From Cyanobacteriota bacterium (GTDB taxonomy: Bacteria; Acidobacteriota; Vicinamibacteria; Vicinamibacterales; UBA2999), in contig JAIEMQ010000025.1 of assembly GCA_019752015.1 (NCBI GenBank), forward strand, positions 1 through 64,000: a stretch of 64,000 nt of DNA. Direction: 5' to 3'. The notes under the pieces were generated by a model that was not told the origin of the DNA, did not search any database, and worked only from the letters and a program-made list of their open reading frames with translations. The position numbers and the translations under genes are program-made. Shown here in pieces: positions 1 to 64,000 of the stretch. Each line of letters opens with the position of its first letter. Position 1 is the stretch's first letter.

Positions 1-61
1 AGGCGAGGTCCGCGCCGCGATCGCAGGGCGACTCACGGCAGCCGCCGAGCCGCCAACGCGC

Positions 62-157
62 TTATTTTGGGCCTAGCGCGAGCAGGACCAGCAAGACTGA
101 TCCCATTGGCCCCATATCAACGAACAACAGTTTGAACATGTGGCCGATCGGGCTCAT
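62..157 (-). CDS. Possible 31-residue hydrophobic peptide
   Basis: An ATG at 157 is preceded by AGGA at a good ribosome-binding distance (7 nt) and opens a 31-codon frame ending in TAA. The peptide has a hydrophobic stretch (GSVLLVLLALG) that could span or enter the membrane. I recognise no family. The rest of the first 400 bases shows only repeat sequence and no long credible gene on either strand. It could be chance. Confidence 0.25.
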   Translation of the reverse strand: MSPIGHMFKLLFVDMGPMGSVLLVLLALGPK

Positions 158-308
158 GTTTGAATCCTAACGTTGGTCACTTATCGGTTCGATCACTTTT
201 TGCAACGCAGCCCCTCGCATGGTGGTGTGCGACCTTCAGCGCTCATTCATCGTACGTGATTGAAAGTTCATCTCGTCGCCCTTCGCGTCTTCGAACCCTC
301 TTGTCGGA

Positions 309-339
309 TCTGAGCCTTCTGCGCCTTCTGTGGCCCTGG
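309..339 (+). repeat. Left arm of an inverted repeat around the DUF4159 gene
   Basis: A segment built from CCTTCTG/GCGCCTTCTG/TGGCCCTGG units. Its near-exact reverse complement lies at 1294-1324, just after the next gene. A further partial copy (TGTGGCCCTGGTG) follows at about 361-373. It resembles the CCTTCGTG arrays elsewhere in this window. Confidence 0.6.
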
Positions 340-399
340 TGATCCGCGGCTTCTGGTCTTGTGTGGCCCTGGTGTCTTGAAGTCTGTTACCGTATCCCC

Positions 400-1248
400 A
401 TGGGAACTCGGCGGCTTGCGTCGACGCTGATTGCCGCGCTCGGTGTCATCGGGGTCACAATCGCCATCGCCCACGCGCAGCAGATCTGGGCGGGGGGCTA
501 CGGGCGGATGCCGCCGCGCTTTCCCACCAAGCAAACGTTTTCCGGCGGCTTCAACTTCTGCCGCCTGATGTTCGGCAGCGATCATCGCGAGAAGCAGGGC
601 TGGGGCACCGACTATCCCGGCGCCGACATCAACTTCAGCATCCGCATCTCGGAGCTGACCAAGATCACCGTGACGATGCGCGATGGCTATAACGAAGAGC
701 CCGAGCCCGACGCCGTCGTCGTCCGCGCCACGGATGATGCGCTGTTTCAGTGCCCGTTCATCCTGATGGAGGACGCCGGCACCGTGCGCTTCAGCGCGAT
801 CGAAGTCCAGCGCCTGCACGATTACCTCGTGAAGGGCGGCTTCCTGCTCGCCTCCGATTATCACGGCAGCTACGGCCGCGAGCAGTTCGATGAAGAGATC
901 GGCCGCGTGCTGCCGCGATCGCTGTATCCGATCGTCGACATCACCCCGCCGCATCCGCATCCGATCTGGAGCACGATGTTCAAGGTCACGACGCTCCCGC
1001 AGATGGCGTCGATCAACACCTGGCGCCGCACCGGCGATGTGATCGAGCGCTGGAATGAAGACGGCTCGCCGCCGTCGGCGCGCGGTATTGCCGACGAGCA
1101 GGGCCGGTTGATGGTGCTGATGGTCCACAACACTGATCTGCCCGATCCGTGGGAGCGCGAAGGCGAGGACAAGGACTACTTCTACCGTTTCTCGCCCGAC
1201 GCCTATGCCGCCGGCATCGACATCCTGCTCTACTCGATGACGCACTGA
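400..1248 (+). CDS. Secreted DUF4159-domain protein
   Basis: A 282-residue protein with an N-terminal signal peptide ending near AHAQ (about residue 24). The rest matches the DUF4159 fold, a ThuA/GATase-like domain often found in secreted proteins of Acidobacteria and Planctomycetes. Diagnostic stretches are the YPGADINF region, a LLASDYHG-type segment after a predicted beta strand, and the C-terminal AGIDILLYSMTH. Biochemical function is unknown. ATG at 400 was chosen because it starts the signal peptide; the longer frame to 361 runs into repeat DNA. A weak -10-like TACCGT lies 6 nt upstream. The gene stands alone between inverted repeat arms. Confidence 0.8.
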   Translation: MGTRRLASTLIAALGVIGVTIAIAHAQQIWAGGYGRMPPRFPTKQTFSGGFNFCRLMFGSDHREKQGWGTDYPGADINFSIRISELTKITVTMRDGYNEEPEPDAVVVRATDDALFQCPFILMEDAGTVRFSAIEVQRLHDYLVKGGFLLASDYHGSYGREQFDEEIGRVLPRSLYPIVDITPPHPHPIWSTMFKVTTLPQMASINTWRRTGDVIERWNEDGSPPSARGIADEQGRLMVLMVHNTDLPDPWEREGEDKDYFYRFSPDAYAAGIDILLYSMTH

Positions 1249-1293
1249 TGACGATCCTCGGCATGAGGGATCAAAACGGCCGCAGGTTGATTG

Positions 1294-1324
1294 CCAGGGC
1301 CACCAAGGGCGCAGAAGGCTCAGA
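1294..1324 (-). repeat. Right arm of the inverted repeat around the DUF4159 gene
   Basis: The reverse complement reads TCTGAGCCTTCTGCGCC and onward through GGTGGCCCTGG, matching 309-339 with few differences. It lies in the short gap between the DUF4159 stop and the convergent greB stop and could fold with the left arm or act as a terminator. Confidence 0.6.
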
Positions 1325-1327
1325 CAA

Positions 1328-1912
1328 TTATTGTTTCTGCGCGGACTGCGCTCCGGGCGGTTCGACGAACGGATCGAGTGGGATGCGATCGTAAGTGACG
1401 TCGAGCACCTCGAGGTGTTCCGTGCCGCCTGGCGCGTGAAGAATCGCTTGCTCGCCCGCCGCCTTCTTCATCAACGCGCGCGCCAGCGGTGACACCCAGC
1501 TGATGTAGTGGCGATCGAGATCGACTTCGTCGGCGCCGACGATGCTCACCACGCGCTCGGTGCCGGCGGCATTCGTGAACGTCACGGTGGCGCCGAAGAA
1601 CACGCGCGCCGCCGCCTGCCCCGATCGCTTCGCTTCCGGATCGACGACTTCCGCGGCATCAATACGCTTCGAGAGAAAGCGGATCCGCCGATCGATCTCG
1701 CGCAGACGCCGCTTGCTGTATTGATAGTCGGCGTTCTCGCTGCGATCGCCGTTGCCCGCCGCCCACGCCACGACCTGCGTGACGGCCGGACGCTCCTTGT
1801 TCAGCAGGAACTTGTGCTCGTCCTTCAGCCGCTGCAGGCCGCTCGGCGTGATGTAGTTCTTGAGTCGCGGGCCGGTATCCGGCTTTGGATGCCGCGTGAA
1901 TCCCTTGCGCAT
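1328..1912 (-). CDS. greB: Transcription elongation factor GreB
   Basis: A 194-residue protein that rescues backtracked RNA polymerase by stimulating transcript cleavage in the secondary channel. The N-terminal coiled coil carries the GreB signature GDRSENADYQYSKRRLREID, including the acidic tip Asp and Glu. A C-terminal FKBP-like domain (RVFFGATVTF, VSIVGADEVD, SPLARALMKKAAGE) follows. It is longer than E. coli GreB (158) because of an N-terminal basic extension and a proline-rich tail. ATG at 1912 is the first sensible start; the upstream frame overlaps the amidohydrolase end. It lies 9 bases after the amidohydrolase stop on the same strand and may be read from it. Confidence 0.92.
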   Translation of the reverse strand: MRKGFTRHPKPDTGPRLKNYITPSGLQRLKDEHKFLLNKERPAVTQVVAWAAGNGDRSENADYQYSKRRLREIDRRIRFLSKRIDAAEVVDPEAKRSGQAAARVFFGATVTFTNAAGTERVVSIVGADEVDLDRHYISWVSPLARALMKKAAGEQAILHAPGGTEHLEVLDVTYDRIPLDPFVEPPGAQSAQKQ

Positions 1913-1920
1913 GCGACGGC

Positions 1921-3618
1921 CTATCTCTGGTAGGCCACTTTGCCGCCGACGATCGTATAGACGGCGACGGTCGACGGAATCTGATCCTCGGGAATCGTCA
2001 TGATGTCCTGCGACAGCACCGTGATGTCGGCGAGCTTGCCGGCCGCGAGCGATCCTTTGAGCGATTCTTCTTTCGCCGCATAGGCGCCATTCCACGTGTA
2101 CGACTTCAACGCTTCGGCGCGAGACATTTTCTGATCGCCGTAAAACACCGCGCCGTCCCTGGTCTTGCGCGTGATGGTCGCGTAGAAGTTCGCCATCGGA
2201 TCGATGCGCTCCACCGGCACGTCGGTGCCGTTGGCGATGATCGCGCCGCTCTTCATCAGCGTTCGCCACGGATACGCGCCTTCTGCGGCGCGCCTCGCGC
2301 CGAGACGCGCGATCACGTACGGCGCATCCGAGGTCGCGTGAATGCCCTGCATCGCCGGAATGACGCCGAGCTGACCGAAGCGCGGGATGTCGGCGGCGCT
2401 GATGTGCTGCGCGTGCTCGATGCGCCAGCGGAGATCCTGCCGCGCGCCCGCCGTCTTGTAGGCGCGCTCATAGACGTTGAGCACCTCGCGGTTGGCGCGA
2501 TCGCCGATCGCGTGCACGCACAGCTGCACCCCGGTCTCGAGGGCCAGGCGCGAAATCTCCGCGATGCTCTCCATCGGCGTCGTCGGCAAACCGACGCTTG
2601 ATGGCGAGTCGCTATACGGCTCGAGCATCCACGCGCCGCGCGAGCCCAGCGCGCCATCCGCCACCATCTTGATCGACGCGATCGTCAGGTGATGGTCGTT
2701 GAGGCCGACGGCCTTGTACTTCGCGACGTTGGCGCGCAGGTTGTCGACGCTGTCACGCATCATCACGAACAGGCGGATGCCGAGCTTGCCGTCGGCCGCG
2801 AAGTTCTTGATGGTGTCGATGCTGGCGAAGGATTCGCCGGCATCGTGAAACGACGTGACGCCTTTCTCGAGGCTGGCCTGGACGGCGAGCTCGAGTTGCC
2901 GATACGCATCGGCATCGCGCTCGGCGGCGGTCTTGGTCTGGCGCCACTGCTGGAGGGCGCGGCCGGCGAGACCGGACGCGGTTTCGCGCAGCAATCCGAT
3001 CGGCCGGCCGCTCGCGTCCTTCAGAATCTCCCCGCCCGCCGGATTGACGGTCGTTCGCGTGATGTTGGAGAGCTCCATCGCCTTGGCGTTGACGAACGAC
3101 GCGTGCCCGCTCGCGTGCGTCAGCAGCACCGGATTGTTGGGCGAGACCTTGCTCAACTCATCGTGAAAGGGAAAGCCTTCGACGTTCGGCTTCGGCACGC
3201 TGCTCCACTTTTCCTGGTGCCAGCCGCGGCCGAGGATCCATTCGCCGGGCTTTGCCTGCGTCGCGGCGGCCGCGACCATCGAGACGATCTCGTTCCAGTC
3301 CTTGACGTCCATCAGATCGAGCGTCAGCTTCGATTGGCCGAACCCCATGAAGTGGCCGTGGCTCTCGATCAAACCTGGAATCGCGAGCTGGCCCTTGAGA
3401 TCGATGACCTGCGTCGATGGGCCGACATACTGCTGGATCGACTGGTTGGTGCCGACGGCGACGATGCGATCGCCGCGCACGGCGATTGCCTGTGCCTCAG
3501 GTATCGCGGCGTCGACGGTCACGATCTTGCCGTTGCGGAGCACGAGCGTCGCAGGCGCCGCGGGCGTCTGCGCAAGAACAGCGGTGGACAACAACAGGGC
3601 GGCGGAGATGTATTTCAT
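1921..3618 (-). CDS. Secreted amidohydrolase of the YtcJ type
   Basis: A 565-residue metal-dependent hydrolase (amidohydrolase_3 family). A signal peptide (MKYISAALLLSTAVLAQ) directs it outside the cytoplasm. Visible family motifs are the metal-binding ESHGHF, HASGHASF, the IKMVADGALGSRG strand, CVHAIGDRAN, RIEHAQHIS and the late ANGTDVPVE. The C-terminal small beta domain includes GKLADITVL. Substrate is unknown; relatives hydrolyse imidic or amide compounds. I prefer ATG at 3618. An in-frame TTG at 3627 has a better-spaced GGAG and cannot be excluded. The nearest upstream gene (GMC oxidoreductase) is on the same strand about 80 bases away. Confidence 0.85.
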   Translation of the reverse strand: MKYISAALLLSTAVLAQTPAAPATLVLRNGKIVTVDAAIPEAQAIAVRGDRIVAVGTNQSIQQYVGPSTQVIDLKGQLAIPGLIESHGHFMGFGQSKLTLDLMDVKDWNEIVSMVAAAATQAKPGEWILGRGWHQEKWSSVPKPNVEGFPFHDELSKVSPNNPVLLTHASGHASFVNAKAMELSNITRTTVNPAGGEILKDASGRPIGLLRETASGLAGRALQQWRQTKTAAERDADAYRQLELAVQASLEKGVTSFHDAGESFASIDTIKNFAADGKLGIRLFVMMRDSVDNLRANVAKYKAVGLNDHHLTIASIKMVADGALGSRGAWMLEPYSDSPSSVGLPTTPMESIAEISRLALETGVQLCVHAIGDRANREVLNVYERAYKTAGARQDLRWRIEHAQHISAADIPRFGQLGVIPAMQGIHATSDAPYVIARLGARRAAEGAYPWRTLMKSGAIIANGTDVPVERIDPMANFYATITRKTRDGAVFYGDQKMSRAEALKSYTWNGAYAAKEESLKGSLAAGKLADITVLSQDIMTIPEDQIPSTVAVYTIVGGKVAYQR

Positions 3619-3698
3619 CGCGCTCAAATCATATCTCCGCTCCGTCTCCCAGGGCCGCAGATGGCGCAGGGGTCTGTGCTTTGTTCGGCCGTGGCTTT

Positions 3699-5306
3699 CT
3701 AAACAGACTTGCGAATTTCCTCGACGGCTCGCAAGGCCAGCGCCGCTATTGTCAGCGTTGGATTCGATGCCGCCCCTGTTGGAAACACGCCGCTGCCGAG
3801 GAGGAACAGGTTCGGATGATCGTGCGCGCGCTGATCGGGGTTCACGACGGACTGCTTTGGGTCGGTGCCCATTCGATAGGTGCCCATCACGTGCCCTGAC
3901 GCCACGTAGCCGGGCGCCTCGTGCGTTTCCGTCGCTCTCATCGCCGCGAAGACCTCGCGCGCGATTCTGCGGCCGTGTTCGAGTGCGCGCTTCGAATAGC
4001 CGTCAATCCGATACGTGATGCGCGGCCTCGGCACGCCAATGGCGTCGCGCTGATCGAAATCGGGCACGATCCGATTCGCCGGCGATGGCAACTGCTCTAC
4101 CATCGGCGTCAGCGTGATCTGCCGTGAGCTGTGATCGGCAATCGCGCGATCGAGGTCGGCGCCTCGGAGGCCGCGGCGACTCAGTGCGCGCGCAGTGGAC
4201 TCGGGCGCGCCCGCCGGCCACGCCCAGCCGCGATTGTCGACTTGAATCCTGAACGACGCGTGATCGCGCCGCCAGTCGCCGGCGCGCGTGTGTTCGATGC
4301 CGGCGGTGGACATCGGTCCGCGAAACATACCGAGCGGCTCGCCGGCAAGCGCCCAGTTCAGTTGCGACGGATGATCCATCAGGTTGCGGCCGACGTGATC
4401 GCTCGAGTTGGCGACACCGGATGGCAGGCGCTCGGTCCGCGACTGCAGCAACAGCTTTGGCGTTTCAATGCCGTGCGCGGCGATGACGAAGACTCTCGCG
4501 GTCGCGCGATCCTCCGTCCGGTCCGGCCGCGTGACGACGAGGCCGCTGATGCGGCCGTCCGCCGCGACGTCGACGCGCGTCACCACGGCGTCCGCCACGA
4601 CTTGCGCTCCCGCACGCTCGGCCTGTGAGACGTGCGAAGTCGCGTCGTACTTCGCCTGCACCGGACAAATCGGGATGCAGCTGGCGCTGCCGCAGCACGC
4701 CGGCCGGTTGTCGTAGCGTTGTGAATTTCTCGCTTGCGGCGTCGCCACGACTCGATAGGGCGTGCCGTGCAGCGCGGCGATCGTTCGTTGATCTGAATAG
4801 CTGAGCGGAATCATCGGCATCGCGTACGGCTGGCTGCGCGGCGCCTGGAGTTCCGCCTCAGGATCGCCGGCGACGCCCAGCTCGCGCTCAGCCTCGCCAT
4901 ACCACGGCTCGAGATCGCCGTACGAGATCGGCCAGTCGACCGCGATGCCGAATTTTGATCGCAGGCGAAAATCATCCGGCACGAATCGCAGCGTGGTGCC
5001 AAGCCAGTGCCACGTGGTCCCGCCGACTTGGCGCAGGTACGCGCTCGCGAATGTGTCGGGGCCGTTCTGCAGGAAATAGCGATCCGGGTTGTCGCTCACC
5101 GGGTGCGGCGCATGCGGCATGTCCGGATACGGCGATTCGGGAACCTTGATCAACGCACGCCGATACTGCGCGAGCGCCGCAGTCCGCTGCACGCGCGGCC
5201 CGGCCTCGAGGACAACCACCTTCACGCCGGCGCGCGCCAGCCTGCAGGCGACCAGGCTTCCCGCAACTCCGGAGCCGACGATGACGACATCCGCGGACCA
5301 GGGCAT
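3699..5306 (-). CDS. GMC-family FAD dehydrogenase, large subunit with Fe-S motif
   Basis: A 535-residue flavoprotein. The N-terminal FAD-binding Rossmann motif is GSGVAGSLVACRLA followed by VVVLEAGP. A cysteine cluster, PACCGSASCIPICPVQAKYD, resembles the [3Fe-4S] region of FAD-dependent glucose, fructose or alcohol dehydrogenases. The C-terminal half has the catalytic HVMGTYRMG His and SNPTLTIAALALR. Such subunits oxidise sugars or alcohols at the periplasmic face and pass electrons to a cytochrome or quinone. Its start is 3 bases beyond the stop of the TAT-exported small subunit at 5310, so the two form an operon and this subunit is probably carried out by that partner. No cytochrome c subunit is adjacent. 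Confidence 0.88.
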   Translation of the reverse strand: MPWSADVVIVGSGVAGSLVACRLARAGVKVVVLEAGPRVQRTAALAQYRRALIKVPESPYPDMPHAPHPVSDNPDRYFLQNGPDTFASAYLRQVGGTTWHWLGTTLRFVPDDFRLRSKFGIAVDWPISYGDLEPWYGEAERELGVAGDPEAELQAPRSQPYAMPMIPLSYSDQRTIAALHGTPYRVVATPQARNSQRYDNRPACCGSASCIPICPVQAKYDATSHVSQAERAGAQVVADAVVTRVDVAADGRISGLVVTRPDRTEDRATARVFVIAAHGIETPKLLLQSRTERLPSGVANSSDHVGRNLMDHPSQLNWALAGEPLGMFRGPMSTAGIEHTRAGDWRRDHASFRIQVDNRGWAWPAGAPESTARALSRRGLRGADLDRAIADHSSRQITLTPMVEQLPSPANRIVPDFDQRDAIGVPRPRITYRIDGYSKRALEHGRRIAREVFAAMRATETHEAPGYVASGHVMGTYRMGTDPKQSVVNPDQRAHDHPNLFLLGSGVFPTGAASNPTLTIAALALRAVEEIRKSV

Positions 5307-5309
5307 CGA

Positions 5310-5735
5310 TCAGACGCGGTCTTGCGGCGGCTGCGACCAGGCGCCGAACGGAGCGGCGCACGTGCCGGGCGCGGGCATGCGCATCGCGTTCCACATCAAT
5401 GCGCCGCTATGAGTTGCGAGGCGAGGTTTGCCGTCCACTTCATAGACGCCCGTGTACCACCACTCGATGATCGTTCGCGACAGTGCCGCCTGTTCGGCTG
5501 TCGGATTGCCGTTGCTTTGCACCAGGTAGGCGAGCGTCACTGCGCTATCGGCGTCGGCGAGCAAGGCGGTCAGATAGAGGTGCGCGACTTCCGTATCGAG
5601 CTTCGAACGTCCAAGCAATCGTTGTGACAGCTCGATGAACTCAGCCAGCGACACCGGCGCCATGGCGCGAAGGCGCGCGGAGGACGCGAGCAGCACCGCG
5701 CCGCCCAATAACGCACGCCGGGTCAAGCTCGCCAT
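5310..5735 (-). CDS. TAT-signal small subunit of a membrane sugar/alcohol dehydrogenase
   Basis: A 141-residue protein starting MASLTRRALLGGAVLLASS, a twin-arginine export signal. The mature part has the helical pattern and the tryptophan-rich end (IIEWWYTGVYEV, HSGALMWNAM, FGAWSQPP) of the gamma subunit of FAD-dependent gluconate or glucose dehydrogenases. In those enzymes the small subunit folds with, and exports, the flavin subunit. It is the first gene of a two-gene operon with the GMC protein. Confidence 0.75.
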   Translation of the reverse strand: MASLTRRALLGGAVLLASSARLRAMAPVSLAEFIELSQRLLGRSKLDTEVAHLYLTALLADADSAVTLAYLVQSNGNPTAEQAALSRTIIEWWYTGVYEVDGKPRLATHSGALMWNAMRMPAPGTCAAPFGAWSQPPQDRV

Positions 5736-5796
5736 GATGCGGGGATTCTACCTGAAACAATCCGTCCGAGAGCGCCGTCTCTTCAACAACAGCGCG

Positions 5797-5816
5797 GGCA
5801 GGTCTGAAGACCTGCC
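5797..5816. repeat. Short palindrome between divergent genes
   Basis: GCAGGTCT-GA-AGACCTGC plus one flanking G/C pair is a perfect inverted repeat in the 94-base gap between the small dehydrogenase subunit (minus) and the ADOP permease (plus). It ends 14 bases before the permease ATG, and TACATA just after it could serve as a -10. It may be a dispersed palindromic repeat or an operator; only one copy was seen in this window. Confidence 0.55.
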
Positions 5817-5829
5817 GGTACATATTTCC

Positions 5830-8355
5830 ATGTGGACACTCTGGCAGGATCTTTGCTACTCCGCTCGCCTTCTCGTCAAGCACCCCGGCTTCAGCCTCAC
5901 GGCCGTGGTCGTGCTGATGCTCGGCATCGGCGTCAACGCCGGCATCTTCGGCATCATCAACGGCCTGCTGATCCGGCCGCTGGCCGGCGCCGACGCGCCG
6001 GGTGAAATTGTCGGCCTGTACAGCAAGGACCGCACGACCGAGCGCGGCTATCGCGGGTTTTCTTATGGCGGATTCGTCGACGTGCGCGATGCGGGCGGGC
6101 CGTTTGCGCGCCTCGCCGCCCACAACGTGGCGCTCGCCGGCGTCACCGAAAACAACGGCACGCGCCAGACCTTCGTCGACATGGTCAGCAGCGGATACTT
6201 CGAAACGCTCGGCGTGCAGCCGGTCTACGGCCGCGACTTCACGCTCGAGGAGGAGCGTCCAGGAACCGCGGCGCGATCCGTGATCGTCAGCTACAAGAGC
6301 TGGGAGCGATCCGGTTTCGATCGCGACATTCTCAAGCGGACGGTCCGCCTCAACGGCCAGGACTTTGCCGTCGTCGGCGTGGCGCCCGAGCGCTTCACCG
6401 GCACGACCGCGATGATCGGCATGGAGTTGTTCGTGCCGCTCGGCGTGCACGACGCCATTCAAAACGATTTCGATTCCGACGCGCGCTTCGGGATTGCCGA
6501 TCGCCGCGCGAAGCCGCTGATCGCGATTGGCCGATTGAAGCCGGGAGTCACGCAGGAGCAGGCCAACGCGCAACTGACGGTGATCGCCGCCGCGCACGAG
6601 CAGGCGTATCCCGACGACAACAAGAACCAGGATCTCGTGGTACGGACGCTCGGCCGGATGGGCATCAGCACGAGCCCGCAGGACGACACGCAGTTGTGGG
6701 TGCCGATGTCGATGCTGCAGGGACTCGCGGCCGCGGTGCTGCTGACCTCGTGCCTGAACCTCGCCAACATGATGATGGCCTTCGGGGCCGCGCGACAGAA
6801 AGAGATCGCGATCCGCCTCGCGGTCGGAGGGGCGCGGTCCCGCATCGTGCGACAGCTCCTCGTTCAGGGGTTGCTGCTCTCGCTGGCCGGCGGTGCGCTC
6901 GGACTCGTCATTGCGACCTGGGCGGCGGGACTGCTGGCCGCGTCGATGTCGAGCGTGTTCCCGATCTCGCTCGCGCTCGATCTGCGTCCCGATGCCACGG
7001 TGCTTGTGGCGACGTTGATCTTCTGCACGCTCGCGACAATCGCGTTCGGGCTGTTGCCGGCGCTGCGACTGTCGCGGCCGGATTTGCTGACGTCGCTGAA
7101 GGATCAGGCCGGAGAGATCAGCGGCAGGATCGCCGGACGCACCACGGTGCGCGGCGCGCTGGTCACGGCGCAGCTCGCGCTGTCGCTCGCGTTGCTGGTC
7201 CTCAGCGGATTGTTCGTGCGCGGCGCGGCAGCCGGCGCGTCGGCCGATCCCGGATTCAATCTTGATCCGCTGGTCGTCGCGCAGATCGAGCCGAAGCTTG
7301 GCGGCTACGACACCGCGCGGGGACGGGACGTCCACCGGACCATTCTCGAGCGGTTGCGTTCGACGCCCGGCATCGAGTCGGTCGCCGAGACCTCGGCGCT
7401 GCCGTTCGGCGATTATTCGTTCGGCGCCGCCGTGCAGCGTGAAGGGCCGCGGCTGAAAAACGAGGATCCCGAGGCGGCCGGCAAGATCGTTCAGGCGCAG
7501 TCCTACACAGTCACGTCGGATTACTTCAGGACGATCGGCCTGCCGATGCTGCGCGGACGCGAGTTCACCGCCGCTGAAGAAGCCGGCGCCGGCGGCACCG
7601 CGCCGGTGATCATCGACGCCGGGTTGGCGGCGCGCCTGTTCGTCGACGAGGACCCGATCGGCCAGCTGCTGCAGTTCGGTGCCGACTCGGGCACCGCCGA
7701 TTCGAAGCCGATGCTGATCGTCGGAGTGGCGCCGGGCATCCGGCATAATCTGTTCGAGAACCGGCCTCAGCCACACGTCTACACAGTGTCGAGCGCCAGC
7801 GAATCGACGCGGATGTTCGTGTTGGCGCGCGCCGCCTCACAGGACGCCGACGGCATGGTCGCCACGGTTCGCGAGCAACTCCGGGCGGCGGATCCGGACC
7901 TGCCCGTCATGTTCGTGAAAAGTTTCCGATCGCGGCACGAAGGCAGCGCCCAGGTGTGGATCCTGCGGGCGGCGGCGAAGATGTTCCTCACGCTCGGGCT
8001 CGCCGCGGCATTTGTCGCGGTGATCGGCCTCTACGGCGTGCGCAGCTACCTGGTCGCGCGGCGCACGCGCGAATTCGGCGTGCGGATGGCGGTCGGCGCA
8101 TCACCGGTCGACGTCCTGCGCCTGGTGTTGCGCGAAGCGCTGACCACTACCACGGCCGGCCTGGCGATTGGCTCGGCGCTCGGGGTGATGCTCGGCTGGG
8201 GATTGAGCTTCGTGATTTATCAGGTCAGCCCGTACGATCCGATTACGCTTGCCGGATCGACGGGCTTACTGGCGATCGCGTCAATCATGGCGTCGCTGAT
8301 TCCGGCGCGACGGGCCGCCAACGTCTTGCCAATGACGGCCCTTCGGAACGATTAG
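5830..8355 (+). CDS. ADOP-type ABC transporter permease (MacB/FtsX-like)
   Basis: An 841-residue inner-membrane protein of the duplicated orphan permease type that is expanded in Acidobacteria. It has an N-terminal membrane helix after ARLLVKHPGFSLTAVVVL, a MacB-like periplasmic domain, a first FtsX block (about 290-440, including FGAARQKEIAIRLAVGGAR), a second periplasmic domain, and a second FtsX block (about 710-840, with TREFGVRMAVGASPVDVL). No ATPase is encoded nearby, as usual for this family. Role unknown, probably mechanotransmission in export or lipoprotein handling. ATG at 5830 begins the typical MWTLWQDL start. Its stop overlaps the convergent amidase stop by four bases. Confidence 0.9.
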   Translation: MWTLWQDLCYSARLLVKHPGFSLTAVVVLMLGIGVNAGIFGIINGLLIRPLAGADAPGEIVGLYSKDRTTERGYRGFSYGGFVDVRDAGGPFARLAAHNVALAGVTENNGTRQTFVDMVSSGYFETLGVQPVYGRDFTLEEERPGTAARSVIVSYKSWERSGFDRDILKRTVRLNGQDFAVVGVAPERFTGTTAMIGMELFVPLGVHDAIQNDFDSDARFGIADRRAKPLIAIGRLKPGVTQEQANAQLTVIAAAHEQAYPDDNKNQDLVVRTLGRMGISTSPQDDTQLWVPMSMLQGLAAAVLLTSCLNLANMMMAFGAARQKEIAIRLAVGGARSRIVRQLLVQGLLLSLAGGALGLVIATWAAGLLAASMSSVFPISLALDLRPDATVLVATLIFCTLATIAFGLLPALRLSRPDLLTSLKDQAGEISGRIAGRTTVRGALVTAQLALSLALLVLSGLFVRGAAAGASADPGFNLDPLVVAQIEPKLGGYDTARGRDVHRTILERLRSTPGIESVAETSALPFGDYSFGAAVQREGPRLKNEDPEAAGKIVQAQSYTVTSDYFRTIGLPMLRGREFTAAEEAGAGGTAPVIIDAGLAARLFVDEDPIGQLLQFGADSGTADSKPMLIVGVAPGIRHNLFENRPQPHVYTVSSASESTRMFVLARAASQDADGMVATVREQLRAADPDLPVMFVKSFRSRHEGSAQVWILRAAAKMFLTLGLAAAFVAVIGLYGVRSYLVARRTREFGVRMAVGASPVDVLRLVLREALTTTTAGLAIGSALGVMLGWGLSFVIYQVSPYDPITLAGSTGLLAIASIMASLIPARRAANVLPMTALRND

Positions 8356-10181
8356 CGCTGTTGCGGCGCCGACGTTGTCGTCGGCTGATCGAGCCTGGCC
8401 GGCTTCTTGAGATGGAAGCCGGCGACGTCCTGATAGGCCTTCGCGAGCGCGATGATTTCGAGCTCGCGGTACGGCTGCGCGTAGATCACGGCGTTCGTCG
8501 GCTGGCCGTTCTCGGCAAAACCGTTCGGCAGATTGATCGCCGGATACCCCGCGAGATTCGCGTAACCAAAGTGCCGCTGCGCCGGCGGCTGCGGACGATC
8601 CGGATTCGGTCCGCCACCGCGTCCGCCTTCCGGCGCTGAACCTGGCGGACGCGAGGGCGTGCCGCCGGTGTTGTTGGAGCCGACCACGTAGACGTCCACG
8701 TGCGCCGTTGCCTTCTGCAGCTCCATCATCATCATCATGCGCGCGCGCTGCTGCTGCAGATAGATCGGCGCCGGCAGCAGGTAGCCGGTGGTCTGGTTGC
8801 CGCCGCGCGTCCCCTTCATGCGCCCGGCGCGCGCGTGCTCTTCGAAGTACGCGGTGCGCTCGACGCCGAAGCTGCCGGTGCTGGTCGTGAAGTTCGGCAC
8901 GGTCACCGGAATGAACTGCGTCACGCCAAGCGACTTGAGCGTCGCGAGCATCTTCTCGGCGTTGGCCTTCGCCGCCGCGTTGGTGATCTCGTCGAACGAC
9001 TCCTGGATGATGCCGACCTTCAGCGTCCTGATGTTGAAGTTCGCGTTCCAGTGGAACGGCACATCCGTCACGCTCATGTCGCGGCCGTCGGGCTTGCTGA
9101 TCGCCTGCATGACGATCGCCGTGTCTTCCGCGTAGCGGCAGATCGGGCCGAGCCGATCCTGCGTCCATGACAGCGCCATCACACCGTAGCGGCTGACGCG
9201 GCCGAACGTCGGGCGCAGCCCCGCGAGACCGCACCGCGCCGACGGGCTGAGAATCGAGCCGCTGGTTTCACTGCCGATGCCGAAAGCGACGCAACCCGCC
9301 GCGGTCGCCGATGATGGGCCCGCGGACGAACCGCTCGATCCGGTGACGGGATCCCACGGGCTCTTGGTCTGTCCGCCAAACCAGTTGTCGCCGCCGGCAA
9401 GCTCGCCGGTCGTGACCTTCGCGATCAGCACGGCGCCCGCATCGCGCAGCTGCTCAACGACCGTCGCGTCGTAATCGAGCACCTGCTCCTTGAACGGCGC
9501 CGATCCCCACGTCGTTGGAAACCCCTTCACCGAGATGATGTCCTTCGCGCCCCACGGAATGCCGTGCAGCGGCCCGCGGTACTTGCCCGCCGCGATTTCC
9601 GCGTCAGCGCGCTTTGCTTCGGCGCGCCCGTAGTCGTCGAGGAAGGTCACGACGTTGTTGAGCACGGGGTTGTACCGATGCAGCCGCGCGAGATACATCT
9701 CGGTCAGCTCCAGCGACGTGACCTGTCGCGTGCGCACGAGCTCGGCGAGGTGTCGAACCGGCCAGAACGCGACGTCCTCGAGATTCGCCGGACGCTTCAC
9801 CGACGGCGCCGCGCTCAGTCGCCACGGCTGCCTGGTCTTGTTCACCGTCATGCCCGGCGTCACCGGGCTGAAGTGGAACGGCGGCGAGACGTCAGGCGGA
9901 ATGTGAAGCTTACGCAGCTCTTCGTAGCCGTTCAGGCTGCGATTCGCGCTCTCGACGAGATTGTTCTTCTCGTCTTCCGGGACCTCGATGCCCGACAGCT
10001 TCAGCGCCTCGTCGATCATCGGCAGCGTGATCTTCTGCGCGCCGGCGTCCTGCATGCGCGCCCACAGCACGCCCGGCACCAGCGTCGAGCCGAGGCCCGC
10101 GCCCGCCAACGTCGCCATGAACCGCCGCCGCGTCTGATCGACTTGTCCGCCGTAGCCTTGGCGAAGGTGGAGGTTCTTCAT
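8352..10181 (-). CDS. Exported amidase (amidase signature family)
   Basis: A 609-residue amidase. Family motifs are the catalytic Lys in GIPWGAKDIISVKG, the Ser-rich GSSGSSAGPSSATAAG loop with the nucleophile, SETSGSILSPS, and RVSRYGVMALSWTQDRLGP. It hydrolyses a carboxamide; substrate not evident. A twin-arginine-like signal (QTRRRFMATLAGAGLG) precedes the mature part, suggesting TAT export. Before it lies LRQGYGGQ, encoded by a copy of a repeat that recurs at 39791, so the first ~15 residues may be repeat-derived. A start at the later ATG (RRRF-M) would remove the twin arginines. Start at 10181 is likely but not certain. Confidence 0.85.
   Translation of the reverse strand: MKNLHLRQGYGGQVDQTRRRFMATLAGAGLGSTLVPGVLWARMQDAGAQKITLPMIDEALKLSGIEVPEDEKNNLVESANRSLNGYEELRKLHIPPDVSPPFHFSPVTPGMTVNKTRQPWRLSAAPSVKRPANLEDVAFWPVRHLAELVRTRQVTSLELTEMYLARLHRYNPVLNNVVTFLDDYGRAEAKRADAEIAAGKYRGPLHGIPWGAKDIISVKGFPTTWGSAPFKEQVLDYDATVVEQLRDAGAVLIAKVTTGELAGGDNWFGGQTKSPWDPVTGSSGSSAGPSSATAAGCVAFGIGSETSGSILSPSARCGLAGLRPTFGRVSRYGVMALSWTQDRLGPICRYAEDTAIVMQAISKPDGRDMSVTDVPFHWNANFNIRTLKVGIIQESFDEITNAAAKANAEKMLATLKSLGVTQFIPVTVPNFTTSTGSFGVERTAYFEEHARAGRMKGTRGGNQTTGYLLPAPIYLQQQRARMMMMMELQKATAHVDVYVVGSNNTGGTPSRPPGSAPEGGRGGGPNPDRPQPPAQRHFGYANLAGYPAINLPNGFAENGQPTNAVIYAQPYRELEIIALAKAYQDVAGFHLKKPARLDQPTTTSAPQQR
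10147..10170 (-). repeat. Dispersed repeat copy in the amidase N-terminus
   Basis: The minus strand reads CACCTTCGCCAAGGCTACGG and continues CGGA. The same 19-base core, CTTCGCCAAGGCTACGGCG, is at 39791 in the opposite orientation inside the VanZ-like gene. Here it is translated in frame as LRQGYGG. Confidence 0.7.
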
Positions 10182-10212
10182 GCGGGGAAATATCGCATAA
10201 AATTGACGCTCT

Positions 10213-11448
10213 TTGCGCAATCGACTCACCGAAGCCGGGGCGCGCATCGCGGTCGCCCTCACCCACCGCAATTTCCGGCTGTTGTGGCTCGGCGCGCTCA
10301 CCTCCAGCATCGGCACGTGGATGCAGAAAGTCGCGCAGGCGTGGCTGATCGTCACGCTGACCGAGTCGAATTCCGCGTTCTACCTCGGCCTCGACAGTTT
10401 CGCGGGCGAGCTGCCGATCCTGCTGTTCACGCTGCTCGGCGGCGTCGTGGCCGATCGCCGCGATCGCCGGCACCTGATGCTGTCGTCGCAGACGGTGCAG
10501 ATGATCGTCGCCTTCATCCTCGCGGGGCTGGTGGCCAGCGGGGTGATCACGGTCTGGATGGTGATCACGCTGTCGTTCATTTCGGGTTGCGGCCAGGCGT
10601 TTGGCGGACCGGCGTACCAATCGCTGATACCGACGCTGGTCGGCAAGGATCACCTGCCGAACGCCGTCGCGCTCAACTCGATCCAGTTCAACCTCGCGCG
10701 TGTCATCGGTCCGGTCGTCGCCGGTGTCGCGCTCGCATCGCTCGGCATGGTGTGGTGCTTTGGCTTGAACGGCATCTCGTTCCTGTTCGTGATCGCCGCG
10801 ATCCTGGCGCTGCGCGACGTGCACGTCCCGCCAACCGCCACGGAAAGCATCGTCGCCCAGATGAAAGGCGGGCTGCGCTACGTCAAGAATTCACGCAACC
10901 TGATCGCGGTGATGTCGATCGGCTTCATCGTTGCGTTTCTCGGCTTTCCAATCCTGACGTTCCTGCCGGTCATCACCAGGGATGTGTTCCAACGTGATGT
11001 CGATTTCTATTCCCGGCTGATGACGTTCGCGGGCGCCGGCGCGGTCTCGGGCGCACTGGTCGTCGCCTACATCGGCAAGCATCAACACATCGGGAGAGTG
11101 CTGCTGATCTGCCTCGCGTTGTTCGGGACCGCGACGGCGCTGTTCTCGTTCTCGCGCACGCCCTGGCTGAGCGAGATCATTCTCTTCATCGCCGGCTCAT
11201 TGCTGGTGATGTGTACGTCGCTGACGACGTCGCTGGCGCAGTTGCTGGCGCCGGCGGAGCTGCGAGGGCGCGTCGTCAGCATCTATATGCTCGCATTCAG
11301 AGGCGGGTCACCGCTCGGTGGTCTCGCCAGCGGCTGGCTGGTGACGCAAGTCGGATCGGCGCCGAAGGTGTTGCTGGTGAACGGCATCACCCTCTCGATC
11401 GTCGCGATCTTCTTTTTGATTCGCGGCCACGGCCTCAAAGACGTTTAG
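10213..11448 (+). CDS. MFS exporter of the EntS-like (MFS_3) type
   Basis: A 411-residue, about 12-helix transporter. It starts with the family pattern ALTHRNFRLLWLGALTSSIGTWMQ, has the cytoplasmic loop VVADRRDRRHLMLSSQ after helix 2, and ends with the LAPAELRGRVVSIYMLAFRG loop. Members export siderophores, drugs or other small molecules; the substrate cannot be told. The only start before homology begins is TTG at 10213, because a stop (TGA) lies 9 bases upstream in frame. TAAAAT at 10198-10203 would give a very short leader. Its stop overlaps that of the convergent di-haem oxidase by four bases. Confidence 0.85.
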   Translation: MRNRLTEAGARIAVALTHRNFRLLWLGALTSSIGTWMQKVAQAWLIVTLTESNSAFYLGLDSFAGELPILLFTLLGGVVADRRDRRHLMLSSQTVQMIVAFILAGLVASGVITVWMVITLSFISGCGQAFGGPAYQSLIPTLVGKDHLPNAVALNSIQFNLARVIGPVVAGVALASLGMVWCFGLNGISFLFVIAAILALRDVHVPPTATESIVAQMKGGLRYVKNSRNLIAVMSIGFIVAFLGFPILTFLPVITRDVFQRDVDFYSRLMTFAGAGAVSGALVVAYIGKHQHIGRVLLICLALFGTATALFSFSRTPWLSEIILFIAGSLLVMCTSLTTSLAQLLAPAELRGRVVSIYMLAFRGGSPLGGLASGWLVTQVGSAPKVLLVNGITLSIVAIFFLIRGHGLKDV

Positions 11449-12620
11449 AGCGAGTCGAGAAACGCCAGCAGCGCGCGCCGCATCGGCTCGCTCGCGCGGT
11501 TGAAGCGCTCGACGACTCCGGCCGCTTCTCCACCGTGACGACGAATGGCTTCAGCGGGCGTGGCGGCGCTGCCGTCGTGCAACAAGGGCCGACGGAAGCG
11601 AAGACCCCACAATGCGGGCGTACGAATCTCGTCGGGTTCGGCAGCGCCTTGCTCAATGCCGTCACCGGTGCCGAGCTCGTGCAGCAGTAAGTCCGCGAAC
11701 AGCGCGAGCGGCTTGCGATTGAGCGCGGCGGACGGATTCGCGCCCGTCATCAACACCGGCGTGTGGCATGAGGTGCACCCGACTTCGGCAAAGACCTGCT
11801 CCCCGACGCGCACTTCGTCGGTGATCGTGCCGCGCGGCGGCGGCGCGAGAAACTTCATGAACGCTTCGAAGTTGTCGATGGCGCGTTTGCCGGTGCGTGG
11901 ATCGACGAGGTCCTCCGGATCTTTCACGCGATCGCATTCACGCAGCCGCGCCGCGGCGACGCCGCCGTGCGGTTCTTCGGGAAACACGTCGTTGGTGATG
12001 CCCATCTCGTTCGTGTAGGCATCACCGGAGAACGTCAGCAGCGTCGCGATCTGCGCTTTCCATCCGAACCGGCCGACGCGGCGCACGCCGGTGGCCTTGT
12101 CGACCACCACGGCTGCTCGGCCGCTGATCCCGTCGCGATCGCGATCGAAGGGATCTTCGAGCGCGAGCAGCGTCTCGTCGGGAACCGCTTCGAGGAGACC
12201 CGAGCCGAACACCGGAATCGGGGCGCGTCGGGCGACCACGTTGGCCTCCGCCGGAATCACGGCCTGGCAGCGGTGATCGGGCAGCGAAAACATCTGGAAC
12301 AACGTGGTGCCGCCGACCGTTCGAAACTTGCCGGTCTCGTCGCGGTAGCCGCCGCGCAGCTCCGTCATGGGACTGCCGCCGCCGATCGCCGGCACGTTGT
12401 GACAGACCGCGCAGCCGGTGCCGTTGAACAGCGGACCCAACCCTCCTTCGGCGACCTCGATTTCGCGGAAGTCTTCGAGACCGCGGCGGAACTCCTGGAA
12501 CTCCGCCGGCGTGATGCCGGGCAACGGATCGCCGGCGACGGGCTGCGACTGGGCGATGATGCGGACCGTCGTCAGCGCCCACAGCGACGCGGCCGCGCCG
12601 AGTGCGAACGGCGCCTTCAT
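11445..12620 (-). CDS. Di-haem oxidoreductase (DHOR, DUF1111 family)
   Basis: A 391-residue exported c-type cytochrome with a signal peptide (to about residue 24) and two CxxCH haem sites, CAVCH near residue 70 and CTSCH near residue 275. The intervening sequence (GGGSPMTELRGGYRD, FGSGLLEAVPDETLL, RDRDGISGRA) and the DEIRTPALWGLR end match the DUF1111 or thiol-oxidoreductase-like family. It is likely a periplasmic redox enzyme. Its ATG overlaps the stop of the cupredoxin gene (ATGA), so both are translated from one transcript starting at the porin gene. Confidence 0.88.
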   Translation of the reverse strand: MKAPFALGAAASLWALTTVRIIAQSQPVAGDPLPGITPAEFQEFRRGLEDFREIEVAEGGLGPLFNGTGCAVCHNVPAIGGGSPMTELRGGYRDETGKFRTVGGTTLFQMFSLPDHRCQAVIPAEANVVARRAPIPVFGSGLLEAVPDETLLALEDPFDRDRDGISGRAAVVVDKATGVRRVGRFGWKAQIATLLTFSGDAYTNEMGITNDVFPEEPHGGVAAARLRECDRVKDPEDLVDPRTGKRAIDNFEAFMKFLAPPPRGTITDEVRVGEQVFAEVGCTSCHTPVLMTGANPSAALNRKPLALFADLLLHELGTGDGIEQGAAEPDEIRTPALWGLRFRRPLLHDGSAATPAEAIRRHGGEAAGVVERFNRASEPMRRALLAFLDSL

Positions 12621-12967
12621 TTGACCACCAGCGTCGCGCGCATCGCGGTGTGGCCGGCGCCGCAGGGCCGCGAGCACTCGATCACGAACCGGCCGGCGGT
12701 GTCAGCGACGTACTTCACGACCGTCTCGCCGCGGCGGCGCTTCGGAATTTCAGCATTCACGTCGGTGCCGATGATGCGGAAACCATGATCGGTGTCGTCG
12801 CTCGTGAGATGAAATTCGATCGTCGTGCCTTGTTCGACGACGATTTCCGACGGCGTGAAGGCAAAGCGCTCAGCGGAAACGCGAATGACTCGTGGGGCTT
12901 GGGGCTTGGGACTTGGGGCTTGGGGCATGCCAAGCAGCAACAACGAAATAATCAGCAGCTTCATCAT
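12617..12967 (-). CDS. Exported cupredoxin-like protein
   Basis: A 116-residue protein: signal peptide (MMKLLIISLLLLGMPQ), a low-complexity APSPKPQAP linker encoded by a tandem repeat, then a small cupredoxin beta barrel. The copper-site pattern is that of cytochrome c oxidase subunit II-like domains: an upstream His in DDTDHGFRI, and ECSRPCGAGHTAMRATLVV supplying Cys, Cys, His and Met (CuA-like spacing C-x3-C-x3-H-x2-M). It probably carries electrons between the di-haem oxidase and another periplasmic partner. It starts 2 bases after the porin stop and overlaps the next gene by four bases. Confidence 0.8.
   Translation of the reverse strand: MMKLLIISLLLLGMPQAPSPKPQAPRVIRVSAERFAFTPSEIVVEQGTTIEFHLTSDDTDHGFRIIGTDVNAEIPKRRRGETVVKYVADTAGRFVIECSRPCGAGHTAMRATLVVK
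12893..12927 (-). repeat. Tandem GGGGCTTGGGACTTG array in the cupredoxin gene
   Basis: On the plus strand units of TGGGGCTTGG/GACTTGGGGC are repeated about four times. In the minus-strand gene they are read as APSPKPQAP between the signal peptide and the cupredoxin domain, so the array is tolerated in frame. Confidence 0.7.
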
Positions 12968-12969
12968 TT

Positions 12970-14097
12970 CTAAAACCACCACCCCACACCGAAGTTGAGC
13001 CGCCACGGACCTTGGATGCCTTCGCTCTTGTTGCGTTCGCGGGAGACATCGAACTTGAAGGCGACATCCGGATCCGGAAAATACGTGGCGCCGATCACCA
13101 TCGCGGAGCGTTGCAGCTCCTGGATCGGCAGAAAGCCCGCGGGCATCTTGTTCTGCGTGTCGAAGAGCTCGTAGCGCGCGAACGCCACGACTTCGTCCGC
13201 CCAGCGCTCGGGCGAGACGCGCGTCGCGACTTCGCCGTAGGCGCCGAGCAGACGGCTCGCGATGTTCGGACTGTTGCCCGACTGCAGTTGCAACGCGCGA
13301 TTGAGATCGCCCGCGCCGCCGATGTTGACGGCCACCCACTGGCCGCGCAGCTCATGCCGGCCGCGGCGGTACCGCGCATCGAGCGATCCGACCGTCACGG
13401 TCGGCGTCTCGATGTCGAGGCGAATCAAGCCGAAGCCGCTGCCCCCGGCCCAGAAACTTCCGGCCGCGGTCAGACCGCGCCGCCGATACTCCAGCCGTCC
13501 CGAGACGGCGGGATCGCTGGCGTCGGCGCGGCTGCCCTGCTGCCGTCCACCCGCGATGCCGTCCGCGGCGGTGAAGCCCGCGGCATCCATGCCGGGCAGC
13601 AGATACGCGCGATACGAAAAACCGCGGCCGAGATCGCCAAACGCGCCGACCCCGGCGTCGCGCCACGTGGTCGGTACGATGACGGTGTCCACGAACGTAC
13701 GCTCGACGCCATAAAATGTCGGCGGCTCCTGACGTTCGTTGACGATGCCGACCGGCACGAGCACGACGCCGGCGCGAAGATTGAACCGGCGGTGCAGCAT
13801 CAGATCGACGTATGCCTGTTCGATGCCTACCTCGCCACTCACGCCGGCGCCCGTGACGACGGCGTGCTCCACTTCAAACTCTGACCAGAACTTGATGCGA
13901 TCGGAGAACGAGTGACCGACCATGAACACAAAACGATGCATGTCGGCTTCAGTCGGCAGGTTCTGTTCCTTGTTGAGATGCGTTTCCATGTACCCGGAGA
14001 GCGTGGGCACTCCCTCGCGGCCCTGGGCGTACGCCGGGACTGCCAGCAACAGACAGACCATTCCTTTCCAATACACAAAATTTCTTAGTCGAGTCAT
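12970..14097 (-). CDS. Outer-membrane porin (phosphate-selective porin O/P-like)
   Basis: A 375-residue protein with a signal peptide ending near YAQG, followed by alternating beta strands (LSGYMETHLN, FWSEFEVEHAVV, VGIEQAYVDLMLHRRFNLRAG) and a final aromatic residue (GVGWWF), as in outer-membrane barrels. The VPVGIVNERQEPPTFYGVER segment is typical of OprO/OprP-like porins in Bacteroidetes and Acidobacteria. It heads a three-gene operon with a cupredoxin and a di-haem oxidase. ATG at 14097 is followed 12 codons later by another ATG with an adjacent AAGGA; the first start gives a longer signal n-region. The promoter at 14121-14147 gives a leader of under 20 bases. Confidence 0.82.
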   Translation of the reverse strand: MTRLRNFVYWKGMVCLLLAVPAYAQGREGVPTLSGYMETHLNKEQNLPTEADMHRFVFMVGHSFSDRIKFWSEFEVEHAVVTGAGVSGEVGIEQAYVDLMLHRRFNLRAGVVLVPVGIVNERQEPPTFYGVERTFVDTVIVPTTWRDAGVGAFGDLGRGFSYRAYLLPGMDAAGFTAADGIAGGRQQGSRADASDPAVSGRLEYRRRGLTAAGSFWAGGSGFGLIRLDIETPTVTVGSLDARYRRGRHELRGQWVAVNIGGAGDLNRALQLQSGNSPNIASRLLGAYGEVATRVSPERWADEVVAFARYELFDTQNKMPAGFLPIQELQRSAMVIGATYFPDPDVAFKFDVSRERNKSEGIQGPWRLNFGVGWWF

Positions 14098-14104
14098 CGA
14101 AATC

Positions 14105-14147
14105 AGTATTTTGACAAATCAAAATACTCGGCCCGTGCGTACCTGTC
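14105..14147 (-). promoter_or_regulatory. Sigma-70-type promoter with palindromic operator for the porin operon
   Basis: On the minus strand TTGACA (14147-14142), a 17-base spacer and TATTTT (14126-14121) form a near-consensus promoter. A perfect palindrome, AGTATTTTGA-CAAA-TCAAAATACT (14105-14128), covers the -10 and the start region. A dimeric repressor bound there would block transcription. Which regulator uses it is unknown; the operon's redox content suggests a redox or metal sensor. Confidence 0.75.
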
Positions 14148-14236
14148 AAGTCCTCGGTACGCTGAAACTGCGGCAAAAAGCCGGGGTGCGATGTCAGTCT
14201 TCGTTACAAATCGCCGAACCTGCGAACGTGTGGCGG

Positions 14237-15154
14237 TTATTGCGGGCGAACGACGCGCGCGCCGGTCATGAAACGACGGTAGGACTGGTATTGGGTCGTC
14301 GTGCGGAGGCGGCCGCCGCCGCGGATGATTTGCAGCTTCGACGATTCGATCGGCAGCACGAGTGTTTCCTGCGGATCCTCGAAGGTGACTCGGCGAAAGC
14401 GGATCGACGAGTCCAACCGCTCCACCGTCCAGCGCGGATTGACGCCCGGGCGGCGCGCGACTTTCCATGGCAGCGGAATGTCGATCAGTCCATTCAGCGA
14501 TTGATCGAGCCGCAGCACGTCGTGCGTCTCGGCGTCGATCCAGATTCGTCCGCGCATGCCGCCCTGGATGTCGAAGCTGATGCAGTCTTCATTGTTCTCG
14601 ACGAGCGACACGTCAACGGTCGGCTTTTTGATCTCGCGATAGTTCAGGATGATCGCCTCGCGGCGATCGACGATCTCACGTCCGCCGTCGGTGAATGTGT
14701 ACTTTTCGCGCTGGCTTGGCAGCAACATCGAGAGCGGCTGCTCTTCCGAGTCATGTTGCTCGGGCGTCGTGCAGTTGTCGTAATCCTTCTTGCGCGGAGT
14801 GGAACCGTTGACGCGCAACACCTGGCGGAGCGTGCGCGCTTCGGTCGGCGTTGGATTCTCCGGCGACGGCTCCCACGACAGCCGCAGCTCCGATTCGACG
14901 CGCCGTGAAGGGCCATCGGCGCCATAGGACATGTTGAGGCGCTGCAGGGACACCTTCTCGAGGCACATGATGCTCTGCGCGCGCGTGAAGAATTCGGCGA
15001 CCCTGTCGCCGGCGCGCCGCAGCACGGTGGTGACGTCCTTCACCTGCGGTTGATCGGCAGAGAGCGATCCCGCCAGCGCCACGAACAGCGCCGCGATCAC
15101 TCCCGCCGCACGCGCCTTTGCGGCAACCGCTCCGGCGACGCAGGCTCGTTTCAT
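14237..15154 (-). CDS. Secreted protein of unknown function
   Basis: A 305-residue protein with a signal peptide (cleavage near LSAD). The mature part is predicted mainly beta: alternating strands such as VESELRLSWEP, GRIWIDAETHDVLRLDQ, RRVTFEDPQETLVLP and TTTQYQSYRRF. The pattern resembles acidobacterial proteins with a lipoprotein-carrier-like half barrel, but I cannot assign a family. Two Cys (SIMCLEKV and EDCISF) and one in DNCTTP are present. It overlaps the upstream DsbD-N-like gene by four bases (ATGA), so the two are co-expressed. Confidence 0.7.
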   Translation of the reverse strand: MKRACVAGAVAAKARAAGVIAALFVALAGSLSADQPQVKDVTTVLRRAGDRVAEFFTRAQSIMCLEKVSLQRLNMSYGADGPSRRVESELRLSWEPSPENPTPTEARTLRQVLRVNGSTPRKKDYDNCTTPEQHDSEEQPLSMLLPSQREKYTFTDGGREIVDRREAIILNYREIKKPTVDVSLVENNEDCISFDIQGGMRGRIWIDAETHDVLRLDQSLNGLIDIPLPWKVARRPGVNPRWTVERLDSSIRFRRVTFEDPQETLVLPIESSKLQIIRGGGRLRTTTQYQSYRRFMTGARVVRPQ

Positions 15155-15639
15155 TTCACGGTCAGAGCGAAGCTGACCGGCACCTTGGCCGGCGCGTAAC
15201 AGACCTTGTCGTCACACGCCTGGTATTCGAGCCGGCCGCTCACCTTGAGGGCGCCCGCGGCGAGCGCTTTCTTCGCAGCCGCGGTGTCGAGCACCGTCAC
15301 GTCCTGCACCAGCTTGAACGGATGCCCGTAGGTCTCGACTTTCTCGTCGAGCTCCTTGAAGTAATAGATCTCCGAGGGCGGATACGTGGTCGGCGCCACC
15401 TTCATCCACGGCTGCGGATCGAGCTTGACGGCAATGACCTGATAGTCGTGTTTGCCGGGCGCGTAGACGTGCATGTTGCGCTTCGGCGTGATGTCGAACG
15501 ACAGCGACACCTTCTGCCCCGCCGCGATTTCCGTCGCGCTGATCGAGGTGCTCACCGTGAGATGCATGGTGTCGCTGCGCACCGGCGCCAGTGACTGAGA
15601 AGACAGGACCAGTGCCGTGAGCAGGGTGAGTGTTCGCAC
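15151..15639 (-). CDS. Stand-alone DsbD N-terminal-domain-like protein
   Basis: A 162-residue exported protein (signal peptide MRTLTLLTALVLSSQSLA). The immunoglobulin-like beta sandwich of DsbD-alpha is recognised from the NMHVYAPGKHDYQVIAVKL and LEYQACDDKVCYAPAKVPVSF stretches. The pair of cysteines (C-x4-C) is the redox pair that in DsbD receives electrons and passes them to periplasmic thiols. The transmembrane DsbD part is not encoded here, so the domain acts alone or with a distant partner. Start is GTG at 15639. It is the first gene of a two-gene operon. Confidence 0.78.
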   Translation of the reverse strand: MRTLTLLTALVLSSQSLAPVRSDTMHLTVSTSISATEIAAGQKVSLSFDITPKRNMHVYAPGKHDYQVIAVKLDPQPWMKVAPTTYPPSEIYYFKELDEKVETYGHPFKLVQDVTVLDTAAAKKALAAGALKVSGRLEYQACDDKVCYAPAKVPVSFALTVK

Positions 15640-15678
15640 GGCCCAACGATACCTTACCTGCTAAGATCCTGAAACCCC

Positions 15679-16383
15679 ATGGCAGTGCGGCCGCCCACAC
15701 GAATCCTCGTCGCCGAGGACGATCCCGACATCGGGAGCCTGCTCGAGCATTACCTCAAGAAGGCGGGCTTCCTCCCGACGATCGTAACGTCGGGCCGCGA
15801 CGTGATGCCGCAGATCAAGCGCGACACGCCCGATCTGGTGGTACTCGACCTGATGCTGCCGGGTCTCGACGGTCTGCAGCTGTGCCGCGCGATCAGGGCC
15901 GACGCCGCCACCGCGGCGATCCCGATCATCATGCTGACCGCGAAGGCCGAAGAATCCGATCGCATCGTCGGGCTCGAGCTCGGCGCGGATGACTACATCA
16001 CCAAACCGTTCAGCCCGAACGAAGTCGTGGCGCGCGTGCGCGCGCTGCTGCGCCGCGCGCACCGGGCGGCGCCCGCCGATCACCGGCTGTCGTACGGAGC
16101 ACTGACCGTCGATATTGACCGGCATCTCGTCAAGGTGGACGGCGAAGAGGTCAAGCTCACCGCGAAGGAATTCCTGTTGCTGCAGTACCTGATGCAGCAT
16201 CGCGGCCGCGTGTTGTCGCGGGACCTGCTCCTTTCGGACGTGTGGAGCTATTCGTATACCGGCGGCACGCGCACCGTCGACGTGCACGTGCGGCGGCTGC
16301 GCGAAAAAGTGCCGATGCTGGCCGACGCGATTGTGACCGTCAAACAGTTCGGTTATAAGCTGCTCGACCCCGCGCCAGCCTGA
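15679..16383 (+). CDS. phoB: PhoB-type response regulator
   Basis: A 234-residue OmpR/PhoB-family regulator. The receiver domain has the acidic pair EDD near residue 14, phospho-acceptor Asp57 (VVLDLMLPGLDG), Thr in MLTAKA and Lys in ITKPFSPNE. The winged-helix DNA-binding domain (LTAKEFLLLQYLMQHRGRVLSRDLLL, TVDVHVRRLREK) follows. The partner kinase starts 5 bases after the stop. A -10-like TAAGAT at 15662-15667 leaves a leader of a few bases. Assignment to phosphate control rests on the PhoR-like partner and Pho-box-like repeats near pstS and pit; another function is possible. Confidence 0.85.
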   Translation: MAVRPPTRILVAEDDPDIGSLLEHYLKKAGFLPTIVTSGRDVMPQIKRDTPDLVVLDLMLPGLDGLQLCRAIRADAATAAIPIIMLTAKAEESDRIVGLELGADDYITKPFSPNEVVARVRALLRRAHRAAPADHRLSYGALTVDIDRHLVKVDGEEVKLTAKEFLLLQYLMQHRGRVLSRDLLLSDVWSYSYTGGTRTVDVHVRRLREKVPMLADAIVTVKQFGYKLLDPAPA

Positions 16384-16387
16384 CCCT

Positions 16388-17662
16388 GTGTCCACCGCCG
16401 TCCTGATCGCGCTCGCGTTTGCGGCCGGCTTCCTGCTGGCGATGGCGATCGCCGCCGCGCGGCGATCGTCGATGGAAGTCGTCAATCGCGGGCGCGTCAC
16501 CACGATGCTGTCGGCGGCGAAGCGCTACGCGCTGGGCGATCTGACGCGTCCGTCACCGGACTACGGCGACGACGGTCTCGGCCAGGTGGCGCGCGCCATG
16601 GACCAGGCGATCCATGAAACCGGCCGCCGCGTCGAAACGCTCGAGCGCGATCGCGCCCGGATGGAAGCGATCCTCGCCAGCATGATCGAAGGCGTGCTGG
16701 TGGTGAACGAACAGGGCCGGCTGCAACTCGTCAACGATGCGGCGCGCCGGATCCTCAAGCTCGAGAAAGGCGCCATCGATCACGCCTACGTCGAAGCGAT
16801 CCGCCATCCCGGCATCGTCGAGCACATCGGCCGCGCGCTGCGGGGCGAAGAGACCGAGGGGCTCGAGCTGTCGGTGACGCGCGACACCACGCGCACGCTG
16901 GTCGCGCGGGTCACGCCGGTCACGGCGGCGGGCCGCGGCGCGGTGCTGGTGCTGCACGACATCACCGAATTGCGCAACGCCGATCAAGTGCGCCGCGATT
17001 TCGTCGCCAACGTCTCGCACGAGCTGCGCACGCCGCTGACGGCGATCAAAGGCTACGCGGAAGCGCTGCTGGACGATCCCGACGATGCGGAGGCGCGGGA
17101 AAAATTTCTCGACATCATCCACCGCCACGCGACGCGGATGGAGCGCCTCGTCAAGGACTTGCTGCGCCTGGCGCGCCTCGACGCCGGACAGGAGACGGTC
17201 GAAATCGTGCCGTGCGACGTCGACAGCCTGCTGCGCGGCATTGCCAACGACTTCGAGCCGATCGCCGCGCAGAAGCAGCAGACCATCGACGTCCAGGTGG
17301 CCGGCGCGGCGGCGACCCTGACGACCGACGCCGCGAAGCTCCATGACGTCGCGCGCAACCTGATCGAAAACGCCGTGAATTACACGCCCGGCGGCGGCGC
17401 GATCGAAGTCCACGCAACGGTGAAAGAAGGCCAATTCGTATTGACGGTCGCCGATACCGGCCACGGCATTGCGCCCGATGACCTGGCGCGCGTGTTCGAG
17501 CGCTTCTACCGCGTCGACAAGTCGCGGACGCGGCCCGGCGGCACCGGGCTGGGCCTGTCGATCGTCAAGCACCTCGTGCACGTGATGGACGGCGAAGTGA
17601 CGGCGTCCAACCAGGCCGGCGGCGGCGCCCTGTTCACGGTTACTCTGCCGATGAAAAGGTAA
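16388..17662 (+). CDS. phoR: PhoR-type sensor histidine kinase
   Basis: A 424-residue kinase starting at GTG: one N-terminal membrane helix (AVLIALAFAAGFLLAMAIAA), a linker, a PAS domain (about 95-200, ILASMIEGVLVVNEQGRLQLVND), HisKA with the phospho-acceptor in FVANVSHELRTPLTAIKG, and HATPase_c with N box (LIENAVNYTPGG), G1 (VADTGHGIAPDD), F box and G2 (GGTGLGLSIVKHLV). The lack of a large periplasmic loop is PhoR-like. It is co-transcribed with the regulator. Its last codons and stop (AAAAGGTAA) merge into the GGAAAAAGG repeat array that follows. Confidence 0.87.
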   Translation: MSTAVLIALAFAAGFLLAMAIAAARRSSMEVVNRGRVTTMLSAAKRYALGDLTRPSPDYGDDGLGQVARAMDQAIHETGRRVETLERDRARMEAILASMIEGVLVVNEQGRLQLVNDAARRILKLEKGAIDHAYVEAIRHPGIVEHIGRALRGEETEGLELSVTRDTTRTLVARVTPVTAAGRGAVLVLHDITELRNADQVRRDFVANVSHELRTPLTAIKGYAEALLDDPDDAEAREKFLDIIHRHATRMERLVKDLLRLARLDAGQETVEIVPCDVDSLLRGIANDFEPIAAQKQQTIDVQVAGAAATLTTDAAKLHDVARNLIENAVNYTPGGGAIEVHATVKEGQFVLTVADTGHGIAPDDLARVFERFYRVDKSRTRPGGTGLGLSIVKHLVHVMDGEVTASNQAGGGALFTVTLPMKR

Positions 17663-17720
17663 AAGGAAAAAGGTAAAAGGAAAAAGGTAAAAGGAAAAAG
17701 GAAAAAGGAAAAGAAAAAGG
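17654..17720 (+). repeat. GGAAAAAGGTAAAA tandem array, left boundary of a cassette
   Basis: AAAAGGTAAAAGGAAAAAGG-type units are repeated about six times, beginning inside the last codons of phoR and supplying its TAA stop. The complementary CCTTTTTCC array lies at 18175-18234 beyond the four-helix-bundle gene, so the two arrays are inverted arms about 450 bases apart. Confidence 0.8.
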
Positions 17721-17756
17721 TGTAGTGGCTACCCTGCACGAGAAGTTCCTACTCGT

Positions 17757-18119
17757 TTAGCGTCGGCGAGCAGTCTTCAAAGACGTCGTCAAGATCGCGA
17801 CGAGCTGCGAAGCCTCGTCGAGTAACGGCTCCAAATCCGTCTTCGTATTGGCGGCGTCGCTCATCAAGCGAAGCCAGAACTGCGTTTCGCGCATCTCACG
17901 CAACGCGATGAATCGCTTTGCGATCCAATCTCTTTTGCTCTGAGATCCTCGGCTCTCAGCCGTATTGGCCCCGGCGGAGGTGCCGCTTTTTAGCACTTGC
18001 CGCCACATCAGCCGATCGGCATCATCCCTCGGTGAAGAGGCTCTGTAAGCACTGATCAGTGAAAGCGCAAACTTGAAGGTCCGCGAGTCGACAGGAACTA
18101 ATCCAGATTCGTTTGGCAT
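17757..18119 (-). CDS. Four-helix-bundle protein (S23/23S rRNA intervening-sequence family)
   Basis: A 120-residue all-helical protein. The signature is SGTSAGANTAESRGSQSKRD followed by WIAKRFIALREMRETQFWLRLM, typical of the four-helix-bundle family first found in 23S rRNA intervening sequences and related to the Avd protein of diversity-generating retroelements. Its function outside those settings is unknown. ATG at 18119 gives the usual short N-terminus; a TTG at 18149 would extend it by ten residues. The gene sits alone between inverted repeat arrays and between the convergent ends of phoR and kup. Its GC content appears lower than that of its neighbours, suggesting it arrived as a unit. 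Confidence 0.85.
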   Translation of the reverse strand: MPNESGLVPVDSRTFKFALSLISAYRASSPRDDADRLMWRQVLKSGTSAGANTAESRGSQSKRDWIAKRFIALREMRETQFWLRLMSDAANTKTDLEPLLDEASQLVAILTTSLKTARRR

Positions 18120-18174
18120 GGCCAAATCACTCAGCAATCTGAATGCCAAAGAACCTGCTCTCCGTTTTTCTGTC

Positions 18175-18234
18175 GTTTTCCTTTTTCCTTTTTCCTTTTT
18201 CCTTTTTCCTTTTTCCTTTTTCCTTTTTCCTTTC
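18175..18234 (-). repeat. CCTTTTTCC tandem array, right boundary of a cassette
   Basis: About nine units of CTTTTTC run up to the kup stop codon (18234-18236). They are the reverse complement of the array at 17654-17720. A long transcript across both could form a hairpin enclosing the four-helix-bundle gene. Confidence 0.8.
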
Positions 18235-20168
18235 TACATTTCCACCTGAACACCGAGCTCGACGACGCGCTCGGTCGGCAGACGGAAGTAGGTGGTCGCG
18301 CGCACGGCGTTGCGCGACATCACCACGAACAACTTCTCGCGCCAGCGCGCCATGCCTTCGCCGCTCGTCACCAGCAGCGTTTCCCGGCCGAGAAAATAGA
18401 CGACGTCCTGGAAATCGAATTTCATGCCGCGCGCCCGGGCCGCGGCCAGCAGCGCGCGCGGCACGTGCGGATCTTCCATGAATCCGTACTGCAGCCGGAC
18501 GCTGTAAAGCCCGTTGCCGAGATCGTCCACCGAGAACCGATCGTGATCGGAACAATGCGGCTGCTGGATGGTGATGATGTTGAGTATGACGACGCGCTCG
18601 TGGAGCACCTTGTTGTACTGGAGATTGTGCACGAGCGCCGGCGGCACGCCGCGCGGCTGGGCGGTCATGTAGATCGCCGTTCCGGGCACCCGCACCGGAT
18701 GCAGCGTGTCCACCAGCGTGAAGAAATCCGGGATCGAGACCGTGCGCTTCGCCAGACGCTCCGCCACGATCGCGCGGCCGGTCCGCCACGTCGTCATGAC
18801 CAGGAAGATCACGGCGGCGACGACCAGCGGCAGCCATCCGCCCTGCACGATCTTGAGCGCGTTGGCGCCGAAGAAGGCGAGATCGATCGTCAGGAACACG
18901 CCCATCACCACCACCGCCAGCGGCATGGGCCAGCGCCATCGCTCGGTCATGACCACGAACAACAGCAGCGCGGTGATGATCATCGTCAGCGTCACGGCGA
19001 TGCCATACGCGGCGGCCAGCGCGCTCGACGAGCCGAAACCGATCACGATCACCACCGTGGCGACCATCAGCGCCCAGTTGACCCTCGGGACATACACCTG
19101 TCCCATTGCCTTCGCCGAGGTGTGCTCGACATCAAGACGCGGCGCCAGACCGAGCTGCACCGCCTGCCTCGTGATCGAGAACGATCCGGAGATCAACGCC
19201 TGCGAGGCGATGATCGCCGCCGCCGTCGCGATCACGACCATCGGCACGAGCGCCCACGACGGCGCGAGCATGAAGAACGTGTGATCGGCTTTGGGATTGA
19301 TGAGCAGGAGCGCGCCCTGGCCGAGATAATTCAGGACCAGGCACGGCAGCACCAGCGCGAACCACGCCAGCCGGATCGGACGGCGCCCGAAGTGCCCCAT
19401 GTCGGCATACAACGCCTCGCCGCCGGTCACGACGAGGAACACCGCGCCGAGGACGGCGAACCCCATATACCCGTTGTCCGCGAAAAATCCCACGGCATGC
19501 CGGGGATCGAGCGCGCCGAGCACACTGGGCGCCCGATTGATCCACATCACGCCGAGCGCGGCGATCGTGAAAAACCAGACGATCACGACCGGGCCGAAGA
19601 GCCGGCCGACCCGGTGCGTGCCAAACCGCTGAATCGCGAACACCGCCACGAGGATCACCACCGTGATCGGCACGACGTACGGCGTCAGCTGCGGCGTCAC
19701 GACCTCGAGGCCTTCGACTGCGCCGAGAACCGTGACGGCCGGGGTGATCATGCCGTCGCCATACAACAACGCGGTGCCAAAAATGCCGAGCGCGATTAGG
19801 ACCGGGCGGCCAACGGCCAGGCGCGATCCGGATTTTTCGGCGACCGCGCCTTTCGCCGGCACCAGCGCGGTCAGCGCGAGAATGCCGCCCTCGCCCTGAT
19901 TGTCGGCACGCAGGACGAGCGCGACGTATTTCAGCGAGACGACCAGCAACAGCGCGTAAATGATCAGCGAGAGGACGCCGAGCACGTTCTCGTGCGTCGG
20001 CGGGACCGAGTGCGATCCGAAGAAGCACTCGCGCATGGCATAGAGCGGGCTGGTGCCGATGTCGCCGTAGACGACGCCGAGCGCCGTCAGGGTCAGCGGG
20101 AGGAGCCGGCTCGTGTGACTCGAGCGTGTGGAAACGGATGGTGCAATCGCAGCGGACGCGTCTGGCAC
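18234..20168 (-). CDS. kup: Low-affinity potassium transporter Kup
   Basis: A 644-residue inner-membrane K+/H+ symporter, close to the E. coli length of 622. Family landmarks are LGVVYGDIGTSPLYAMRECF near the N-terminus, ADNQGEGGILALTALV, GDGMITPAVTVLGAVEGLEV, and the cytoplasmic C-terminal domain (GTAIYMTAQPRGVPPALVHNLQYNKVLHE). Start is GTG at 20168, giving a serine/alanine-rich leader before the first helix. A small membrane protein gene precedes it by 67 bases on the same strand. It lies next to the Kdp system, so this is a potassium locus. Confidence 0.93.
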   Translation of the reverse strand: MPDASAAIAPSVSTRSSHTSRLLPLTLTALGVVYGDIGTSPLYAMRECFFGSHSVPPTHENVLGVLSLIIYALLLVVSLKYVALVLRADNQGEGGILALTALVPAKGAVAEKSGSRLAVGRPVLIALGIFGTALLYGDGMITPAVTVLGAVEGLEVVTPQLTPYVVPITVVILVAVFAIQRFGTHRVGRLFGPVVIVWFFTIAALGVMWINRAPSVLGALDPRHAVGFFADNGYMGFAVLGAVFLVVTGGEALYADMGHFGRRPIRLAWFALVLPCLVLNYLGQGALLLINPKADHTFFMLAPSWALVPMVVIATAAAIIASQALISGSFSITRQAVQLGLAPRLDVEHTSAKAMGQVYVPRVNWALMVATVVIVIGFGSSSALAAAYGIAVTLTMIITALLLFVVMTERWRWPMPLAVVVMGVFLTIDLAFFGANALKIVQGGWLPLVVAAVIFLVMTTWRTGRAIVAERLAKRTVSIPDFFTLVDTLHPVRVPGTAIYMTAQPRGVPPALVHNLQYNKVLHERVVILNIITIQQPHCSDHDRFSVDDLGNGLYSVRLQYGFMEDPHVPRALLAAARARGMKFDFQDVVYFLGRETLLVTSGEGMARWREKLFVVMSRNAVRATTYFRLPTERVVELGVQVEM

Positions 20169-20235
20169 TGTCTGATCCGATTATGCGGCAATCGGAAATA
20201 GACGGGGCGGCAACGGCCCAATACTTATGGCTTTT

Positions 20236-20550
20236 TTATGACTTTCTTACCAATTGGACCTGCGCGCGCACTCCATTGAGCCGCCGCATCAGCCGGTTCC
20301 AGTGAAACAGCTCGAGGACGGCCATCACGGAGGGCGGCACCGCCAACAGGCCGGCCACCTTCCACGCCTCATCGATCGGCACGCGACCGCATGCGGCACC
20401 CAGCAGGACGATGATGGCGATGCCGCCAAACGCCTTGGCGTACTGCCGCCGTTCACCACGGCGCCGATCGAATGCCAGGTAATCCGCCATCAAGGACGCC
20501 GTCTCCTCCGGCGTGGCCGCCGAATCGCGAATCTGAACGAGCGTCAGCAT
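20236..20550 (-). CDS. Small membrane protein of unknown function
   Basis: A 104-residue protein with a charged N-terminal half (DYLAFDRRRGERRQY) and two hydrophobic segments (AKAFGGIAIIVLLGAACG and VAGLLAVPPSVMAVLELF), ending in a basic tail. I recognise no family. It lies directly upstream of kup in the same direction and divergent from the KdpD-C gene, so it may belong to the potassium locus and share the control region at 20584-20616. Confidence 0.6.
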   Translation of the reverse strand: MLTLVQIRDSAATPEETASLMADYLAFDRRRGERRQYAKAFGGIAIIVLLGAACGRVPIDEAWKVAGLLAVPPSVMAVLELFHWNRLMRRLNGVRAQVQLVRKS

Positions 20551-20583
20551 GGGTCTCGCTCACCCCAGCGTAGGGCTCGTCGG

Positions 20584-20616
20584 CATAAGAAGCTCATAAA
20601 GAGTGCGTAAAAGGGT
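20584..20616 (+). promoter_or_regulatory. Three 11-bp direct repeats, candidate KdpE boxes
   Basis: CATAAGAAGCT, CATAAAGAGTG and CGTAAAAGGGT follow each other with an exact 11-base period between divergent genes. OmpR/PhoB-family regulators bind such tandem half-sites. A closely similar set is at 28556-28587, upstream of the other KdpD half and the kdp operon. That both sets mark the two kdp promoters suggests KdpE as the binder; this is inferred. Confidence 0.65.
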
Positions 20617-20668
20617 GGCGCGGGATTCGCCGGGAAGACTTCGGCAGTGTCACAATGACCGTGGGGTC

Positions 20669-22168
20669 GTGGCCAGCCGTTCTCAGCCTCGTGATGGCGT
20701 GCTCGTGATCGCCGCGCTCGGCGCCGTCGCGGCGGCGGTCACGGTGCTGCGCCTGATCCCCGGCGTCAATCCGACGACCGCCGGGTTCGCGCTGCTCGTG
20801 CTCGTCCTGCTGTCGGCCACGGTCGGCCCGCAGTGGATCGCGGTGTGCGTCGCGGTAGCGTCAACGCTGTCCTTCAACTATTTTTTCTTCCCGCCGATCG
20901 GCACGTTCAGCATTTCGGAATCGCACAACTGGGTGTCGCTGTTCGCGTACTTGATGACCGCGATCATCGGCAGCAATCTCTCCGCCGCCGCGCAGGCGCG
21001 GACGCGCGAGGCGATCGCGCGGCGCAACGAGGTGACACGGCTGTTCGATCTGACGCGCGACGTGCTGCTGACGAGCGAAACCAGCGGCGCGCTCGACGCG
21101 CTGGCGCGGCACGTGGCGCGCCGGTTCGAGCTGGATCGCGTGGCGATTTGCCTGCCGGCGGATCACGGCTGGTCCATCCATCAGGGCGGCGCGGCGCCGG
21201 CGGCGGTCGATCACGAACCGCTGAATCAGGCGTTGGCCCGAGCGCGGGGCGCACTCGAGTTCGATGCGCATCGACGCGCGTATGGCGGTCAGGTGCAGAT
21301 CGGCGGCACCGTGCTGGTGCCGCTGCGCCATGGGGTCAAGGCGGTTGGCCTGCTGGCGACCGATGCCGGAGCGCTGGATGCCGGCGCGCTCGATGCGGTC
21401 GCCGGCGTGGTCGCGATTGCGGTCGAGCGGACGCAGTTTCTCGGCGAGCGTGAAGCGGCGGCCATGGAACGGCAACGCGGCGAGCTCGCCGCCACGCTGC
21501 TGGCCTCCATCAGCCATGATCTGAAGACGCCGCTGACCGCGATTCGGGTCGCGGTCGAGAACCTTCGCGACGAGCTGGCGATCGAGGAGCGGCGCAGCCA
21601 GGCCGATCGGGCGATCGCCGAGCTGGTGCGGCTGACGCGCCTCTTCGAAGACCTGCTCGACATGGCGCGCATCGATGCCGCGGCGATCCCGGTGCAGCGC
21701 GAGTGGGTCACGCCCGCCGACATCGTGGATGCGGCGTTGGCGCACGTCAGGCACGCGGTCGACGGCCATGCGCTGCGCGTCGACGCCGACGCCGGTCAGG
21801 TCGTCAACCTCGATGCCCGCCTGACGGCGGTGGCCCTGTCACATCTGCTCGAGAACGCGGCCCGCTACTCCCCGCCGACGCGCGACATCATCGTCGAGGC
21901 GCGCGCGGATGCCGCCGGCTTTCATGCGACGGTGATCGACCACGGGCCCGGGCTCGACCCCGCGGAGCTCGATCATCTCTTCGAGCGTTTCTACCGCGGC
22001 CGGCGGGCGCAGCAACACGCGCCGGGCACGGGCATGGGACTGGCGATCACGCGCGGCCTGCTCAATGCGATTGGCGGGCAGGTGTGGGCCGAAAACGCCG
22101 CCGGCGCGGGCGCCCGGTTTTCGATGACGGTGCCGGCCGGGACACGCGCCCTGCCGGTGGAGGCCTGA
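20669..22168 (+). CDS. kdpD: KdpD C-terminal half: membrane sensor histidine kinase
   Basis: A 499-residue kinase equal to the second half of KdpD: a DUF4118 four-helix membrane block (LVIAALGAVAAAVTVLRL to VSLFAYLMTAIIGSNL, including the FNYFFFPPIGTFSI hallmark), a GAF-like domain (about 130-250), HisKA with the phospho-acceptor in LASISHDLKTPLTAIRV, and HATPase_c (LLENAARYSPP, DHGPGLDPAEL, GTGMGLAITRGLL). The cytoplasmic N-terminal sensor and USP domains are absent but encoded separately at 28623. GTG at 20669 is preferred because an earlier GTG (20603) lies inside the operator repeats. kdpE follows after one base. Confidence 0.88.
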   Translation: MASRSQPRDGVLVIAALGAVAAAVTVLRLIPGVNPTTAGFALLVLVLLSATVGPQWIAVCVAVASTLSFNYFFFPPIGTFSISESHNWVSLFAYLMTAIIGSNLSAAAQARTREAIARRNEVTRLFDLTRDVLLTSETSGALDALARHVARRFELDRVAICLPADHGWSIHQGGAAPAAVDHEPLNQALARARGALEFDAHRRAYGGQVQIGGTVLVPLRHGVKAVGLLATDAGALDAGALDAVAGVVAIAVERTQFLGEREAAAMERQRGELAATLLASISHDLKTPLTAIRVAVENLRDELAIEERRSQADRAIAELVRLTRLFEDLLDMARIDAAAIPVQREWVTPADIVDAALAHVRHAVDGHALRVDADAGQVVNLDARLTAVALSHLLENAARYSPPTRDIIVEARADAAGFHATVIDHGPGLDPAELDHLFERFYRGRRAQQHAPGTGMGLAITRGLLNAIGGQVWAENAAGAGARFSMTVPAGTRALPVEA

Positions 22169-22169
22169 C

Positions 22170-22853
22170 GTGCCGGCACGCATCCTGATCGTCGATGATG
22201 AGCCGAACATCCTGGGCACCCTGGCGCCGCTGCTGCGCACCCGGGGCTACGACGTCTTCACCGCGATGAATGGACGCACCGCGATTGAATCCGTCGATCG
22301 TGACAAGCCGGACTTGATCGTGCTCGATCTCGGCTTACCCGACATCGACGGCGTCGAGGTCTGCCGCGACGTGCGCGAGACGCTCAGCGTGCCGATCATC
22401 GTGCTGTCGGCGAGAGGCGCCGAAGGCGACAAGGTGCGCGCCCTCGATGTCGGCGCCGACGACTACATCACGAAGCCGTTCGGCGCCGAGGAGCTGCTGG
22501 CGCGCATTCGCGCGGCACTGCGGCGATCGGACGGTGCCACACCGCCCTCGGAGCCGATCGTGCGCGGCGGCCTGATCATCGATCGCGAGCGGTTCCGCGT
22601 GCTGCGCGACGGCGACGAGCTGCGGCTGACGCCGAAGGAGTTCGAGCTGCTGACGTATCTCGCGCAGCACCCCGGCCGCGTGCTGACGCATCGCACGATC
22701 CTGAAGGCGATCTGGGGGCCGAACGCCGTCGATCAGCCCGAGCACCTGCGCGTGCTGGTGGGAGCGCTGCGCAAGAAGATCGAGGCCAATCCGTCGGCGC
22801 CGAAATACATCCTGACCGAGCCGTGGGTCGGCTATCGCTTCACCGACGACTGA
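22170..22853 (+). CDS. kdpE: Response regulator KdpE
   Basis: A 227-residue OmpR-family regulator: receiver domain with DDE near residue 10, phospho-acceptor Asp53 (IVLDLGLPDIDG), VLSARG and ITKPFGAEELLARI. The winged helix follows with LRLTPKEFELLTYLAQHPGR and the KdpE-like WGPNAVDQPEHLRVLVGALRKKIE, ending EPWVGYRF. GTG start one base after the kinase stop, so the two are translationally coupled. It should activate the kdp operon. Convergent with kdpB, with 5 bases between stops. Confidence 0.93.
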   Translation: MPARILIVDDEPNILGTLAPLLRTRGYDVFTAMNGRTAIESVDRDKPDLIVLDLGLPDIDGVEVCRDVRETLSVPIIVLSARGAEGDKVRALDVGADDYITKPFGAEELLARIRAALRRSDGATPPSEPIVRGGLIIDRERFRVLRDGDELRLTPKEFELLTYLAQHPGRVLTHRTILKAIWGPNAVDQPEHLRVLVGALRKKIEANPSAPKYILTEPWVGYRFTDD

Positions 22854-22858
22854 CCGGG

Positions 22859-24898
<2,040 letters not shown>

Positions 24899-24903
24899 GA
24901 CGG

Positions 24904-25470
24904 TCAGCGAAGCTCCTGATCGAGCGCGAGATTCAGCTCGAGAACGTTGACGCGCGGCCGGCCCAGCAAGCCGAGCGCCGGCGGCGCAATATGCTGCCGC
25001 ATGATTTGCCGGACGCGATCAGCAGCCACTCCGCGCGCCGTGGCCACACGGTCGATTTGCATCTCGGCCGACTCCGGCGAGATGTCGGGATCGAGGCCCG
25101 CGCCGCTGGCCGTGACCATCTCAGCGGGCACGCGTTCGTCGGGCACGCGGTTGATCCTGGCGAAGGCGCCGCGACGATCGCTCATCGCGGTCAGCTGATC
25201 GGCGTTCGACGGACCGTAATTGGTACCGCCGCTGGCCGCGGCGTTGTAGTCGACGCCGGACGGGCGCGGCTGGAAATAGCGCGGCTGCGTGAAGGCCTGC
25301 GCGACGAGCGCCGAGCCGACGATCGATCCATCCGCGCGGCGAATCAGGCTGCCGCCGGCCTGGCTGGGGAATACGGCGCGCCCGACGCCCCACAGGACCA
25401 GCGGATACGCCCCGCCGAACAGCACCATCGTGACGACGGTGAACAACACCGCCTGCCGAACTTCTTTCAT
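24904..25470 (-). CDS. kdpC: Potassium-transporting ATPase, subunit KdpC
   Basis: A 188-residue single-pass membrane protein (E. coli: 190). N-terminal helix [20 protein letters not shown], then [61 protein letters not shown] and the final [12 protein letters not shown]. KdpC stabilises the ATPase complex and raises ATP affinity. ATG at 25470 is 4 bases past the kdpA stop. Its position before kdpB departs from the usual order. Confidence 0.95.
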
Positions 25471-25474
25471 CGTT

Positions 25475-27142
25475 TCACCCTCGCACCGCCAGCGACTCGG
25501 CGATTGGCCCAAGCACCGCGACCGGCATGAACATCAGCAATCCGAGAATCACGATCACCGCCCACACCGTGAATCCGAATACCGCGCTGTCGGCGCGCAA
25601 CGAGCCGGCGGTTTCCGGCGCCGACGGCTTCGCGGCGAGCGCGCCGGCAAGCGCCAGCGGCGCGATGATCGGGATGTAGCGTGACAGCATCATCACCAGC
25701 CCCGTCGAGACATTCCAGAACGGTGTGTTGTCGCCAAGACCTTCGAAGCCCGAGCCGTTGTTCGCGGCCGACGACGTGAACTCGTACAGCATCTCGGAAA
25801 AGCCATGCGGTCCGGGATTCTTCAGCCAGCCGAGCGCCGTCGCCGGGTCGCCGGTGCTCGCCCATACGGAGCAGGCCACGGCGGTGCCCGTCAGGATCGC
25901 AAGCGGATGCCACAGCATCGCCAGGCTCGCCAGCTTCATTTCCCTGGCTTCGACTTTCTTGCCGAGGAACTCGGGCGTCCGGCCGATCATCATGCCGGCC
26001 ACGAACACGGCGACGATGATGAAGATCAGCATGTTGATGACGCCGACCCCGACGCCGCCAAAGATGTTGTTGAGCCACATGCCGATCATCGGCATCAAGC
26101 CGCCGATCGGCGTCAATGAATCGTGCATCGCATTGACCGATCCATTCGACGTCACCGTCGTCGTCACCGCCCAGAGCGCCGAGGACGCGGTCCCGAACCG
26201 CACCTCCTTGCCTTCCATCGAGCCGGTTTCCTGCGCAATCGCGACGCCGACCATCGGCAAGTAGAGGGCGAGCATGACAGCGAACACGACGAGGGCCAGC
26301 CGCCGGCGCCGCGTGAAGTGACCGAGCGTCCACACCATAGCCATCGGAATCACCGCGATCGCCCAGAGCTCGGCGAAGTTGCTGATCGGCGTCGGGTTCT
26401 CGAAGGGGTGCGCCGAGTTGGGGCCGAAGTAACCGCCGCCGTTGGAGCCGAGCTGCTTGATCGCCACTTCGCCCGCGACCACGCCGCGGGCGATGGTCTG
26501 TGACGCGCCCTCGACGGTGGCGGCGCGGGCCGCGCCTTCGAACGTCATTGGCGTGCCCTGCGACATCAGCACGATCGCCAACGGCACCGAGAGCGGCAGC
26601 AGGATCCGCACAGCGGCGCGGGTCGCGTCGACATAGAAATTGCCGAGCGCGGCAAGACGTTGTCCCGCCAGGCCGCGCATCGCCGCGACACACGCCGCCA
26701 TGCCCGTGGCCGCGGTCACGAACTGCAGGAACACGATCACGAACATCTGGGAGAAGTACGACAGCCCGCTCTCGCCGCTGTAATGCTGCAGGTTGGTATT
26801 GGTGACGAAGCTCGAGATGGTGTTGAACGCGAGCGCCGGCTCCATCGCCGCAATGCCGTCCGGATTGATCGGCAGCACGTGCTGCGCCGAGACGATCGCG
26901 AAGGTGGCCACCCACATCACGGCATTCGATGCCAGCAATGACACCGCATAGCTTCGCCAATCCTGCTGCGCGCCGGCGTCGACTCCGCACACCCGCAGCA
27001 CCAGACGCTCGAGCGGCACCAGGACGGGGTCGGCGATCGTCCGGGCGCCGCTGAACACGCGGAACATGTAGGCGCCGAGCGGAATGCTGGTCGCGATCGA
27101 GAACGCGATTGTGACGGTGACCGCGATCAATTCGAGAGCCAC
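25475..27142 (-). CDS. kdpA: Potassium-transporting ATPase, channel-like subunit KdpA
   Basis: A 555-residue, ten-helix membrane subunit (E. coli: 557) that binds and translocates K+. Selectivity-filter-like stretches are visible, including SFVTNTNLQHYSGESGLS, LGSNGGGYFGPNSAHPFENP, TVTSNGSVNAMHDSLTPIGG and TSSAANNGSGFEGLGDNTPF. Start is GTG at 27142, two bases after the kdpF stop. Confidence 0.96.
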   Translation of the reverse strand: MALELIAVTVTIAFSIATSIPLGAYMFRVFSGARTIADPVLVPLERLVLRVCGVDAGAQQDWRSYAVSLLASNAVMWVATFAIVSAQHVLPINPDGIAAMEPALAFNTISSFVTNTNLQHYSGESGLSYFSQMFVIVFLQFVTAATGMAACVAAMRGLAGQRLAALGNFYVDATRAAVRILLPLSVPLAIVLMSQGTPMTFEGAARAATVEGASQTIARGVVAGEVAIKQLGSNGGGYFGPNSAHPFENPTPISNFAELWAIAVIPMAMVWTLGHFTRRRRLALVVFAVMLALYLPMVGVAIAQETGSMEGKEVRFGTASSALWAVTTTVTSNGSVNAMHDSLTPIGGLMPMIGMWLNNIFGGVGVGVINMLIFIIVAVFVAGMMIGRTPEFLGKKVEAREMKLASLAMLWHPLAILTGTAVACSVWASTGDPATALGWLKNPGPHGFSEMLYEFTSSAANNGSGFEGLGDNTPFWNVSTGLVMMLSRYIPIIAPLALAGALAAKPSAPETAGSLRADSAVFGFTVWAVIVILGLLMFMPVAVLGPIAESLAVRG

Positions 27143-27144
27143 GG

Positions 27145-27222
27145 CTAGAATTTCTCCGGACGGAGCATGGCGTACAGCAGGTAGCCGAACGCGAGCACGG
27201 TCAAGGCGAGAGCCACCATCAT
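27145..27222 (-). CDS. kdpF: KdpF small subunit
   Basis: A 25-residue single-helix peptide, MMVALALTVLAFGYLLYAML followed by RPEKF. The F-GYLLYA-L-RPEKF ending is the KdpF hallmark. KdpF is a lipid-like stabiliser of the Kdp complex in the inner membrane. It ends two bases before the kdpA start. Either of two consecutive ATG codons could initiate. Confidence 0.9.
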   Translation of the reverse strand: MMVALALTVLAFGYLLYAMLRPEKF

Positions 27223-27229
27223 CACCGCG

Positions 27230-27313
27230 CTACACCAGATCGCACATCGCGATGAACGTGAACATCGCCGCGAATGTCAGACCGCCGAGCACCATCATCC
27301 CTGCCAGCAACAT
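27230..27313 (-). CDS. Micro-ORF upstream of kdpF (27 residues)
   Basis: ATG at 27313 opens a 27-codon frame, starting MLLAGMMVLGGLTFAAMFTF, nearly all hydrophobic and ending with a Cys-Asp motif (MCDLV). It fits tightly between the porin stop (27324) and kdpF (27222). Small membrane peptides ending in a C-D/E-x motif are often seen just before kdpF in other genomes, so this could be an accessory Kdp subunit. No function is established here. Confidence 0.6.
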   Translation of the reverse strand: MLLAGMMVLGGLTFAAMFTFIAMCDLV

Positions 27314-27323
27314 CGCCCCCTCA

Positions 27324-28520
27324 CTATCGAGTGTGATCGAAACGAAACACCGCCGCGATGATCCAGAGGTGTTGGGTTGGCGTCAGGACGCCGTCGCGGT
27401 CGGTGAAGAACCCGCCTTGCGCTCCGGTGGAGTTGTCGACGCGGTATTCGAGCTTGAGGCTCGTGCCGGTCGACTTGAACGCGGTGCGGTATTCGACCGT
27501 ACCGGTGAACGCGGTCACCGTCTGTTCGGCAAGCGTCCACCGGCCCGACGAGTCATGGGCGATCTCGGGACGCAGGGCGACGCGCCAGGGTCCGGACACG
27601 CGCCACTGCATCGGCAACTGCGCGGCGATCCACCACGCGCGCGGGCCGGCCTCCGCAACCGCTTCGGTTGCGACGTGACCGTTGAAGGCAAACACGAATC
27701 GATCGGTCTTGTGTTCGACAATCGAGTCCGCGATCATCCGCCACTTGCCGAACGCGGTGTCCGCCTGGTGCGGTCCGGCCATCACGGTCTGCTTGAAGGT
27801 GACGCGAGGAGAGACGGCGGTGGCCACTTGCGCGCCGACACTGGGCACCGCGTTCGCCTTGGCCAGATGCCAGTAGCCGTTGACGACGAAGCCGGTGAGG
27901 GTGGTCCGATCCGTGAGCGGATACGCGGCATTGACGCCGAGCATCAGGTACGGCGTGAAGTCCGCACCCCAGGGCCGCGTGTAGTTGAAGTTGTCGCGCG
28001 CGTACAGCGAGTCGTAGCCGATCAGGCTGGAGAAGATCCCTGCCTGCACGGTCAGCCCGTTGCCGGCGCCGGCGAGATACGACACGCTCGCCGGCCCCAG
28101 ATGGCGCAGCCAGGCCGATCCACCGAGCGGCGGCGCGGTCGCTGAGAAACCAAAAATCTCGTCGTCCTTGCCGGTCTGCAGCGTGACCTCCCCGCCCCAC
28201 CGCGAGGCCGGCGAGGCCGGCCGCCGGGCGTAGATCGCCGCCATGTTGACGACCGGATCGTTGAGGTGCCGGGTCGTGCCCCGGCTGCGAAACTCGCCGT
28301 TGAACGGATCGTTCGGCGCGAACAGGTAACCAAGATCGGCGAAGCCGCCGTAGGTCCACGGCGCGGATTGCGCGTGCGCGCCGCGCGCACAGCACAGCGT
28401 CACGATCAACATCAGCGCGACGATGATCCAGCCGGCCGACACCCATCGCCCGGCGGGCGCATCGGCCTGCCGGCCTCTGCGCTCCGCCGGCGGCACCGGA
28501 TCCCGATCGTCGATCTCCAT
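27324..28520 (-). CDS. Putative outer-membrane porin (OmpL/BBP2-like) at the head of the kdp operon
   Basis: A 398-residue protein with an unusually long hydrophilic N-terminus before the signal helix (WIIVALMLIVTLCCARGAHAQ). A beta-barrel pattern follows (YGGFADLGYLFAPNDPFNGE, FSSLIGYDSLYARDNFNYTR, TGFVVNGYWHLAKAN) and a C-terminal strand ends in FRF plus DHTR. The ARDNFNYTRPWG segment is typical of the bbp2 outer-membrane family. A start nearer the signal helix is possible. It leads a tight run of porin, micro-ORF, kdpF, kdpA, kdpC and kdpB, so it probably helps bring K+ across the outer membrane when Kdp is induced. Confidence 0.75.
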   Translation of the reverse strand: MEIDDRDPVPPAERRGRQADAPAGRWVSAGWIIVALMLIVTLCCARGAHAQSAPWTYGGFADLGYLFAPNDPFNGEFRSRGTTRHLNDPVVNMAAIYARRPASPASRWGGEVTLQTGKDDEIFGFSATAPPLGGSAWLRHLGPASVSYLAGAGNGLTVQAGIFSSLIGYDSLYARDNFNYTRPWGADFTPYLMLGVNAAYPLTDRTTLTGFVVNGYWHLAKANAVPSVGAQVATAVSPRVTFKQTVMAGPHQADTAFGKWRMIADSIVEHKTDRFVFAFNGHVATEAVAEAGPRAWWIAAQLPMQWRVSGPWRVALRPEIAHDSSGRWTLAEQTVTAFTGTVEYRTAFKSTGTSLKLEYRVDNSTGAQGGFFTDRDGVLTPTQHLWIIAAVFRFDHTR

Positions 28521-28555
28521 GCCTCAACACTAGCGGTGCTGCCGATAAGCGAATC

Positions 28556-28587
28556 CACAAAGACTCATAAAGAGTTCGTAAAGCCGC
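28556..28587 (+). promoter_or_regulatory. Three direct repeats, candidate KdpE boxes for the divergent kdp promoters
   Basis: CACAAAGACT, CATAAAGAGTT and CGTAAAGCCG follow each other with 10- and 11-base spacing in the 102-base gap between the porin-kdp operon (minus) and kdpD-N (plus). The core CATAAAGAGT-CGTAAA is shared with 20595-20611. TAAGAT at 28611-28616 is a candidate -10 for kdpD-N, leaving six bases to its ATG. Confidence 0.65.
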
Positions 28588-28622
28588 GGCGGCGCGCGCG
28601 ATCGCGGCGCTAAGATGCGGTC

Positions 28623-29759
28623 ATGGCGGAGCCGGTGCGGCCGAGCGGCGAACAGGTGCTCGCGAAACTGCAGGGCGAAACCGGCGCCCGGTTACGCCTC
28701 TATATCGGCGCGGCGCCCGGGGTCGGCAAGACCTGCGCCATGCTCGAGGATGCGCACCGTCTGAAGCGCGACGGCATCGACGTGGTCATCGGCGTGATCG
28801 AGACGCACGGTCGCGCCGACACGCAGGCCGCGATTGGCGGCCTGGAGACGGTCCCGGGCCGCCGCGTCGACTATCGCGGCGTCACGCTCCAGGAAATGGA
28901 CCTCGACGCGATCATCGCGCGCCATCCGGTGTTGTGCGTCGTCGACGAGCTCGCGCACACCAACGCGCCTGGCAGCCGGAACGCCAAGCGCCATCAGGAC
29001 GTGCGCGATTTGCTTGCCGCCGGCATCGGGGTGATGACCGCGGTGAACATCCAGCACCTTGAAACGCTGAATGACGCGGTGACGCGCGTCACCGGCATTC
29101 GCGTGCGCGAAACCGTTCCCGACACGTTCCTCGATCGCGCCGATGAGATCGTCAACGTCGACATCACCGTCGAAGAGCTGCACAGCCGCCTGAAACGGGG
29201 CCAGGTGTATACCGCCGACAAAGTCGAACAGGCCCTCGCCAATTTTTTCAAGGAGACGAACATCGCCACCCTGCGCGAGCTGGCGCTGCGTGCGGTCGCG
29301 GATGAAGTCGGCGATCGCGCGGCGTGGCGGCGGCAGCGCGAAGGGCTCGAACCCGCGCTGATTCCCGAGCGGGTCATGGTCTGCCTCAGCTCGTCGACCC
29401 AGGCGGCGCGGGTGCTCCGCGCCGGCGCGCGGGTCGCCGGCCGCCTCGGCGCGCGCTGGTACGCCGTCTACGTCGAAACACCACGGGAGGCGCCGGGCCG
29501 CATCCGGCAGGCCGATCGCGACGCGCTGCACCGCAACCTGCAGCTCGCCGAATCCCTCGGCGCCACCGTCGTACGGGTCAAGGCCGATCGGCCCGCCGAT
29601 GGCCTGATCGCGTTCGCGCAGCGAGAGGGCATCACGCACGTCGTCTTCGGGCAGACCGCGCGGTCGCGTTGGGAGATTGTCTGGAAGGGTTCGATCCTGA
29701 ACCGCTTTCTGGAAGAGGTGCAGGATGCGGCGGTGCAGGTGGTGCCGATGAGCGCGTGA
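28623..29759 (+). CDS. kdpD: KdpD N-terminal half: cytoplasmic sensor plus USP domain
   Basis: A 378-residue soluble protein equal to the N-terminal part of KdpD. KdpD sensor domain (about 20-230): Walker A GAAPGVGKT, CVVDELAHTNAPGSRNAKRH as the Walker B region, then NIQHLETLNDAV and VPDTFLDRADEIVNVD. Universal-stress-like domain (about 245-375): RVMVCLSSSTQAARVLRAG to HVVFGQTARSRW. It ends there, with no membrane helices or kinase domain. Those are encoded at 20669, on the other side of the kdp operon. It likely modulates that kinase in trans. Convergent with pit. Confidence 0.92.
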   Translation: MAEPVRPSGEQVLAKLQGETGARLRLYIGAAPGVGKTCAMLEDAHRLKRDGIDVVIGVIETHGRADTQAAIGGLETVPGRRVDYRGVTLQEMDLDAIIARHPVLCVVDELAHTNAPGSRNAKRHQDVRDLLAAGIGVMTAVNIQHLETLNDAVTRVTGIRVRETVPDTFLDRADEIVNVDITVEELHSRLKRGQVYTADKVEQALANFFKETNIATLRELALRAVADEVGDRAAWRRQREGLEPALIPERVMVCLSSSTQAARVLRAGARVAGRLGARWYAVYVETPREAPGRIRQADRDALHRNLQLAESLGATVVRVKADRPADGLIAFAQREGITHVVFGQTARSRWEIVWKGSILNRFLEEVQDAAVQVVPMSA

Positions 29760-30755
29760 CTACGGAAGGCCCGCGAACCAGAAGATGTAGAACATGCCGG
29801 CCGCGATCACCGCCGATGCGGGAATCGTCAGCACCCACGCCCAGACGATCTGACCGGCGACGCCCCAGCGCACCGCGGACAGGCGGCGCGTCGTTCCGAC
29901 GCCGATGATCGCGCCGGTGATTGTGTGCGTGGTGCTGACCGGCACGCCGAGCGACGTGGCGGTGAACAGTGACACCGCGCCGGCCGTCTCGGCGGCGAAT
30001 CCACCCACCGGCTGCAGGCGTGTGATCTTCGATCCCATCGTGTGGATGATGCGCCATCCGCCGGACAGCGTGCCGAGTGAGATCGCGCTGTACGCGGCCA
30101 TCTCGACCCAGAACGGAATCGTGAATTCGTGGATGTAGCCCGCCGCAAACAACGCGCCGGCAATGATCCCCATGGTCTTCTGCGCGTCGTTGGCGCCGTG
30201 ACCAAGGCTGTAGAGCGCCGCCGACACCAGCTGCAGCTTGCGGAAGTAGCGATCGACGCGCGACGGCGCGAACGGCCGCATCACCCACATGATCAGGACC
30301 ATGAACACAAAGCCGAGCGCGAAGCCGATCAGCGGCGCCAGCACGATGAAGATCAGCGTCTTGGTCCAGCCGCCCGGAATCAGCGAAGCCACCCCCGCCT
30401 TGGCGATCGCCGCGCCGGCATACGCGCCAATCAGCGCATGCGATGAGCTGGTCGGCAGGCCGTAATACCAGGTGATCAGATCCCAGACGATCGCGCCGAT
30501 CAGGCCGGCGAGAATCACCGACGAGGTCACGACCTTGATGTCGATCATCCCCGAGCCGACGGTCCTGGCCACCGCGGTGCCGAAAATGAACGCCGCCGCG
30601 AAATTGAAGAAGGCCGCCCACAGCACCGCCTGCCCCGGCGACAACACGCGCGTGGACACCACGGTGGCAATGGAATTGGCAGCGTCGTGGAAGCCGTTGA
30701 TGTAATCGAAGACCAGCGCGACCACGACGACGAGGATGACGAGAGCGAGGTCCAC
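29760..30755 (-). CDS. pit: Inorganic phosphate transporter PiT
   Basis: A 331-residue membrane transporter of the PiT family. Paired family signatures are FDYINGFHDAANSIATVVST (N-terminal) and SLGHGANDAQKTMGIIAG (C-terminal), with GLPTSSSHALIGAYAG and LGVPVSTTHTITGAIIGVG as the internal duplicated TM motifs. It moves metal-phosphate with protons. It lies 6 bases after a DUF47 PhoU-like gene, the usual Pit partner. Confidence 0.94.
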   Translation of the reverse strand: MDLALVILVVVVALVFDYINGFHDAANSIATVVSTRVLSPGQAVLWAAFFNFAAAFIFGTAVARTVGSGMIDIKVVTSSVILAGLIGAIVWDLITWYYGLPTSSSHALIGAYAGAAIAKAGVASLIPGGWTKTLIFIVLAPLIGFALGFVFMVLIMWVMRPFAPSRVDRYFRKLQLVSAALYSLGHGANDAQKTMGIIAGALFAAGYIHEFTIPFWVEMAAYSAISLGTLSGGWRIIHTMGSKITRLQPVGGFAAETAGAVSLFTATSLGVPVSTTHTITGAIIGVGTTRRLSAVRWGVAGQIVWAWVLTIPASAVIAAGMFYIFWFAGLP

Positions 30756-30761
30756 CCGACG

Positions 30762-31379
30762 CTATCCGTGCTTGACGACAACGCTCTCGAGCACGTTGGC
30801 GCAGTCCTCACAGCGGTCGGTGGCTTCTTCGAGCAGATCGAGGACCTCTTTCCACTTGATCACGGTGATGGCGTCCTTCTCTTCCTCGAACAACCGGCGC
30901 AGTGATTCGTCGTGGATGTCGTCGGCGGCGTTTTCGAGCCGATTCACTTCGACCGCGAGCTGATGGACGTCCGTCTTCCGCTCGAGCGCTTCGACGGCGA
31001 CCTTGACCTGCATCGCCGACTGCCAGGTCAGCGAGGCCAGCTCACGCGCGCCGTAACGCAACTGCGTCATCCGGTAGCGCCGCGTCACGGCGGCGGCGGC
31101 ATCGATCGCATCCATCACGTCGTCAAGTGACTTGGCCAGCGCGTGAATGTCCTCGCGATCGATCGGCGTCACGAACGTCTGGTTGAGGCGCTGGATGATG
31201 TTGTGGGTCAGCGCGTCGCACTCCGATTCAATTTGCTTGATCTGCAGGGCGGTGTCCCACGCCGGCGGGTCGGACGCCAGCATGCGTTCGAGCAAGGTCG
31301 CGCCCGACACGATGCGATCGGCGAGCACGATGAAGTCGGCGAAGAACTTTTCTTCTTTGGGAATCAGGCGGAAACGCAC
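30762..31379 (-). CDS. DUF47 PhoU-like Pit accessory protein
   Basis: A 205-residue all-helical protein of the DUF47/PhoU_div type (MRFRLIPKEEKFFADF start, QIKQIESECDALTHNIIQRL, TPIDREDIHALAKSLDDVMD, VIKWKEVLDLLEEATDRCED). Members sit next to PiT transporters and are thought to regulate them. Start is GTG at 31379, preceded 7 bases upstream by a -10-like CATACT and by the 11-bp repeats at 31392-31424. Confidence 0.9.
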   Translation of the reverse strand: MRFRLIPKEEKFFADFIVLADRIVSGATLLERMLASDPPAWDTALQIKQIESECDALTHNIIQRLNQTFVTPIDREDIHALAKSLDDVMDAIDAAAAVTRRYRMTQLRYGARELASLTWQSAMQVKVAVEALERKTDVHQLAVEVNRLENAADDIHDESLRRLFEEEKDAITVIKWKEVLDLLEEATDRCEDCANVLESVVVKHG

Positions 31380-31391
31380 GGGGCAGAGTAT

Positions 31392-31424
31392 GTCACACCG
31401 ACGTCACATTGTCGTTACAACAAC
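31392..31424 (-). promoter_or_regulatory. Pho-box-like triple 11-bp repeat between pit and the TonB receptor
   Basis: GTCACACCGAC, GTCACATTGTC and GTTACAACAAC follow with an exact 11-base period. PhoB binds tandem 11-base units containing GTCA. The array lies 12 bases before the PhoU-like GTG and about 107 bases before the divergent TonB receptor. The rest of the 151-base gap holds GC-rich sequence and a -10-like TACGTT at 31518-31523 for the receptor. Confidence 0.65.
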
Positions 31425-31530
31425 GTCGCCTGCCAGCCACCCGGCCGGAGGCCGGGCACGAAACGCTGTTTTCATGAAATTAACGATCACGTCATAAGGC
31501 CGAGGGCCGCGCCTGGGTACGTTTGCCTCC

Positions 31531-34500
31531 ATGCACGCTATCCGAATCCTTCTTGTCCTCTCCGCGGTCACGGCCATGCCGCTGTCCGCACTGGCGCAGC
31601 AAACCGAATCCCGTATCACCGGCAAGGTCGTGGACCAGAGCCAGGGCACGCTGCCGGGCGTCACCGTCACCGTCACCTCGAAGGCCACCGGCGCCGCGCG
31701 CACGGCGGTCACCGATGGTGAGGGCAACTATGCCGTCACCAACCTCGGCCCCGGCACTTACACGGTGCTGGTTGAACTCGCTGGTTTCGCGCCGAAGACG
31801 CGCGACGTGGTCCTCGGTGTCGGCCAGATGGAGCGCGTCGAAGTCGAGCTCGGTGTGGCGCAGTTGACAGAACAAGTCGTCGTCAACGCCGACGCACCGG
31901 TCCTCGACCTCTCGTCGGCAAGAATCGGCGTGAACGTTTCGCCGGAGGAAGTCGAAAACCTCCCCGTCAACGGCCGGAACTTCGCCAACCTGATGACGCT
32001 GGCGACCGGCGCGACCAGCGATGGCAACGGCGGATGGGCGTCAGTTCGTTTCAACGGCAAGTCGAATCAGCAGAACTACCTGAATTACGACGGCGTCGAC
32101 GGCACCTACGTGTGGGATGCGAGCCCCGGCTATCTGAACTCGACCGGCTCGCAGTTCCGCCTGCAGACGTCGATGGAATCGGTCGCCGAGTTCCGCGTCA
32201 ACTCGGGTCTCGCACCCGCCGAGAGCGGCCTGGGCGCCGGCGGCAACATCACGGTCGTCAGCAAGAGCGGCAGCAACAACTATCGCGGTTCGCTGTTCGA
32301 CTACCTCCGTAACGACGCCCTCGACGCGGCCTCGAAATACATCGGCGCCGACGGCCGCCAGGAAGCGAAGCAGCCGCTCGATCTCAACCAGTTCGGCGGC
32401 TCGATCGGCGGTCCGCTCAAGTCGAACAAGTCGTTCTTCTTTTTCAGCTTCGAGGGCCTGCGCCAGACCACCGGCCTCACCTTCACCGAAGCGGTGCCCA
32501 GCGACGAGGCCATTCGCCGCGTCCTCGCCGGCGAACCGGTTGGCAGCGGCGCCGGTCAGAGTGCCGATCGCACGCGCCTGGTCGCTCCTCTCCTCGCAGG
32601 CTTTCCGCGCGCGACGGCGGCAACGGCCAATCCGCTCGTCGGTCTCGCCACGCTGAGCAGCGCGGCGACCCAGGCCGAGAACACGCTGTCGTTCCGCGTC
32701 GATCATCGCTTCAACGATCGGCAGTCGTTCTACCTTCGCTATTTGTTCAGCGACGGCGAGATCGACACCCCGGATCGCACCGTGACGGCGCGCCGGGTCC
32801 GCGCCAAACAGCGGCCGAAGAACTTCGTGTTCAATCACCAGTCGGTCGCGGGCAGCAACCTCGTCAACGAGCTCAAGGTCGGCTACAACGCGCCGCAGAC
32901 CAGCGCCGCGGCGTTCAGCAACCAGGCCGGCTACGACCCGATCGGCGTCTCGCTGTCAGGGACGTTCACCTCGTCCTCGATCGACGCGCGCGGCACGACC
33001 GGCATCGCGCGCAGCGGCCTGTTGATTCGCGCCTCATCCGCGTCGACGACAACGGGCTCGCTCTTCGACCCGGTGTCGCTGTCGATCAACAACGCCACGA
33101 CCTGGACGCGCGGCAGCCACACCCTCAAGGGCGGTTTCGAGTACCGGAAGATCCAGTCGGACTTCCAGTTCCTCGGCAGCACTGAAATCACCTACAACAG
33201 CATCAACGACTTCATCGATAACCGCCCGGCGGCAGTGGCCGTCGCCGTGGACTCGCCGATCTTCAAGCCGCAGCAGTTCTACGCGATCGGGTTCGTGCAG
33301 GACTCGTGGATGGCGGCCGATCGGCTGACGCTCGACCTGGGCCTGCGCTACGACTATTACTCGGTCGTCAAGGAAGCCGACGGCCGCGCCCGGCCCTTCT
33401 TCGTCGAGGACAACGCGTTCGCCCCGGACGGAGCTCCTTTCTACGACGCGGACAAGAACAACGTCTCGCCGCGCGTCTCGGCTGCGTATGAGATCAACGA
33501 CAAGACGGCGCTGCGCGCCGGCTTCGGTTTCTTCTACGGACCCGGCCAGTTCGAAGATCGCATCCAGCCGATCGAAAACTACATCGAGCGCCGCCGCGTC
33601 CAGCAGGCCGACGTCGCCAGCAACGGGTTGCAGTATCCGGTGTCCTCGTCGCAGCTTGCGAACCTGTTGTCGATTCGCGGCTACACGCGTCGCTACCCGA
33701 ACGAATACAACGTGCAGTACGGGGTCAGCCTGTCGCGCGCATTGCCCGGCGCGGTCAACTTCACCGTCGGCTACACCGGCAGCCAGGGCAAGGACATGTT
33801 CCTGCGCGGCGTCGGCAACACCCTCAACGTCAGCACGCGCGCGCGTCCGGTGCCGGGCTACGGCCAGATCGATTACAAGACCGCCGGCTGCGTCGATGGC
33901 TTGACCATTGCCGGTTCCCCGGTCTCGGGATGCGGCTACGCGACGTATGACGCGCTGCAGGTGAGCGCGACGCGCCGGTTCCAATCGGGCTTCACCGGCG
34001 GGTTCCAGTACCAGTTGTCGCGCAACCGCGGCACGACGCAGGGTTCGAACGAAGCGGGGACCGCGCAGAACACGTTCGACTACCAGAGCGAGTACGGCAT
34101 CAACCCGCAGGACATCCCCCACACGGTCAACGGCTCGCTGGTCTACCTGATTCCGGGCAGCGGCTGGCTGACCGGCGGCTGGCGCGTCGGCGGCATCGTC
34201 AACGCCCGCAGCGGCGTGCCCATCAACGTCGTGATGTCGCGACCCGACAATGTCACCGTCAACGGCGTGACCGTCACGAACATCCCCGGCGGCAACAGCC
34301 GCGGCACGCAGCGTCCGGATCTGGTTTCCGGCGTGGATCCGTACCTCAAGAACGGCGTGCGCTGGCTCAACCCGGCCGCGTTTGCGACGCCGCAGCCGGG
34401 CACGTTCGGAAACTTGCCGCGCAACTTCCTGCGCGGACCCGCGTTCTGGCAGGCGGACCTGATGCTCAGCAAGGACTTCAGGTTCAGGTCGAATCAGGGA

Positions 34501-34704
34501 CTGCAGCTGCGCGTGGAGATGTTCAACATCGCGAATCGCCTGAATTATGAGAATCCCGCGGCGACGCTGCCCAATGGCACGCCCGGGGCGCCGATCACCG
34601 ATGCCCAGGCCGGCACTTTCGGCTACATGCTCGGGCCGCTCAACCGGACGGTCGGGCTCGGCACGGCGCGCCAGACGCAGATTTCGCTCCGATACATTTT
34701 TTGA
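31531..34704 (+). CDS. TonB-dependent receptor with carboxypeptidase-regulatory domain
   Basis: A 1057-residue outer-membrane protein with a signal peptide ending SALAQ. A CarboxypepD_reg-like domain (about 28-110: ITGKVVDQSQGTLPGVTVTV, LGPGTYTVLVELAGF) is followed by a plug (LPVNGRNFANLMTLATGA) and a large barrel ending in the usual aromatic residue (SLRYIF). It belongs to the Oar-like receptors abundant in Acidobacteria. The ligand is unknown. It diverges from the pit/PhoU-like pair across a Pho-box-like array, which hints at phosphorus-linked uptake. TACGTT lies 7 bases before the ATG, so the leader is very short. Confidence 0.88.
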   Translation: MHAIRILLVLSAVTAMPLSALAQQTESRITGKVVDQSQGTLPGVTVTVTSKATGAARTAVTDGEGNYAVTNLGPGTYTVLVELAGFAPKTRDVVLGVGQMERVEVELGVAQLTEQVVVNADAPVLDLSSARIGVNVSPEEVENLPVNGRNFANLMTLATGATSDGNGGWASVRFNGKSNQQNYLNYDGVDGTYVWDASPGYLNSTGSQFRLQTSMESVAEFRVNSGLAPAESGLGAGGNITVVSKSGSNNYRGSLFDYLRNDALDAASKYIGADGRQEAKQPLDLNQFGGSIGGPLKSNKSFFFFSFEGLRQTTGLTFTEAVPSDEAIRRVLAGEPVGSGAGQSADRTRLVAPLLAGFPRATAATANPLVGLATLSSAATQAENTLSFRVDHRFNDRQSFYLRYLFSDGEIDTPDRTVTARRVRAKQRPKNFVFNHQSVAGSNLVNELKVGYNAPQTSAAAFSNQAGYDPIGVSLSGTFTSSSIDARGTTGIARSGLLIRASSASTTTGSLFDPVSLSINNATTWTRGSHTLKGGFEYRKIQSDFQFLGSTEITYNSINDFIDNRPAAVAVAVDSPIFKPQQFYAIGFVQDSWMAADRLTLDLGLRYDYYSVVKEADGRARPFFVEDNAFAPDGAPFYDADKNNVSPRVSAAYEINDKTALRAGFGFFYGPGQFEDRIQPIENYIERRRVQQADVASNGLQYPVSSSQLANLLSIRGYTRRYPNEYNVQYGVSLSRALPGAVNFTVGYTGSQGKDMFLRGVGNTLNVSTRARPVPGYGQIDYKTAGCVDGLTIAGSPVSGCGYATYDALQVSATRRFQSGFTGGFQYQLSRNRGTTQGSNEAGTAQNTFDYQSEYGINPQDIPHTVNGSLVYLIPGSGWLTGGWRVGGIVNARSGVPINVVMSRPDNVTVNGVTVTNIPGGNSRGTQRPDLVSGVDPYLKNGVRWLNPAAFATPQPGTFGNLPRNFLRGPAFWQADLMLSKDFRFRSNQGLQLRVEMFNIANRLNYENPAATLPNGTPGAPITDAQAGTFGYMLGPLNRTVGLGTARQTQISLRYIF

Positions 34705-34730
34705 GGGATGATTAGGGCCAGAGGAGATCT

Positions 34731-35243
34731 ATGACCCGCATCATTTCCGTTCTCGCACTCGCAGGTTTGGCCGGCACCGTCAGCCTGTCGGCACAGATGA
34801 AGCACGTCGACCTCAAGGACGCCAAGGGCAATTCCGTCGGCATGGCGATGGTCTCGCCGGTCAAGGGCGGCGGCGTCTCGATCGATCTCGACGTCAAGGG
34901 CCTGCCGCCGGGCGAGCATGCGCTGCACTTCCACGCGGTCCCCAAGTGCGAAGGGCCCGACTTCACGAGCGCGGGCGGCCACTTCAACCCCGCGAACAAG
35001 AAGCACGGCATGCAGAACCCTGAGGGTGCGCACGCCGGCGACATGATGAACTTCACGGTCGACGCCAAGGGCAACGCCAAGACGACGATCACCAACAAGA
35101 ACGTGACGATGGGCGCCGAGCCGAATTCGCTCTACACCAACGGCGGCACGGCGCTGATGATTCACGCGGCGGCCGACGACATGAAGACCGATCCGTCGGG
35201 CAACGCCGGCGGGCGCATCGCCTGCGGCGGCATCACGAAGTAG
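34731..35243 (+). CDS. sodC: Exported Cu/Zn superoxide dismutase
   Basis: A 170-residue enzyme that dismutes superoxide in the periplasm. Signal peptide to about residue 22. Copper and zinc ligands are visible in LHFHAVPKCE, GGHFNPANKKHG and EGAHAGDM, and a further copper His in MIHAAADD. The disulfide pair is in HAVPKCEG and GRIACGG. AGAGGAGAT just upstream is a strong ribosome site. It lies 26 bases after the TonB receptor and may share its transcript. A strong hairpin follows. Confidence 0.94.
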   Translation: MTRIISVLALAGLAGTVSLSAQMKHVDLKDAKGNSVGMAMVSPVKGGGVSIDLDVKGLPPGEHALHFHAVPKCEGPDFTSAGGHFNPANKKHGMQNPEGAHAGDMMNFTVDAKGNAKTTITNKNVTMGAEPNSLYTNGGTALMIHAAADDMKTDPSGNAGGRIACGGITK

Positions 35244-35261
35244 CAAGCTCGAGCGTTCGAG

Positions 35262-35293
35262 GTGATGGGCGTGTCGACACGACCGCCCATCAC
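35262..35293 (+). terminator. Hairpin after sodC
   Basis: GTGATGGGCG and CGCCCATCAC form a perfect 10-bp stem around a 12-base loop containing TGTCGACA. No T-run follows, so termination is not certain. The rest of the gap to 35401 shows nothing clear. Confidence 0.5.
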
Positions 35294-35401
35294 GCATCAG
35301 TAGGCGCCATGAACTTTTTGCTCATCCGTACTGTCTTCTCACGGATTCGCTAACAAAAGCGGCGGCAGCTTTCTTGCCTTCATTGGGGCGAGGTGCTGCG
35401 C

Positions 35402-35614
35402 ATGAACACGACTGACTGGCATTTGCCGCTCCGGTGCCCTCACTGCGACGCAGAGGGCGGGCACCCTTTCAGCGTGCAGTCGAACTCGTCGAACGAGGTC
35501 ATCGTCACCGTCCGCTGTGACCAGTGCAAGCGCGAATGGAAACTCGAACGCGAAACGCCGATGCTGGCTCCGCGGCGCGATCAAGGAGTCGTGCCGGACG
35601 ACCCGGCCGAGTGA
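35402..35614 (+). CDS. Small zinc-ribbon-like protein
   Basis: A 70-residue protein with two Cys pairs, RCPHCDAEGG near residue 12 and RCDQCKREWKLE near residue 42, the spacing of a rubredoxin-like zinc ribbon. ATG at 35402 has GAGG 8 bases upstream; GTG at 35393 would add three residues. Function unknown. It converges on the MFS gene with 7 bases between stops. Confidence 0.6.
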   Translation: MNTTDWHLPLRCPHCDAEGGHPFSVQSNSSNEVIVTVRCDQCKREWKLERETPMLAPRRDQGVVPDDPAE

Positions 35615-35621
35615 TCAGCGC

Positions 35622-36779
35622 TTATCTTTTCTGCTGCGTCATCCACATCGCGGCGACCAGTATCACCGCCAGCGCGGCGAACACCGCAGCGTAGCCGGCG
35701 GCGCTGCCCGCGGCCGCGGCCGCCACCGCACCGGCCGCTCGCGCGAGCTGTTGACCGCGCGCGATCACGCCATTCGCGTAACCGGCGCGCTCCGGCCCGT
35801 ATCGATGCAACACCAGATTCGGCCGCGCGAGCGTCGTCAATCCCGTTCCGCCCGCAAACACCATCACGCCGATCCACATCGCAATCGGACCGTGCACGAT
35901 CAACGCGAGCAGGCCGGCGATCTGCAGCGCGAAGCTGACGAGCAACAGCGGCACCGGCTGCGGCGTGATGCGCGCGTGACTGAGGAGGACGCGGCCCGGC
36001 AGCTGCATGATGCCGAACGATCCAGCGACGGTCGCGGCAAACGTCGGCGCCAGGCCGCGATCGATCAGCGACGCGACGAGGTTCGACGAGACTGCCGAGT
36101 TGACGACGATCGACAACACGAAGATCGTGACCATGCGGCCGAGCCCAGGCAGGGGCTCGCTATCGTCGCGCGCGTCCGGAGAGCCTGTAATCGCATCGCG
36201 AATCGTTTGCGCCGACCATGCGAGATCGCTGAAGGCAAAGCGACTGACGATCACCGTCGCCACCGCGATGATGATCGCGAGCGCGATCACCGCGCCGCGC
36301 CAGCCGAGACGGGTCACGAGCGCGGAGGTGCCGGGCAGAAACGCGGTGCTCGCCAGCCCGCCCATCACCGTGACGGTTGCGATCGCGCGCAGCCGCCCTT
36401 CGGGATCCGCGAAGGCGCGGCCGACGATCGCAAACACCGGCTCGTAGAGGATCGACGCCATGCACAAACCGAGCGCCGCCCACACGAGATAGGTTGCAGT
36501 GATCGTGGGCACGGCCGCCCACAGCATCAGGAGCCCTGCTGCGAGCAGGCCACCGGCCTGCATCACAGCCGGCCCCTGTCCGCGATCGGCGAGCCGCCCG
36601 ACGGCAGGCGCCGCGATCGCGGAAACCAGCAGCCCGAGTGAGAACGCGCCGGCGACCAGCCATCGCGGCGCATCGAAGGCGGACTGGAGTGGAACGAGCA
36701 GCACGCCGTAGGCGAAGAACAGGACGCCCCAGTTGACCAGCTGACCGCAGCCGATCGCCCAGATGGCGCGTGGGTGCAT
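35622..36779 (-). CDS. MFS transporter of the arsenic cluster
   Basis: A 385-residue, 12-helix major facilitator protein. MHPRAIWAIGCGQLVNWGVL starts helix 1; GRLADRGQGPAVMQAGG is the loop 2-3 motif. It begins 8 bases after the stop of the FAD monooxygenase on the same strand, opposite arsR-arsC. MFS proteins in this setting usually export arsenicals or related metabolites; the substrate is inferred from context only. The frame extends to 36899 but that part overlaps the FAD gene. Confidence 0.78.
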   Translation of the reverse strand: MHPRAIWAIGCGQLVNWGVLFFAYGVLLVPLQSAFDAPRWLVAGAFSLGLLVSAIAAPAVGRLADRGQGPAVMQAGGLLAAGLLMLWAAVPTITATYLVWAALGLCMASILYEPVFAIVGRAFADPEGRLRAIATVTVMGGLASTAFLPGTSALVTRLGWRGAVIALAIIIAVATVIVSRFAFSDLAWSAQTIRDAITGSPDARDDSEPLPGLGRMVTIFVLSIVVNSAVSSNLVASLIDRGLAPTFAATVAGSFGIMQLPGRVLLSHARITPQPVPLLLVSFALQIAGLLALIVHGPIAMWIGVMVFAGGTGLTTLARPNLVLHRYGPERAGYANGVIARGQQLARAAGAVAAAAAGSAAGYAAVFAALAVILVAAMWMTQQKR

Positions 36780-36786
36780 CACGGGA

Positions 36787-38199
36787 TCAGCGTACTTGAA
36801 TCTTTTGATCTGGTTGATCTGTTGAGCTTGTGATCTGGAGGACCGGCTGCGCCGTGCCGCAGCCGCAGCCACCCTTGCCTTCCGCTTTCGCGACCGCATC
36901 GTCTACGCAACAGGCGTTGGCTTCTTCAGGCGCGGGACCGCCGCAGCATCCGCCGCCGGCAATCGCAAGATCCGTACTGCAGACGCCGGTCTCGGGCAGC
37001 ACGAGCTCGACGCGCTCGGCGGCTGCCACATCACCCGCGAGCATCGCGACGACCGATCGCGCCTGTTCGTATCCGGTTGCGAGCAGGAACGTCGGCGCGC
37101 GGCCGTAGCTCTTCATGCCGACGATGTAGAAATCTTTTTCGGGATGCGCGAGCTCGCGGGCGCCGTGCGGCCGCACCGTGCCGCAGCTGTGCTCGTTCGG
37201 ATCGATCAGCGGCGCCAGCGCCGTCGGACACTCGAGCCAGGAATCGAGGCCGAGCCTCACCTCGGACAGCATGCCAAGGTCGGGCCTGAAGCCGGTGCAG
37301 ACGATCACCCGGTCGACTTGCACGGCGGTCAGGTCGTTGCGAATCGAGCCGATCACACGCAGACCGTCGGAGGCAGTATCGATCGATCGAATGCGATACG
37401 GAGTCAGAACACGGATTCGTCCGCTCTCGACGGCACGCCTTGCTCGCTGGCCAAGCTCGCCGCGCGCTTCGAGCGCGTCGGAGGCGCCGCCGCCCCAGAC
37501 CGATTCGAGATTGTCGCGGCGCATCGCCCAGACAATCCGGGTCCCGGGCGCCTGTTCCTCGAGCGCGATGAGATCGAGAACCACGTTGAACGCGGAGTGG
37601 CCGCTGCCGACAACGAGCACGCGCTTGCCGGCATACTTCGATCGTTCTTTGCCGCCGACATCCGGAATGCCATACGCGACGCGATCGGCGCCGGCCTCGC
37701 CCGCGGCGGCGACTCCACCGGAGCCGGCCGGGTTGGGGCGAGACCAGGTGCCGCTCGCGTCAATCACCGCCCGCGCCTCGATCGTCTCGCCGTTCTCGAG
37801 ACGAATCTCGAACGGCTGTTGATCGCGGCCTTTGGTGCGGACCTTATCGAAGTCCTTGCGGCCAATCGACACGACGCGCGCACCGTAACGAACGTGCGGC
37901 CGGATCGCCGGATGATTCGCCAGCGGCGCGACATATTGATCGACGAGCTCGCCGCCGGTCGGCAGGTGATCGGCGTTGGGATGCCGCCAGCCGGCCGACT
38001 CGAGGAGGCTCTTCGCCGCGCCGTCGAGCATGTAACGCCATGGCGAAAACGTGCGGACGTGGCCCCATTCGCGGACTGACGCGCCGGCCTCCAGGCCGGC
38101 CTCGAGGACGACGAACGGCTGGTGATACGAATGGAGATGGGCGGCGGCGGCCAGGCCGACCGGACCGGCCCCAATGACGGCAACAGGTAATGGACTCAT
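36787..38199 (-). CDS. FAD-dependent monooxygenase-like protein with Cys-rich tail
   Basis: A 470-residue flavoprotein of the flavin-containing monooxygenase/ArsO-like type. N-terminal FAD motif GAGPVGLAAAAHL, NADP-binding GSGHSAFNVVLDL in the middle, and ICTGFRPDLG and FYIVGMKSYGRAPTFL toward the end. Residues ~405-448 form a tail with repeated Cys (GVCSTD, GGGCCGGP, NACCVDD, GGCGCG), well suited to bind arsenite or soft metals. The last ~15 residues are encoded by degenerate CAGATCA repeats. Start ATG 38199 lies at the edge of the ArsR-like operators. It is divergent from arsR and followed closely by the MFS gene, so it likely acts on arsenicals. Confidence 0.82.
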   Translation of the reverse strand: MSPLPVAVIGAGPVGLAAAAHLHSYHQPFVVLEAGLEAGASVREWGHVRTFSPWRYMLDGAAKSLLESAGWRHPNADHLPTGGELVDQYVAPLANHPAIRPHVRYGARVVSIGRKDFDKVRTKGRDQQPFEIRLENGETIEARAVIDASGTWSRPNPAGSGGVAAAGEAGADRVAYGIPDVGGKERSKYAGKRVLVVGSGHSAFNVVLDLIALEEQAPGTRIVWAMRRDNLESVWGGGASDALEARGELGQRARRAVESGRIRVLTPYRIRSIDTASDGLRVIGSIRNDLTAVQVDRVIVCTGFRPDLGMLSEVRLGLDSWLECPTALAPLIDPNEHSCGTVRPHGARELAHPEKDFYIVGMKSYGRAPTFLLATGYEQARSVVAMLAGDVAAAERVELVLPETGVCSTDLAIAGGGCCGGPAPEEANACCVDDAVAKAEGKGGCGCGTAQPVLQITSSTDQPDQKIQVR

Positions 38200-38206
38200 G
38201 GTATAT

Positions 38207-38257
38207 ATTCGCTTTGGCGAATGTATTGAGGCATGGTATATTCGCTTTAGCGAATAT
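38207..38257 (+). promoter_or_regulatory. Tandem ArsR operators and arsR promoter
   Basis: Two copies of one palindrome: ATTCGC-TTTG-GCGAAT (38207-38222) and ATATTCGC-TTTA-GCGAATAT (38238-38257). Between them TTGGCG (38214-38219), a 17-base spacer and TATATT (38237-38242) make a promoter for arsR, so the first operator covers the -35 and the second covers the -10 to the start codon. The first also abuts the divergent FAD gene start. This is a compact autoregulated divergent switch. Confidence 0.8.
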
Positions 38258-38633
38258 GTCAAGCCCCTGCTGCACATCGAAGCCGGCGCCCCAAATCAGG
38301 GAGCTCGACGCCCTGACCGATGTCTACGCGGCCCTGGCGGATCCGACGCGACTTCGCATCCTGTCGCTGCTCGGCGAAGACGAGATCTGCGTGTGCCACA
38401 TCCACGCCAGTCTCGACGTTCCACAGCCCACGGCGTCGCGCCATCTTGCATATCTGCGGAAATCGGGACTCGTTGAAGCGCGCCGCGACGGCATCTGGAT
38501 GCACTACCGGCTCGCGAAGATCGACAACCCGGTAGTCGCCGCCGTGATGAAAGCCGTGCTGCATGCGCTGACCCATACGTCGATCAGCGTCAAGGACGAA
38601 AAGCGGCTGCAGGTCACCCGTCAGGCGTCGTGA
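38256..38633 (+). CDS. arsR: Arsenic-responsive repressor ArsR
   Basis: A 125-residue winged-helix repressor. The metal-sensing motif is in helix alpha-3 (DEICVCHIHASL, CVC), and an extra Cys pair (SSPCC) is at the N-terminus. The recognition helix is in LDVPQPTASRHLAYLRKSGL. It should bind the two palindromes upstream and release them on As(III) binding. ATG at 38256 overlaps the second operator, giving an almost leaderless message. An earlier frame start at 38190 lies inside the control region and is unlikely. Confidence 0.92.
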   Translation: MSSPCCTSKPAPQIRELDALTDVYAALADPTRLRILSLLGEDEICVCHIHASLDVPQPTASRHLAYLRKSGLVEARRDGIWMHYRLAKIDNPVVAAVMKAVLHALTHTSISVKDEKRLQVTRQAS

Positions 38634-39028
38634 TCACCGTCCTTTTCGCCTGCGTGCACAATGCCGGTCGATCGCAGATTGCCGCTGCGCTGTTCAATCG
38701 ATACGCGGATCCAACGAAAGCTCGCGCGATCTCGGCGGGCACGCAGCCGGCGGCCCGCGTGCATCCGGAAGTCGTCGATGCGATGCGGTCGCGCGGCATT
38801 GATGTGTCGAGAGCCACGCCGCAGAAGCTGACGGCCGAACTGGCGTCCGGGGCCGGCTGGCTGATTACGATGGGATGCGGCGACGAGTGCCCGGTCGTCC
38901 CCGGCACGAAGCGTGACGACTGGCCGATCCTCGATCCCAAGGGTCAGCCCGCCGGCACCGTCACGGCGATCGCCGACGACATCGATGCCCGCGTCCGCGC
39001 ATTCGTCGCCGCGGAACATCTCGCCTGA
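38630..39028 (+). CDS. arsC: Arsenate reductase, low-molecular-weight phosphatase type
   Basis: A 132-residue enzyme of the thioredoxin-coupled ArsC class. The P-loop CVHNAGRS near residue 8 carries the catalytic Cys and Arg; MGCGDECPVVPG supplies the second redox cysteines and WPILDPKG the general acid Asp. It reduces arsenate to arsenite for export. GTG start overlaps the arsR stop (GTGA), so translation is coupled. Convergent with the VanZ-like gene. Confidence 0.93.
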   Translation: MITVLFACVHNAGRSQIAAALFNRYADPTKARAISAGTQPAARVHPEVVDAMRSRGIDVSRATPQKLTAELASGAGWLITMGCGDECPVVPGTKRDDWPILDPKGQPAGTVTAIADDIDARVRAFVAAEHLA

Positions 39029-39029
39029 T

Positions 39030-40154
39030 TCAGGAGCCGGCCGATCGCCGCGACAGCGCGCGAGGCACCAGCACCAGGATCGCCGCGATCACCAACACCA
39101 CAATCCAATACGCGGTCCTGGGCCAGGCGACGAGCGGATACGACTCGGCCGTGCTCACAAAGGATGCCGCGGCGTTCGCCCGTGCTCCAAAGTCGGCGCG
39201 CTGTTCCGGTGGCCAGCGATTGCCGTTCGGCGACGCGTAAGTCGGCAGATCGAGAACCGGCACAAAGAACCGCTCCAGGATCAAGTTCTCGCGCCACGCC
39301 TCGTCGACCTCGGCCCCGTTTCTGCGGCGCACGTGCCACAGTCCTTCATCGAGATATTGATCCTCCCGTGATAAACGACGAATCGCGATCGGCGGCGCCG
39401 TCTTCCAGCGCGCAGCGCGATCGAGCTGCAGCTCGTTCAAGCGCGCTGCCGAATAGTGCGACTTGAACTTGCCGATGTCGGGCACGTCGATCATGTGGCC
39501 GAGATGCGCCTGGCTGACGAAGGCCGCAAAGATCAGCCACACCATGGCCGACACCATGCCGATGCCGCGCCACGATGCGGGATGCAGCCGCGCGGAGAAT
39601 GCCGCCGGCGGCCGGATCGCGAGCGCGAACAACACGCCGCAGACGATCGACGCCAGGTTGATGAACACGTCGTGCGCTTCGCCGACGCGATATGGAATGA
39701 ACCACTGCAGCCACTCGTCGCACGTGCCCACGGTGAATGCGGCGAGCAGCGGCAGGATCAGGATCGACGGATCGCCGCGGTAGCTTCCGCCTTCGCCAAG
39801 GCTACGGCGAGACAGGCTCGCCCGGTAACACAGGAACGCGATCAATCCGTACTCGACGAAGTGCACGCGTTCGACGGCGTTGACCTCGGCGAACGGCGTC
39901 GCCGTCCACCACATGTAGGTGCCGCCGAACAGCAGCGCGATCAGCATCAGCGCGGACCGCTGCGCCCGGCGCTCGCGGATGCGCAGGAACGCGATCACGA
40001 TCAGCAGCCCGACCGCCGCCATCACGCCGACGCCGAAGAACAGCACGTAGTTCTTCGTCGAGAGCGACCGGCGCAGGAACGATTGCAGCTGCCCCATGAA
40101 GGGCGAGCCAAGGACGATCACCGCCGAGGCGAGCAGCGCGACAGCAAATTGCAT
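39030..40154 (-). CDS. VanZ-like membrane protein
   Basis: A 374-residue protein with about six membrane helices. The VanZ-like core is ERVHFVEYGLIAFLCYRA, then CDEWLQWFIPYRVGEAHDVF (conserved acidic and aromatic pattern). A long extracytoplasmic C-terminal domain is closed by a last helix (TAYWIVVLVIAAILVLVP). An insertion, SLSRRSLGEGGSYRG, sits between two helices and is encoded by a dispersed repeat. Function unknown. It is divergent from the DASS transporter. Confidence 0.72.
   Translation of the reverse strand: MQFAVALLASAVIVLGSPFMGQLQSFLRRSLSTKNYVLFFGVGVMAAVGLLIVIAFLRIRERRAQRSALMLIALLFGGTYMWWTATPFAEVNAVERVHFVEYGLIAFLCYRASLSRRSLGEGGSYRGDPSILILPLLAAFTVGTCDEWLQWFIPYRVGEAHDVFINLASIVCGVLFALAIRPPAAFSARLHPASWRGIGMVSAMVWLIFAAFVSQAHLGHMIDVPDIGKFKSHYSAARLNELQLDRAARWKTAPPIAIRRLSREDQYLDEGLWHVRRRNGAEVDEAWRENLILERFFVPVLDLPTYASPNGNRWPPEQRADFGARANAAASFVSTAESYPLVAWPRTAYWIVVLVIAAILVLVPRALSRRSAGS
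39791..39810 (+). repeat. Dispersed repeat copy inside the VanZ-like gene
   Basis: CTTCGCCAAGGCTACGGCGA, the same core as at 10147-10170 but in the other orientation. Here it is read on the minus strand as SRRSLGEGG without breaking the frame. Confidence 0.7.
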
Positions 40155-40191
40155 GCGGGTAAGCGACTACAAGGATACAATCGCCCGGCCC

Positions 40192-41592
40192 ATGTCACGC
40201 ACCCGCGGCCTCGCCGCGCTCGTTGTCCTCTACATCATCATCGGCGAGCTGATCACGCCGCCCGACGGCATCACCCGGCAGGGCTGGCGGCAGACCGCGA
40301 TCTTCATTGGCGTGATCGCCGGCATGGTCACCGAGCCGATCCACGCCTCGGCGCTGGTCCTGATCGGCCTGACGGCCTGGGCCGTCACCGGCACGCCGAT
40401 GCCCGAAGTGCTCGGCGGCTACGCGCAGCCGTCGGTGTGGCTGGTGCTCGTGGCGATGCTGATCGCCAAGATGATGCTCGATTGCGGGCTGGCGCGCCGC
40501 ATCGCGCTGCTGTTCGTGCGGATGGTCGGCAAGACCTCGCTCGGCGTCGCCTATGCGCTGCAGATGACCGACGTCACGCTCGCGTCCGGCGTCCCGTCGA
40601 TCACGGCGCGCAGCGCCGGCATGGTGCTGCCGGTCGGCCGCAGCATTGCGGAGCTCTTCGACTCGCGGCCGGATCACACGCGCCTCCGGCTCGGCGCCTA
40701 TCTCGTCGCGGCGATGTATCAGGGTTCCGCGGTCGCGTGCGCAATGTTCATCACCGGCCAGGCCAGCAACCTGCTCGGCGCCAGCCTCGCATTGAAACTC
40801 GCCAACATCCAGGTGACCGCGCCGAGCTGGTTCATGGCGGCAATCGTGCCCGGGTTGCTGTCGTGCCTGGTGGTGCCGTGGATCACGTATCGCGTGCTCA
40901 CGCCGGAAGTGACGCACACGCCCGAAGCGCCGGCGTTCGCGCGCGACGAGCTGAAGAAGATGGGGCGCCTCAGCCGCAGCGAGTGGATCACGCTGCTGGT
41001 CTTTGCCGGCGTCGGCATCACGTGGTTGACGACGGTGTGGCACCGGATTGATCCGACATTGGTCGCGCTCGCCGGTCTCGCGGTGCTGCTGGCCACCGGC
41101 ACAATGACGTGGCAGACCGCCGCCGCCGAGCGATCGGCGTGGGACGTCTTCATCTGGTATGGCGGCATGCTCCGCATGGGCGAGCTGCTCAACAACACCG
41201 GCACAACGCGGGTCTTCGCGGAATGGGTCGCGGGCATGTTCGTCGGCATCCCGTGGCAGGTCGTGCTGATCGCGATCCTGATTATCTTTTTCTATACGCA
41301 CTACTTCTTCGCCAGCATCACCGCCCACATGCTGGCGATGTTCCCGCCGTTCGTGGCCGTGTTGATCGGCATCGGCGTGCCGCCGCTGCTCGCGGTCTAC
41401 AGCCTGCTCTGCCTCGCGAACCTGACGGCGGGTCTCACCCACTACGGCACGACGACGGGTCCGATCCTCTTTGGCACCGGCTACGTCACGCGCGCGGAAT
41501 GGTGGAAGGTCGGGTTCTTCGTCTCGATCGCGAACGTACTGATCTGGCTAACAGCAGGTTTCGCTTGGTGGAAATTTCTGGGCTTCTGGTAA
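40192..41592 (+). CDS. DASS-family anion:sodium symporter
   Basis: A 466-residue membrane transporter of the divalent anion:Na+ symporter family. Signatures include the SNLLGASLALKLANI region with its substrate-binding loop (TGQASN), YTHYFFASITAHMLAMFPPF, and NLTAGLTHYGTTTGPILFGTGY. Likely substrates are dicarboxylates, sulfate or phosphate. TACAAT at 40176-40181 is a -10 about 10 bases before the ATG. The longer frame upstream overlaps the divergent gene and is rejected. Confidence 0.88.
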   Translation: MSRTRGLAALVVLYIIIGELITPPDGITRQGWRQTAIFIGVIAGMVTEPIHASALVLIGLTAWAVTGTPMPEVLGGYAQPSVWLVLVAMLIAKMMLDCGLARRIALLFVRMVGKTSLGVAYALQMTDVTLASGVPSITARSAGMVLPVGRSIAELFDSRPDHTRLRLGAYLVAAMYQGSAVACAMFITGQASNLLGASLALKLANIQVTAPSWFMAAIVPGLLSCLVVPWITYRVLTPEVTHTPEAPAFARDELKKMGRLSRSEWITLLVFAGVGITWLTTVWHRIDPTLVALAGLAVLLATGTMTWQTAAAERSAWDVFIWYGGMLRMGELLNNTGTTRVFAEWVAGMFVGIPWQVVLIAILIIFFYTHYFFASITAHMLAMFPPFVAVLIGIGVPPLLAVYSLLCLANLTAGLTHYGTTTGPILFGTGYVTRAEWWKVGFFVSIANVLIWLTAGFAWWKFLGFW

Positions 41593-41703
41593 CACGAAGG
41601 ACACGAAGGCCACGAAGACTTTTTTGGAAATACCAGTGCCGCTAAGCAGCACTGGCGTTTAGAAAAAGTTTCCTTCGTGTCCTTCGTGTCCTTCGTGTTT
41701 TTC
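41591..41703. repeat. Inverted CACGAAGG/CCTTCGTG arrays with a central hairpin
   Basis: Three CACGAAGG-type units (41591-41619), a central stem CCAGTGC/GCACTGG (41633-41655), then three CCTTCGTGT units (41671-41700), with AAAAA/TTTTT next to them. The whole is one long imperfect inverted repeat between the convergent DASS and TonB-receptor stops, where it may also act as a two-way terminator. A single-sided copy is at 46870-46912. Confidence 0.8.
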
Positions 41704-41704
41704 G

Positions 41705-44700
41705 TCAGAAGCTGACCTTGAAGCCGAACTGAATGATTCGCGGATCGTACGTCGTCGTGATCGTTCCGTAAGCGGCGGCGCTTCGGTTTCCGTTCGGGGC
41801 GCGGAAGTTCGTGCGGTTCAGGAGATTGAAGAACTCGCCGCGGAACTCGAACGCGCCGTTGCGCGACCACGGCATGTCGAACCGCTTCGACAGCACCATG
41901 TCCACCGTCCACGTCAGCGGGCCGCGGATGCTGTTGCGCGGCGCATTGCCGAAGGGCTGGTCGTTGGCGGTGGGAATCGTCACCGTGGTCCGGCTCAGCC
42001 AGTTCTGGTAGCTGCGCTCGCCCGCCGGCGTGTAGGGATCGCCGCTGACATTCGGTCGATAGTTGTTGGCCCCGCGGACGTCCTGCTGAATACCCGACAC
42101 CACCTGCGCCGTCGTCGGCGTGTAGGTCAGCGTCACCGTCTCGCCGGGCGTGACGGTGTTGATGCCGGCGATCATCCAGCCGCCGAGCACCGCGTCGGTG
42201 AACGCACTCGCGTTGTTCATGTAGCGGCGGCCGCGGCCGAATGGCAGATCGATCACGAAGCTGGTCGTGCTGTTGTAAGGCTGGTGATACGCCGAGTAGC
42301 CGTAGTCCGCGTCGAGGTTGTTGATGTCCTGCGGCGCGGGGAAATTGCCGTTGGGGTTTTCGAGCGATCCGGCACCGTTGTCCTTGGTCTGCGACAGCGT
42401 CAGCGAGCTGAGCAGCCTGGTGCCGGCGCCGATGCGCCAGTCGAATTTGGTCTGGAACGAGTGATAGCGCGATTTGCCGCCGTTGAACGAATACGTGATG
42501 TCGGCGTATTCCGGAATCGGCCGCCGTGACTGCAGGGACAACGTCCCCGCGGGGTTGTTGGGCGCGGCCTGGTTCAGGTTCGCGAACAGCAGCATGCCGT
42601 TGGCGCGATTGCCGACGTAGGCGAAGTCGAGCAGCGCGCCGTTCCAGACTTCCCGCTGCACCGACACGAACCAGCTCTGCACCTCGCTCGAGCGGTAATC
42701 CTTCGGCATGTAGGTGATGTTGGCGAGCAGCGGATTGAATCGCGACGGATCGGTCAGACCCGCCGGATAGCCTTGCTGCGTGGTGCGGAACGTCGCTTCC
42801 GCCGGCGTCTGCACGACGACGGCGTTGATCACCTGCGGACCGTTGATCGGCAGCACGTTGGCGCCGCCGGCGCGGTGGAAGTGGACGTAGCTGAGGCCAT
42901 AGCCGCCGCGCAGCACGGTGCGATCGGCCAGCGTGTAGGCGACGCCAAGGCGCGGACCGAAGTTGTTGCGATCCGGTTTCAGCGTCGAGCGATCTTCGAG
43001 CGAGCCGTCGCGCGCGATCACCATCGTCTTCGTGGCGGGGTCGAAGTTCGACAGCACGTTGTTGGCTTCGGTCCACGGCGTGGCGAATTCGTAACGCAGT
43101 CCTAGGTTCAACGTCAGTCGATCGTTGATGCGCCAGTCGTCCTGCAGATACGTGAAGTGCATGTTCTGCTGCAGCCTGGCGACGAGAATATTGCTGAGCG
43201 CGTAGGTCGAGCGCAGGCCGAACATGAAGTCGGCGAGATTGTAGAGATTGTTTGCGGTGACGCCGGCGGGGCGCGAGAACTGACCCGCGTACGAATCGCG
43301 GCCATAGAGCGGATTGACGTCCTGCACTTCCGTCAGGACGCGCTGGAACTCGTAACCGGTCTTGAGCGAGTGGCGTCCCTGCAGCCACGTGTAGTTGATC
43401 TTCGGATTGAAGACGGTCGGGTACTGCCACTGCGGATTGGTCGCCTGGCGGCCCAGATCCGAGAAGCCGGTAATCAACTGCGTCGGCAGGCCGGCCGCGA
43501 CGCGCGGATCGCTCGGCAGCCCGGTGATGCCGTACACGACCTCAGCGGGCTGTTCACCCAGGAACAACGCCGCGGGATTCTTGCCACCCCTGGTATTGGA
43601 CCAGCCAAAGCGCGCTTCAAACAGCGACGACCCGGTCGGCGTATACGTGAGGCCGCTTGAAAACTGTTTGTTCGTCACGTAGGTTTCTGCGTTACCGCCG
43701 CCACCGGACGGGCCGGCGATCGGCGGGTTGTCGTAGATATCCGCATCGCGCCAGCCAACGCGTCCGAACAAGGAAAGACGTGGATTGATCTGCACGTCGA
43801 TCTTGCCGCCGGCTTTCGGCGTGCGGTTGGTGAACCGCTGAAGGATTTGCAGGTTGTTCGCCGTGTTGCCATTGGTCGGCGCCGGCAGATCATTCAGCAC
43901 CTGGCGCGCGAACGCCGTCATCGGGATTGCCGTCCCTGCCGGATACACGTCGCCGGTCAGCGGATTGCGCACGTCAACCGTCAGGATGCCGGCGCGCTGC
44001 GCCGTCGTCGCAATGGTGGAGCTGGCCGTCTGGCTGCGCGTCTGATCGAAAATCTCGACGTCGGCGAAGAAGAACGCCTTGCTCTTCACGATCGGGCCGC
44101 CGAGCACGCCGCCGAACTGATCGCGGTCGTAGCCGGGCTTGACGCCGCTCGCCGGCCTGAAGAAGCCGCCCGCGTTCAGGCCGGTGCGGCGCATGAACTC
44201 CCACGCTGAGCCGCGGAACGTGTTCGTGCCGCTCGCATACGCGACGTTGATCGTCGCGCCGGCCGAGCGTCCGTACTCGGCGCTCATGTTGTTGGTGACG
44301 ACCTTGAACTCACCCACCGCATCCGGCGACGGCTGCATCACCTGGTTCGAGAAGCCCTGGTTGCTGGTGCCGTAGGCGTTGTTGTCGACGCCGTCGATCA
44401 GGAAATTGTTGAACGTTGATCGCAGGCCGTTGACGTTGAACGATCCTTCGCGCGGGGTGAAGCCGCCGGTGTTGAGCGCCGACAGGCGGACGCCGGGCGA
44501 CAGCAGTGCCAGCGCGGAATACTCGCGGCCGTTGAGCGGCAGCGCCCTGGTCTGCTCGCCGGTGATCACCTGGCTGCGATCGCTCGAGTCGGTCTGCAGC
44601 AGCACCGCGCTGGCGCTGACTTCGACCTTCTCCGTCAACTGGCCAACCGCCATGCTCAGGTCAACGCGCTGCCGGGCGCCAACGGTGACCTGCACGTTGT

Positions 44701-44974
44701 CGACGAGCGCGATCGAAAAGCCGCTCTTCTCGGCGGTGATTACATAGGTGCCGGGACGCACCGTGAAGAATTCGTAGCTGCCGTTGGCGTCGCTGATTTT
44801 TTCGTTCGTGACGCCGGTCTGGGTGTTGGTGAGCGTGACCTTCGCGCCGGGAACGACGGCTCCGGTCGAATCCTTGATGGTGCCGACCACGCTGCCGGTC
44901 TCGAACTGCGCCCAGGCGGGGGCCGCGGCAAGGGTTAGAACAAACACGCAAAGCAGAGCTCGCTTGATTGGCAT
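41705..44974 (-). CDS. TonB-dependent receptor with carboxypeptidase-regulatory domain
   Basis: A 1089-residue Oar-like outer-membrane receptor: signal peptide to PAWAQ, CarboxypepD_reg domain (about 25-105: VGTIKDSTGAVVPGAKVTLT, RPGTYVITAEKSGF), plug with ALPLNGREYSALALLSPGV and LIDGVDNNAYGTSNQGFSN, then a barrel ending GFKVSF. The ligand is unknown. The next genes on the same strand (PHP protein, glycosyltransferase) lie upstream, with an 81-base gap. Only about 35% similar by eye to the receptor at 31531, mainly in the N-terminal domains. Confidence 0.88.
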   Translation of the reverse strand: MPIKRALLCVFVLTLAAAPAWAQFETGSVVGTIKDSTGAVVPGAKVTLTNTQTGVTNEKISDANGSYEFFTVRPGTYVITAEKSGFSIALVDNVQVTVGARQRVDLSMAVGQLTEKVEVSASAVLLQTDSSDRSQVITGEQTRALPLNGREYSALALLSPGVRLSALNTGGFTPREGSFNVNGLRSTFNNFLIDGVDNNAYGTSNQGFSNQVMQPSPDAVGEFKVVTNNMSAEYGRSAGATINVAYASGTNTFRGSAWEFMRRTGLNAGGFFRPASGVKPGYDRDQFGGVLGGPIVKSKAFFFADVEIFDQTRSQTASSTIATTAQRAGILTVDVRNPLTGDVYPAGTAIPMTAFARQVLNDLPAPTNGNTANNLQILQRFTNRTPKAGGKIDVQINPRLSLFGRVGWRDADIYDNPPIAGPSGGGGNAETYVTNKQFSSGLTYTPTGSSLFEARFGWSNTRGGKNPAALFLGEQPAEVVYGITGLPSDPRVAAGLPTQLITGFSDLGRQATNPQWQYPTVFNPKINYTWLQGRHSLKTGYEFQRVLTEVQDVNPLYGRDSYAGQFSRPAGVTANNLYNLADFMFGLRSTYALSNILVARLQQNMHFTYLQDDWRINDRLTLNLGLRYEFATPWTEANNVLSNFDPATKTMVIARDGSLEDRSTLKPDRNNFGPRLGVAYTLADRTVLRGGYGLSYVHFHRAGGANVLPINGPQVINAVVVQTPAEATFRTTQQGYPAGLTDPSRFNPLLANITYMPKDYRSSEVQSWFVSVQREVWNGALLDFAYVGNRANGMLLFANLNQAAPNNPAGTLSLQSRRPIPEYADITYSFNGGKSRYHSFQTKFDWRIGAGTRLLSSLTLSQTKDNGAGSLENPNGNFPAPQDINNLDADYGYSAYHQPYNSTTSFVIDLPFGRGRRYMNNASAFTDAVLGGWMIAGINTVTPGETVTLTYTPTTAQVVSGIQQDVRGANNYRPNVSGDPYTPAGERSYQNWLSRTTVTIPTANDQPFGNAPRNSIRGPLTWTVDMVLSKRFDMPWSRNGAFEFRGEFFNLLNRTNFRAPNGNRSAAAYGTITTTYDPRIIQFGFKVSF

Positions 44975-45055
44975 CGGTGTCCTCGGACGACGAATCTAAC
45001 ATGGCATTTGTGAAACCGATGCTACGCAGCCGTAACAAGCGCGCAACCCCGCCGC

Positions 45056-45973
45056 CTACGCCGCGAGACTTGGCGCCAGACGGCCCGCGCTTTCGGGACG
45101 CGCAATCAAGTCGTAGAGCAAATCGCGATTGAACCGCTGCTCGTGGACAAAATGCACGAACGGCGCGGCCATCAGCACCGGCACGATCGGCAGCCCGAGG
45201 ATGCCGCCAAAGGTGAAGGCGTACCCGCGCCAGTCCCCGGGCCGCCGTGCCGTCGCCGTCACCGCCTCGCTCATGAAATTGCCGGCGAAGCGCCACATGT
45301 CCGACATCATCGTGCGCGCGCCGCCGTGCGCGCCGCCGGCGATGCCCCGGCCGGCGCGCAAACCCTGCATGAACTCTTCTCGCGATCGCGCGCCGGGCAC
45401 TTCGGTCCAGGTGAGGCCGATGCCGCGGCCGGTGTGCGAATCGCCGCCGCCGAGCGTGTGCTTGCCGGCCGCGGCGGCCAGACACATCGCGGTGCGATTC
45501 TGCAGCGGCAGCCGCGTGCCGTTGATCACTTCGAGACCGTCCACCCACGGCAGTACCGCCGCGAGATGCGCAGCAGTCAGCGGGCCATTGATGCCGGAGG
45601 CCACGTGGTTCAGCGACGTGTAGATGCGTGCCTGGTTCAGGTACGGCATCAGCTGCCGCACGTCGCCGCGCAGCCGCTGAATCTCGCCGTGCTGCGCCGG
45701 CGTGATGTCGAGCACGTTGACGTGAACACACAGATCAATATCCGGCCATTCGGCGGTGACTTCGCAGCCGGTGATCACGTCGTGGCGAACGCCCAGTGCC
45801 AGCGCGCCGCTGATCTCGTCATGATCGGTGACGGTGATCAGATCCATCCCGCGGCGCCTCGCGGTCGTGTACACGCTCTGCGGTGTGTTGTAGGACTCGC
45901 GCATGAAGTGATTGAACGGAAAGACCGTGGCGCGGCCGGAATGCACGGTATGGACGTGGGTATCAAGCTTCAC
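45056..45973 (-). CDS. PHP-domain metal-dependent phosphoesterase
   Basis: A 305-residue protein of the PHP family. Metal ligands are visible in LDTHVHTVHSG, LITVTDHDEISGAL, GCEVTAEW, SLNHVAS and GGGDSHTGRGIGLTWTEV. The C-terminal part is helical with a hydrophobic stretch (GGILGLPIVPVLMAAPFVHF), so it may associate with the membrane. Such proteins hydrolyse phosphoesters; substrate unknown. A glycosyltransferase gene lies upstream on the same strand. Confidence 0.85.
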   Translation of the reverse strand: MKLDTHVHTVHSGRATVFPFNHFMRESYNTPQSVYTTARRRGMDLITVTDHDEISGALALGVRHDVITGCEVTAEWPDIDLCVHVNVLDITPAQHGEIQRLRGDVRQLMPYLNQARIYTSLNHVASGINGPLTAAHLAAVLPWVDGLEVINGTRLPLQNRTAMCLAAAAGKHTLGGGDSHTGRGIGLTWTEVPGARSREEFMQGLRAGRGIAGGAHGGARTMMSDMWRFAGNFMSEAVTATARRPGDWRGYAFTFGGILGLPIVPVLMAAPFVHFVHEQRFNRDLLYDLIARPESAGRLAPSLAA

Positions 45974-46059
45974 GCTGCCTCCCTTTGTTTAAGGCAGACT
46001 GCCCTAACGACGTGACGCCGCTGTGGCTTGCGGTTGTCGACGGCGAAAATTCTCTCGTG

Positions 46060-46791
46060 CTACTGGCGGACGTCGAGGTGCGCGCGGTCCTTCGGACGAT
46101 GGTGCAACAGCTCTGAAACGAAGTTGCGAATGTACAGACGAAACACGGCGGCCTTCCCCATCGCGTTGTAGCGCCGCGCCGAGGTGTAGAGACAGCAGTC
46201 GTAGCGCAACTCGACCTTGCCGATTCGCGATAACCGGCGGCCGAGATTCGTATCCTCACCGTGGAATTCAATCGTGGTGTCGAATCCGCCAATGCGTTCG
46301 AGGGCCTCGCGCCGCACGGCGAAGTTGCCGCCGTAGAACACCACGCCGATGCGCAGCACGTACTTCACGAGCAGGTGTGTCGCCGGACCAAGCGTGAAAT
46401 CGTAGGCGCGCAACAGCGAACGCCCGATCCAGTCCCAATCGTAGAAGCGATAGTTGCCGGACAGCGCGATCAGCGATCGATCAGCCGCGAACCGGCGCTC
46501 GATCCGCTGGAGCCACGTCGACGGCGCCCGGCAATCCGCATCGACGTACACGAGCAGCTCGCCGCGCGACTCGCGCCGGCCGCGCTCGCGCGCAATCACC
46601 AATCCCTTCGCCGACTCGTTGATCACGCGAACATCGGGCATCGCGGCGGCCACTGCGGCCGTGCGATCGGTGCTCGCGTTGTTGATGACGATGACTTCAT
46701 CCGGAAGCCGGGTCTGGGCGAGCAGCGAAACCAGGCAGGGCCCGAGGTATCGCTCCTCGTTGTGGGCGCAGACGATGACGCTAATCGTCAC
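46060..46791 (-). CDS. Family 2 glycosyltransferase
   Basis: A 243-residue GT-A transferase: ISVIVCAHNEERYLGPCLVS at the N-terminus, NNASTDRT, the metal-binding LVYVDADCRAP (DxD), and GGNFAVRREALERIGGFDTT with EDTNLGRRLSRIG. It transfers a sugar from a nucleotide donor, probably to a lipid or polysaccharide acceptor. The C-terminus lacks clear membrane helices. It may form a unit with the PHP gene 87 bases downstream. Confidence 0.88.
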   Translation of the reverse strand: MTISVIVCAHNEERYLGPCLVSLLAQTRLPDEVIVINNASTDRTAAVAAAMPDVRVINESAKGLVIARERGRRESRGELLVYVDADCRAPSTWLQRIERRFAADRSLIALSGNYRFYDWDWIGRSLLRAYDFTLGPATHLLVKYVLRIGVVFYGGNFAVRREALERIGGFDTTIEFHGEDTNLGRRLSRIGKVELRYDCCLYTSARRYNAMGKAAVFRLYIRNFVSELLHHRPKDRAHLDVRQ

Positions 46792-46869
46792 GCCGCGACA
46801 TTACGAGAAGCGTGTGACGCGGCATTGGCGACCAGGTAACGGCGGTGCGGCCAAGCAGCTCTGACCTTG

Positions 46870-46912
46870 GAAAAGTTCCCTTCGTGTCCTTCGTGCCCTT
46901 CGTGTTACCCAG
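46870..46912 (+). repeat. CCTTCGTG array upstream of the orphan response regulator
   Basis: Three CCTTCGTG(T/C) units after GGAAAAGTT, nearly identical to the right arm at 41662-41703. It lies between the divergent glycosyltransferase and response-regulator genes. Confidence 0.75.
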
Positions 46913-47030
46913 AATTAACGTCTTCGTCACTCGTCGGAAATCCGCCGCCATTACCGTGAAGTGCATGGATCAAGCGGCGCCCGTGGAGCATCACGGGTCA
47001 GGTCGGCACCGTGCCCGCGGCATCGCCAAG

Positions 47031-47729
47031 ATGCGCGTGCTCGTCGTCGAAGATGAAAACGATATTGCCGGCCTGATCAAACACACGCTCGAGCGATCGG
47101 GCGACGCGAGCGTCGAAGTGGCCACGAGCGGCGATCAGGCCTTGAAGGCCGCCAGCGAACAGCCGCCGGACCTGATCATTCTCGACCTCAACCTTCCGGT
47201 GCTGGGCGGCCTCGAAGTCTGTCGATTGCTTCGTACCCGTCCGGCCACCGCGAAGACACCGATCATCATGCTGACCGCGCGCACCACCGAGAGCGATCGC
47301 GTGGTCGGCCTCGATGCCGGCGCCGACGACTACATCACCAAGCCGTTCAGCCCGCGCGAGCTCGCGGCGCGCGTGCGCGCGGTGATGCGGCGCGGCCAAG
47401 CGGACGACGCCGGCCCGCCGCCCATTTATCGCGGCGAACATCTCGTCGCCGACTTCGACGCGGTATCGATCAGCGTTGACGGCGAACAGATCCGTCTGAC
47501 TCGCCGCGAGTTCGAGCTGCTCAAGTATCTCGTCGAGAACCGCAACCGCGTGCTGTCGCGCGATCGTTTGCTCGAGCGCGTCTGGGGCTATGACCGCATG
47601 ATCGAAACCCGATCGGTCGACGTGCACGTCGGACGGCTGCGCGGCAAGCTCGGTGCGGCCGGCAAGCAGATCGAGACGGTGGTGGGGCTGGGCTACCGCT
47701 TTATCGAGACCGACAAGGCCGGCGGCTAA
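47031..47729 (+). CDS. Orphan OmpR/PhoB-family response regulator
   Basis: A 232-residue regulator: VVEDEN near residue 8, phospho-acceptor Asp52 (IILDLNLPVLGG), MLTARTTES, ITKPFSPREL, then a winged helix (RLTRREFELLKYLVENRNR, TRSVDVHVGRLRGKL). No histidine kinase is adjacent. ATG at 47031 starts directly at the receiver domain; ATG at 46965 would add 22 residues, and the frame further up runs into the repeat array. Target unknown. Confidence 0.85.
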   Translation: MRVLVVEDENDIAGLIKHTLERSGDASVEVATSGDQALKAASEQPPDLIILDLNLPVLGGLEVCRLLRTRPATAKTPIIMLTARTTESDRVVGLDAGADDYITKPFSPRELAARVRAVMRRGQADDAGPPPIYRGEHLVADFDAVSISVDGEQIRLTRREFELLKYLVENRNRVLSRDRLLERVWGYDRMIETRSVDVHVGRLRGKLGAAGKQIETVVGLGYRFIETDKAGG

Positions 47730-47938
47730 ACTTCAGACCAACCCTGGCGCTGTAGCGTGTCGAGCTCGTTCGCGATCGTGCGTCGAGCCCGCTCGACGCG
47801 ATGCCAGTCCTTCAACTGCACCTTGCGCACGACCTCGCTGTCGCGCTCCTCGCGAACTTCCCAGCCGGCGTCGGTCGCAGCGATTGAATACCGGCGGGTC
47901 TGGTCCAGGAATCGCAGGCTCTTGTCGAAAGCAAACAT
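47726..47938 (-). CDS. Small conserved-looking protein of unknown function
   Basis: A 70-residue protein, charged and mixed in structure: a beta-rich middle (YSIAATDAGWEVREERDSEV) and a helical end (DWHRVERARRTIANELDTLQ). No family recognised. Its stop overlaps the stop of the convergent regulator by four bases, and its codon use fits the neighbours. Confidence 0.55.
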   Translation of the reverse strand: MFAFDKSLRFLDQTRRYSIAATDAGWEVREERDSEVVRKVQLKDWHRVERARRTIANELDTLQRQGWSEV

Positions 47939-48026
47939 GAGGCAGCTATCTTGGTCCAGCCTGGCTGGGCCGTGCCGTAAATTCTTCGTAACGATTTATT
48001 GGGCGTACGCGGGAAGTTCTTTCACC

Positions 48027-48941
48027 TCAACCACTTACCTTGACATGGAGGATCCGCCTGCGGGTCCGGAGGGCGATCCGCTCCGGCCCTTTTCGCGGCT
48101 CCCCGTCGACATGGAAATGAATCGGATTTGCGCACGAGATCTCCATCGAAGCCGCCGACCGCATCAACAGTCCCGGGCCTTCCGTCAGCGTGCCGCGAAA
48201 GAACGCCGGCACCTGCCGCAGGATGCTGAAGCCTGATTGCGGCTCGACAATGACGATCTCCATCATGCCGTCGTCGAGCAGCGCGCGCGGAGCGATCTTC
48301 GCGCCGCTGCCGTACTGACGCGAGTTCGCGAGCGCCACAAACAGGGCCGGCCGATCGGTGATGTCGGCGACCAGCGCCTTGCCATCGTGATCGTAGACCT
48401 CGTCGATCGAATAGCGGCCGGGCTGATAGCCGCGCAACTCCCCGACGGTCGCGAAGATGTATCCAGCCAGGCCGCGGCGTGCACCAGGCCGCGCCAGCCG
48501 ATCCGCGATTCGCGCATCGAACCCGACGCCGGCGACGTTGAAGAACAGCGAGCCATGCAATTCGCCCGCATCGATGACGCGCGTCGTGCCGGTCGCGGCG
48601 ATCGTCAGCGCGGCGGCGGGGTTGAATGGAATCCGCAGATCGCGCGCGAGGCCGTTGCCCGATCCGCCTGGAACGATCGCGAACGGGATGTTCGTGCCCG
48701 CAATCGCCGAAGCCGCGCCGTTGATGGTCCCGTCACCGCCCCAGGCGACGACGAGATCGACATTCGCGGCCGCGCCCTCCGTCGAGAAACGGCAGGAATC
48801 CTGCGGCGCGGTGGTGATGCGAACGTCAGCTTCGTAGCCGTGGCCGGACAAGACGGACTTGGCGAGATCGACACACGCCCCCATCGTGCGGGAGCGTCCT
48901 TTGCCGGCAATGGGATTGATGACGACGAGCGCGCGTCGCAT
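48027..48941 (-). CDS. Diacylglycerol-kinase-family lipid kinase
   Basis: A 304-residue enzyme of the DAGK/YegS family. Signatures are VVINPIAGKGRSR at the start, VVAWGGDGTINGAASA (nucleotide-binding GGDGT) and VPGGSGNGLARDL, with a C-terminal beta-sandwich ending HFHVDGEP. It phosphorylates a lipid alcohol such as diacylglycerol at the membrane. ATG at 48941 places the first strand correctly. sixA ends 10 bases upstream on the same strand, so both are likely co-transcribed. Confidence 0.9.
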   Translation of the reverse strand: MRRALVVINPIAGKGRSRTMGACVDLAKSVLSGHGYEADVRITTAPQDSCRFSTEGAAANVDLVVAWGGDGTINGAASAIAGTNIPFAIVPGGSGNGLARDLRIPFNPAAALTIAATGTTRVIDAGELHGSLFFNVAGVGFDARIADRLARPGARRGLAGYIFATVGELRGYQPGRYSIDEVYDHDGKALVADITDRPALFVALANSRQYGSGAKIAPRALLDDGMMEIVIVEPQSGFSILRQVPAFFRGTLTEGPGLLMRSAASMEISCANPIHFHVDGEPRKGPERIALRTRRRILHVKVSG

Positions 48942-48951
48942 CAGCGTGGAT

Positions 48952-49461
48952 TCAGGGCACCAGCGCGCGCAGGGCCCGCGGCGGGAGCATCCATCGCAGC
49001 GTGCCCGGGCCGCCCGGTGTTGCGCCGTCAACTTCGATCAGGCAGACCGCGCCCTTCTTGAACTCGATGCTGCCGCGCGCCGCGAGCAGGCGTGCCGCGA
49101 ACTCGCCAAGATCCGGCTCGTGACCGACGAGCGCAAGACGGCGATGGCGCTTCGAGTGCGTCTTGATGGCCTCGACGATCGCCTGGTGACGCCCGCCCGG
49201 CGCGAGCGCCTCGATTTCGGTGATGGCGGGCTTGGGCTTGAGGCCCGCCGCCAGCAGCTGCGCCGTCTCCCGCGCGCGCACGAGCGGACTGGTCAGGACG
49301 AAGTCGATAACAACATCCATCTCGATCAGCCCTGGCACCGAGCTCGCGAACTTCTTGGTGCCGGCCGGCGTGAGCGGTCGCAGCGTATCGTCAGGATATT
49401 TGGGTCCGCGCTCGGCAGCGATCGCGTGGCGAACCAGGTACAACTCGATAGTCGCGGCCAT
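48952..49461 (-). CDS. sixA: Phosphohistidine phosphatase SixA
   Basis: A 169-residue histidine phosphatase. The catalytic motif is LYLVRHAIAAERG at the N-terminus, with a second Arg in TSPLVRARETAQLL, Glu in EIEALAPGG and the second His in LALVGHEPDLGEF. It removes phosphate from phosphohistidine, for example on histidine phosphotransfer domains. It lies between the CHAD gene (upstream, 24-base gap) and the lipid kinase. Confidence 0.88.
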   Translation of the reverse strand: MAATIELYLVRHAIAAERGPKYPDDTLRPLTPAGTKKFASSVPGLIEMDVVIDFVLTSPLVRARETAQLLAAGLKPKPAITEIEALAPGGRHQAIVEAIKTHSKRHRRLALVGHEPDLGEFAARLLAARGSIEFKKGAVCLIEVDGATPGGPGTLRWMLPPRALRALVP

Positions 49462-49485
49462 GGATCAGGGATCAGGGATCAGGAG

Positions 49486-50370
49486 TTATGCGGCCGATGG
49501 CTTCGAGTGATCGGCGGCGATGACAGTGTCGCACAGCTTCAGGAGCGCCGGGCGGCCGCGCATGTAGGTGGCGTGGCCTTCGCGGCATTCGTCTTCGAGG
49601 ACGCGAATCAGCTTGTTCAGCTCGGACATGCCGCGTCGATCGCGTGGGTTCAGCGTGCCCTGCACGGCGCGCGCCTTGTCGATCAGGATCTCGAGATCGT
49701 GCATCCGTCCGAGCATGTCCTGCTCGCTCTTCAGTCGTGCCAGGCCGATCATCGATCGGGCTTGGCTCAGCTCGCGCTGAATCTCGAGCGCATAGCGGAG
49801 CTTCTTCGCTTCGACGCGGACGCGATGCAGGCGATCGGCCAGATAAATGCCGCCGGCGCGCTCGATGGCGGCCTTCAGGTTCCTCGCGCGTTGTGCCGAC
49901 TGTGCCGCCGCTTCTTCACGAGCGGTGCGCGTGACATGTGGACGCTCTTCCGGCGCGGCGACGCGGACCAGCCGACGGGTGAGCTTGTCGAGACGTGACG
50001 GCGTGATCTCGCTCAGCATCTCGTTGCGGCGCTTCTGCCGCTCCTCGAGCACGGCTTCGCGCACGCGCTCGATGGCGCGGGGCGCCGCGGCCTCCGTGCC
50101 CTCGAGCTCGGCAAGTAACAGCAATGTAACGTCGAGCTCGCGAACCGGACCGAGGGCGCGCGTAATGCGGCGGACGCGTTTCTGCACGCGGTCGAGTTTT
50201 TGTTCGTCGGCGCGGGCGCCCAGCACGGGGAGCGCTTCGCGCAGGCGGCGCGAGGCGACCCGGGCTTGGTGCACCGAGACTTCGTCGCCCGCCTGCGCCG
50301 CGGGCATGGCTCTCAGCAACGAGACGAGTCGCTGGCGAAGCAGCGCGACGGAAAGGGCCGAATGCTCCAT
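49486..50370 (-). CDS. CHAD-domain protein
   Basis: A 294-residue helical protein of the CHAD family, which binds polyphosphate through conserved basic and His residues. Visible are VHQARVASRRLREALPVL near residue 35, ALGPVRELDV near residue 75, and LHRVRVEAKKLRYALEI in the second repeat. It is divergent from the exopolyphosphatase gene with under 30 bases between starts, which supports a polyphosphate role. ATG at 50370 chosen; TTG at 50388 is possible. Confidence 0.9.
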   Translation of the reverse strand: MEHSALSVALLRQRLVSLLRAMPAAQAGDEVSVHQARVASRRLREALPVLGARADEQKLDRVQKRVRRITRALGPVRELDVTLLLLAELEGTEAAAPRAIERVREAVLEERQKRRNEMLSEITPSRLDKLTRRLVRVAAPEERPHVTRTAREEAAAQSAQRARNLKAAIERAGGIYLADRLHRVRVEAKKLRYALEIQRELSQARSMIGLARLKSEQDMLGRMHDLEILIDKARAVQGTLNPRDRRGMSELNKLIRVLEDECREGHATYMRGRPALLKLCDTVIAADHSKPSAA

Positions 50371-50397
50371 GCTAGGATGCTTTTCCAATTATACGTC

Positions 50398-52062
50398 GTG
50401 CGACTTGCGGCCATCGACATCGGCACTAATTCCGTCCACATGATCGTGGTCCGGGTGCGCCCGGACTTCTCGTTCGAGATCGTCGATCGTGAAAAGGAAA
50501 TGGTCCGGCTGGGCGCCGGCGGCCTCGACGGCAAGAAGCTCACGCCCGAAGCAATGGGCGCGGCGCTGCTGGCGCTGAAAAAATTCGCGCGCCTCGCCCA
50601 GTCACACCAGGTCGACGAAATCCTCGCGGTGGCGACCAGCGCGACGCGCGAAGCCGAGAACGGCGGCGCGTTCCTGCGCGCGATCGAGCGGCGCACCGGC
50701 CTTCGCGCGCGCATCATCACCGGCACCGAAGAAGCCAGGCTGATTCACCTCGCCGCCGTCTACGGCGTCGATACGCCCAAACCCGCGGTGGTCATCGATA
50801 TCGGCGGCGGCAGCGTTGAGGTCACGCTCGGCAGCAAGAGCGACATCGAGTTCGCGCGCAGCTTCAAGATCGGCGTCATTCGCCTGACCGAGCGCTTTGT
50901 CGATTCGGATCCGATCTCGAGCCGCGACGAGCGCAAGATGACCAAGTTCATCCGCGAGCAGGTCGATCGCTACATCGAGCAGATCGTCGACAAGGGCTAC
51001 GACCGCGTCATTGGCACGTCGGGCACCATCCTCTCGCTGGGCACGGTCGCGACCGCCGTCGATCGGGATGGAGCGGTACCGCAGGAAGTGCGCAATCTGC
51101 GCGTGCCCGCCAAGAGCATTCGCCGGCTGCGCAAGACCGCGGTCGAAATGGATCTGGAAGAGCGCATGCGGCTGCCCGGCCTCGATCCCCGGCGGGCCGA
51201 CCTGATGGTGGCGGGATCGGTGCTGCTCGATACGCTGCTGAAGGAGCTCGACGCCGAGGAAATCACGCTCTGCGATTTGGCGCTGCGTGAGGGCGTGCTG
51301 CTGGATTACATCCACAAGCATCGCACGCACATTGCGCAGGTCGACCAGTATCCGGATGTTCGCCGCCGCTCGGTGATTGAGCTCGCGGAGCGTTGCGCGT
51401 GGGAAGCCGATCACTCCCGCCAGGTCGCGGCGCTGGCGCTGACGTTGTTCGATTACACCAGGCGCATTCACGAGCTCGGCGATCGCGAGCGCGAATGGCT
51501 CGAATATGCGTCGTTCCTGCACGACATCGGCAATCACATCAGCTACCTGAAGCATCATCGCCACTCGTATTACCTGGTCAAGCATGGCGATCTGCGCGGC
51601 TTCGAGCCGGAAGAGATCGACGTGATTGCGCTGCTCACTCGTTACCATCGCCGCGCGACACCGACACCCGAGCATCCGGGCATGGAGCACGTCGGCAAGA
51701 AACAACTGCACGCCATCGAGGTGCTGGCGGCATTTCTTCGCCTCGCCGAAACGCTCGATCGATCGCGGCACGGTGTGATTCGCGGCATCGAAGTGCGCGA
51801 GCGCCTGGGCGAGCTGCGGATCAACGTGCAGGCACTGGGCGACGCTGAGCTGGAAGTCTGGGCCGCGCACAAACAGGTGGCCGCGCTCGAGGAAGCGCTC
51901 GACCGTAAGGTGCGAATCGAGAAAGTCCCCTACCGCAAGGCGTCCGCACCGTCGCTGGCGCTGTCCAACAATACGATGGTCGTCACAGATCGAGTAGTCG
52001 GTGATCGACAACCTAAGCTTCAACTGCCACGACAGGGTTACGCTCGAAAGCGGCAACGCTAG
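50398..52062 (+). CDS. ppx: Exopolyphosphatase / pppGpp phosphatase (Ppx/GppA)
   Basis: A 554-residue enzyme that removes terminal phosphates from polyphosphate or pppGpp. N-terminal actin-like ATPase fold: LAAIDIGTNSVHMIVVRV, VATSATREAEN, VVIDIGGGSVEVTLG and VIGTSGTILSLG. The C-terminal HD domain (DHSRQVAALALTLFDYT, FLHDIGNHISYLKHH) is as in long Ppx proteins. GTG at 50398 gives the family start; ATG at 50377 would add seven residues. The last ~35 residues look unlike the family and are encoded by lower-GC DNA continuous with the HipA-like gene, so the 3' end may be a recombination junction. Confidence 0.9.
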   Translation: MRLAAIDIGTNSVHMIVVRVRPDFSFEIVDREKEMVRLGAGGLDGKKLTPEAMGAALLALKKFARLAQSHQVDEILAVATSATREAENGGAFLRAIERRTGLRARIITGTEEARLIHLAAVYGVDTPKPAVVIDIGGGSVEVTLGSKSDIEFARSFKIGVIRLTERFVDSDPISSRDERKMTKFIREQVDRYIEQIVDKGYDRVIGTSGTILSLGTVATAVDRDGAVPQEVRNLRVPAKSIRRLRKTAVEMDLEERMRLPGLDPRRADLMVAGSVLLDTLLKELDAEEITLCDLALREGVLLDYIHKHRTHIAQVDQYPDVRRRSVIELAERCAWEADHSRQVAALALTLFDYTRRIHELGDREREWLEYASFLHDIGNHISYLKHHRHSYYLVKHGDLRGFEPEEIDVIALLTRYHRRATPTPEHPGMEHVGKKQLHAIEVLAAFLRLAETLDRSRHGVIRGIEVRERLGELRINVQALGDAELEVWAAHKQVAALEEALDRKVRIEKVPYRKASAPSLALSNNTMVVTDRVVGDRQPKLQLPRQGYARKRQR

Positions 52063-53043
52063 ATGTCGAAGGGGCAGGCGCGCGGGACACCGCAAAACCT
52101 CGACCACTACGAGGTAGTTGACGGCGTGAGCGTGGGTGGGGCCACCGTAAAGGACGTCCTAGTTGACCCCGAATCAGGGCATAAGTACATAGCGAAGTTG
52201 GGCGGGCGGAATAGTGACCTCGAGGTGATTACGGAGTACGCAATTTTTCTAGTAGGAAAGACACTACCGCTAGACATCGCGTCCGCCAAGATTGGTGTGT
52301 ATAGAGGCCAGCTGCGATTTCTGAGCCGGTACTTCCTGGATATTGAAAGAGCTGAAGAACTTGTACACGGCATGCAACTATTCAGAGACCTCTACGACGC
52401 AACAACGGTGAAGGGAATCGTAGGGAATCAATTTAGGGAGCAATCGTTCTTCACGGTTCAGGCCGTTAAAGCCGCGTTTGGGGCCACGTACTTACATTAC
52501 GGCTCGCACGTCGAGGACAATCTATTCGATTCTTTCGTCGCAATGCTTACGCACGATGCGCTACTTGGTGTACAGGATCGGCATCATGAGAACTGGGGAA
52601 TAATTGTTCGTCGCGATGTGGGCACCGGCGTGCCGCGATTTGCACCGTTGTATGACAGTGCTCGCGGTCTTTTCTGCAATTTCTTAGACGGTCAACTTCG
52701 CAGATTTTACGGACCTCCGGGTCTCGATCGTCTCGACCAGTACATTTCCAAATCGCGACCCCTCATAGGCTTTATCGGATTGAGTCCAACGAGCGGGCGC
52801 GCTTTCCTTACGCATGATCAGCTGCTGGCCGCGATCTTTCATGAGCACAAAAGACAGCGTGCACGTATCATGAAAATTCTGGAGAGTTACGACTGGCAGC
52901 TTGTGCGAGACGAGTTGAACGATAACTTGCCCGCGGGTTTTTGTTCCAAAGCTCGAATAGACCTGATCTTGACTTGCCTCCGTCGCCGTCAGCGTGGCTT
53001 ATACCGTGCCATTCATGGTTCCGACATCAGGACCGATATATAG
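52063..53043 (+). CDS. HipA-like kinase lacking the N-terminal subdomain (HipT-like)
   Basis: A 326-residue Ser/Thr kinase-like protein. The HipA_C pattern is seen: HKYIAKLGGRNSDLEVITEY (nucleotide-binding Lys), LLGVQDRHHENWGII with catalytic Asp and Asn near residues 172-177, and FAPLYDSARGLFCNF with the metal-binding Asp. It lacks the HipA N-subdomain-1, which is encoded by the next gene. This is the arrangement of HipT toxins in HipBST systems, where the kinase phosphorylates an aminoacyl-tRNA synthetase. No HipB-type repressor is nearby. The ATG directly follows the ppx stop. GC content is clearly lower than in the flanks, suggesting transfer. Confidence 0.75.
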   Translation: MSKGQARGTPQNLDHYEVVDGVSVGGATVKDVLVDPESGHKYIAKLGGRNSDLEVITEYAIFLVGKTLPLDIASAKIGVYRGQLRFLSRYFLDIERAEELVHGMQLFRDLYDATTVKGIVGNQFREQSFFTVQAVKAAFGATYLHYGSHVEDNLFDSFVAMLTHDALLGVQDRHHENWGIIVRRDVGTGVPRFAPLYDSARGLFCNFLDGQLRRFYGPPGLDRLDQYISKSRPLIGFIGLSPTSGRAFLTHDQLLAAIFHEHKRQRARIMKILESYDWQLVRDELNDNLPAGFCSKARIDLILTCLRRRQRGLYRAIHGSDIRTDI

Positions 53044-53057
53044 TGTGAGGTTCAGCC

Positions 53058-53453
53058 ATGAGGATCATCAAGTCTCTGTGGGCCATGATGCCTCGCACCG
53101 CAGGTAGGCCGGCAGGCTTTATTCTGCTCTACCATCCCGCTGATGGCGCATCACCAGTCACGGTTGGCCACTTGCGATTCGACTCTGGCACGTGGACGTT
53201 CTATTACGACGAAGAATTTAAGTTGCGCAGAGACGAATTTCATCCGATCGAGGGCTTCGATCAGCTCGAACGCGTGTACAGTTCTCCAGCGCTGTTCCCT
53301 TTTTTCGCAGTTCGCATTCCGGATATCGAGCGGCCCGATGTGCGCAGCCGATTAGAAGCTGAACACCTAACCGATCCTGAACCGAGCGACCTACTGCGCA
53401 TGTTCGGTCGGAAAGTTGTTTCCTCGCCGGCCTTTGAACTCGTTCCTACCTAA
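53058..53453 (+). CDS. HipA N-subdomain-1 protein (HipS-like)
   Basis: A 131-residue protein matching the Couple_hipA or HipS type domain: GFILLYHPADG, VGHLRFDSGTWTFYYDEEFK and the late LFPFFAVRIPDIERPDVR, which corresponds to the LP-F--RLP-R-RP segment of HipA. In HipBST the separate HipS neutralises the HipT kinase. Here it follows the kinase gene instead of preceding it. GAGG 8 bases before the ATG is a good ribosome site. Low GC like its partner. Confidence 0.72.
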   Translation: MRIIKSLWAMMPRTAGRPAGFILLYHPADGASPVTVGHLRFDSGTWTFYYDEEFKLRRDEFHPIEGFDQLERVYSSPALFPFFAVRIPDIERPDVRSRLEAEHLTDPEPSDLLRMFGRKVVSSPAFELVPT

Positions 53454-53915
53454 GCTTCGGCGGCTCTTCAAATTTTCTTCGGAAGGCGTGCGGGAAACTC
53501 GTAAACGAGTTTGAGTAGCATCTCTGTAAACAAGAGAAGTTCTTCTGCGTCACTCTTCGAAATCGTCACAATCTCGTGATTCGCCTCATTCCCTTTTTTC
53601 CGTACATGGTCAATCCTTCGCACCCATCGGGACGAGGTTGTTAGTCTCGAAGAAAGTCACGTATTGCTGGAAGCTCTGTCCTATCGGAGCTCCTTTTTCC
53701 ACAGCGACATGCATCAGCAGCTTTCTAAGGCTCAATGCAGCAGATTGTAGGCGCATTCGCCGCCATGACGTCGCGAATCTCGTCGTAGAGTGACGCGACC
53801 CCGTCCGACAAATGCCCCACCGCATTACCCACTCTGTGCTGAGGAGCTTGGTAATCGACCTCAAAGTAATTAGGTCGACCACAAACAGGGCAAATGCGAA
53901 TCTTGACGTCATGCG

Positions 53916-53923
53916 CATGCGTG
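53916..53923 (+). repeat. Target-site duplication, left copy
   Basis: CATGCGTG, identical to 55357-55364, directly outside the terminal inverted repeat of the IS256-like element. Confidence 0.85.
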
Positions 53924-55356
53924 GGGGATGTCCCGCCCGCTGTTGAAATTCAAGCGGCGGCTCAGTTGACGACTACGCGATCTGTCGCTCCTCCTGCGCG
54001 ACACAGAGTCCGAGTTGCCGATCGCGAGTCCGGAGGGCCGCGACGAGCATCGACATGTCAGCATACCCTTTCAATCGTCGGAAGCCCTTCACGGCTTCGA
54101 GGACACCGGCGGCGACCCACCGCAGCATCATCTGACCATTCCGCCACCGCTTGACGTTGCGCTTGACGTGACGCGTGCGACTGAGCAGACTCTCGGCGGC
54201 GTTGGTGGTGGCCAAGGAGCGGCGCAGACGCGGGGACAGCTTCAGCGTGAGCACCGTCAGCGTTTCGTCGAGGCCTTCGCGCACGCTCTCGGGCACTGGG
54301 ATACTCGGCCTCAAGCTGACGCGCGAGGTCAAGGAGGAGTCGCTGCGCCAGCTTCGGATCGGCGGCCTGGTAGGCGCGCCGGAGGATCGCCTGCGCCCAC
54401 GGGCGGTCGCGATCGCTCAAGTACTCGAGGATGTTGCGCATCTTGTGCACCTGGCAGCGTTGCACCAGCGCGGCGTCGCCGAAGGTCGCGCGCACCGCTT
54501 TCCGCAACGCTTTCGAGCCATCGAGGATCACGAGCACGCTGCGATCGGTCCGGAGCCCACGATCTGGAGACTCGCGAGCAAGCCCTGGCACACGGTGGCA
54601 TTTTCGGTCGAGCCGTCCCACAGGCCGAGCGCGTGTTTCTGACCGTTGGCCGCGATGCCGAGCGCGACGATGAGGCAGTGATCGCCGACGTGCACGCCAT
54701 CGATCAGTAACGCGACGAGGTCGAGGCCGTCGAGCGGGGCACTCTGCCAGGCCGTGAGCTGCGCGGTCGTCCGAGCGACGAAGCGGCGGCTCACCGCGCT
54801 CTTACTCGTGCCTCGGCTCGTGATCGCCGGACCAAGCGGCTCCAGGCTCCGGGCGTACTGCCGCGTGGCCACGCCCACGAGCATCTGCTCGACGACCCGG
54901 CGGTCGAGCGGATCGGTGGCGGCCATCGTCTCAAACGTGGGCAGCGGGACCTCGCCGGCCGCGGTGCGCGCGCGCGGGCGCTGGATCGTGACCTTCCGGC
55001 CACCGAGAACCACTTCGCTGCGCGTGGTGCCGGCCCGGCTGGCCGGCCGCTCGGGCTCGTGCGCATACCGCGGCCCACAGATCGCGGTGCGATCCTCTTC
55101 CAGCATGGTGGTGAAGACCTTCAAGCCCGATCGCAGGGCCAATTCCAACAGCTCCGTCTTGGTGTCGACGAGCAGATCGACGAGCGGCAGATGACGCAGC
55201 GGGGATTCTGTATGGAGAACGGGTGAGGCTATGCGGACTTCTTCATGGCGGCTCCTTGTTGTGAGGCCTTCGGACCTCGGGCTTAGTCACCACTCGTTGT
55301 ACACGAGCAGTGAGGAGCCGTCGCTTTCAATTTTCAACAGCTACCGGGACATCCCC
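53924..55356 (-). mobile_element. IS256-family insertion sequence
   Basis: A 1433-base element. Both ends read inward as GGGGATGTCCC, four bases, then GCTGTTGAAA, giving an imperfect terminal inverted repeat of about 30 bases. It is flanked by the exact 8-bp duplication CATGCGTG. The 8-bp duplication, the size and the mutator-type transposase all fit IS256. The transposase is frameshifted, so this copy is probably not autonomous. Confidence 0.88.
53973..55246 (-). pseudogene. IS256-family transposase, frameshifted
   Basis: The reading frame is split in at least three: the N-terminal part with TELLELALRSGLKVFTTMLE and LLIDGVHVGDHCLIVALGI (first catalytic Asp), a middle part with LVILDGSKALRKAVRATFGD and QRCQVHKMRNILEYL (second Asp and the C-H motif), and a C-terminal part with TTNAAESLLSRTRHVKRNVK (catalytic Glu). 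Shifts are near 54580 and 54320. ATG at 55246 has AAGGAG upstream but meets a stop after five codons, so a third shift is likely near the start. It is most like mutator transposases. Confidence 0.82.
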
Positions 55357-55364
55357 CATGCGTG
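55357..55364 (+). repeat. Target-site duplication, right copy
   Basis: CATGCGTG, matching 53916-53923. Between here and 55480 lies the 5' part of the interrupted DUF4145-like gene; 55481-55590 shows only a -10-like TATACT on the minus strand for that gene. Confidence 0.85.
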
Positions 55365-55594
55365 TGGTTCCAACCCTTGTTGGAGCCAACTTCGCGACCA
55401 CAGTGTCCACATTTGAGGCTAACGACATCGACATCAGCCAAATTTGTATAGGTAGGCGGTAGCGGCCCATTTCGTTTCATACGTCGTGATTAAGTATAAG
55501 AAACTGATCTCATGAAAGCCATGAACGGTGGCCTCATGGCACTTCGTTCGGCGGGACTCTCGTCTGCCTCAACAATTTATTCTCTCAACTGCCG

Positions 55595-55616
55595 TTAACA
55601 CGGATTTAACACGGCA
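55595..55616 (+). promoter_or_regulatory. Pho box upstream of pstS
   Basis: TTAACACGGAT and TTAACACGGCA are near-perfect 11-base direct repeats, the layout bound by PhoB. TACGCT at 55643-55648 is a candidate -10 six bases before the pstS ATG, implying an almost leaderless message. Confidence 0.72.
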
Positions 55617-55654
55617 GAAACTGCCGCGAAATCCCCGCCGCGTACGCTAGCGGC

Positions 55655-56707
55655 ATGAAGTTGCATATTCGTCATATCTCCCTGGTGGCACTGTTCGCCA
55701 TCACGCTGGTGGCCTGTGGGCAAAGCGCCCAGGATGCGCGCACCGGTGGCGCCGCCCCCGGCGCCGCTGCAGGTCCGACCCTCGTCAGCCTCGACGGCTC
55801 GAGCACCGTGTTTCCGATCAGCGAAGCGGTCGCGGAAGAATTTCAGAAGGCCGACACATCCGTTCGCGTGACCGTGGGTATCTCCGGCACGGGCGGCGGC
55901 TTTCAGAAATTCTGCCGCGGCGAAATCGACATCAGCGACGCGTCACGCCCGATCTCGGCAACCGAGATCGAAGCGTGCTCGAAAGCGGGCATCGAATACA
56001 TCGAGCTGCCGGTGGCGTATGACGGCATCGCGATCGCGGTGAATCCGAAGAACACGTGGGCGGACAAGATGACCGTTGCCGAGCTCAAGACGCTGTGGGC
56101 GCCGGATGCGCAAGGCAAGGTGAAGACCTGGTCGCAGGTGCGCAAAGGCTGGCCGAATCGCGAGATTCACCTGTTCGGCGCCGGCGTCGACTCGGGCACT
56201 TACGATTACTTCACCGAAGCCGTCAACGGGAAGGCCAAAGCCAGCCGTGGCGACTTCACGTCGAGCGAAGACGACAACGTGCTGGTGCAGGGTATCAGCA
56301 ACGACGAGCTCGCCCTCGGCTTCGTGCCGTTCGCCTATTTCGAAGCCAACCGCGGCAAGCTGAAGCTGGTGCCGGTCGATGACGCGAAGGCCGACAACGG
56401 CAACGGCGCGATCATGCCCAGCGCCGAGACCATCCGCGACGGCACGTATCAGCCGCTGTCGCGCCCGATCTTCCTCTACGTCTCCACCAAGGCCAACGCC
56501 CGTCCCGAAGTGCAGAAGTTCGTCGAGTTCTACGTGAAGAACGCCGAGAAGCTGGTGCGTGAAGTGGCCTACGTGCCGCTCGGCGAGAAGATCTACGGGC
56601 TCGTCGGCGAGCGCTACTCGAAGAAGACGACCGGCTCGGCCTTCGCCGGCAAGAACACGGTCGGCGTGACGCTCGACCAGCTGCTGGCGGCCGAAGGCGG
56701 AAAGTAA
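55655..56707 (+). CDS. pstS: Phosphate-binding lipoprotein PstS
   Basis: A 350-residue substrate-binding protein. Lipoprotein signal with lipobox LVAC (Cys21). The phosphate-binding loops are visible: [46 protein letters not shown] and [15 protein letters not shown]. It captures phosphate and delivers it to PstCA. First gene of a pstSCAB-phoU operon behind a Pho box; pstC starts 8 bases downstream. Confidence 0.96.
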
Positions 56708-56715
56708 ACAGGGGG

Positions 56716-57597
56716 ATGTCGACGCGCGCGCTTGAGTGGATTATCGAGCGCCTTCTCTTTCTGTGCGCCGCGCTATCGGTGCTGACGACGGCGGGGATCG
56801 TCCTGGTCCTCGCCGTTGAAACGTACGAGTTCCTGCTCGAAGTCCCGCTCCTCGACTTCCTGACCGGCACCGAGTGGACACCGCTGTTCTTCAACAAGCA
56901 GTTCGGCGTGCTGCCGCTGGTGGCCGGCACGATGCTGGTCTCGGCGATCGCCATGGCGGTGGCGCTGCCGATGGGATTGCTGGCGGCGGTCTACTTGAGC
57001 GAATACTCGCCGAGCGGCTTCCGCCGCGTCGTCAAGCCGGTTCTCGAAATCCTCGCCGGCGTGCCGACGGTGGTCTACGGCTACTTTGCGCTGACGTTCG
57101 TAACCCCGCTCCTTCAGCAATTCTTGCCGGCGCTCTCGGGCTTCAACGCTCTCAGCCCCGGCATTGTGATGGGCCTGATGATCCTGCCGCTGGTGTCGTC
57201 GCTGTCGGAGGATGCGATGCGCGCGGTGCCGCAGGGGCTCCGCGAGGGCTCCTACGCGCTCGGCGCCACGCGCATGCAGACGGCATTGAAGGTCGTGGTG
57301 CCGGCGGCATTCTCCGGCATCACCGCGGCGTTCATTCTTGCGGTATCGCGCGCGATCGGCGAGACGATGATCGTGGCCATCGCTGCAGGACAGCAGCCGC
57401 GTCTGACCGGCAATCCGTTCGTGCCGATCGAAACGATGACCGCCTATATCGTTCAGGTCAGCCTCGGTGACACGCCGCAAGGCACCATCGAGTACCGGAC
57501 CATCTTCGCCGTCGGCATGTTGCTGTTCCTGATGACCTTCGGCCTCAATTTGATCAGCACCTGGCTGCGCGAGCGGTTCCGCGAGGAGTACGCATGA
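56716..57597 (+). CDS. pstC: Phosphate ABC permease PstC
   Basis: A 293-residue permease with six predicted helices. Landmarks are [46 protein letters not shown], the ABC-contact EAA-like loop [21 protein letters not shown] and [14 protein letters not shown]. It pairs with PstA. The ATGA at 57594 couples it to pstA. Confidence 0.95.
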
Positions 57598-58436
57598 GGA
57601 AACGTGCGGATCTCCTTTTCCAGATGCTCTCGCTGGCGACGCTGATCGCCGCCCTGGCCGCACTCGGCGCACTGGTCTACGACATCTTCGCCGACGGCGC
57701 GTCGCGACTGAGCTGGTCGTTCATCGTCAACATTGCGTCGCGCAATGCCGAAGAAGCCGGCGTCTATCACGCGCTGATGGGCAGCATCTGGGTGATCGCG
57801 CTGACCGGAGCGCTGGCACTCCCGATCGGCGTCGCCGCGGCGATCTATCTCGAAGAGTACGGATCGCGCAGCCGGATCGCGCGCTTCATCGAGCTCAACA
57901 TCTCCAATCTCGCCGCGGTCCCGTCGATCATCTACGGTCTGCTCGGCCTCGGGCTGTTCGTGCGGCTGATGGGCATGGGGCAGAGCGTCCTGGCCGGCGC
58001 CGCGACGCTGGCGCTGCTGGCGCTGCCGGTGGTGATTCTGTCGACGCGCGAGGCACTGCGCACGGTGCCGAGCTCGATCCGCGAAGGTTCCTACGCGCTC
58101 GGCGCCACCAAATGGCAGACCATCTGGCACCAGGTGCTGCCGATGGCGCTGCCCGGCGTGCTGACCGGCTTGATCCTGGCGCTGTCGCGCGCCATCGGGG
58201 AGACCGCGCCGCTCATTACCATTGGCGCGCTCACCTATATTCCGTTCGCACCGGATAGCGTATGGTCAAAATTCACGGTGCTGCCGATCCAGGTCTTCAA
58301 CTGGGTGTCGAGGCCGCAAGCGGAGTTCAAGGCCAACGCCGCGGCGGGCATCCTGGTGCTGCTCGCGTTACTATTGAGCATGAACGCCATCGCGATCGTC
58401 GTCCGCGATCGCTCTCAGCGGCGGGGGCGCGTATGA
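57594..58436 (+). CDS. pstA: Phosphate ABC permease PstA
   Basis: A 280-residue permease. Landmarks are [43 protein letters not shown], the coupling loop [21 protein letters not shown] and [20 protein letters not shown]. Start overlaps the pstC stop by four bases. A 43-base gap with a short inverted repeat separates it from pstB. Confidence 0.95.
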
Positions 58437-58455
58437 CCCGTCGATTGACACGCAG

Positions 58456-58485
58456 GGTCATAGTGAGCGGAGTCGAAGTATGACC
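58456..58485 (+). repeat. Short element with inverted ends around the pstB start codon
   Basis: GGTCATA and TATGACC bound a 30-base stretch (core GTGAGCGGAGTCGAAG). The right end contains the pstB ATG. It may be a dispersed repeat that supplied the start, or a structure controlling pstB translation. No second copy was seen in the window. Confidence 0.45.
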
Positions 58486-59319
58486 GGCGGAACCGGGACC
58501 GTTCCGGCGAACCTGTCCGGCATCGCCAGCCGCCGCGACCAGTCGCCTGCGGCCCTCGACAAGCCGGTGAAGATCGAGGTCGACAACCTCAATTTCTATT
58601 ACGGTCCGAAGCGCGCGCTCGACGGCATCAACATCCGGATCCGCGCCAACCTCGTGACCGCGTTCATCGGCCCCTCGGGCTGCGGCAAGAGCACGTTCCT
58701 GCGGACGCTCAACCGGATGAACGACATCATTCCGGCGACGCGCGTCGAGGGCACGGTCGAGATCGACGGCAAGCCGATCTACGACGCCAAGGTCGACGTC
58801 GTCCAGCTCCGCCGCAAGGTCGGCATGGTGTTCCAGAAGTCGAACCCGTTTCCGAAATCGATTTTCGAGAACATCGCCTACGGCCTGCGCATCAACGGCC
58901 TGACCAAGTCGAAGGCGGAGATGGCGGAGCGCGTCGAGGAGAGCCTGCGGCAAGCGGCGATCTGGGAGGAAGTCAAGGATCGGTTGAACGAATCGGCGCT
59001 CGCACTCTCGGGCGGACAGCAGCAGCGCCTGTGCATCGCGCGGGCGCTGGCGATCCGGCCGGAGATCCTGCTGATGGACGAGCCCGCGTCCGCGCTCGAT
59101 CCGATCGCGACGCAGCGCATCGAAGAACTGATCTACGACCTGAAGAAGAACTATACGATCGTGATCGTCACGCACAACATGCAGCAGGCGGCGCGCGTGT
59201 CGGACTTCACGGCGTTCTTCTGGCTGGGACGGCTGATCGAGGTGGGCCGGACCGACAGGATCTTCACGGCGCCGGCGGAAAAACTGACCGAAGACTATGT
59301 GACAGGACGGTGCGGCTGA
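58480..59319 (+). CDS. pstB: Phosphate ABC ATPase PstB
   Basis: A 279-residue ATPase. Walker [11 protein letters not shown]-loop [11 protein letters not shown], signature [15 protein letters not shown], Walker [14 protein letters not shown] and switch His in [13 protein letters not shown]. About 30 residues before the conserved [13 protein letters not shown] form an N-terminal extension; start ATG at 58480 lies in a short inverted repeat. Its stop overlaps the phoU start (TGATG). Confidence 0.96.
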
Positions 59320-60008
59320 TGGAGCGGGCGTTTCGGCACTTCCAGGATGAGCTCGATGCACTGAAGGAGCGCCTCCTCGCCATGGGCGGGCTGGCCGAGG
59401 AGCGCGTGCGCGAATCGGTGCGCGGCCTGATCGATCGCGACCACGCGGCGTTCGACGCCGTGCTGTCGGGCGACGAGCCGATCAACGACCTCCACATGGA
59501 ACTGGACGATCGCTGCTTCAAGCTGCTGGCGCTGCACCAGCCGATGGCCGCGGATCTTCGCGTCATCGTCGCCGCGGTCAAGATCAACACCGACCTCGAA
59601 CGGGTCGGCGACCTGGCCGTCAACATCGCCGAGGCCGGCAAGCGCTACCTGCAGCATCCGCCGGTCAAGCCGCTGATCGACATTCCTCGCATGGGCGATC
59701 TGGCGCAGAAAATGCTGCGCGACGCCCTCGATGCGTTCGTCCGGCGCGACATGGTGCTGGCCGAAGCGGTGCTGGCCGCCGACGACACGCTCGACGGCTT
59801 GAAGACCCAGATCTTCCGTGAGCTGCTCACCTACATGCTGCAGGCCCCCGAAACCATCGAGCCGGCGCTCGACTTAATCCTCATTTCACGGCATCTCGAG
59901 CGGATCGGCGATCACGCGACCAACGTCGCCGAGGACGTCATTTTCATCCTGTCGGCACGGGACGTCCGCCACCATGGGACCGATACCGCGCGGGGCGGTG
60001 ACACTTAG
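59319..60008 (+). CDS. phoU: Phosphate signalling protein PhoU
   Basis: A 229-residue helical protein with two PhoU repeats: VKINTDLERVGDLAVNIAE in the first and LILISRHLERIGDHATNVAED in the second, each with the metal-binding E-R-x-G-D pattern. It links PstSCAB activity to PhoR and prevents excess uptake. ATG at 59319 overlaps the pstB stop. It ends the operon. Confidence 0.95.
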   Translation: MERAFRHFQDELDALKERLLAMGGLAEERVRESVRGLIDRDHAAFDAVLSGDEPINDLHMELDDRCFKLLALHQPMAADLRVIVAAVKINTDLERVGDLAVNIAEAGKRYLQHPPVKPLIDIPRMGDLAQKMLRDALDAFVRRDMVLAEAVLAADDTLDGLKTQIFRELLTYMLQAPETIEPALDLILISRHLERIGDHATNVAEDVIFILSARDVRHHGTDTARGGDT

Positions 60009-60054
60009 AGAAATGCGCGGCCGGTGGATGATCTAGAATTAGCAGGATCACCAT

Positions 60055-61338
60055 ATGGCCGATACGCTCAGCATTACCGACAACCGGACCGGGAAGACCT
60101 ACGAAGTCCCGATCGCGGAAGGCACCATCCGTGCCACTGACCTGAAGAAAATCACCACCGGCGGCGACGATCCGGGGCTGGCGACCTACGACCCGGCCTT
60201 CATGAATACCGCGGCGTGCAGGAGCAAGATCACCTTTATCGACGGCGACAAGGGCATCCTGATGTATCGCGGATACCCGATCGAACAGCTCGCCGAGCAC
60301 AGCACCTACCTCGAGACCGCCTACCTGATTCTGTTCGGCGAGCTGCCGAACAAGCCGCAGCTCGAGAAGTGGACCCACGACATCACCATGCACACCATGG
60401 TGCACGAGAACATCAAGAAGTTCATGGAAGGGTTCACCTACGACGCGCACCCGATGAGCGTGTTCATCAGCACCGTTGCGGCGATGTCGACCTTCTATCC
60501 GGACAGCAAGCAGATCTTCAACGCCGACTCGCGGCGCAAGCAGATCCACCGGCTGATTGCGAAGACGCCGACGATTGCGGCCTTTGCCTATCGCCACAGC
60601 ACCGGCCGGCCCTACGTCTATCCGGACAACGACCTCAGCTTCACCGGCAATTTCCTGAACATGCTGTTCAAGATGACCGAGGTGAAGTACTCGCCGAACA
60701 AGAAGCTCGAGCGCGCCCTCGACGTGCTGTTCATCCTGCACGCCGATCACGAGCAGAACTGCTCGACCAGCTCGATGCGCGCGATCGGCAGCTCGCACGT
60801 CGACCCGTTCTCGTCGATGGCCGGCGCGGCCGCCGCGCTGTACGGCCCGCTGCACGGCGGCGCCAACGAAGCGGTGCTGCGCATGCTGAAGGAGATCGGC
60901 AGCGTCGACCACATTCCCGCCTTCATCAAGAAGGTCAAGGGCGGCGAAGGCCGCCTGATGGGCTTCGGTCATCGCGTCTACAAGTCGTACGACCCGCGGG
61001 CCAAGATCATCAAGCAGACGGCGTATGAAGTGTTCGAGGTAACGGGCAAGAACCCGCTGCTCGACATCGCGCTCGAGCTCGAGCGCATTGCGCTCGAGGA
61101 CGAGTACTTCATCAGCCGCAAGCTCTATCCGAACGTCGACTTCTACTCGGGCCTCATCTACCAGGCGATGGGCTTCCCGGTGGAGATGTTCGCGGTGCTG
61201 TTCGCGATCGCCCGCACGGTGGGCTGGGTCGCGCAGTGGGAAGAGATGCTGCTCGATCCGGATACGAAGATCGCGCGTCCCAAGCAGGTGTACGAGGGGG
61301 CCCAGACTCGTGACTACGTTCCGCTCGGCAAACGGTAA
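60055..61338 (+). CDS. gltA: Citrate synthase (hexameric, type I)
   Basis: A 427-residue enzyme that condenses acetyl-CoA and oxaloacetate at the entry of the TCA cycle. The N-terminal part (GLATYDPAFMNTAACRSKIT, GDKGILMYRGYPIEQLAEHS) and the active-site regions LHADHEQNCSTSSMR, YGPLHGGANEAVL (His) and MGFGHRVYKSYDPRAK are clear; the catalytic Asp is near NVDFYSG. TAGAAT at 60034 is a candidate -10 and AGGA lies 8 bases before the ATG. The next gene overlaps its 3' end by 29 bases. Confidence 0.96.
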   Translation: MADTLSITDNRTGKTYEVPIAEGTIRATDLKKITTGGDDPGLATYDPAFMNTAACRSKITFIDGDKGILMYRGYPIEQLAEHSTYLETAYLILFGELPNKPQLEKWTHDITMHTMVHENIKKFMEGFTYDAHPMSVFISTVAAMSTFYPDSKQIFNADSRRKQIHRLIAKTPTIAAFAYRHSTGRPYVYPDNDLSFTGNFLNMLFKMTEVKYSPNKKLERALDVLFILHADHEQNCSTSSMRAIGSSHVDPFSSMAGAAAALYGPLHGGANEAVLRMLKEIGSVDHIPAFIKKVKGGEGRLMGFGHRVYKSYDPRAKIIKQTAYEVFEVTGKNPLLDIALELERIALEDEYFISRKLYPNVDFYSGLIYQAMGFPVEMFAVLFAIARTVGWVAQWEEMLLDPDTKIARPKQVYEGAQTRDYVPLGKR

Positions 61339-62242
61339 GCAGCATCCGGCTTTAGCCGGATTGTTCCTGGCGCTGGTACTGTGGCATCCGGCTTTACCCG
61401 GAGTAGCCCAGGCACAAGGCTCGAACGGTTTCGACAGCACGAAGGCGTTCGAGCACCTGCGCCAGCAGGTGGCGATTGGTCCGCGCCCATCGGGCTCGGC
61501 CGCCAACGTCAAGAATCGCGATTACATCAAGGCGCAGATGGCGGCGCTCGGCATCACGACCACCGAACAGCCGTTCGAAGGCCGCACCCCGCTCGGTCCC
61601 GTCACGATGGTCAACATCATCGCGACCATTCCCGGGAAGAGCGCCGATCGCATCGTGCTCGCCAGTCACTTCGATACGAAGCTGTTCCGCGACATGCGCT
61701 TCGTCGGCGCCAGCGACGGCGCGTCGAGCACCGCCGCGCTGATCGAGCTCGGGCGCGTCATCAAGGCGCGCGGCGCGCCGCCCTTTACGATCGAGCTGTT
61801 GTTCCTCGACGGCGAAGAAGCCGTCGTCGAATGGTCGGGAGACGACAACACCTACGGCAGCCGCTACTACGTGGAGGCGGCGCGCAAGTCGGGCTCGCTG
61901 AAGTCGCTGCGCGCGCTCATCCTGCTCGACATGATCGGCGATCGCAACCTGACGATCCGCCGCGAATCGAACTCCACGCGCTGGCTGACGGAGATCGTGT
62001 GGGGCGCGGCGAAGAAGCTCGGCCACCGCGCGTTCATGGACGAAGAGACCACCGTCGAGGACGATCACATCCCGTTCCTGAAGGCGGGCGTGCCGTCGCT
62101 CGACATCATCGATCTGGATTACCCGCAGTGGCACACGGCGCAGGACACGCTCGACGCCGTCGGCGCGCGCAGCCTGCAGGTGGTTGGCGAGACGGTGATG
62201 GCGGCGCTTCCGGAAATCGAAGCGCGCCTCCTGAAGAATTGA
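61310..62242 (+). CDS. Exported M28-family enzyme, glutaminyl-cyclase-like
   Basis: A 310-residue zinc enzyme. Zinc-site stretches are visible: VLASHFDTK, FVGASDGASSTAALIELGR, LLFLDGEEAV, and DDHIPFLKAGVPSLDIIDLD with WHTAQDT near the end. The pattern fits glutaminyl-peptide cyclotransferases better than ordinary aminopeptidases. GTG at 61310 lies inside gltA and is the earliest plausible start. The signal region (HPALAGLFLALVLWHPALPG) is encoded by two copies of a TCCGGCTTTA-CCGGA repeat in frame. Confidence 0.82.
   Translation: MTTFRSANGKQHPALAGLFLALVLWHPALPGVAQAQGSNGFDSTKAFEHLRQQVAIGPRPSGSAANVKNRDYIKAQMAALGITTTEQPFEGRTPLGPVTMVNIIATIPGKSADRIVLASHFDTKLFRDMRFVGASDGASSTAALIELGRVIKARGAPPFTIELLFLDGEEAVVEWSGDDNTYGSRYYVEAARKSGSLKSLRALILLDMIGDRNLTIRRESNSTRWLTEIVWGAAKKLGHRAFMDEETTVEDDHIPFLKAGVPSLDIIDLDYPQWHTAQDTLDAVGARSLQVVGETVMAALPEIEARLLKN
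61343..61402 (+). repeat. Two palindromic repeats inside a signal-peptide coding region
   Basis: CATCCGGC-TTTA-GCCGGA at 61343-61360 and CATCCGGC-TTTA-CCCGGA at 61385-61402, 42 bases apart (14 codons), each read as HPAL(A/P)G. They match the stem at 62295-62314. Confidence 0.8.
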
Positions 62243-62314
62243 GGTCCGCCTGAAGGCGGACCCTCACAGAACTAATTGGGAGAAATCTTGTGAGGGTCCG
62301 GCTTTAGCCGGACC
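62243..62314. repeat. Paired palindromic repeats between convergent genes
   Basis: GGTCCGCC-TGAA-GGCGGACC (62243-62262) and GGTCCGGC-TTTA-GCCGGACC (62295-62314), with CTCACA and TGTGAG facing each other between them. The pair could fold into two stems or one long one and probably terminates transcription from both sides. Confidence 0.85.
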
Positions 62315-62318
62315 GCAG

Positions 62319-63530
62319 CTATCGGTAAACTTCGGCGAGGATTTCAGCTTCCGTAAGCACCGTCGTCGAGCTCTTCGCTTTCGCGAACACGCGATCGACC
62401 ACCGGATCGCTGCACGGGATGCCGTGCCGCTCCAGCCAGAACACGACGTTCGACTTCCCTGACATCGGGCCGACTTCGATTTCCTGCTCGCGGCCCACGA
62501 GGCTCGCGGGAATCGCGGAATAGACCGCGTCCATCAAATCGCGATCGCCCTTCTTCCATGCCTTGACGACGGCGGCGGCGTGGACGCCGGTCGCGGTGCG
62601 GAACGCATCCCTGCCGACGACCGGGTAGTTGTCGGGGATCGGCACCTCGGTCGCGCGCGACACCGCTTCGACGTACTCCATCAGCGGCGCCAGGTCGCGA
62701 TCGATGAAGCCCATCACCACGAGGTTGACCAGCAGCAGATCCATGGGTGTGTTGCCAACACGCTCGCCGATGCCGAGCGCGGCGGCGTGAATGCGTGTCG
62801 CGCCGGCTTCGAGCGCGGCAATGCTGTTGATGATCGCCAGATCGCGATCGCGATGGCCGTGCCAGTCGACGTGAATCGCGGCGCCGGATTCCTTGATGAC
62901 GTGCATCGCGAAGCGGACCACCGCGGCGGCACCCCACGGCGTCGCATGACCGACGGTGTCGGCGAGACAGATGCGATGCGCGCCGGCGCGGATCGCCACT
63001 TCGTAGAGCCTGCGCAGCGTCGCCGGATCGGATCGCGTCGTGTCCTCGGTGACGTACATCACCTGGAGGCCTTCCTTGACCGCGAACTTGATCGCGTCCT
63101 CGGTGGTCGTCAGCAGGAAATCGAGGCTCCACCCTTCGGTGTACTGGCGGATCGGCGACGAGCCGATGAACATGCCGACTTCGAGCGGCAGGCCGGTGCG
63201 CTGGCTGATCTCGACGATCGGAATGATGTCCGACTGGGTGGTCCTGGCCGCGCAATTCGCCCGCACCGTGAGCTTGCTCTCGACGATCTCGCGCGCCAGC
63301 CGCTCGACGTCGCCGACCACGTGCGGGCCGGCGCCGGGCAGGCCGATGTCGGCGGTATCGATGCCGAGCTGATCGATCAGGTGCAGGATTTCGATCTTCT
63401 GCTCGATGGTCGGCGTCCGCACCGACGGCGACTGCAACCCGTCGCGCAGCGTTTCATCGTCCAGCATCACGCGCGGCGGTTTGGCCGGCGCGCCGATCTT
63501 GTTCCAGTCGTAAATCAGAGATTCAAGCAT
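62319..63530 (-). CDS. LeuA/HMGL-family acyltransferase-lyase (isopropylmalate/homocitrate synthase-like)
   Basis: A 403-residue TIM-barrel enzyme of the HMGL-like superfamily: LDDETLRDGLQSPSV (metal-binding Asp near residue 24), LGIDTADIGLPGAG, VTEDTTRSDPATL, LADTVGHATPWG, HVDWHGHRDRDLAIIN and ALGIGERVGNTPMDLLLVNL. The end (GVHAAAVVKAWKKGD, GPMSGKSNVVFWL) matches 2-isopropylmalate/homocitrate synthases, but the regulatory LeuA domain is absent. The exact 2-oxo acid is unclear. ATG at 63530 overlaps the end of the upstream membrane-protein gene by 8 bases. Confidence 0.85.
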   Translation of the reverse strand: MLESLIYDWNKIGAPAKPPRVMLDDETLRDGLQSPSVRTPTIEQKIEILHLIDQLGIDTADIGLPGAGPHVVGDVERLAREIVESKLTVRANCAARTTQSDIIPIVEISQRTGLPLEVGMFIGSSPIRQYTEGWSLDFLLTTTEDAIKFAVKEGLQVMYVTEDTTRSDPATLRRLYEVAIRAGAHRICLADTVGHATPWGAAAVVRFAMHVIKESGAAIHVDWHGHRDRDLAIINSIAALEAGATRIHAAALGIGERVGNTPMDLLLVNLVVMGFIDRDLAPLMEYVEAVSRATEVPIPDNYPVVGRDAFRTATGVHAAAVVKAWKKGDRDLMDAVYSAIPASLVGREQEIEVGPMSGKSNVVFWLERHGIPCSDPVVDRVFAKAKSSTTVLTEAEILAEVYR

Positions 63531-63834
63531 CGAGTCCCGTGCGCCTCGCCGCGACGGCCGTGAGCACCACGCCCAGCGAGGCAATCGACACCAGCCAGAC
63601 GCTGCCGTCGATCGCGGCCTGCCGGACCATCGGCCGGAAGGCGTCGTTGATGGTCAGGGTCGGCTGGCCCTGTTGATGGCGGACGATCTGCGAGCGCACG
63701 AACGCGTGGTTCGCCGCGCGCGCCTGCCAGTCGAATCGCACATTGAATACGACGATGGCCAGGAGGAACCACACGGCCATCGCCACAGTTTTTCTGGGCC
63801 AGCCGGCTTCGCCGGCGGCGGCGAATGGCGTCAT
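63523..63834 (-). CDS. Small membrane protein
   Basis: A 103-residue protein with two hydrophobic helices (TVAMAVWFLLAIVVFNVRF and GSVWLVSIASLGVVLTAVAA) enclosing a periplasmic-looking segment. No family recognised. It overlaps the LeuA-like start and begins in the TGATG that ends the phosphatase gene, so three genes are coupled. Confidence 0.65.
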   Translation of the reverse strand: MTPFAAAGEAGWPRKTVAMAVWFLLAIVVFNVRFDWQARAANHAFVRSQIVRHQQGQPTLTINDAFRPMVRQAAIDGSVWLVSIASLGVVLTAVAARRTGLDA

Positions 63835-64000
63835 CAGGACTTTGGTCCGGTGTATTTCACGACCAGCGCCGTGATGTCGTCGTACTGCTCGGCGCCGAAT
63901 GCGAATTCCTTGACGGCGTTGATGATCTGCTCGAGCAGGATCTTGGCGCTGCCGCGGCTGTAGCGCTCCATGATCTGCACCAGCCTGGCCTCGCCGAATT
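63834..64000 (-). CDS. C-terminal end of a SpoIIE/PP2C-type serine phosphatase (partial)
   Basis: The last 54 codons of a gene entering from the right edge. FGEARLVQIMERYSRGSAKI followed by EFAFGAEQYDDITALVVKYT matches the end of SpoIIE-type PP2C phosphatases, where the D-D-I-T motif holds a metal-binding Asp. Upstream domains lie outside the window. Its stop overlaps the next start (TGATG). Confidence 0.8.
   Translation of the reverse strand, partial: FGEARLVQIMERYSRGSAKILLEQIINAVKEFAFGAEQYDDITALVVKYTGPKS

What the first reader, a model, noticed from the sequence alone, without database searches (positions are those of the whole stretch)
17654..18234. Four-helix-bundle gene carried in a cassette with inverted GGAAAAAGG arrays
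Tandem GGAAAAAGG/CCTTTTTCC arrays bound the gene as inverted arms. The cassette fits exactly between the stop codons of phoR and kup; the left array even supplies phoR's stop. The family is known from rRNA intervening sequences and retroelement accessories, so a repeat-bounded mobile unit is plausible.
Basis: partly seen in the sequence, partly recalled or inferred. Interest (0 to 1): 0.65.

Follow-up and report, generated by a model that had tools for sequence, protein, structure and literature searches.

The report
Selfish gene between inverted heptamer arrays
A small helical-bundle gene sits between two mirror-image arrays of a 7-letter repeat, and the same arrangement, with a different repeat at almost every site, recurs across many kinds of bacteria, including inside a ribosomal RNA gene, which points to a widespread and so far unrecognised mobile element.

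Summary
In detail: a 120-aa four-helix-bundle (4HB; PF05635/TIGR02436, "S23"/23S-rRNA-IVP) gene lies between inverted arrays that span phoR's stop to kup's stop. The unit is 7 nt (AAAAGGA), not 9. A congener has the junction empty (14 bp between stops). The pattern is general: of 82 testable 4HB loci, left and right flanks match as inverted repeats above the 95% null in 66 (direct: 17); in a further 30-locus sample 29 do (direct: 5). The unit differs between sites, usually 7 nt. Genomes also carry gene-less hairpins of the same units; in one congener 26 arrays of its 4HB's unit lie in 77 kb around that 4HB. In finished plasmids, empty alleles show the element in place of 19 to about 328 bp of target, with no target duplication seen, including inside a methyltransferase gene and in 23S rRNA (an empty rRNA copy is on the same plasmid). 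The host has no RVT_1 reverse-transcriptase match, and Y1 transposases do not track the element. I conclude that this is a mobile-element class whose known corner is the rRNA intervening sequence. Insertion by host-mediated, microhomology-guided replacement is inferred, not shown.

The parts
17654..17720 (+). left array, unit AAAAGGA/AAAAGGT (7 nt), 9.9 copies by TRF; contains the stop codon of phoR
17757..18119 (-). four-helix-bundle (S23 / 23S rRNA IVP) gene, 120 aa from ATG (ORF reaches 18149 with a TTG start)
   Evidence: AF2 model pLDDT 93 with four helices; PDB 2rld and 2gsc
18176..18233 (-). right array, the same unit inverted (TTTTCCT), 8.3 perfect copies
17654..18233 (.). whole element (580 bp); as RNA a long stem of array units closes a loop that holds the gene (z = -9.0)
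16388..17662 (+). phoR-like histidine kinase, left neighbour (below the curated PhoR cut-offs, domains clear)
18234..20168 (-). kup K+ transporter, right neighbour (convergent)
41592..41705 (.). gene-less inverted pair of 9-nt arrays (ACACGAAGG ... TCCTTCGTG) between two convergent gene ends: a hairpin of the same general kind in another unit

Best explanation
It is one copy of a mobile element class made of a single 4HB gene between two inverted arrays of a short tandem unit (mostly 7 nt). The unit is particular to an element subfamily, not to the class. Gene-less hairpins of the same unit are its non-autonomous relatives. SHOWN by comparison: the anatomy in many lineages; empty sites; dispersal and local clustering of same-unit hairpins; insertion that replaces target DNA with no target-site duplication seen; the same anatomy in a 23S rRNA insertion. 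INFERRED: the element spreads as a strand with a hairpin-forming array at each end that anneals by short homology to a gap or stalled fork and is sealed in by host replication and repair, deleting what lies between the two annealing points; slippage and arm-to-arm copying keep the two arrays alike and let the unit drift. The 4HB protein, by analogy with the Avd pentamer of diversity-generating retroelements, would bind the array stem (RNA or ssDNA) and act as chaperone or annealing factor, not as a nuclease.
For: Inverted flank matches above the 95% null: 31 of 38 vs direct 7 of 38; pooled 66 of 82 vs 17 of 82; phylum sample 29 of 30 vs 5 of 30. Control: 955 evenly spaced pseudo-genes of the host, inverted score >= 16 in 7 (the top two are the real 4HB loci), direct >= 16 in 15. 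Same unit with related 4HB genes at different loci (L202 and L217; L193 and L216). AGTAGCC pattern: 111 matches in G005, 0-3 in each of the 8 other genomes of the genus, reversed control 0; in 147 kb around the 4HB with that unit, 26 arrays, all in C8:350-428 kb; gene-less copies share a loop core in both orientations, by eye. 49 of 79 host arrays (7 of them arms of three 4HB copies, so 42 of 72 others) carry a unit within one edit of a unit that flanks a 4HB of the same genome, against 17% of shuffled units. Replacement of 188-198, 314-328, 25, 61 and 19 bp without target duplication. The methyltransferase target holds one copy of the unit CAATTCG at the left junction. RNA stems z -9.0 and -8.6.
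Against: No transposition was observed; all is comparative. The protein has no known catalytic function, so the motor is unknown. At the L016 site the 4HB and its arrays are shared with four other species, one of another genus, so some copies are old and inherited. 16 of 82 loci and 2 of 14 plasmid loci show no inverted arms above the 95% null; direct repeats also pass it in 17 of 82 and 5 of 14. At the 99% null the phylum sample gives 11 of 30 inverted, 0 direct (that null is raised by relatives that share units). Only one relative informs on the window's own site. Arrays also flank other genes (C2:128967-130393, C2:98179-98491), so the 4HB is not always inside. A full copy of the unit at the empty target junction was clear in one case only. 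AGTAGCC arrays also lie on other G005 contigs, so clustering is partial. Exact junctions in diverged comparisons are approximate.
Confidence: 0.62

Rival explanations
1. The inverted arrays are host transcription terminators or mRNA-end hairpins; 4HB genes are just tolerated in their loops.
For: The window copy lies between convergent genes; RNA fold is strong; many arrays lie within 50 bp of ORF ends, and in the host alone convergent gaps are over-represented (15 of 49 placed sites; baseline 124 of 742 gene pairs).
Against: Over host and G005 together the neighbours are tandem 52, convergent 17, divergent 9, near the baseline 496, 124, 122 (rough gene calls; 28 further sites fell inside a called ORF and were not placed). 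Elements lie inside a methyltransferase gene and inside 23S rRNA. One unit is expanded in one species only. Terminators would not need 4HB genes.
Confidence: 0.1
2. Arrays are ordinary microsatellites born by slippage; the 4HB gene is a resident gene and the association comes from shared preference for intergenic gaps.
For: Units vary from site to site; heptamer over-representation is known in bacteria (PMC4692102).
Against: Arms match each other as inverted, less often as direct, repeats; 38 of 79 arrays have an inverted partner within 2 kb and 5 a direct one; empty alleles exist; same units recur far apart.
Confidence: 0.05
3. The element is moved in trans by a Y1 (RAYT/IS200-type) transposase acting on its hairpins, as RAYT acts on REPINs (recalled).
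For: Hairpin-ended, dispersed gene-less copies are REPIN-like; the host has 13 Y1_Tnp matches.
Against: G030 has 17 4HB matches, G023 5 and G016 2, with no Y1_Tnp match; none of the six Y1 matches of G005 is on the contig with the AGTAGCC cluster; insertions delete target.
Confidence: 0.08
4. The element is a retroelement accessory: 4HB works with a reverse transcriptase (diversity-generating retroelement or group II intron) in trans.
For: Fold match to Avd (4dwl, TM 0.71, E 0.07) and DGR complexes 8ub7/8ub8; one of three 4HB proteins scanned hits the PHROG of Avd (L044, 1.5e-8).
Against: No RVT_1 match in the host genome (100% complete by the table), nor in 7 of the 8 congeners; G023 has 5 4HB and neither RVT_1 nor Y1.
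Confidence: 0.1
5. Assembly artefact of a draft genome.
For: The host genome is an 82-contig draft; tandem repeats misassemble.
Against: The same anatomy is in circular finished plasmids of Nostoc, Anabaena and Azospirillum (with arms).
Confidence: 0.02

Closest known systems
23S rRNA intervening sequences (IVS) with S23p / 23S_rRNA_IVP ORF (e.g. the Coxiella IVS, PMC4990558, passages read)
   Same: Same protein family in the loop of a long terminal inverted repeat; described as selfish; tandem heptamers (GACAGAT) upstream of the ORF are reported. L276 in 23S rRNA here has inverted heptamer arms.
   Different: [quoted passage not shown] here the element lies genome-wide between genes, with gene-less relatives and one unit per subfamily.
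Heptamer arrays of Xanthomonas (GGGAATC) and Nostoc (PMC4692102, passages and section 13 read; STRR repeats of cyanobacteria are recalled)
   Same: 7-nt arrays, often as convergent inverted pairs (70 cases in Xcc, 75 in Xac), close to ORF ends.
   Different: That paper reports generally no association with mobile elements; the term 'four helix' does not occur in its text.
REPIN / RAYT systems (recalled)
   Same: Dispersed hairpins without a gene plus a single-gene source element.
   Different: RAYT is a Y1 nuclease and REPs are conserved palindromes; here there is a 4HB protein and arrays of a freely changing unit.
Avd of diversity-generating retroelements (PDB 4dwl, 8ub7)
   Same: Fold (TM 0.71).
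   Different: No RVT_1 match in the host; template and variable repeats were not looked for.

Membership tests
S23 / TIGR02436 four-helix-bundle protein family | profile match over curated cut-off and four-helix fold | tested here: met
23S rRNA IVS element | 4HB ORF inside a terminal inverted repeat that folds into a stem | tested here: met
23S rRNA IVS element | location inside an rRNA gene | tested here: not met
   window copy lies between phoR and kup; no Rfam hit at 17400-18500. Met for L276
23S rRNA IVS element | excision of the RNA by RNase III | not testable with these tools
   -
Diversity-generating retroelement | reverse transcriptase | tested here: not met
   RVT_1 0 matches in G000
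Diversity-generating retroelement | template/variable repeat pair | not tested
   -
REPIN/RAYT | Y1 nuclease gene in the source element | tested here: not met
   the only family match inside the element is the 4HB; Y1 absent from three 4HB carriers
DDE-type insertion sequence or MITE | transposase gene and target-site duplication | tested here: not met
   no transposase match in the window element; no duplication and target deleted in the plasmid copies; duplication not testable at the window site
Heptamer (STRR-type) arrays | intergenic tandem units of 7-9 nt, dispersed | tested here: met
Intrinsic terminator | 3'-end hairpin biased to convergent or downstream sites | tested here: inconclusive
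   rough gene calls; convergent excess in the host, none in G005

The most novel reading that the evidence does not exclude
A pan-bacterial class of mobile elements that codes for no recombinase, nuclease or reverse transcriptase. A 4HB pentamer drives hairpin-ended DNA or RNA into target sites by annealing of heptamer arrays, replacing host sequence. The repeat unit is free to change, so each lineage evolves its own private ends, and rRNA intervening sequences and the intergenic heptamer repeats of Xanthomonas and Nostoc are parts of one phenomenon.
Probability: 0.45. Interest if true: 0.95.

Novelty: categorically new. Interest (0 to 1): 0.86.

Why it matters
It would join three long-standing oddities (rRNA intervening sequences, intergenic heptamer repeats, and the function-unknown S23/4HB proteins) into one mobile-element class, with a mode of insertion (target replacement, no duplication, freely changing array ends) that I know from no described class, and it makes the role of the S23 protein directly testable. 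My ten paper searches, of an open-access library only, found no description of the link.

Tried and rejected
Diversity-generating retroelement reading: not supported for this host, no RVT_1 match. Y1/RAYT in trans: unlikely. "Unit is templated by each target site": I considered it after the CAATTCG junction, but related 4HB copies at different loci share their unit, so the unit travels with the element; the target copy is better read as microhomology. A 9-nt unit was rejected (period 7). Terminator-only reading: neighbour orientation overall is near baseline. Rfam at the element, PADLOC for three 4HB proteins and PHROGs for two of three gave nothing. L010, L012 and L015 gave no usable empty site. 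Counts: one search had 40 loci, 2 dropped for short flanks. One search took 28 of the 29 matches (a half-match, L186, left out), 2 dropped for short flanks; four of its loci are those. One search started from 84 loci (82 testable) after leaving out copies of the same site (L056, L174, L176, L179, L181, L211), L186 and two short-flank loci (L167, L168). Plasmids: 18 of the 25 records with a match were fetched as 4HB loci, one more as L211, and of the 39 three. In one search, 12 of 14 pass the 95% null; my notebook says 13, which is wrong. The notebook also gives 15 bp for the G004 junction; it is 14.

Full report
WHAT IS THERE. Between the convergent genes phoR (16388-17662) and kup (18234-20168) lies a 580-bp unit: a left array of AAAAGGT/AAAAGGA (17654-17720), a minus-strand gene (17757-18119 from ATG) and a right array of TTTTCCT (18176-18233). 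The arms are 58 nt and 95% complementary. The period is 7, not 9. The phoR stop lies in the left array. The gene product matches PF05635 (8e-10) and TIGR02436 (5e-17) over their cut-offs. Its AlphaFold2 model has pLDDT 93 and four helices and matches 2rld and 2gsc, then Avd 4dwl with TM 0.71 but E 0.07 (sequence search). As RNA the element folds with the arrays as one long stem around the coding loop, z = -9.0 against 100 shuffles; a Nostoc copy gives -8.6.

THE SITE IN RELATIVES. kup was found in 22 of 40 genomes, the host included. Of the 26 other kup matches only one, in congener G004 (kup 77% identical), has a phoR-like C-terminus directly beside it. There 14 bp separate the two stops and no gene or array is present. 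So the unit is either a gain here or a clean loss there; one relative cannot decide. For other copies of the host I queried 14 flanks of seven loci in 26 genomes, the host included, and read 20 regions. The L013 site is without element in G003 and G008 (24 and 50 bp between the aligned flanks), holds a short relic or one array in G004 and G002, and in G001 a decayed 4HB fragment between inverted arrays of another unit. The L011 site is without element in G004, G008 and G005 (50, 37 and 5 bp). The L009 site holds a related 4HB (with further sequence) in G006, a gene-less hairpin of another unit in G004, about 1.6 kb of other sequence in G008, and nothing in G007 and G013. The L016 copy is different: a 4HB with the same type of array lies before the same gene in G001, G002, G008 and G013 (another genus), so it is old, though G004 lacks it, G007 has a plain gap and G005 a gene-less hairpin of another unit. 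The class thus shows gain, loss and inheritance.

THE PATTERN IS GENERAL. The host has 12 PF05635 matches, 8 over cut-off; read by eye, most have short arrays around them, nearly each with its own unit; L018 has direct arrays and L020 one array only. I scored each locus by local alignment of the left 600 nt with the reverse complement of the right 600 nt, using mismatched left/right pairs as null. Inverted scores exceed the 95% null in 31 of 38 loci of the host and relatives, direct scores in 7; in 19 of 26 (direct 4) in four named genomes of three other phyla; in 12 of 14 plasmid loci (direct 5), then 4 of 4 more above the same mark and 3 of 3 (L277 also has a direct score of 23). Pooled without duplicates it is 66 of 82 against 17, and at the 99% null 51 against 8. 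A last sample of one locus per genome across the phylum gave 29 of 30 against 5, and 11 against 0 at the 99% null, which there is raised by relatives that share units; in that search 117 of 247 genomes carry the family. A control of 955 evenly spaced pseudo-genes gave 7 inverted scores of 16 or more, the top two being real 4HB loci, and 15 direct ones. Among 57 strong cases the arm period is 7 in 38 and 8 in 6; the left arm has more G than C in 45 and fewer in 9. Named carriers include Verrucomicrobiota, Bacteroidota, Gemmatimonadota, Cyanobacteriota and Pseudomonadota; for Chloroflexota and Spirochaetota the inverted score only just passes (L196 16, L203 14, with strong direct repeats too), and L197 and L199 do not pass. 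The host's own phylum is not told by any tool; I take it for Acidobacteriota from recall.

GENE-LESS RELATIVES. In 864 kb of the host there are 84 arrays with periods 5-12 (none in block-shuffled sequence), mostly of period 7 (34), 8 (27) or 9 (15). Of 79 (periods 6-10), 38 have an inverted partner within 2 kb and 5 a direct one; for 25 of the 38 the partner is less than 100 bp away. Leaving out two period-6 repeats, five pairs have loops over 200 bp and three of these hold a 4HB. Of the 79, 49 have a unit within one edit of a unit that flanks a 4HB in the same genome (7 of the 49 are arms of three 4HB copies); shuffled units do so in 17%. The clearest case is G005. Its 4HB L044 has AGTAGCC arms; the 21-nt pattern occurs 111 times in G005 and 0-3 times in each of the 8 other genomes of the genus, with no match to the reversed control. 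In 147 kb around that 4HB, 26 arrays fall in C8:350-428 kb and none outside; nine inverted pairs have the same polarity, one holding the 4HB and eight gene-less, and the one pair of neighbours in the other order joins two adjacent hairpins. More copies lie on other contigs. By eye the gene-less copies share a loop core, in both orientations. In the host, ATCTGTTG arrays cluster around L016 in the same way (11 of the 19 segments found lie on C2:121-166 kb, two of them its arms).

INSERTION AT BASE LEVEL. Finished plasmids give near-identical empty alleles. In Nostoc C052, plasmid A carries the element and plasmid D (matched pieces 95.9% identical) does not: about 422 bp stand in place of 188 bp of coding sequence; two further empty alleles agree (188 and 198 bp). 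In Nostoc ATCC 53789 and N6 the element lies in a DNA cytosine methyltransferase gene in place of 314-328 bp that are present in C052 and UHCC 0302; the intact gene has one copy of the unit CAATTCG at the left junction. Aulosira: 25 bp replaced. Between cas2 and cas1: 61 bp, in a more diverged pair. In none of these comparisons did I see a target duplication. Junctions are where alignment stops and may be off by several bases. In Azospirillum lipoferum plasmid AZO_p2 the 4HB lies inside 23S rRNA (Rfam RF02541, 2147 bits) with inverted heptamer arms (score 21 against 8 direct), and a second 23S copy on the same plasmid is empty: the element stands in place of a 19-bp stem-loop, which I take for helix 45 from recall. 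So the classical rRNA intervening sequence is, in this case at least, this element. Several other elements lie inside what I read as conserved operons (leuC-leuD in L140, before obgE in L141, before lpxA in L138; my reading of the sequences).

HOW IT MAY WORK. The unit goes with the 4HB subfamily: L202 and L217 (86% nt identity, different loci) share CAATTCG, L193 and L216 (68%) share TAATTCG, and L192, L195, L214 and L215 (71-80%) have variants of GAAGTCG. No nuclease, transposase or reverse transcriptase match is in the window element; the host has no RVT_1 match, and Y1_Tnp is absent from three genomes with 2 to 17 4HB matches. With replacement, short homology at a junction, local clustering and no duplication, I favour annealing of hairpin-ended strands at gaps or forks with host repair, the 4HB acting as binding or annealing factor. 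This is inference; an RNA intermediate is not excluded.

LITERATURE. PMC4692102 (passages and section 13 read) describes GGGAATC heptamer arrays in Xanthomonas, 70 and 75 convergent inverted pairs, and finds generally no link to mobile elements. PMC4990558 (passages) describes the Coxiella IVS with an S23p ORF, a 28-bp terminal stem, RNase III excision and tandem heptamers upstream of the ORF. PMC11270868 (one passage) reports the IVP in 16S and 23S insertions. PMC4679880 (search listing only) describes TAACTGA direct repeats. None of the ten searches found the link made here; most subscription journals and all preprints were outside the library.

VERDICT. I call the class new because its anatomy and insertion mode fit no class I know; a stricter reader could call it a new variant of the rRNA intervening sequence.

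Noticed in passing
window 41592-41705: Gene-less inverted pair of 9-nt arrays exactly between two gene ends; a further array of the same unit at 46879-46905.
   Followed up: partly
G000:C2:128967-130393 (in L097): Inverted GGTGCCTG-type arrays flank a PadR-like regulator and a membrane gene (my reading), with no 4HB: the arrays may carry other genes.
   Followed up: no
G000:C2:98179-98491 (in L095): Inverted AGGTCTTG arrays, 220 bp apart, around what I read as an anti-sigma-like gene, with no 4HB.
   Followed up: no
G000:C3:24203-25373 (L012): Inverted arrays enclose a 4HB gene plus a second gene that I read as a MOSC-domain protein.
   Followed up: no
L020: Degenerate copy: the C-terminal part of a 4HB is fused in frame to an upstream NHL-like gene (my reading); no left array seen.
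   Followed up: no
L194, L200 (Nostoc, Anabaena plasmids): 4HB elements sit between cas2 and cas1; L191 carries one just before cas1.
   Followed up: partly
L196 and L201: A 4HB gene between a DUF1156 gene and a Swt1-HEPN gene in both a Chloroflexota and a cyanobacterial plasmid: same slot in a defence-like operon.
   Followed up: no
L217: The arms keep the unit only near their ends; the middle is taken over by another inverted repeat.
   Followed up: no
G005:C8:350-428 kb (L238-L242): Gene-less hairpins with a shared loop core in both orientations.
   Followed up: partly
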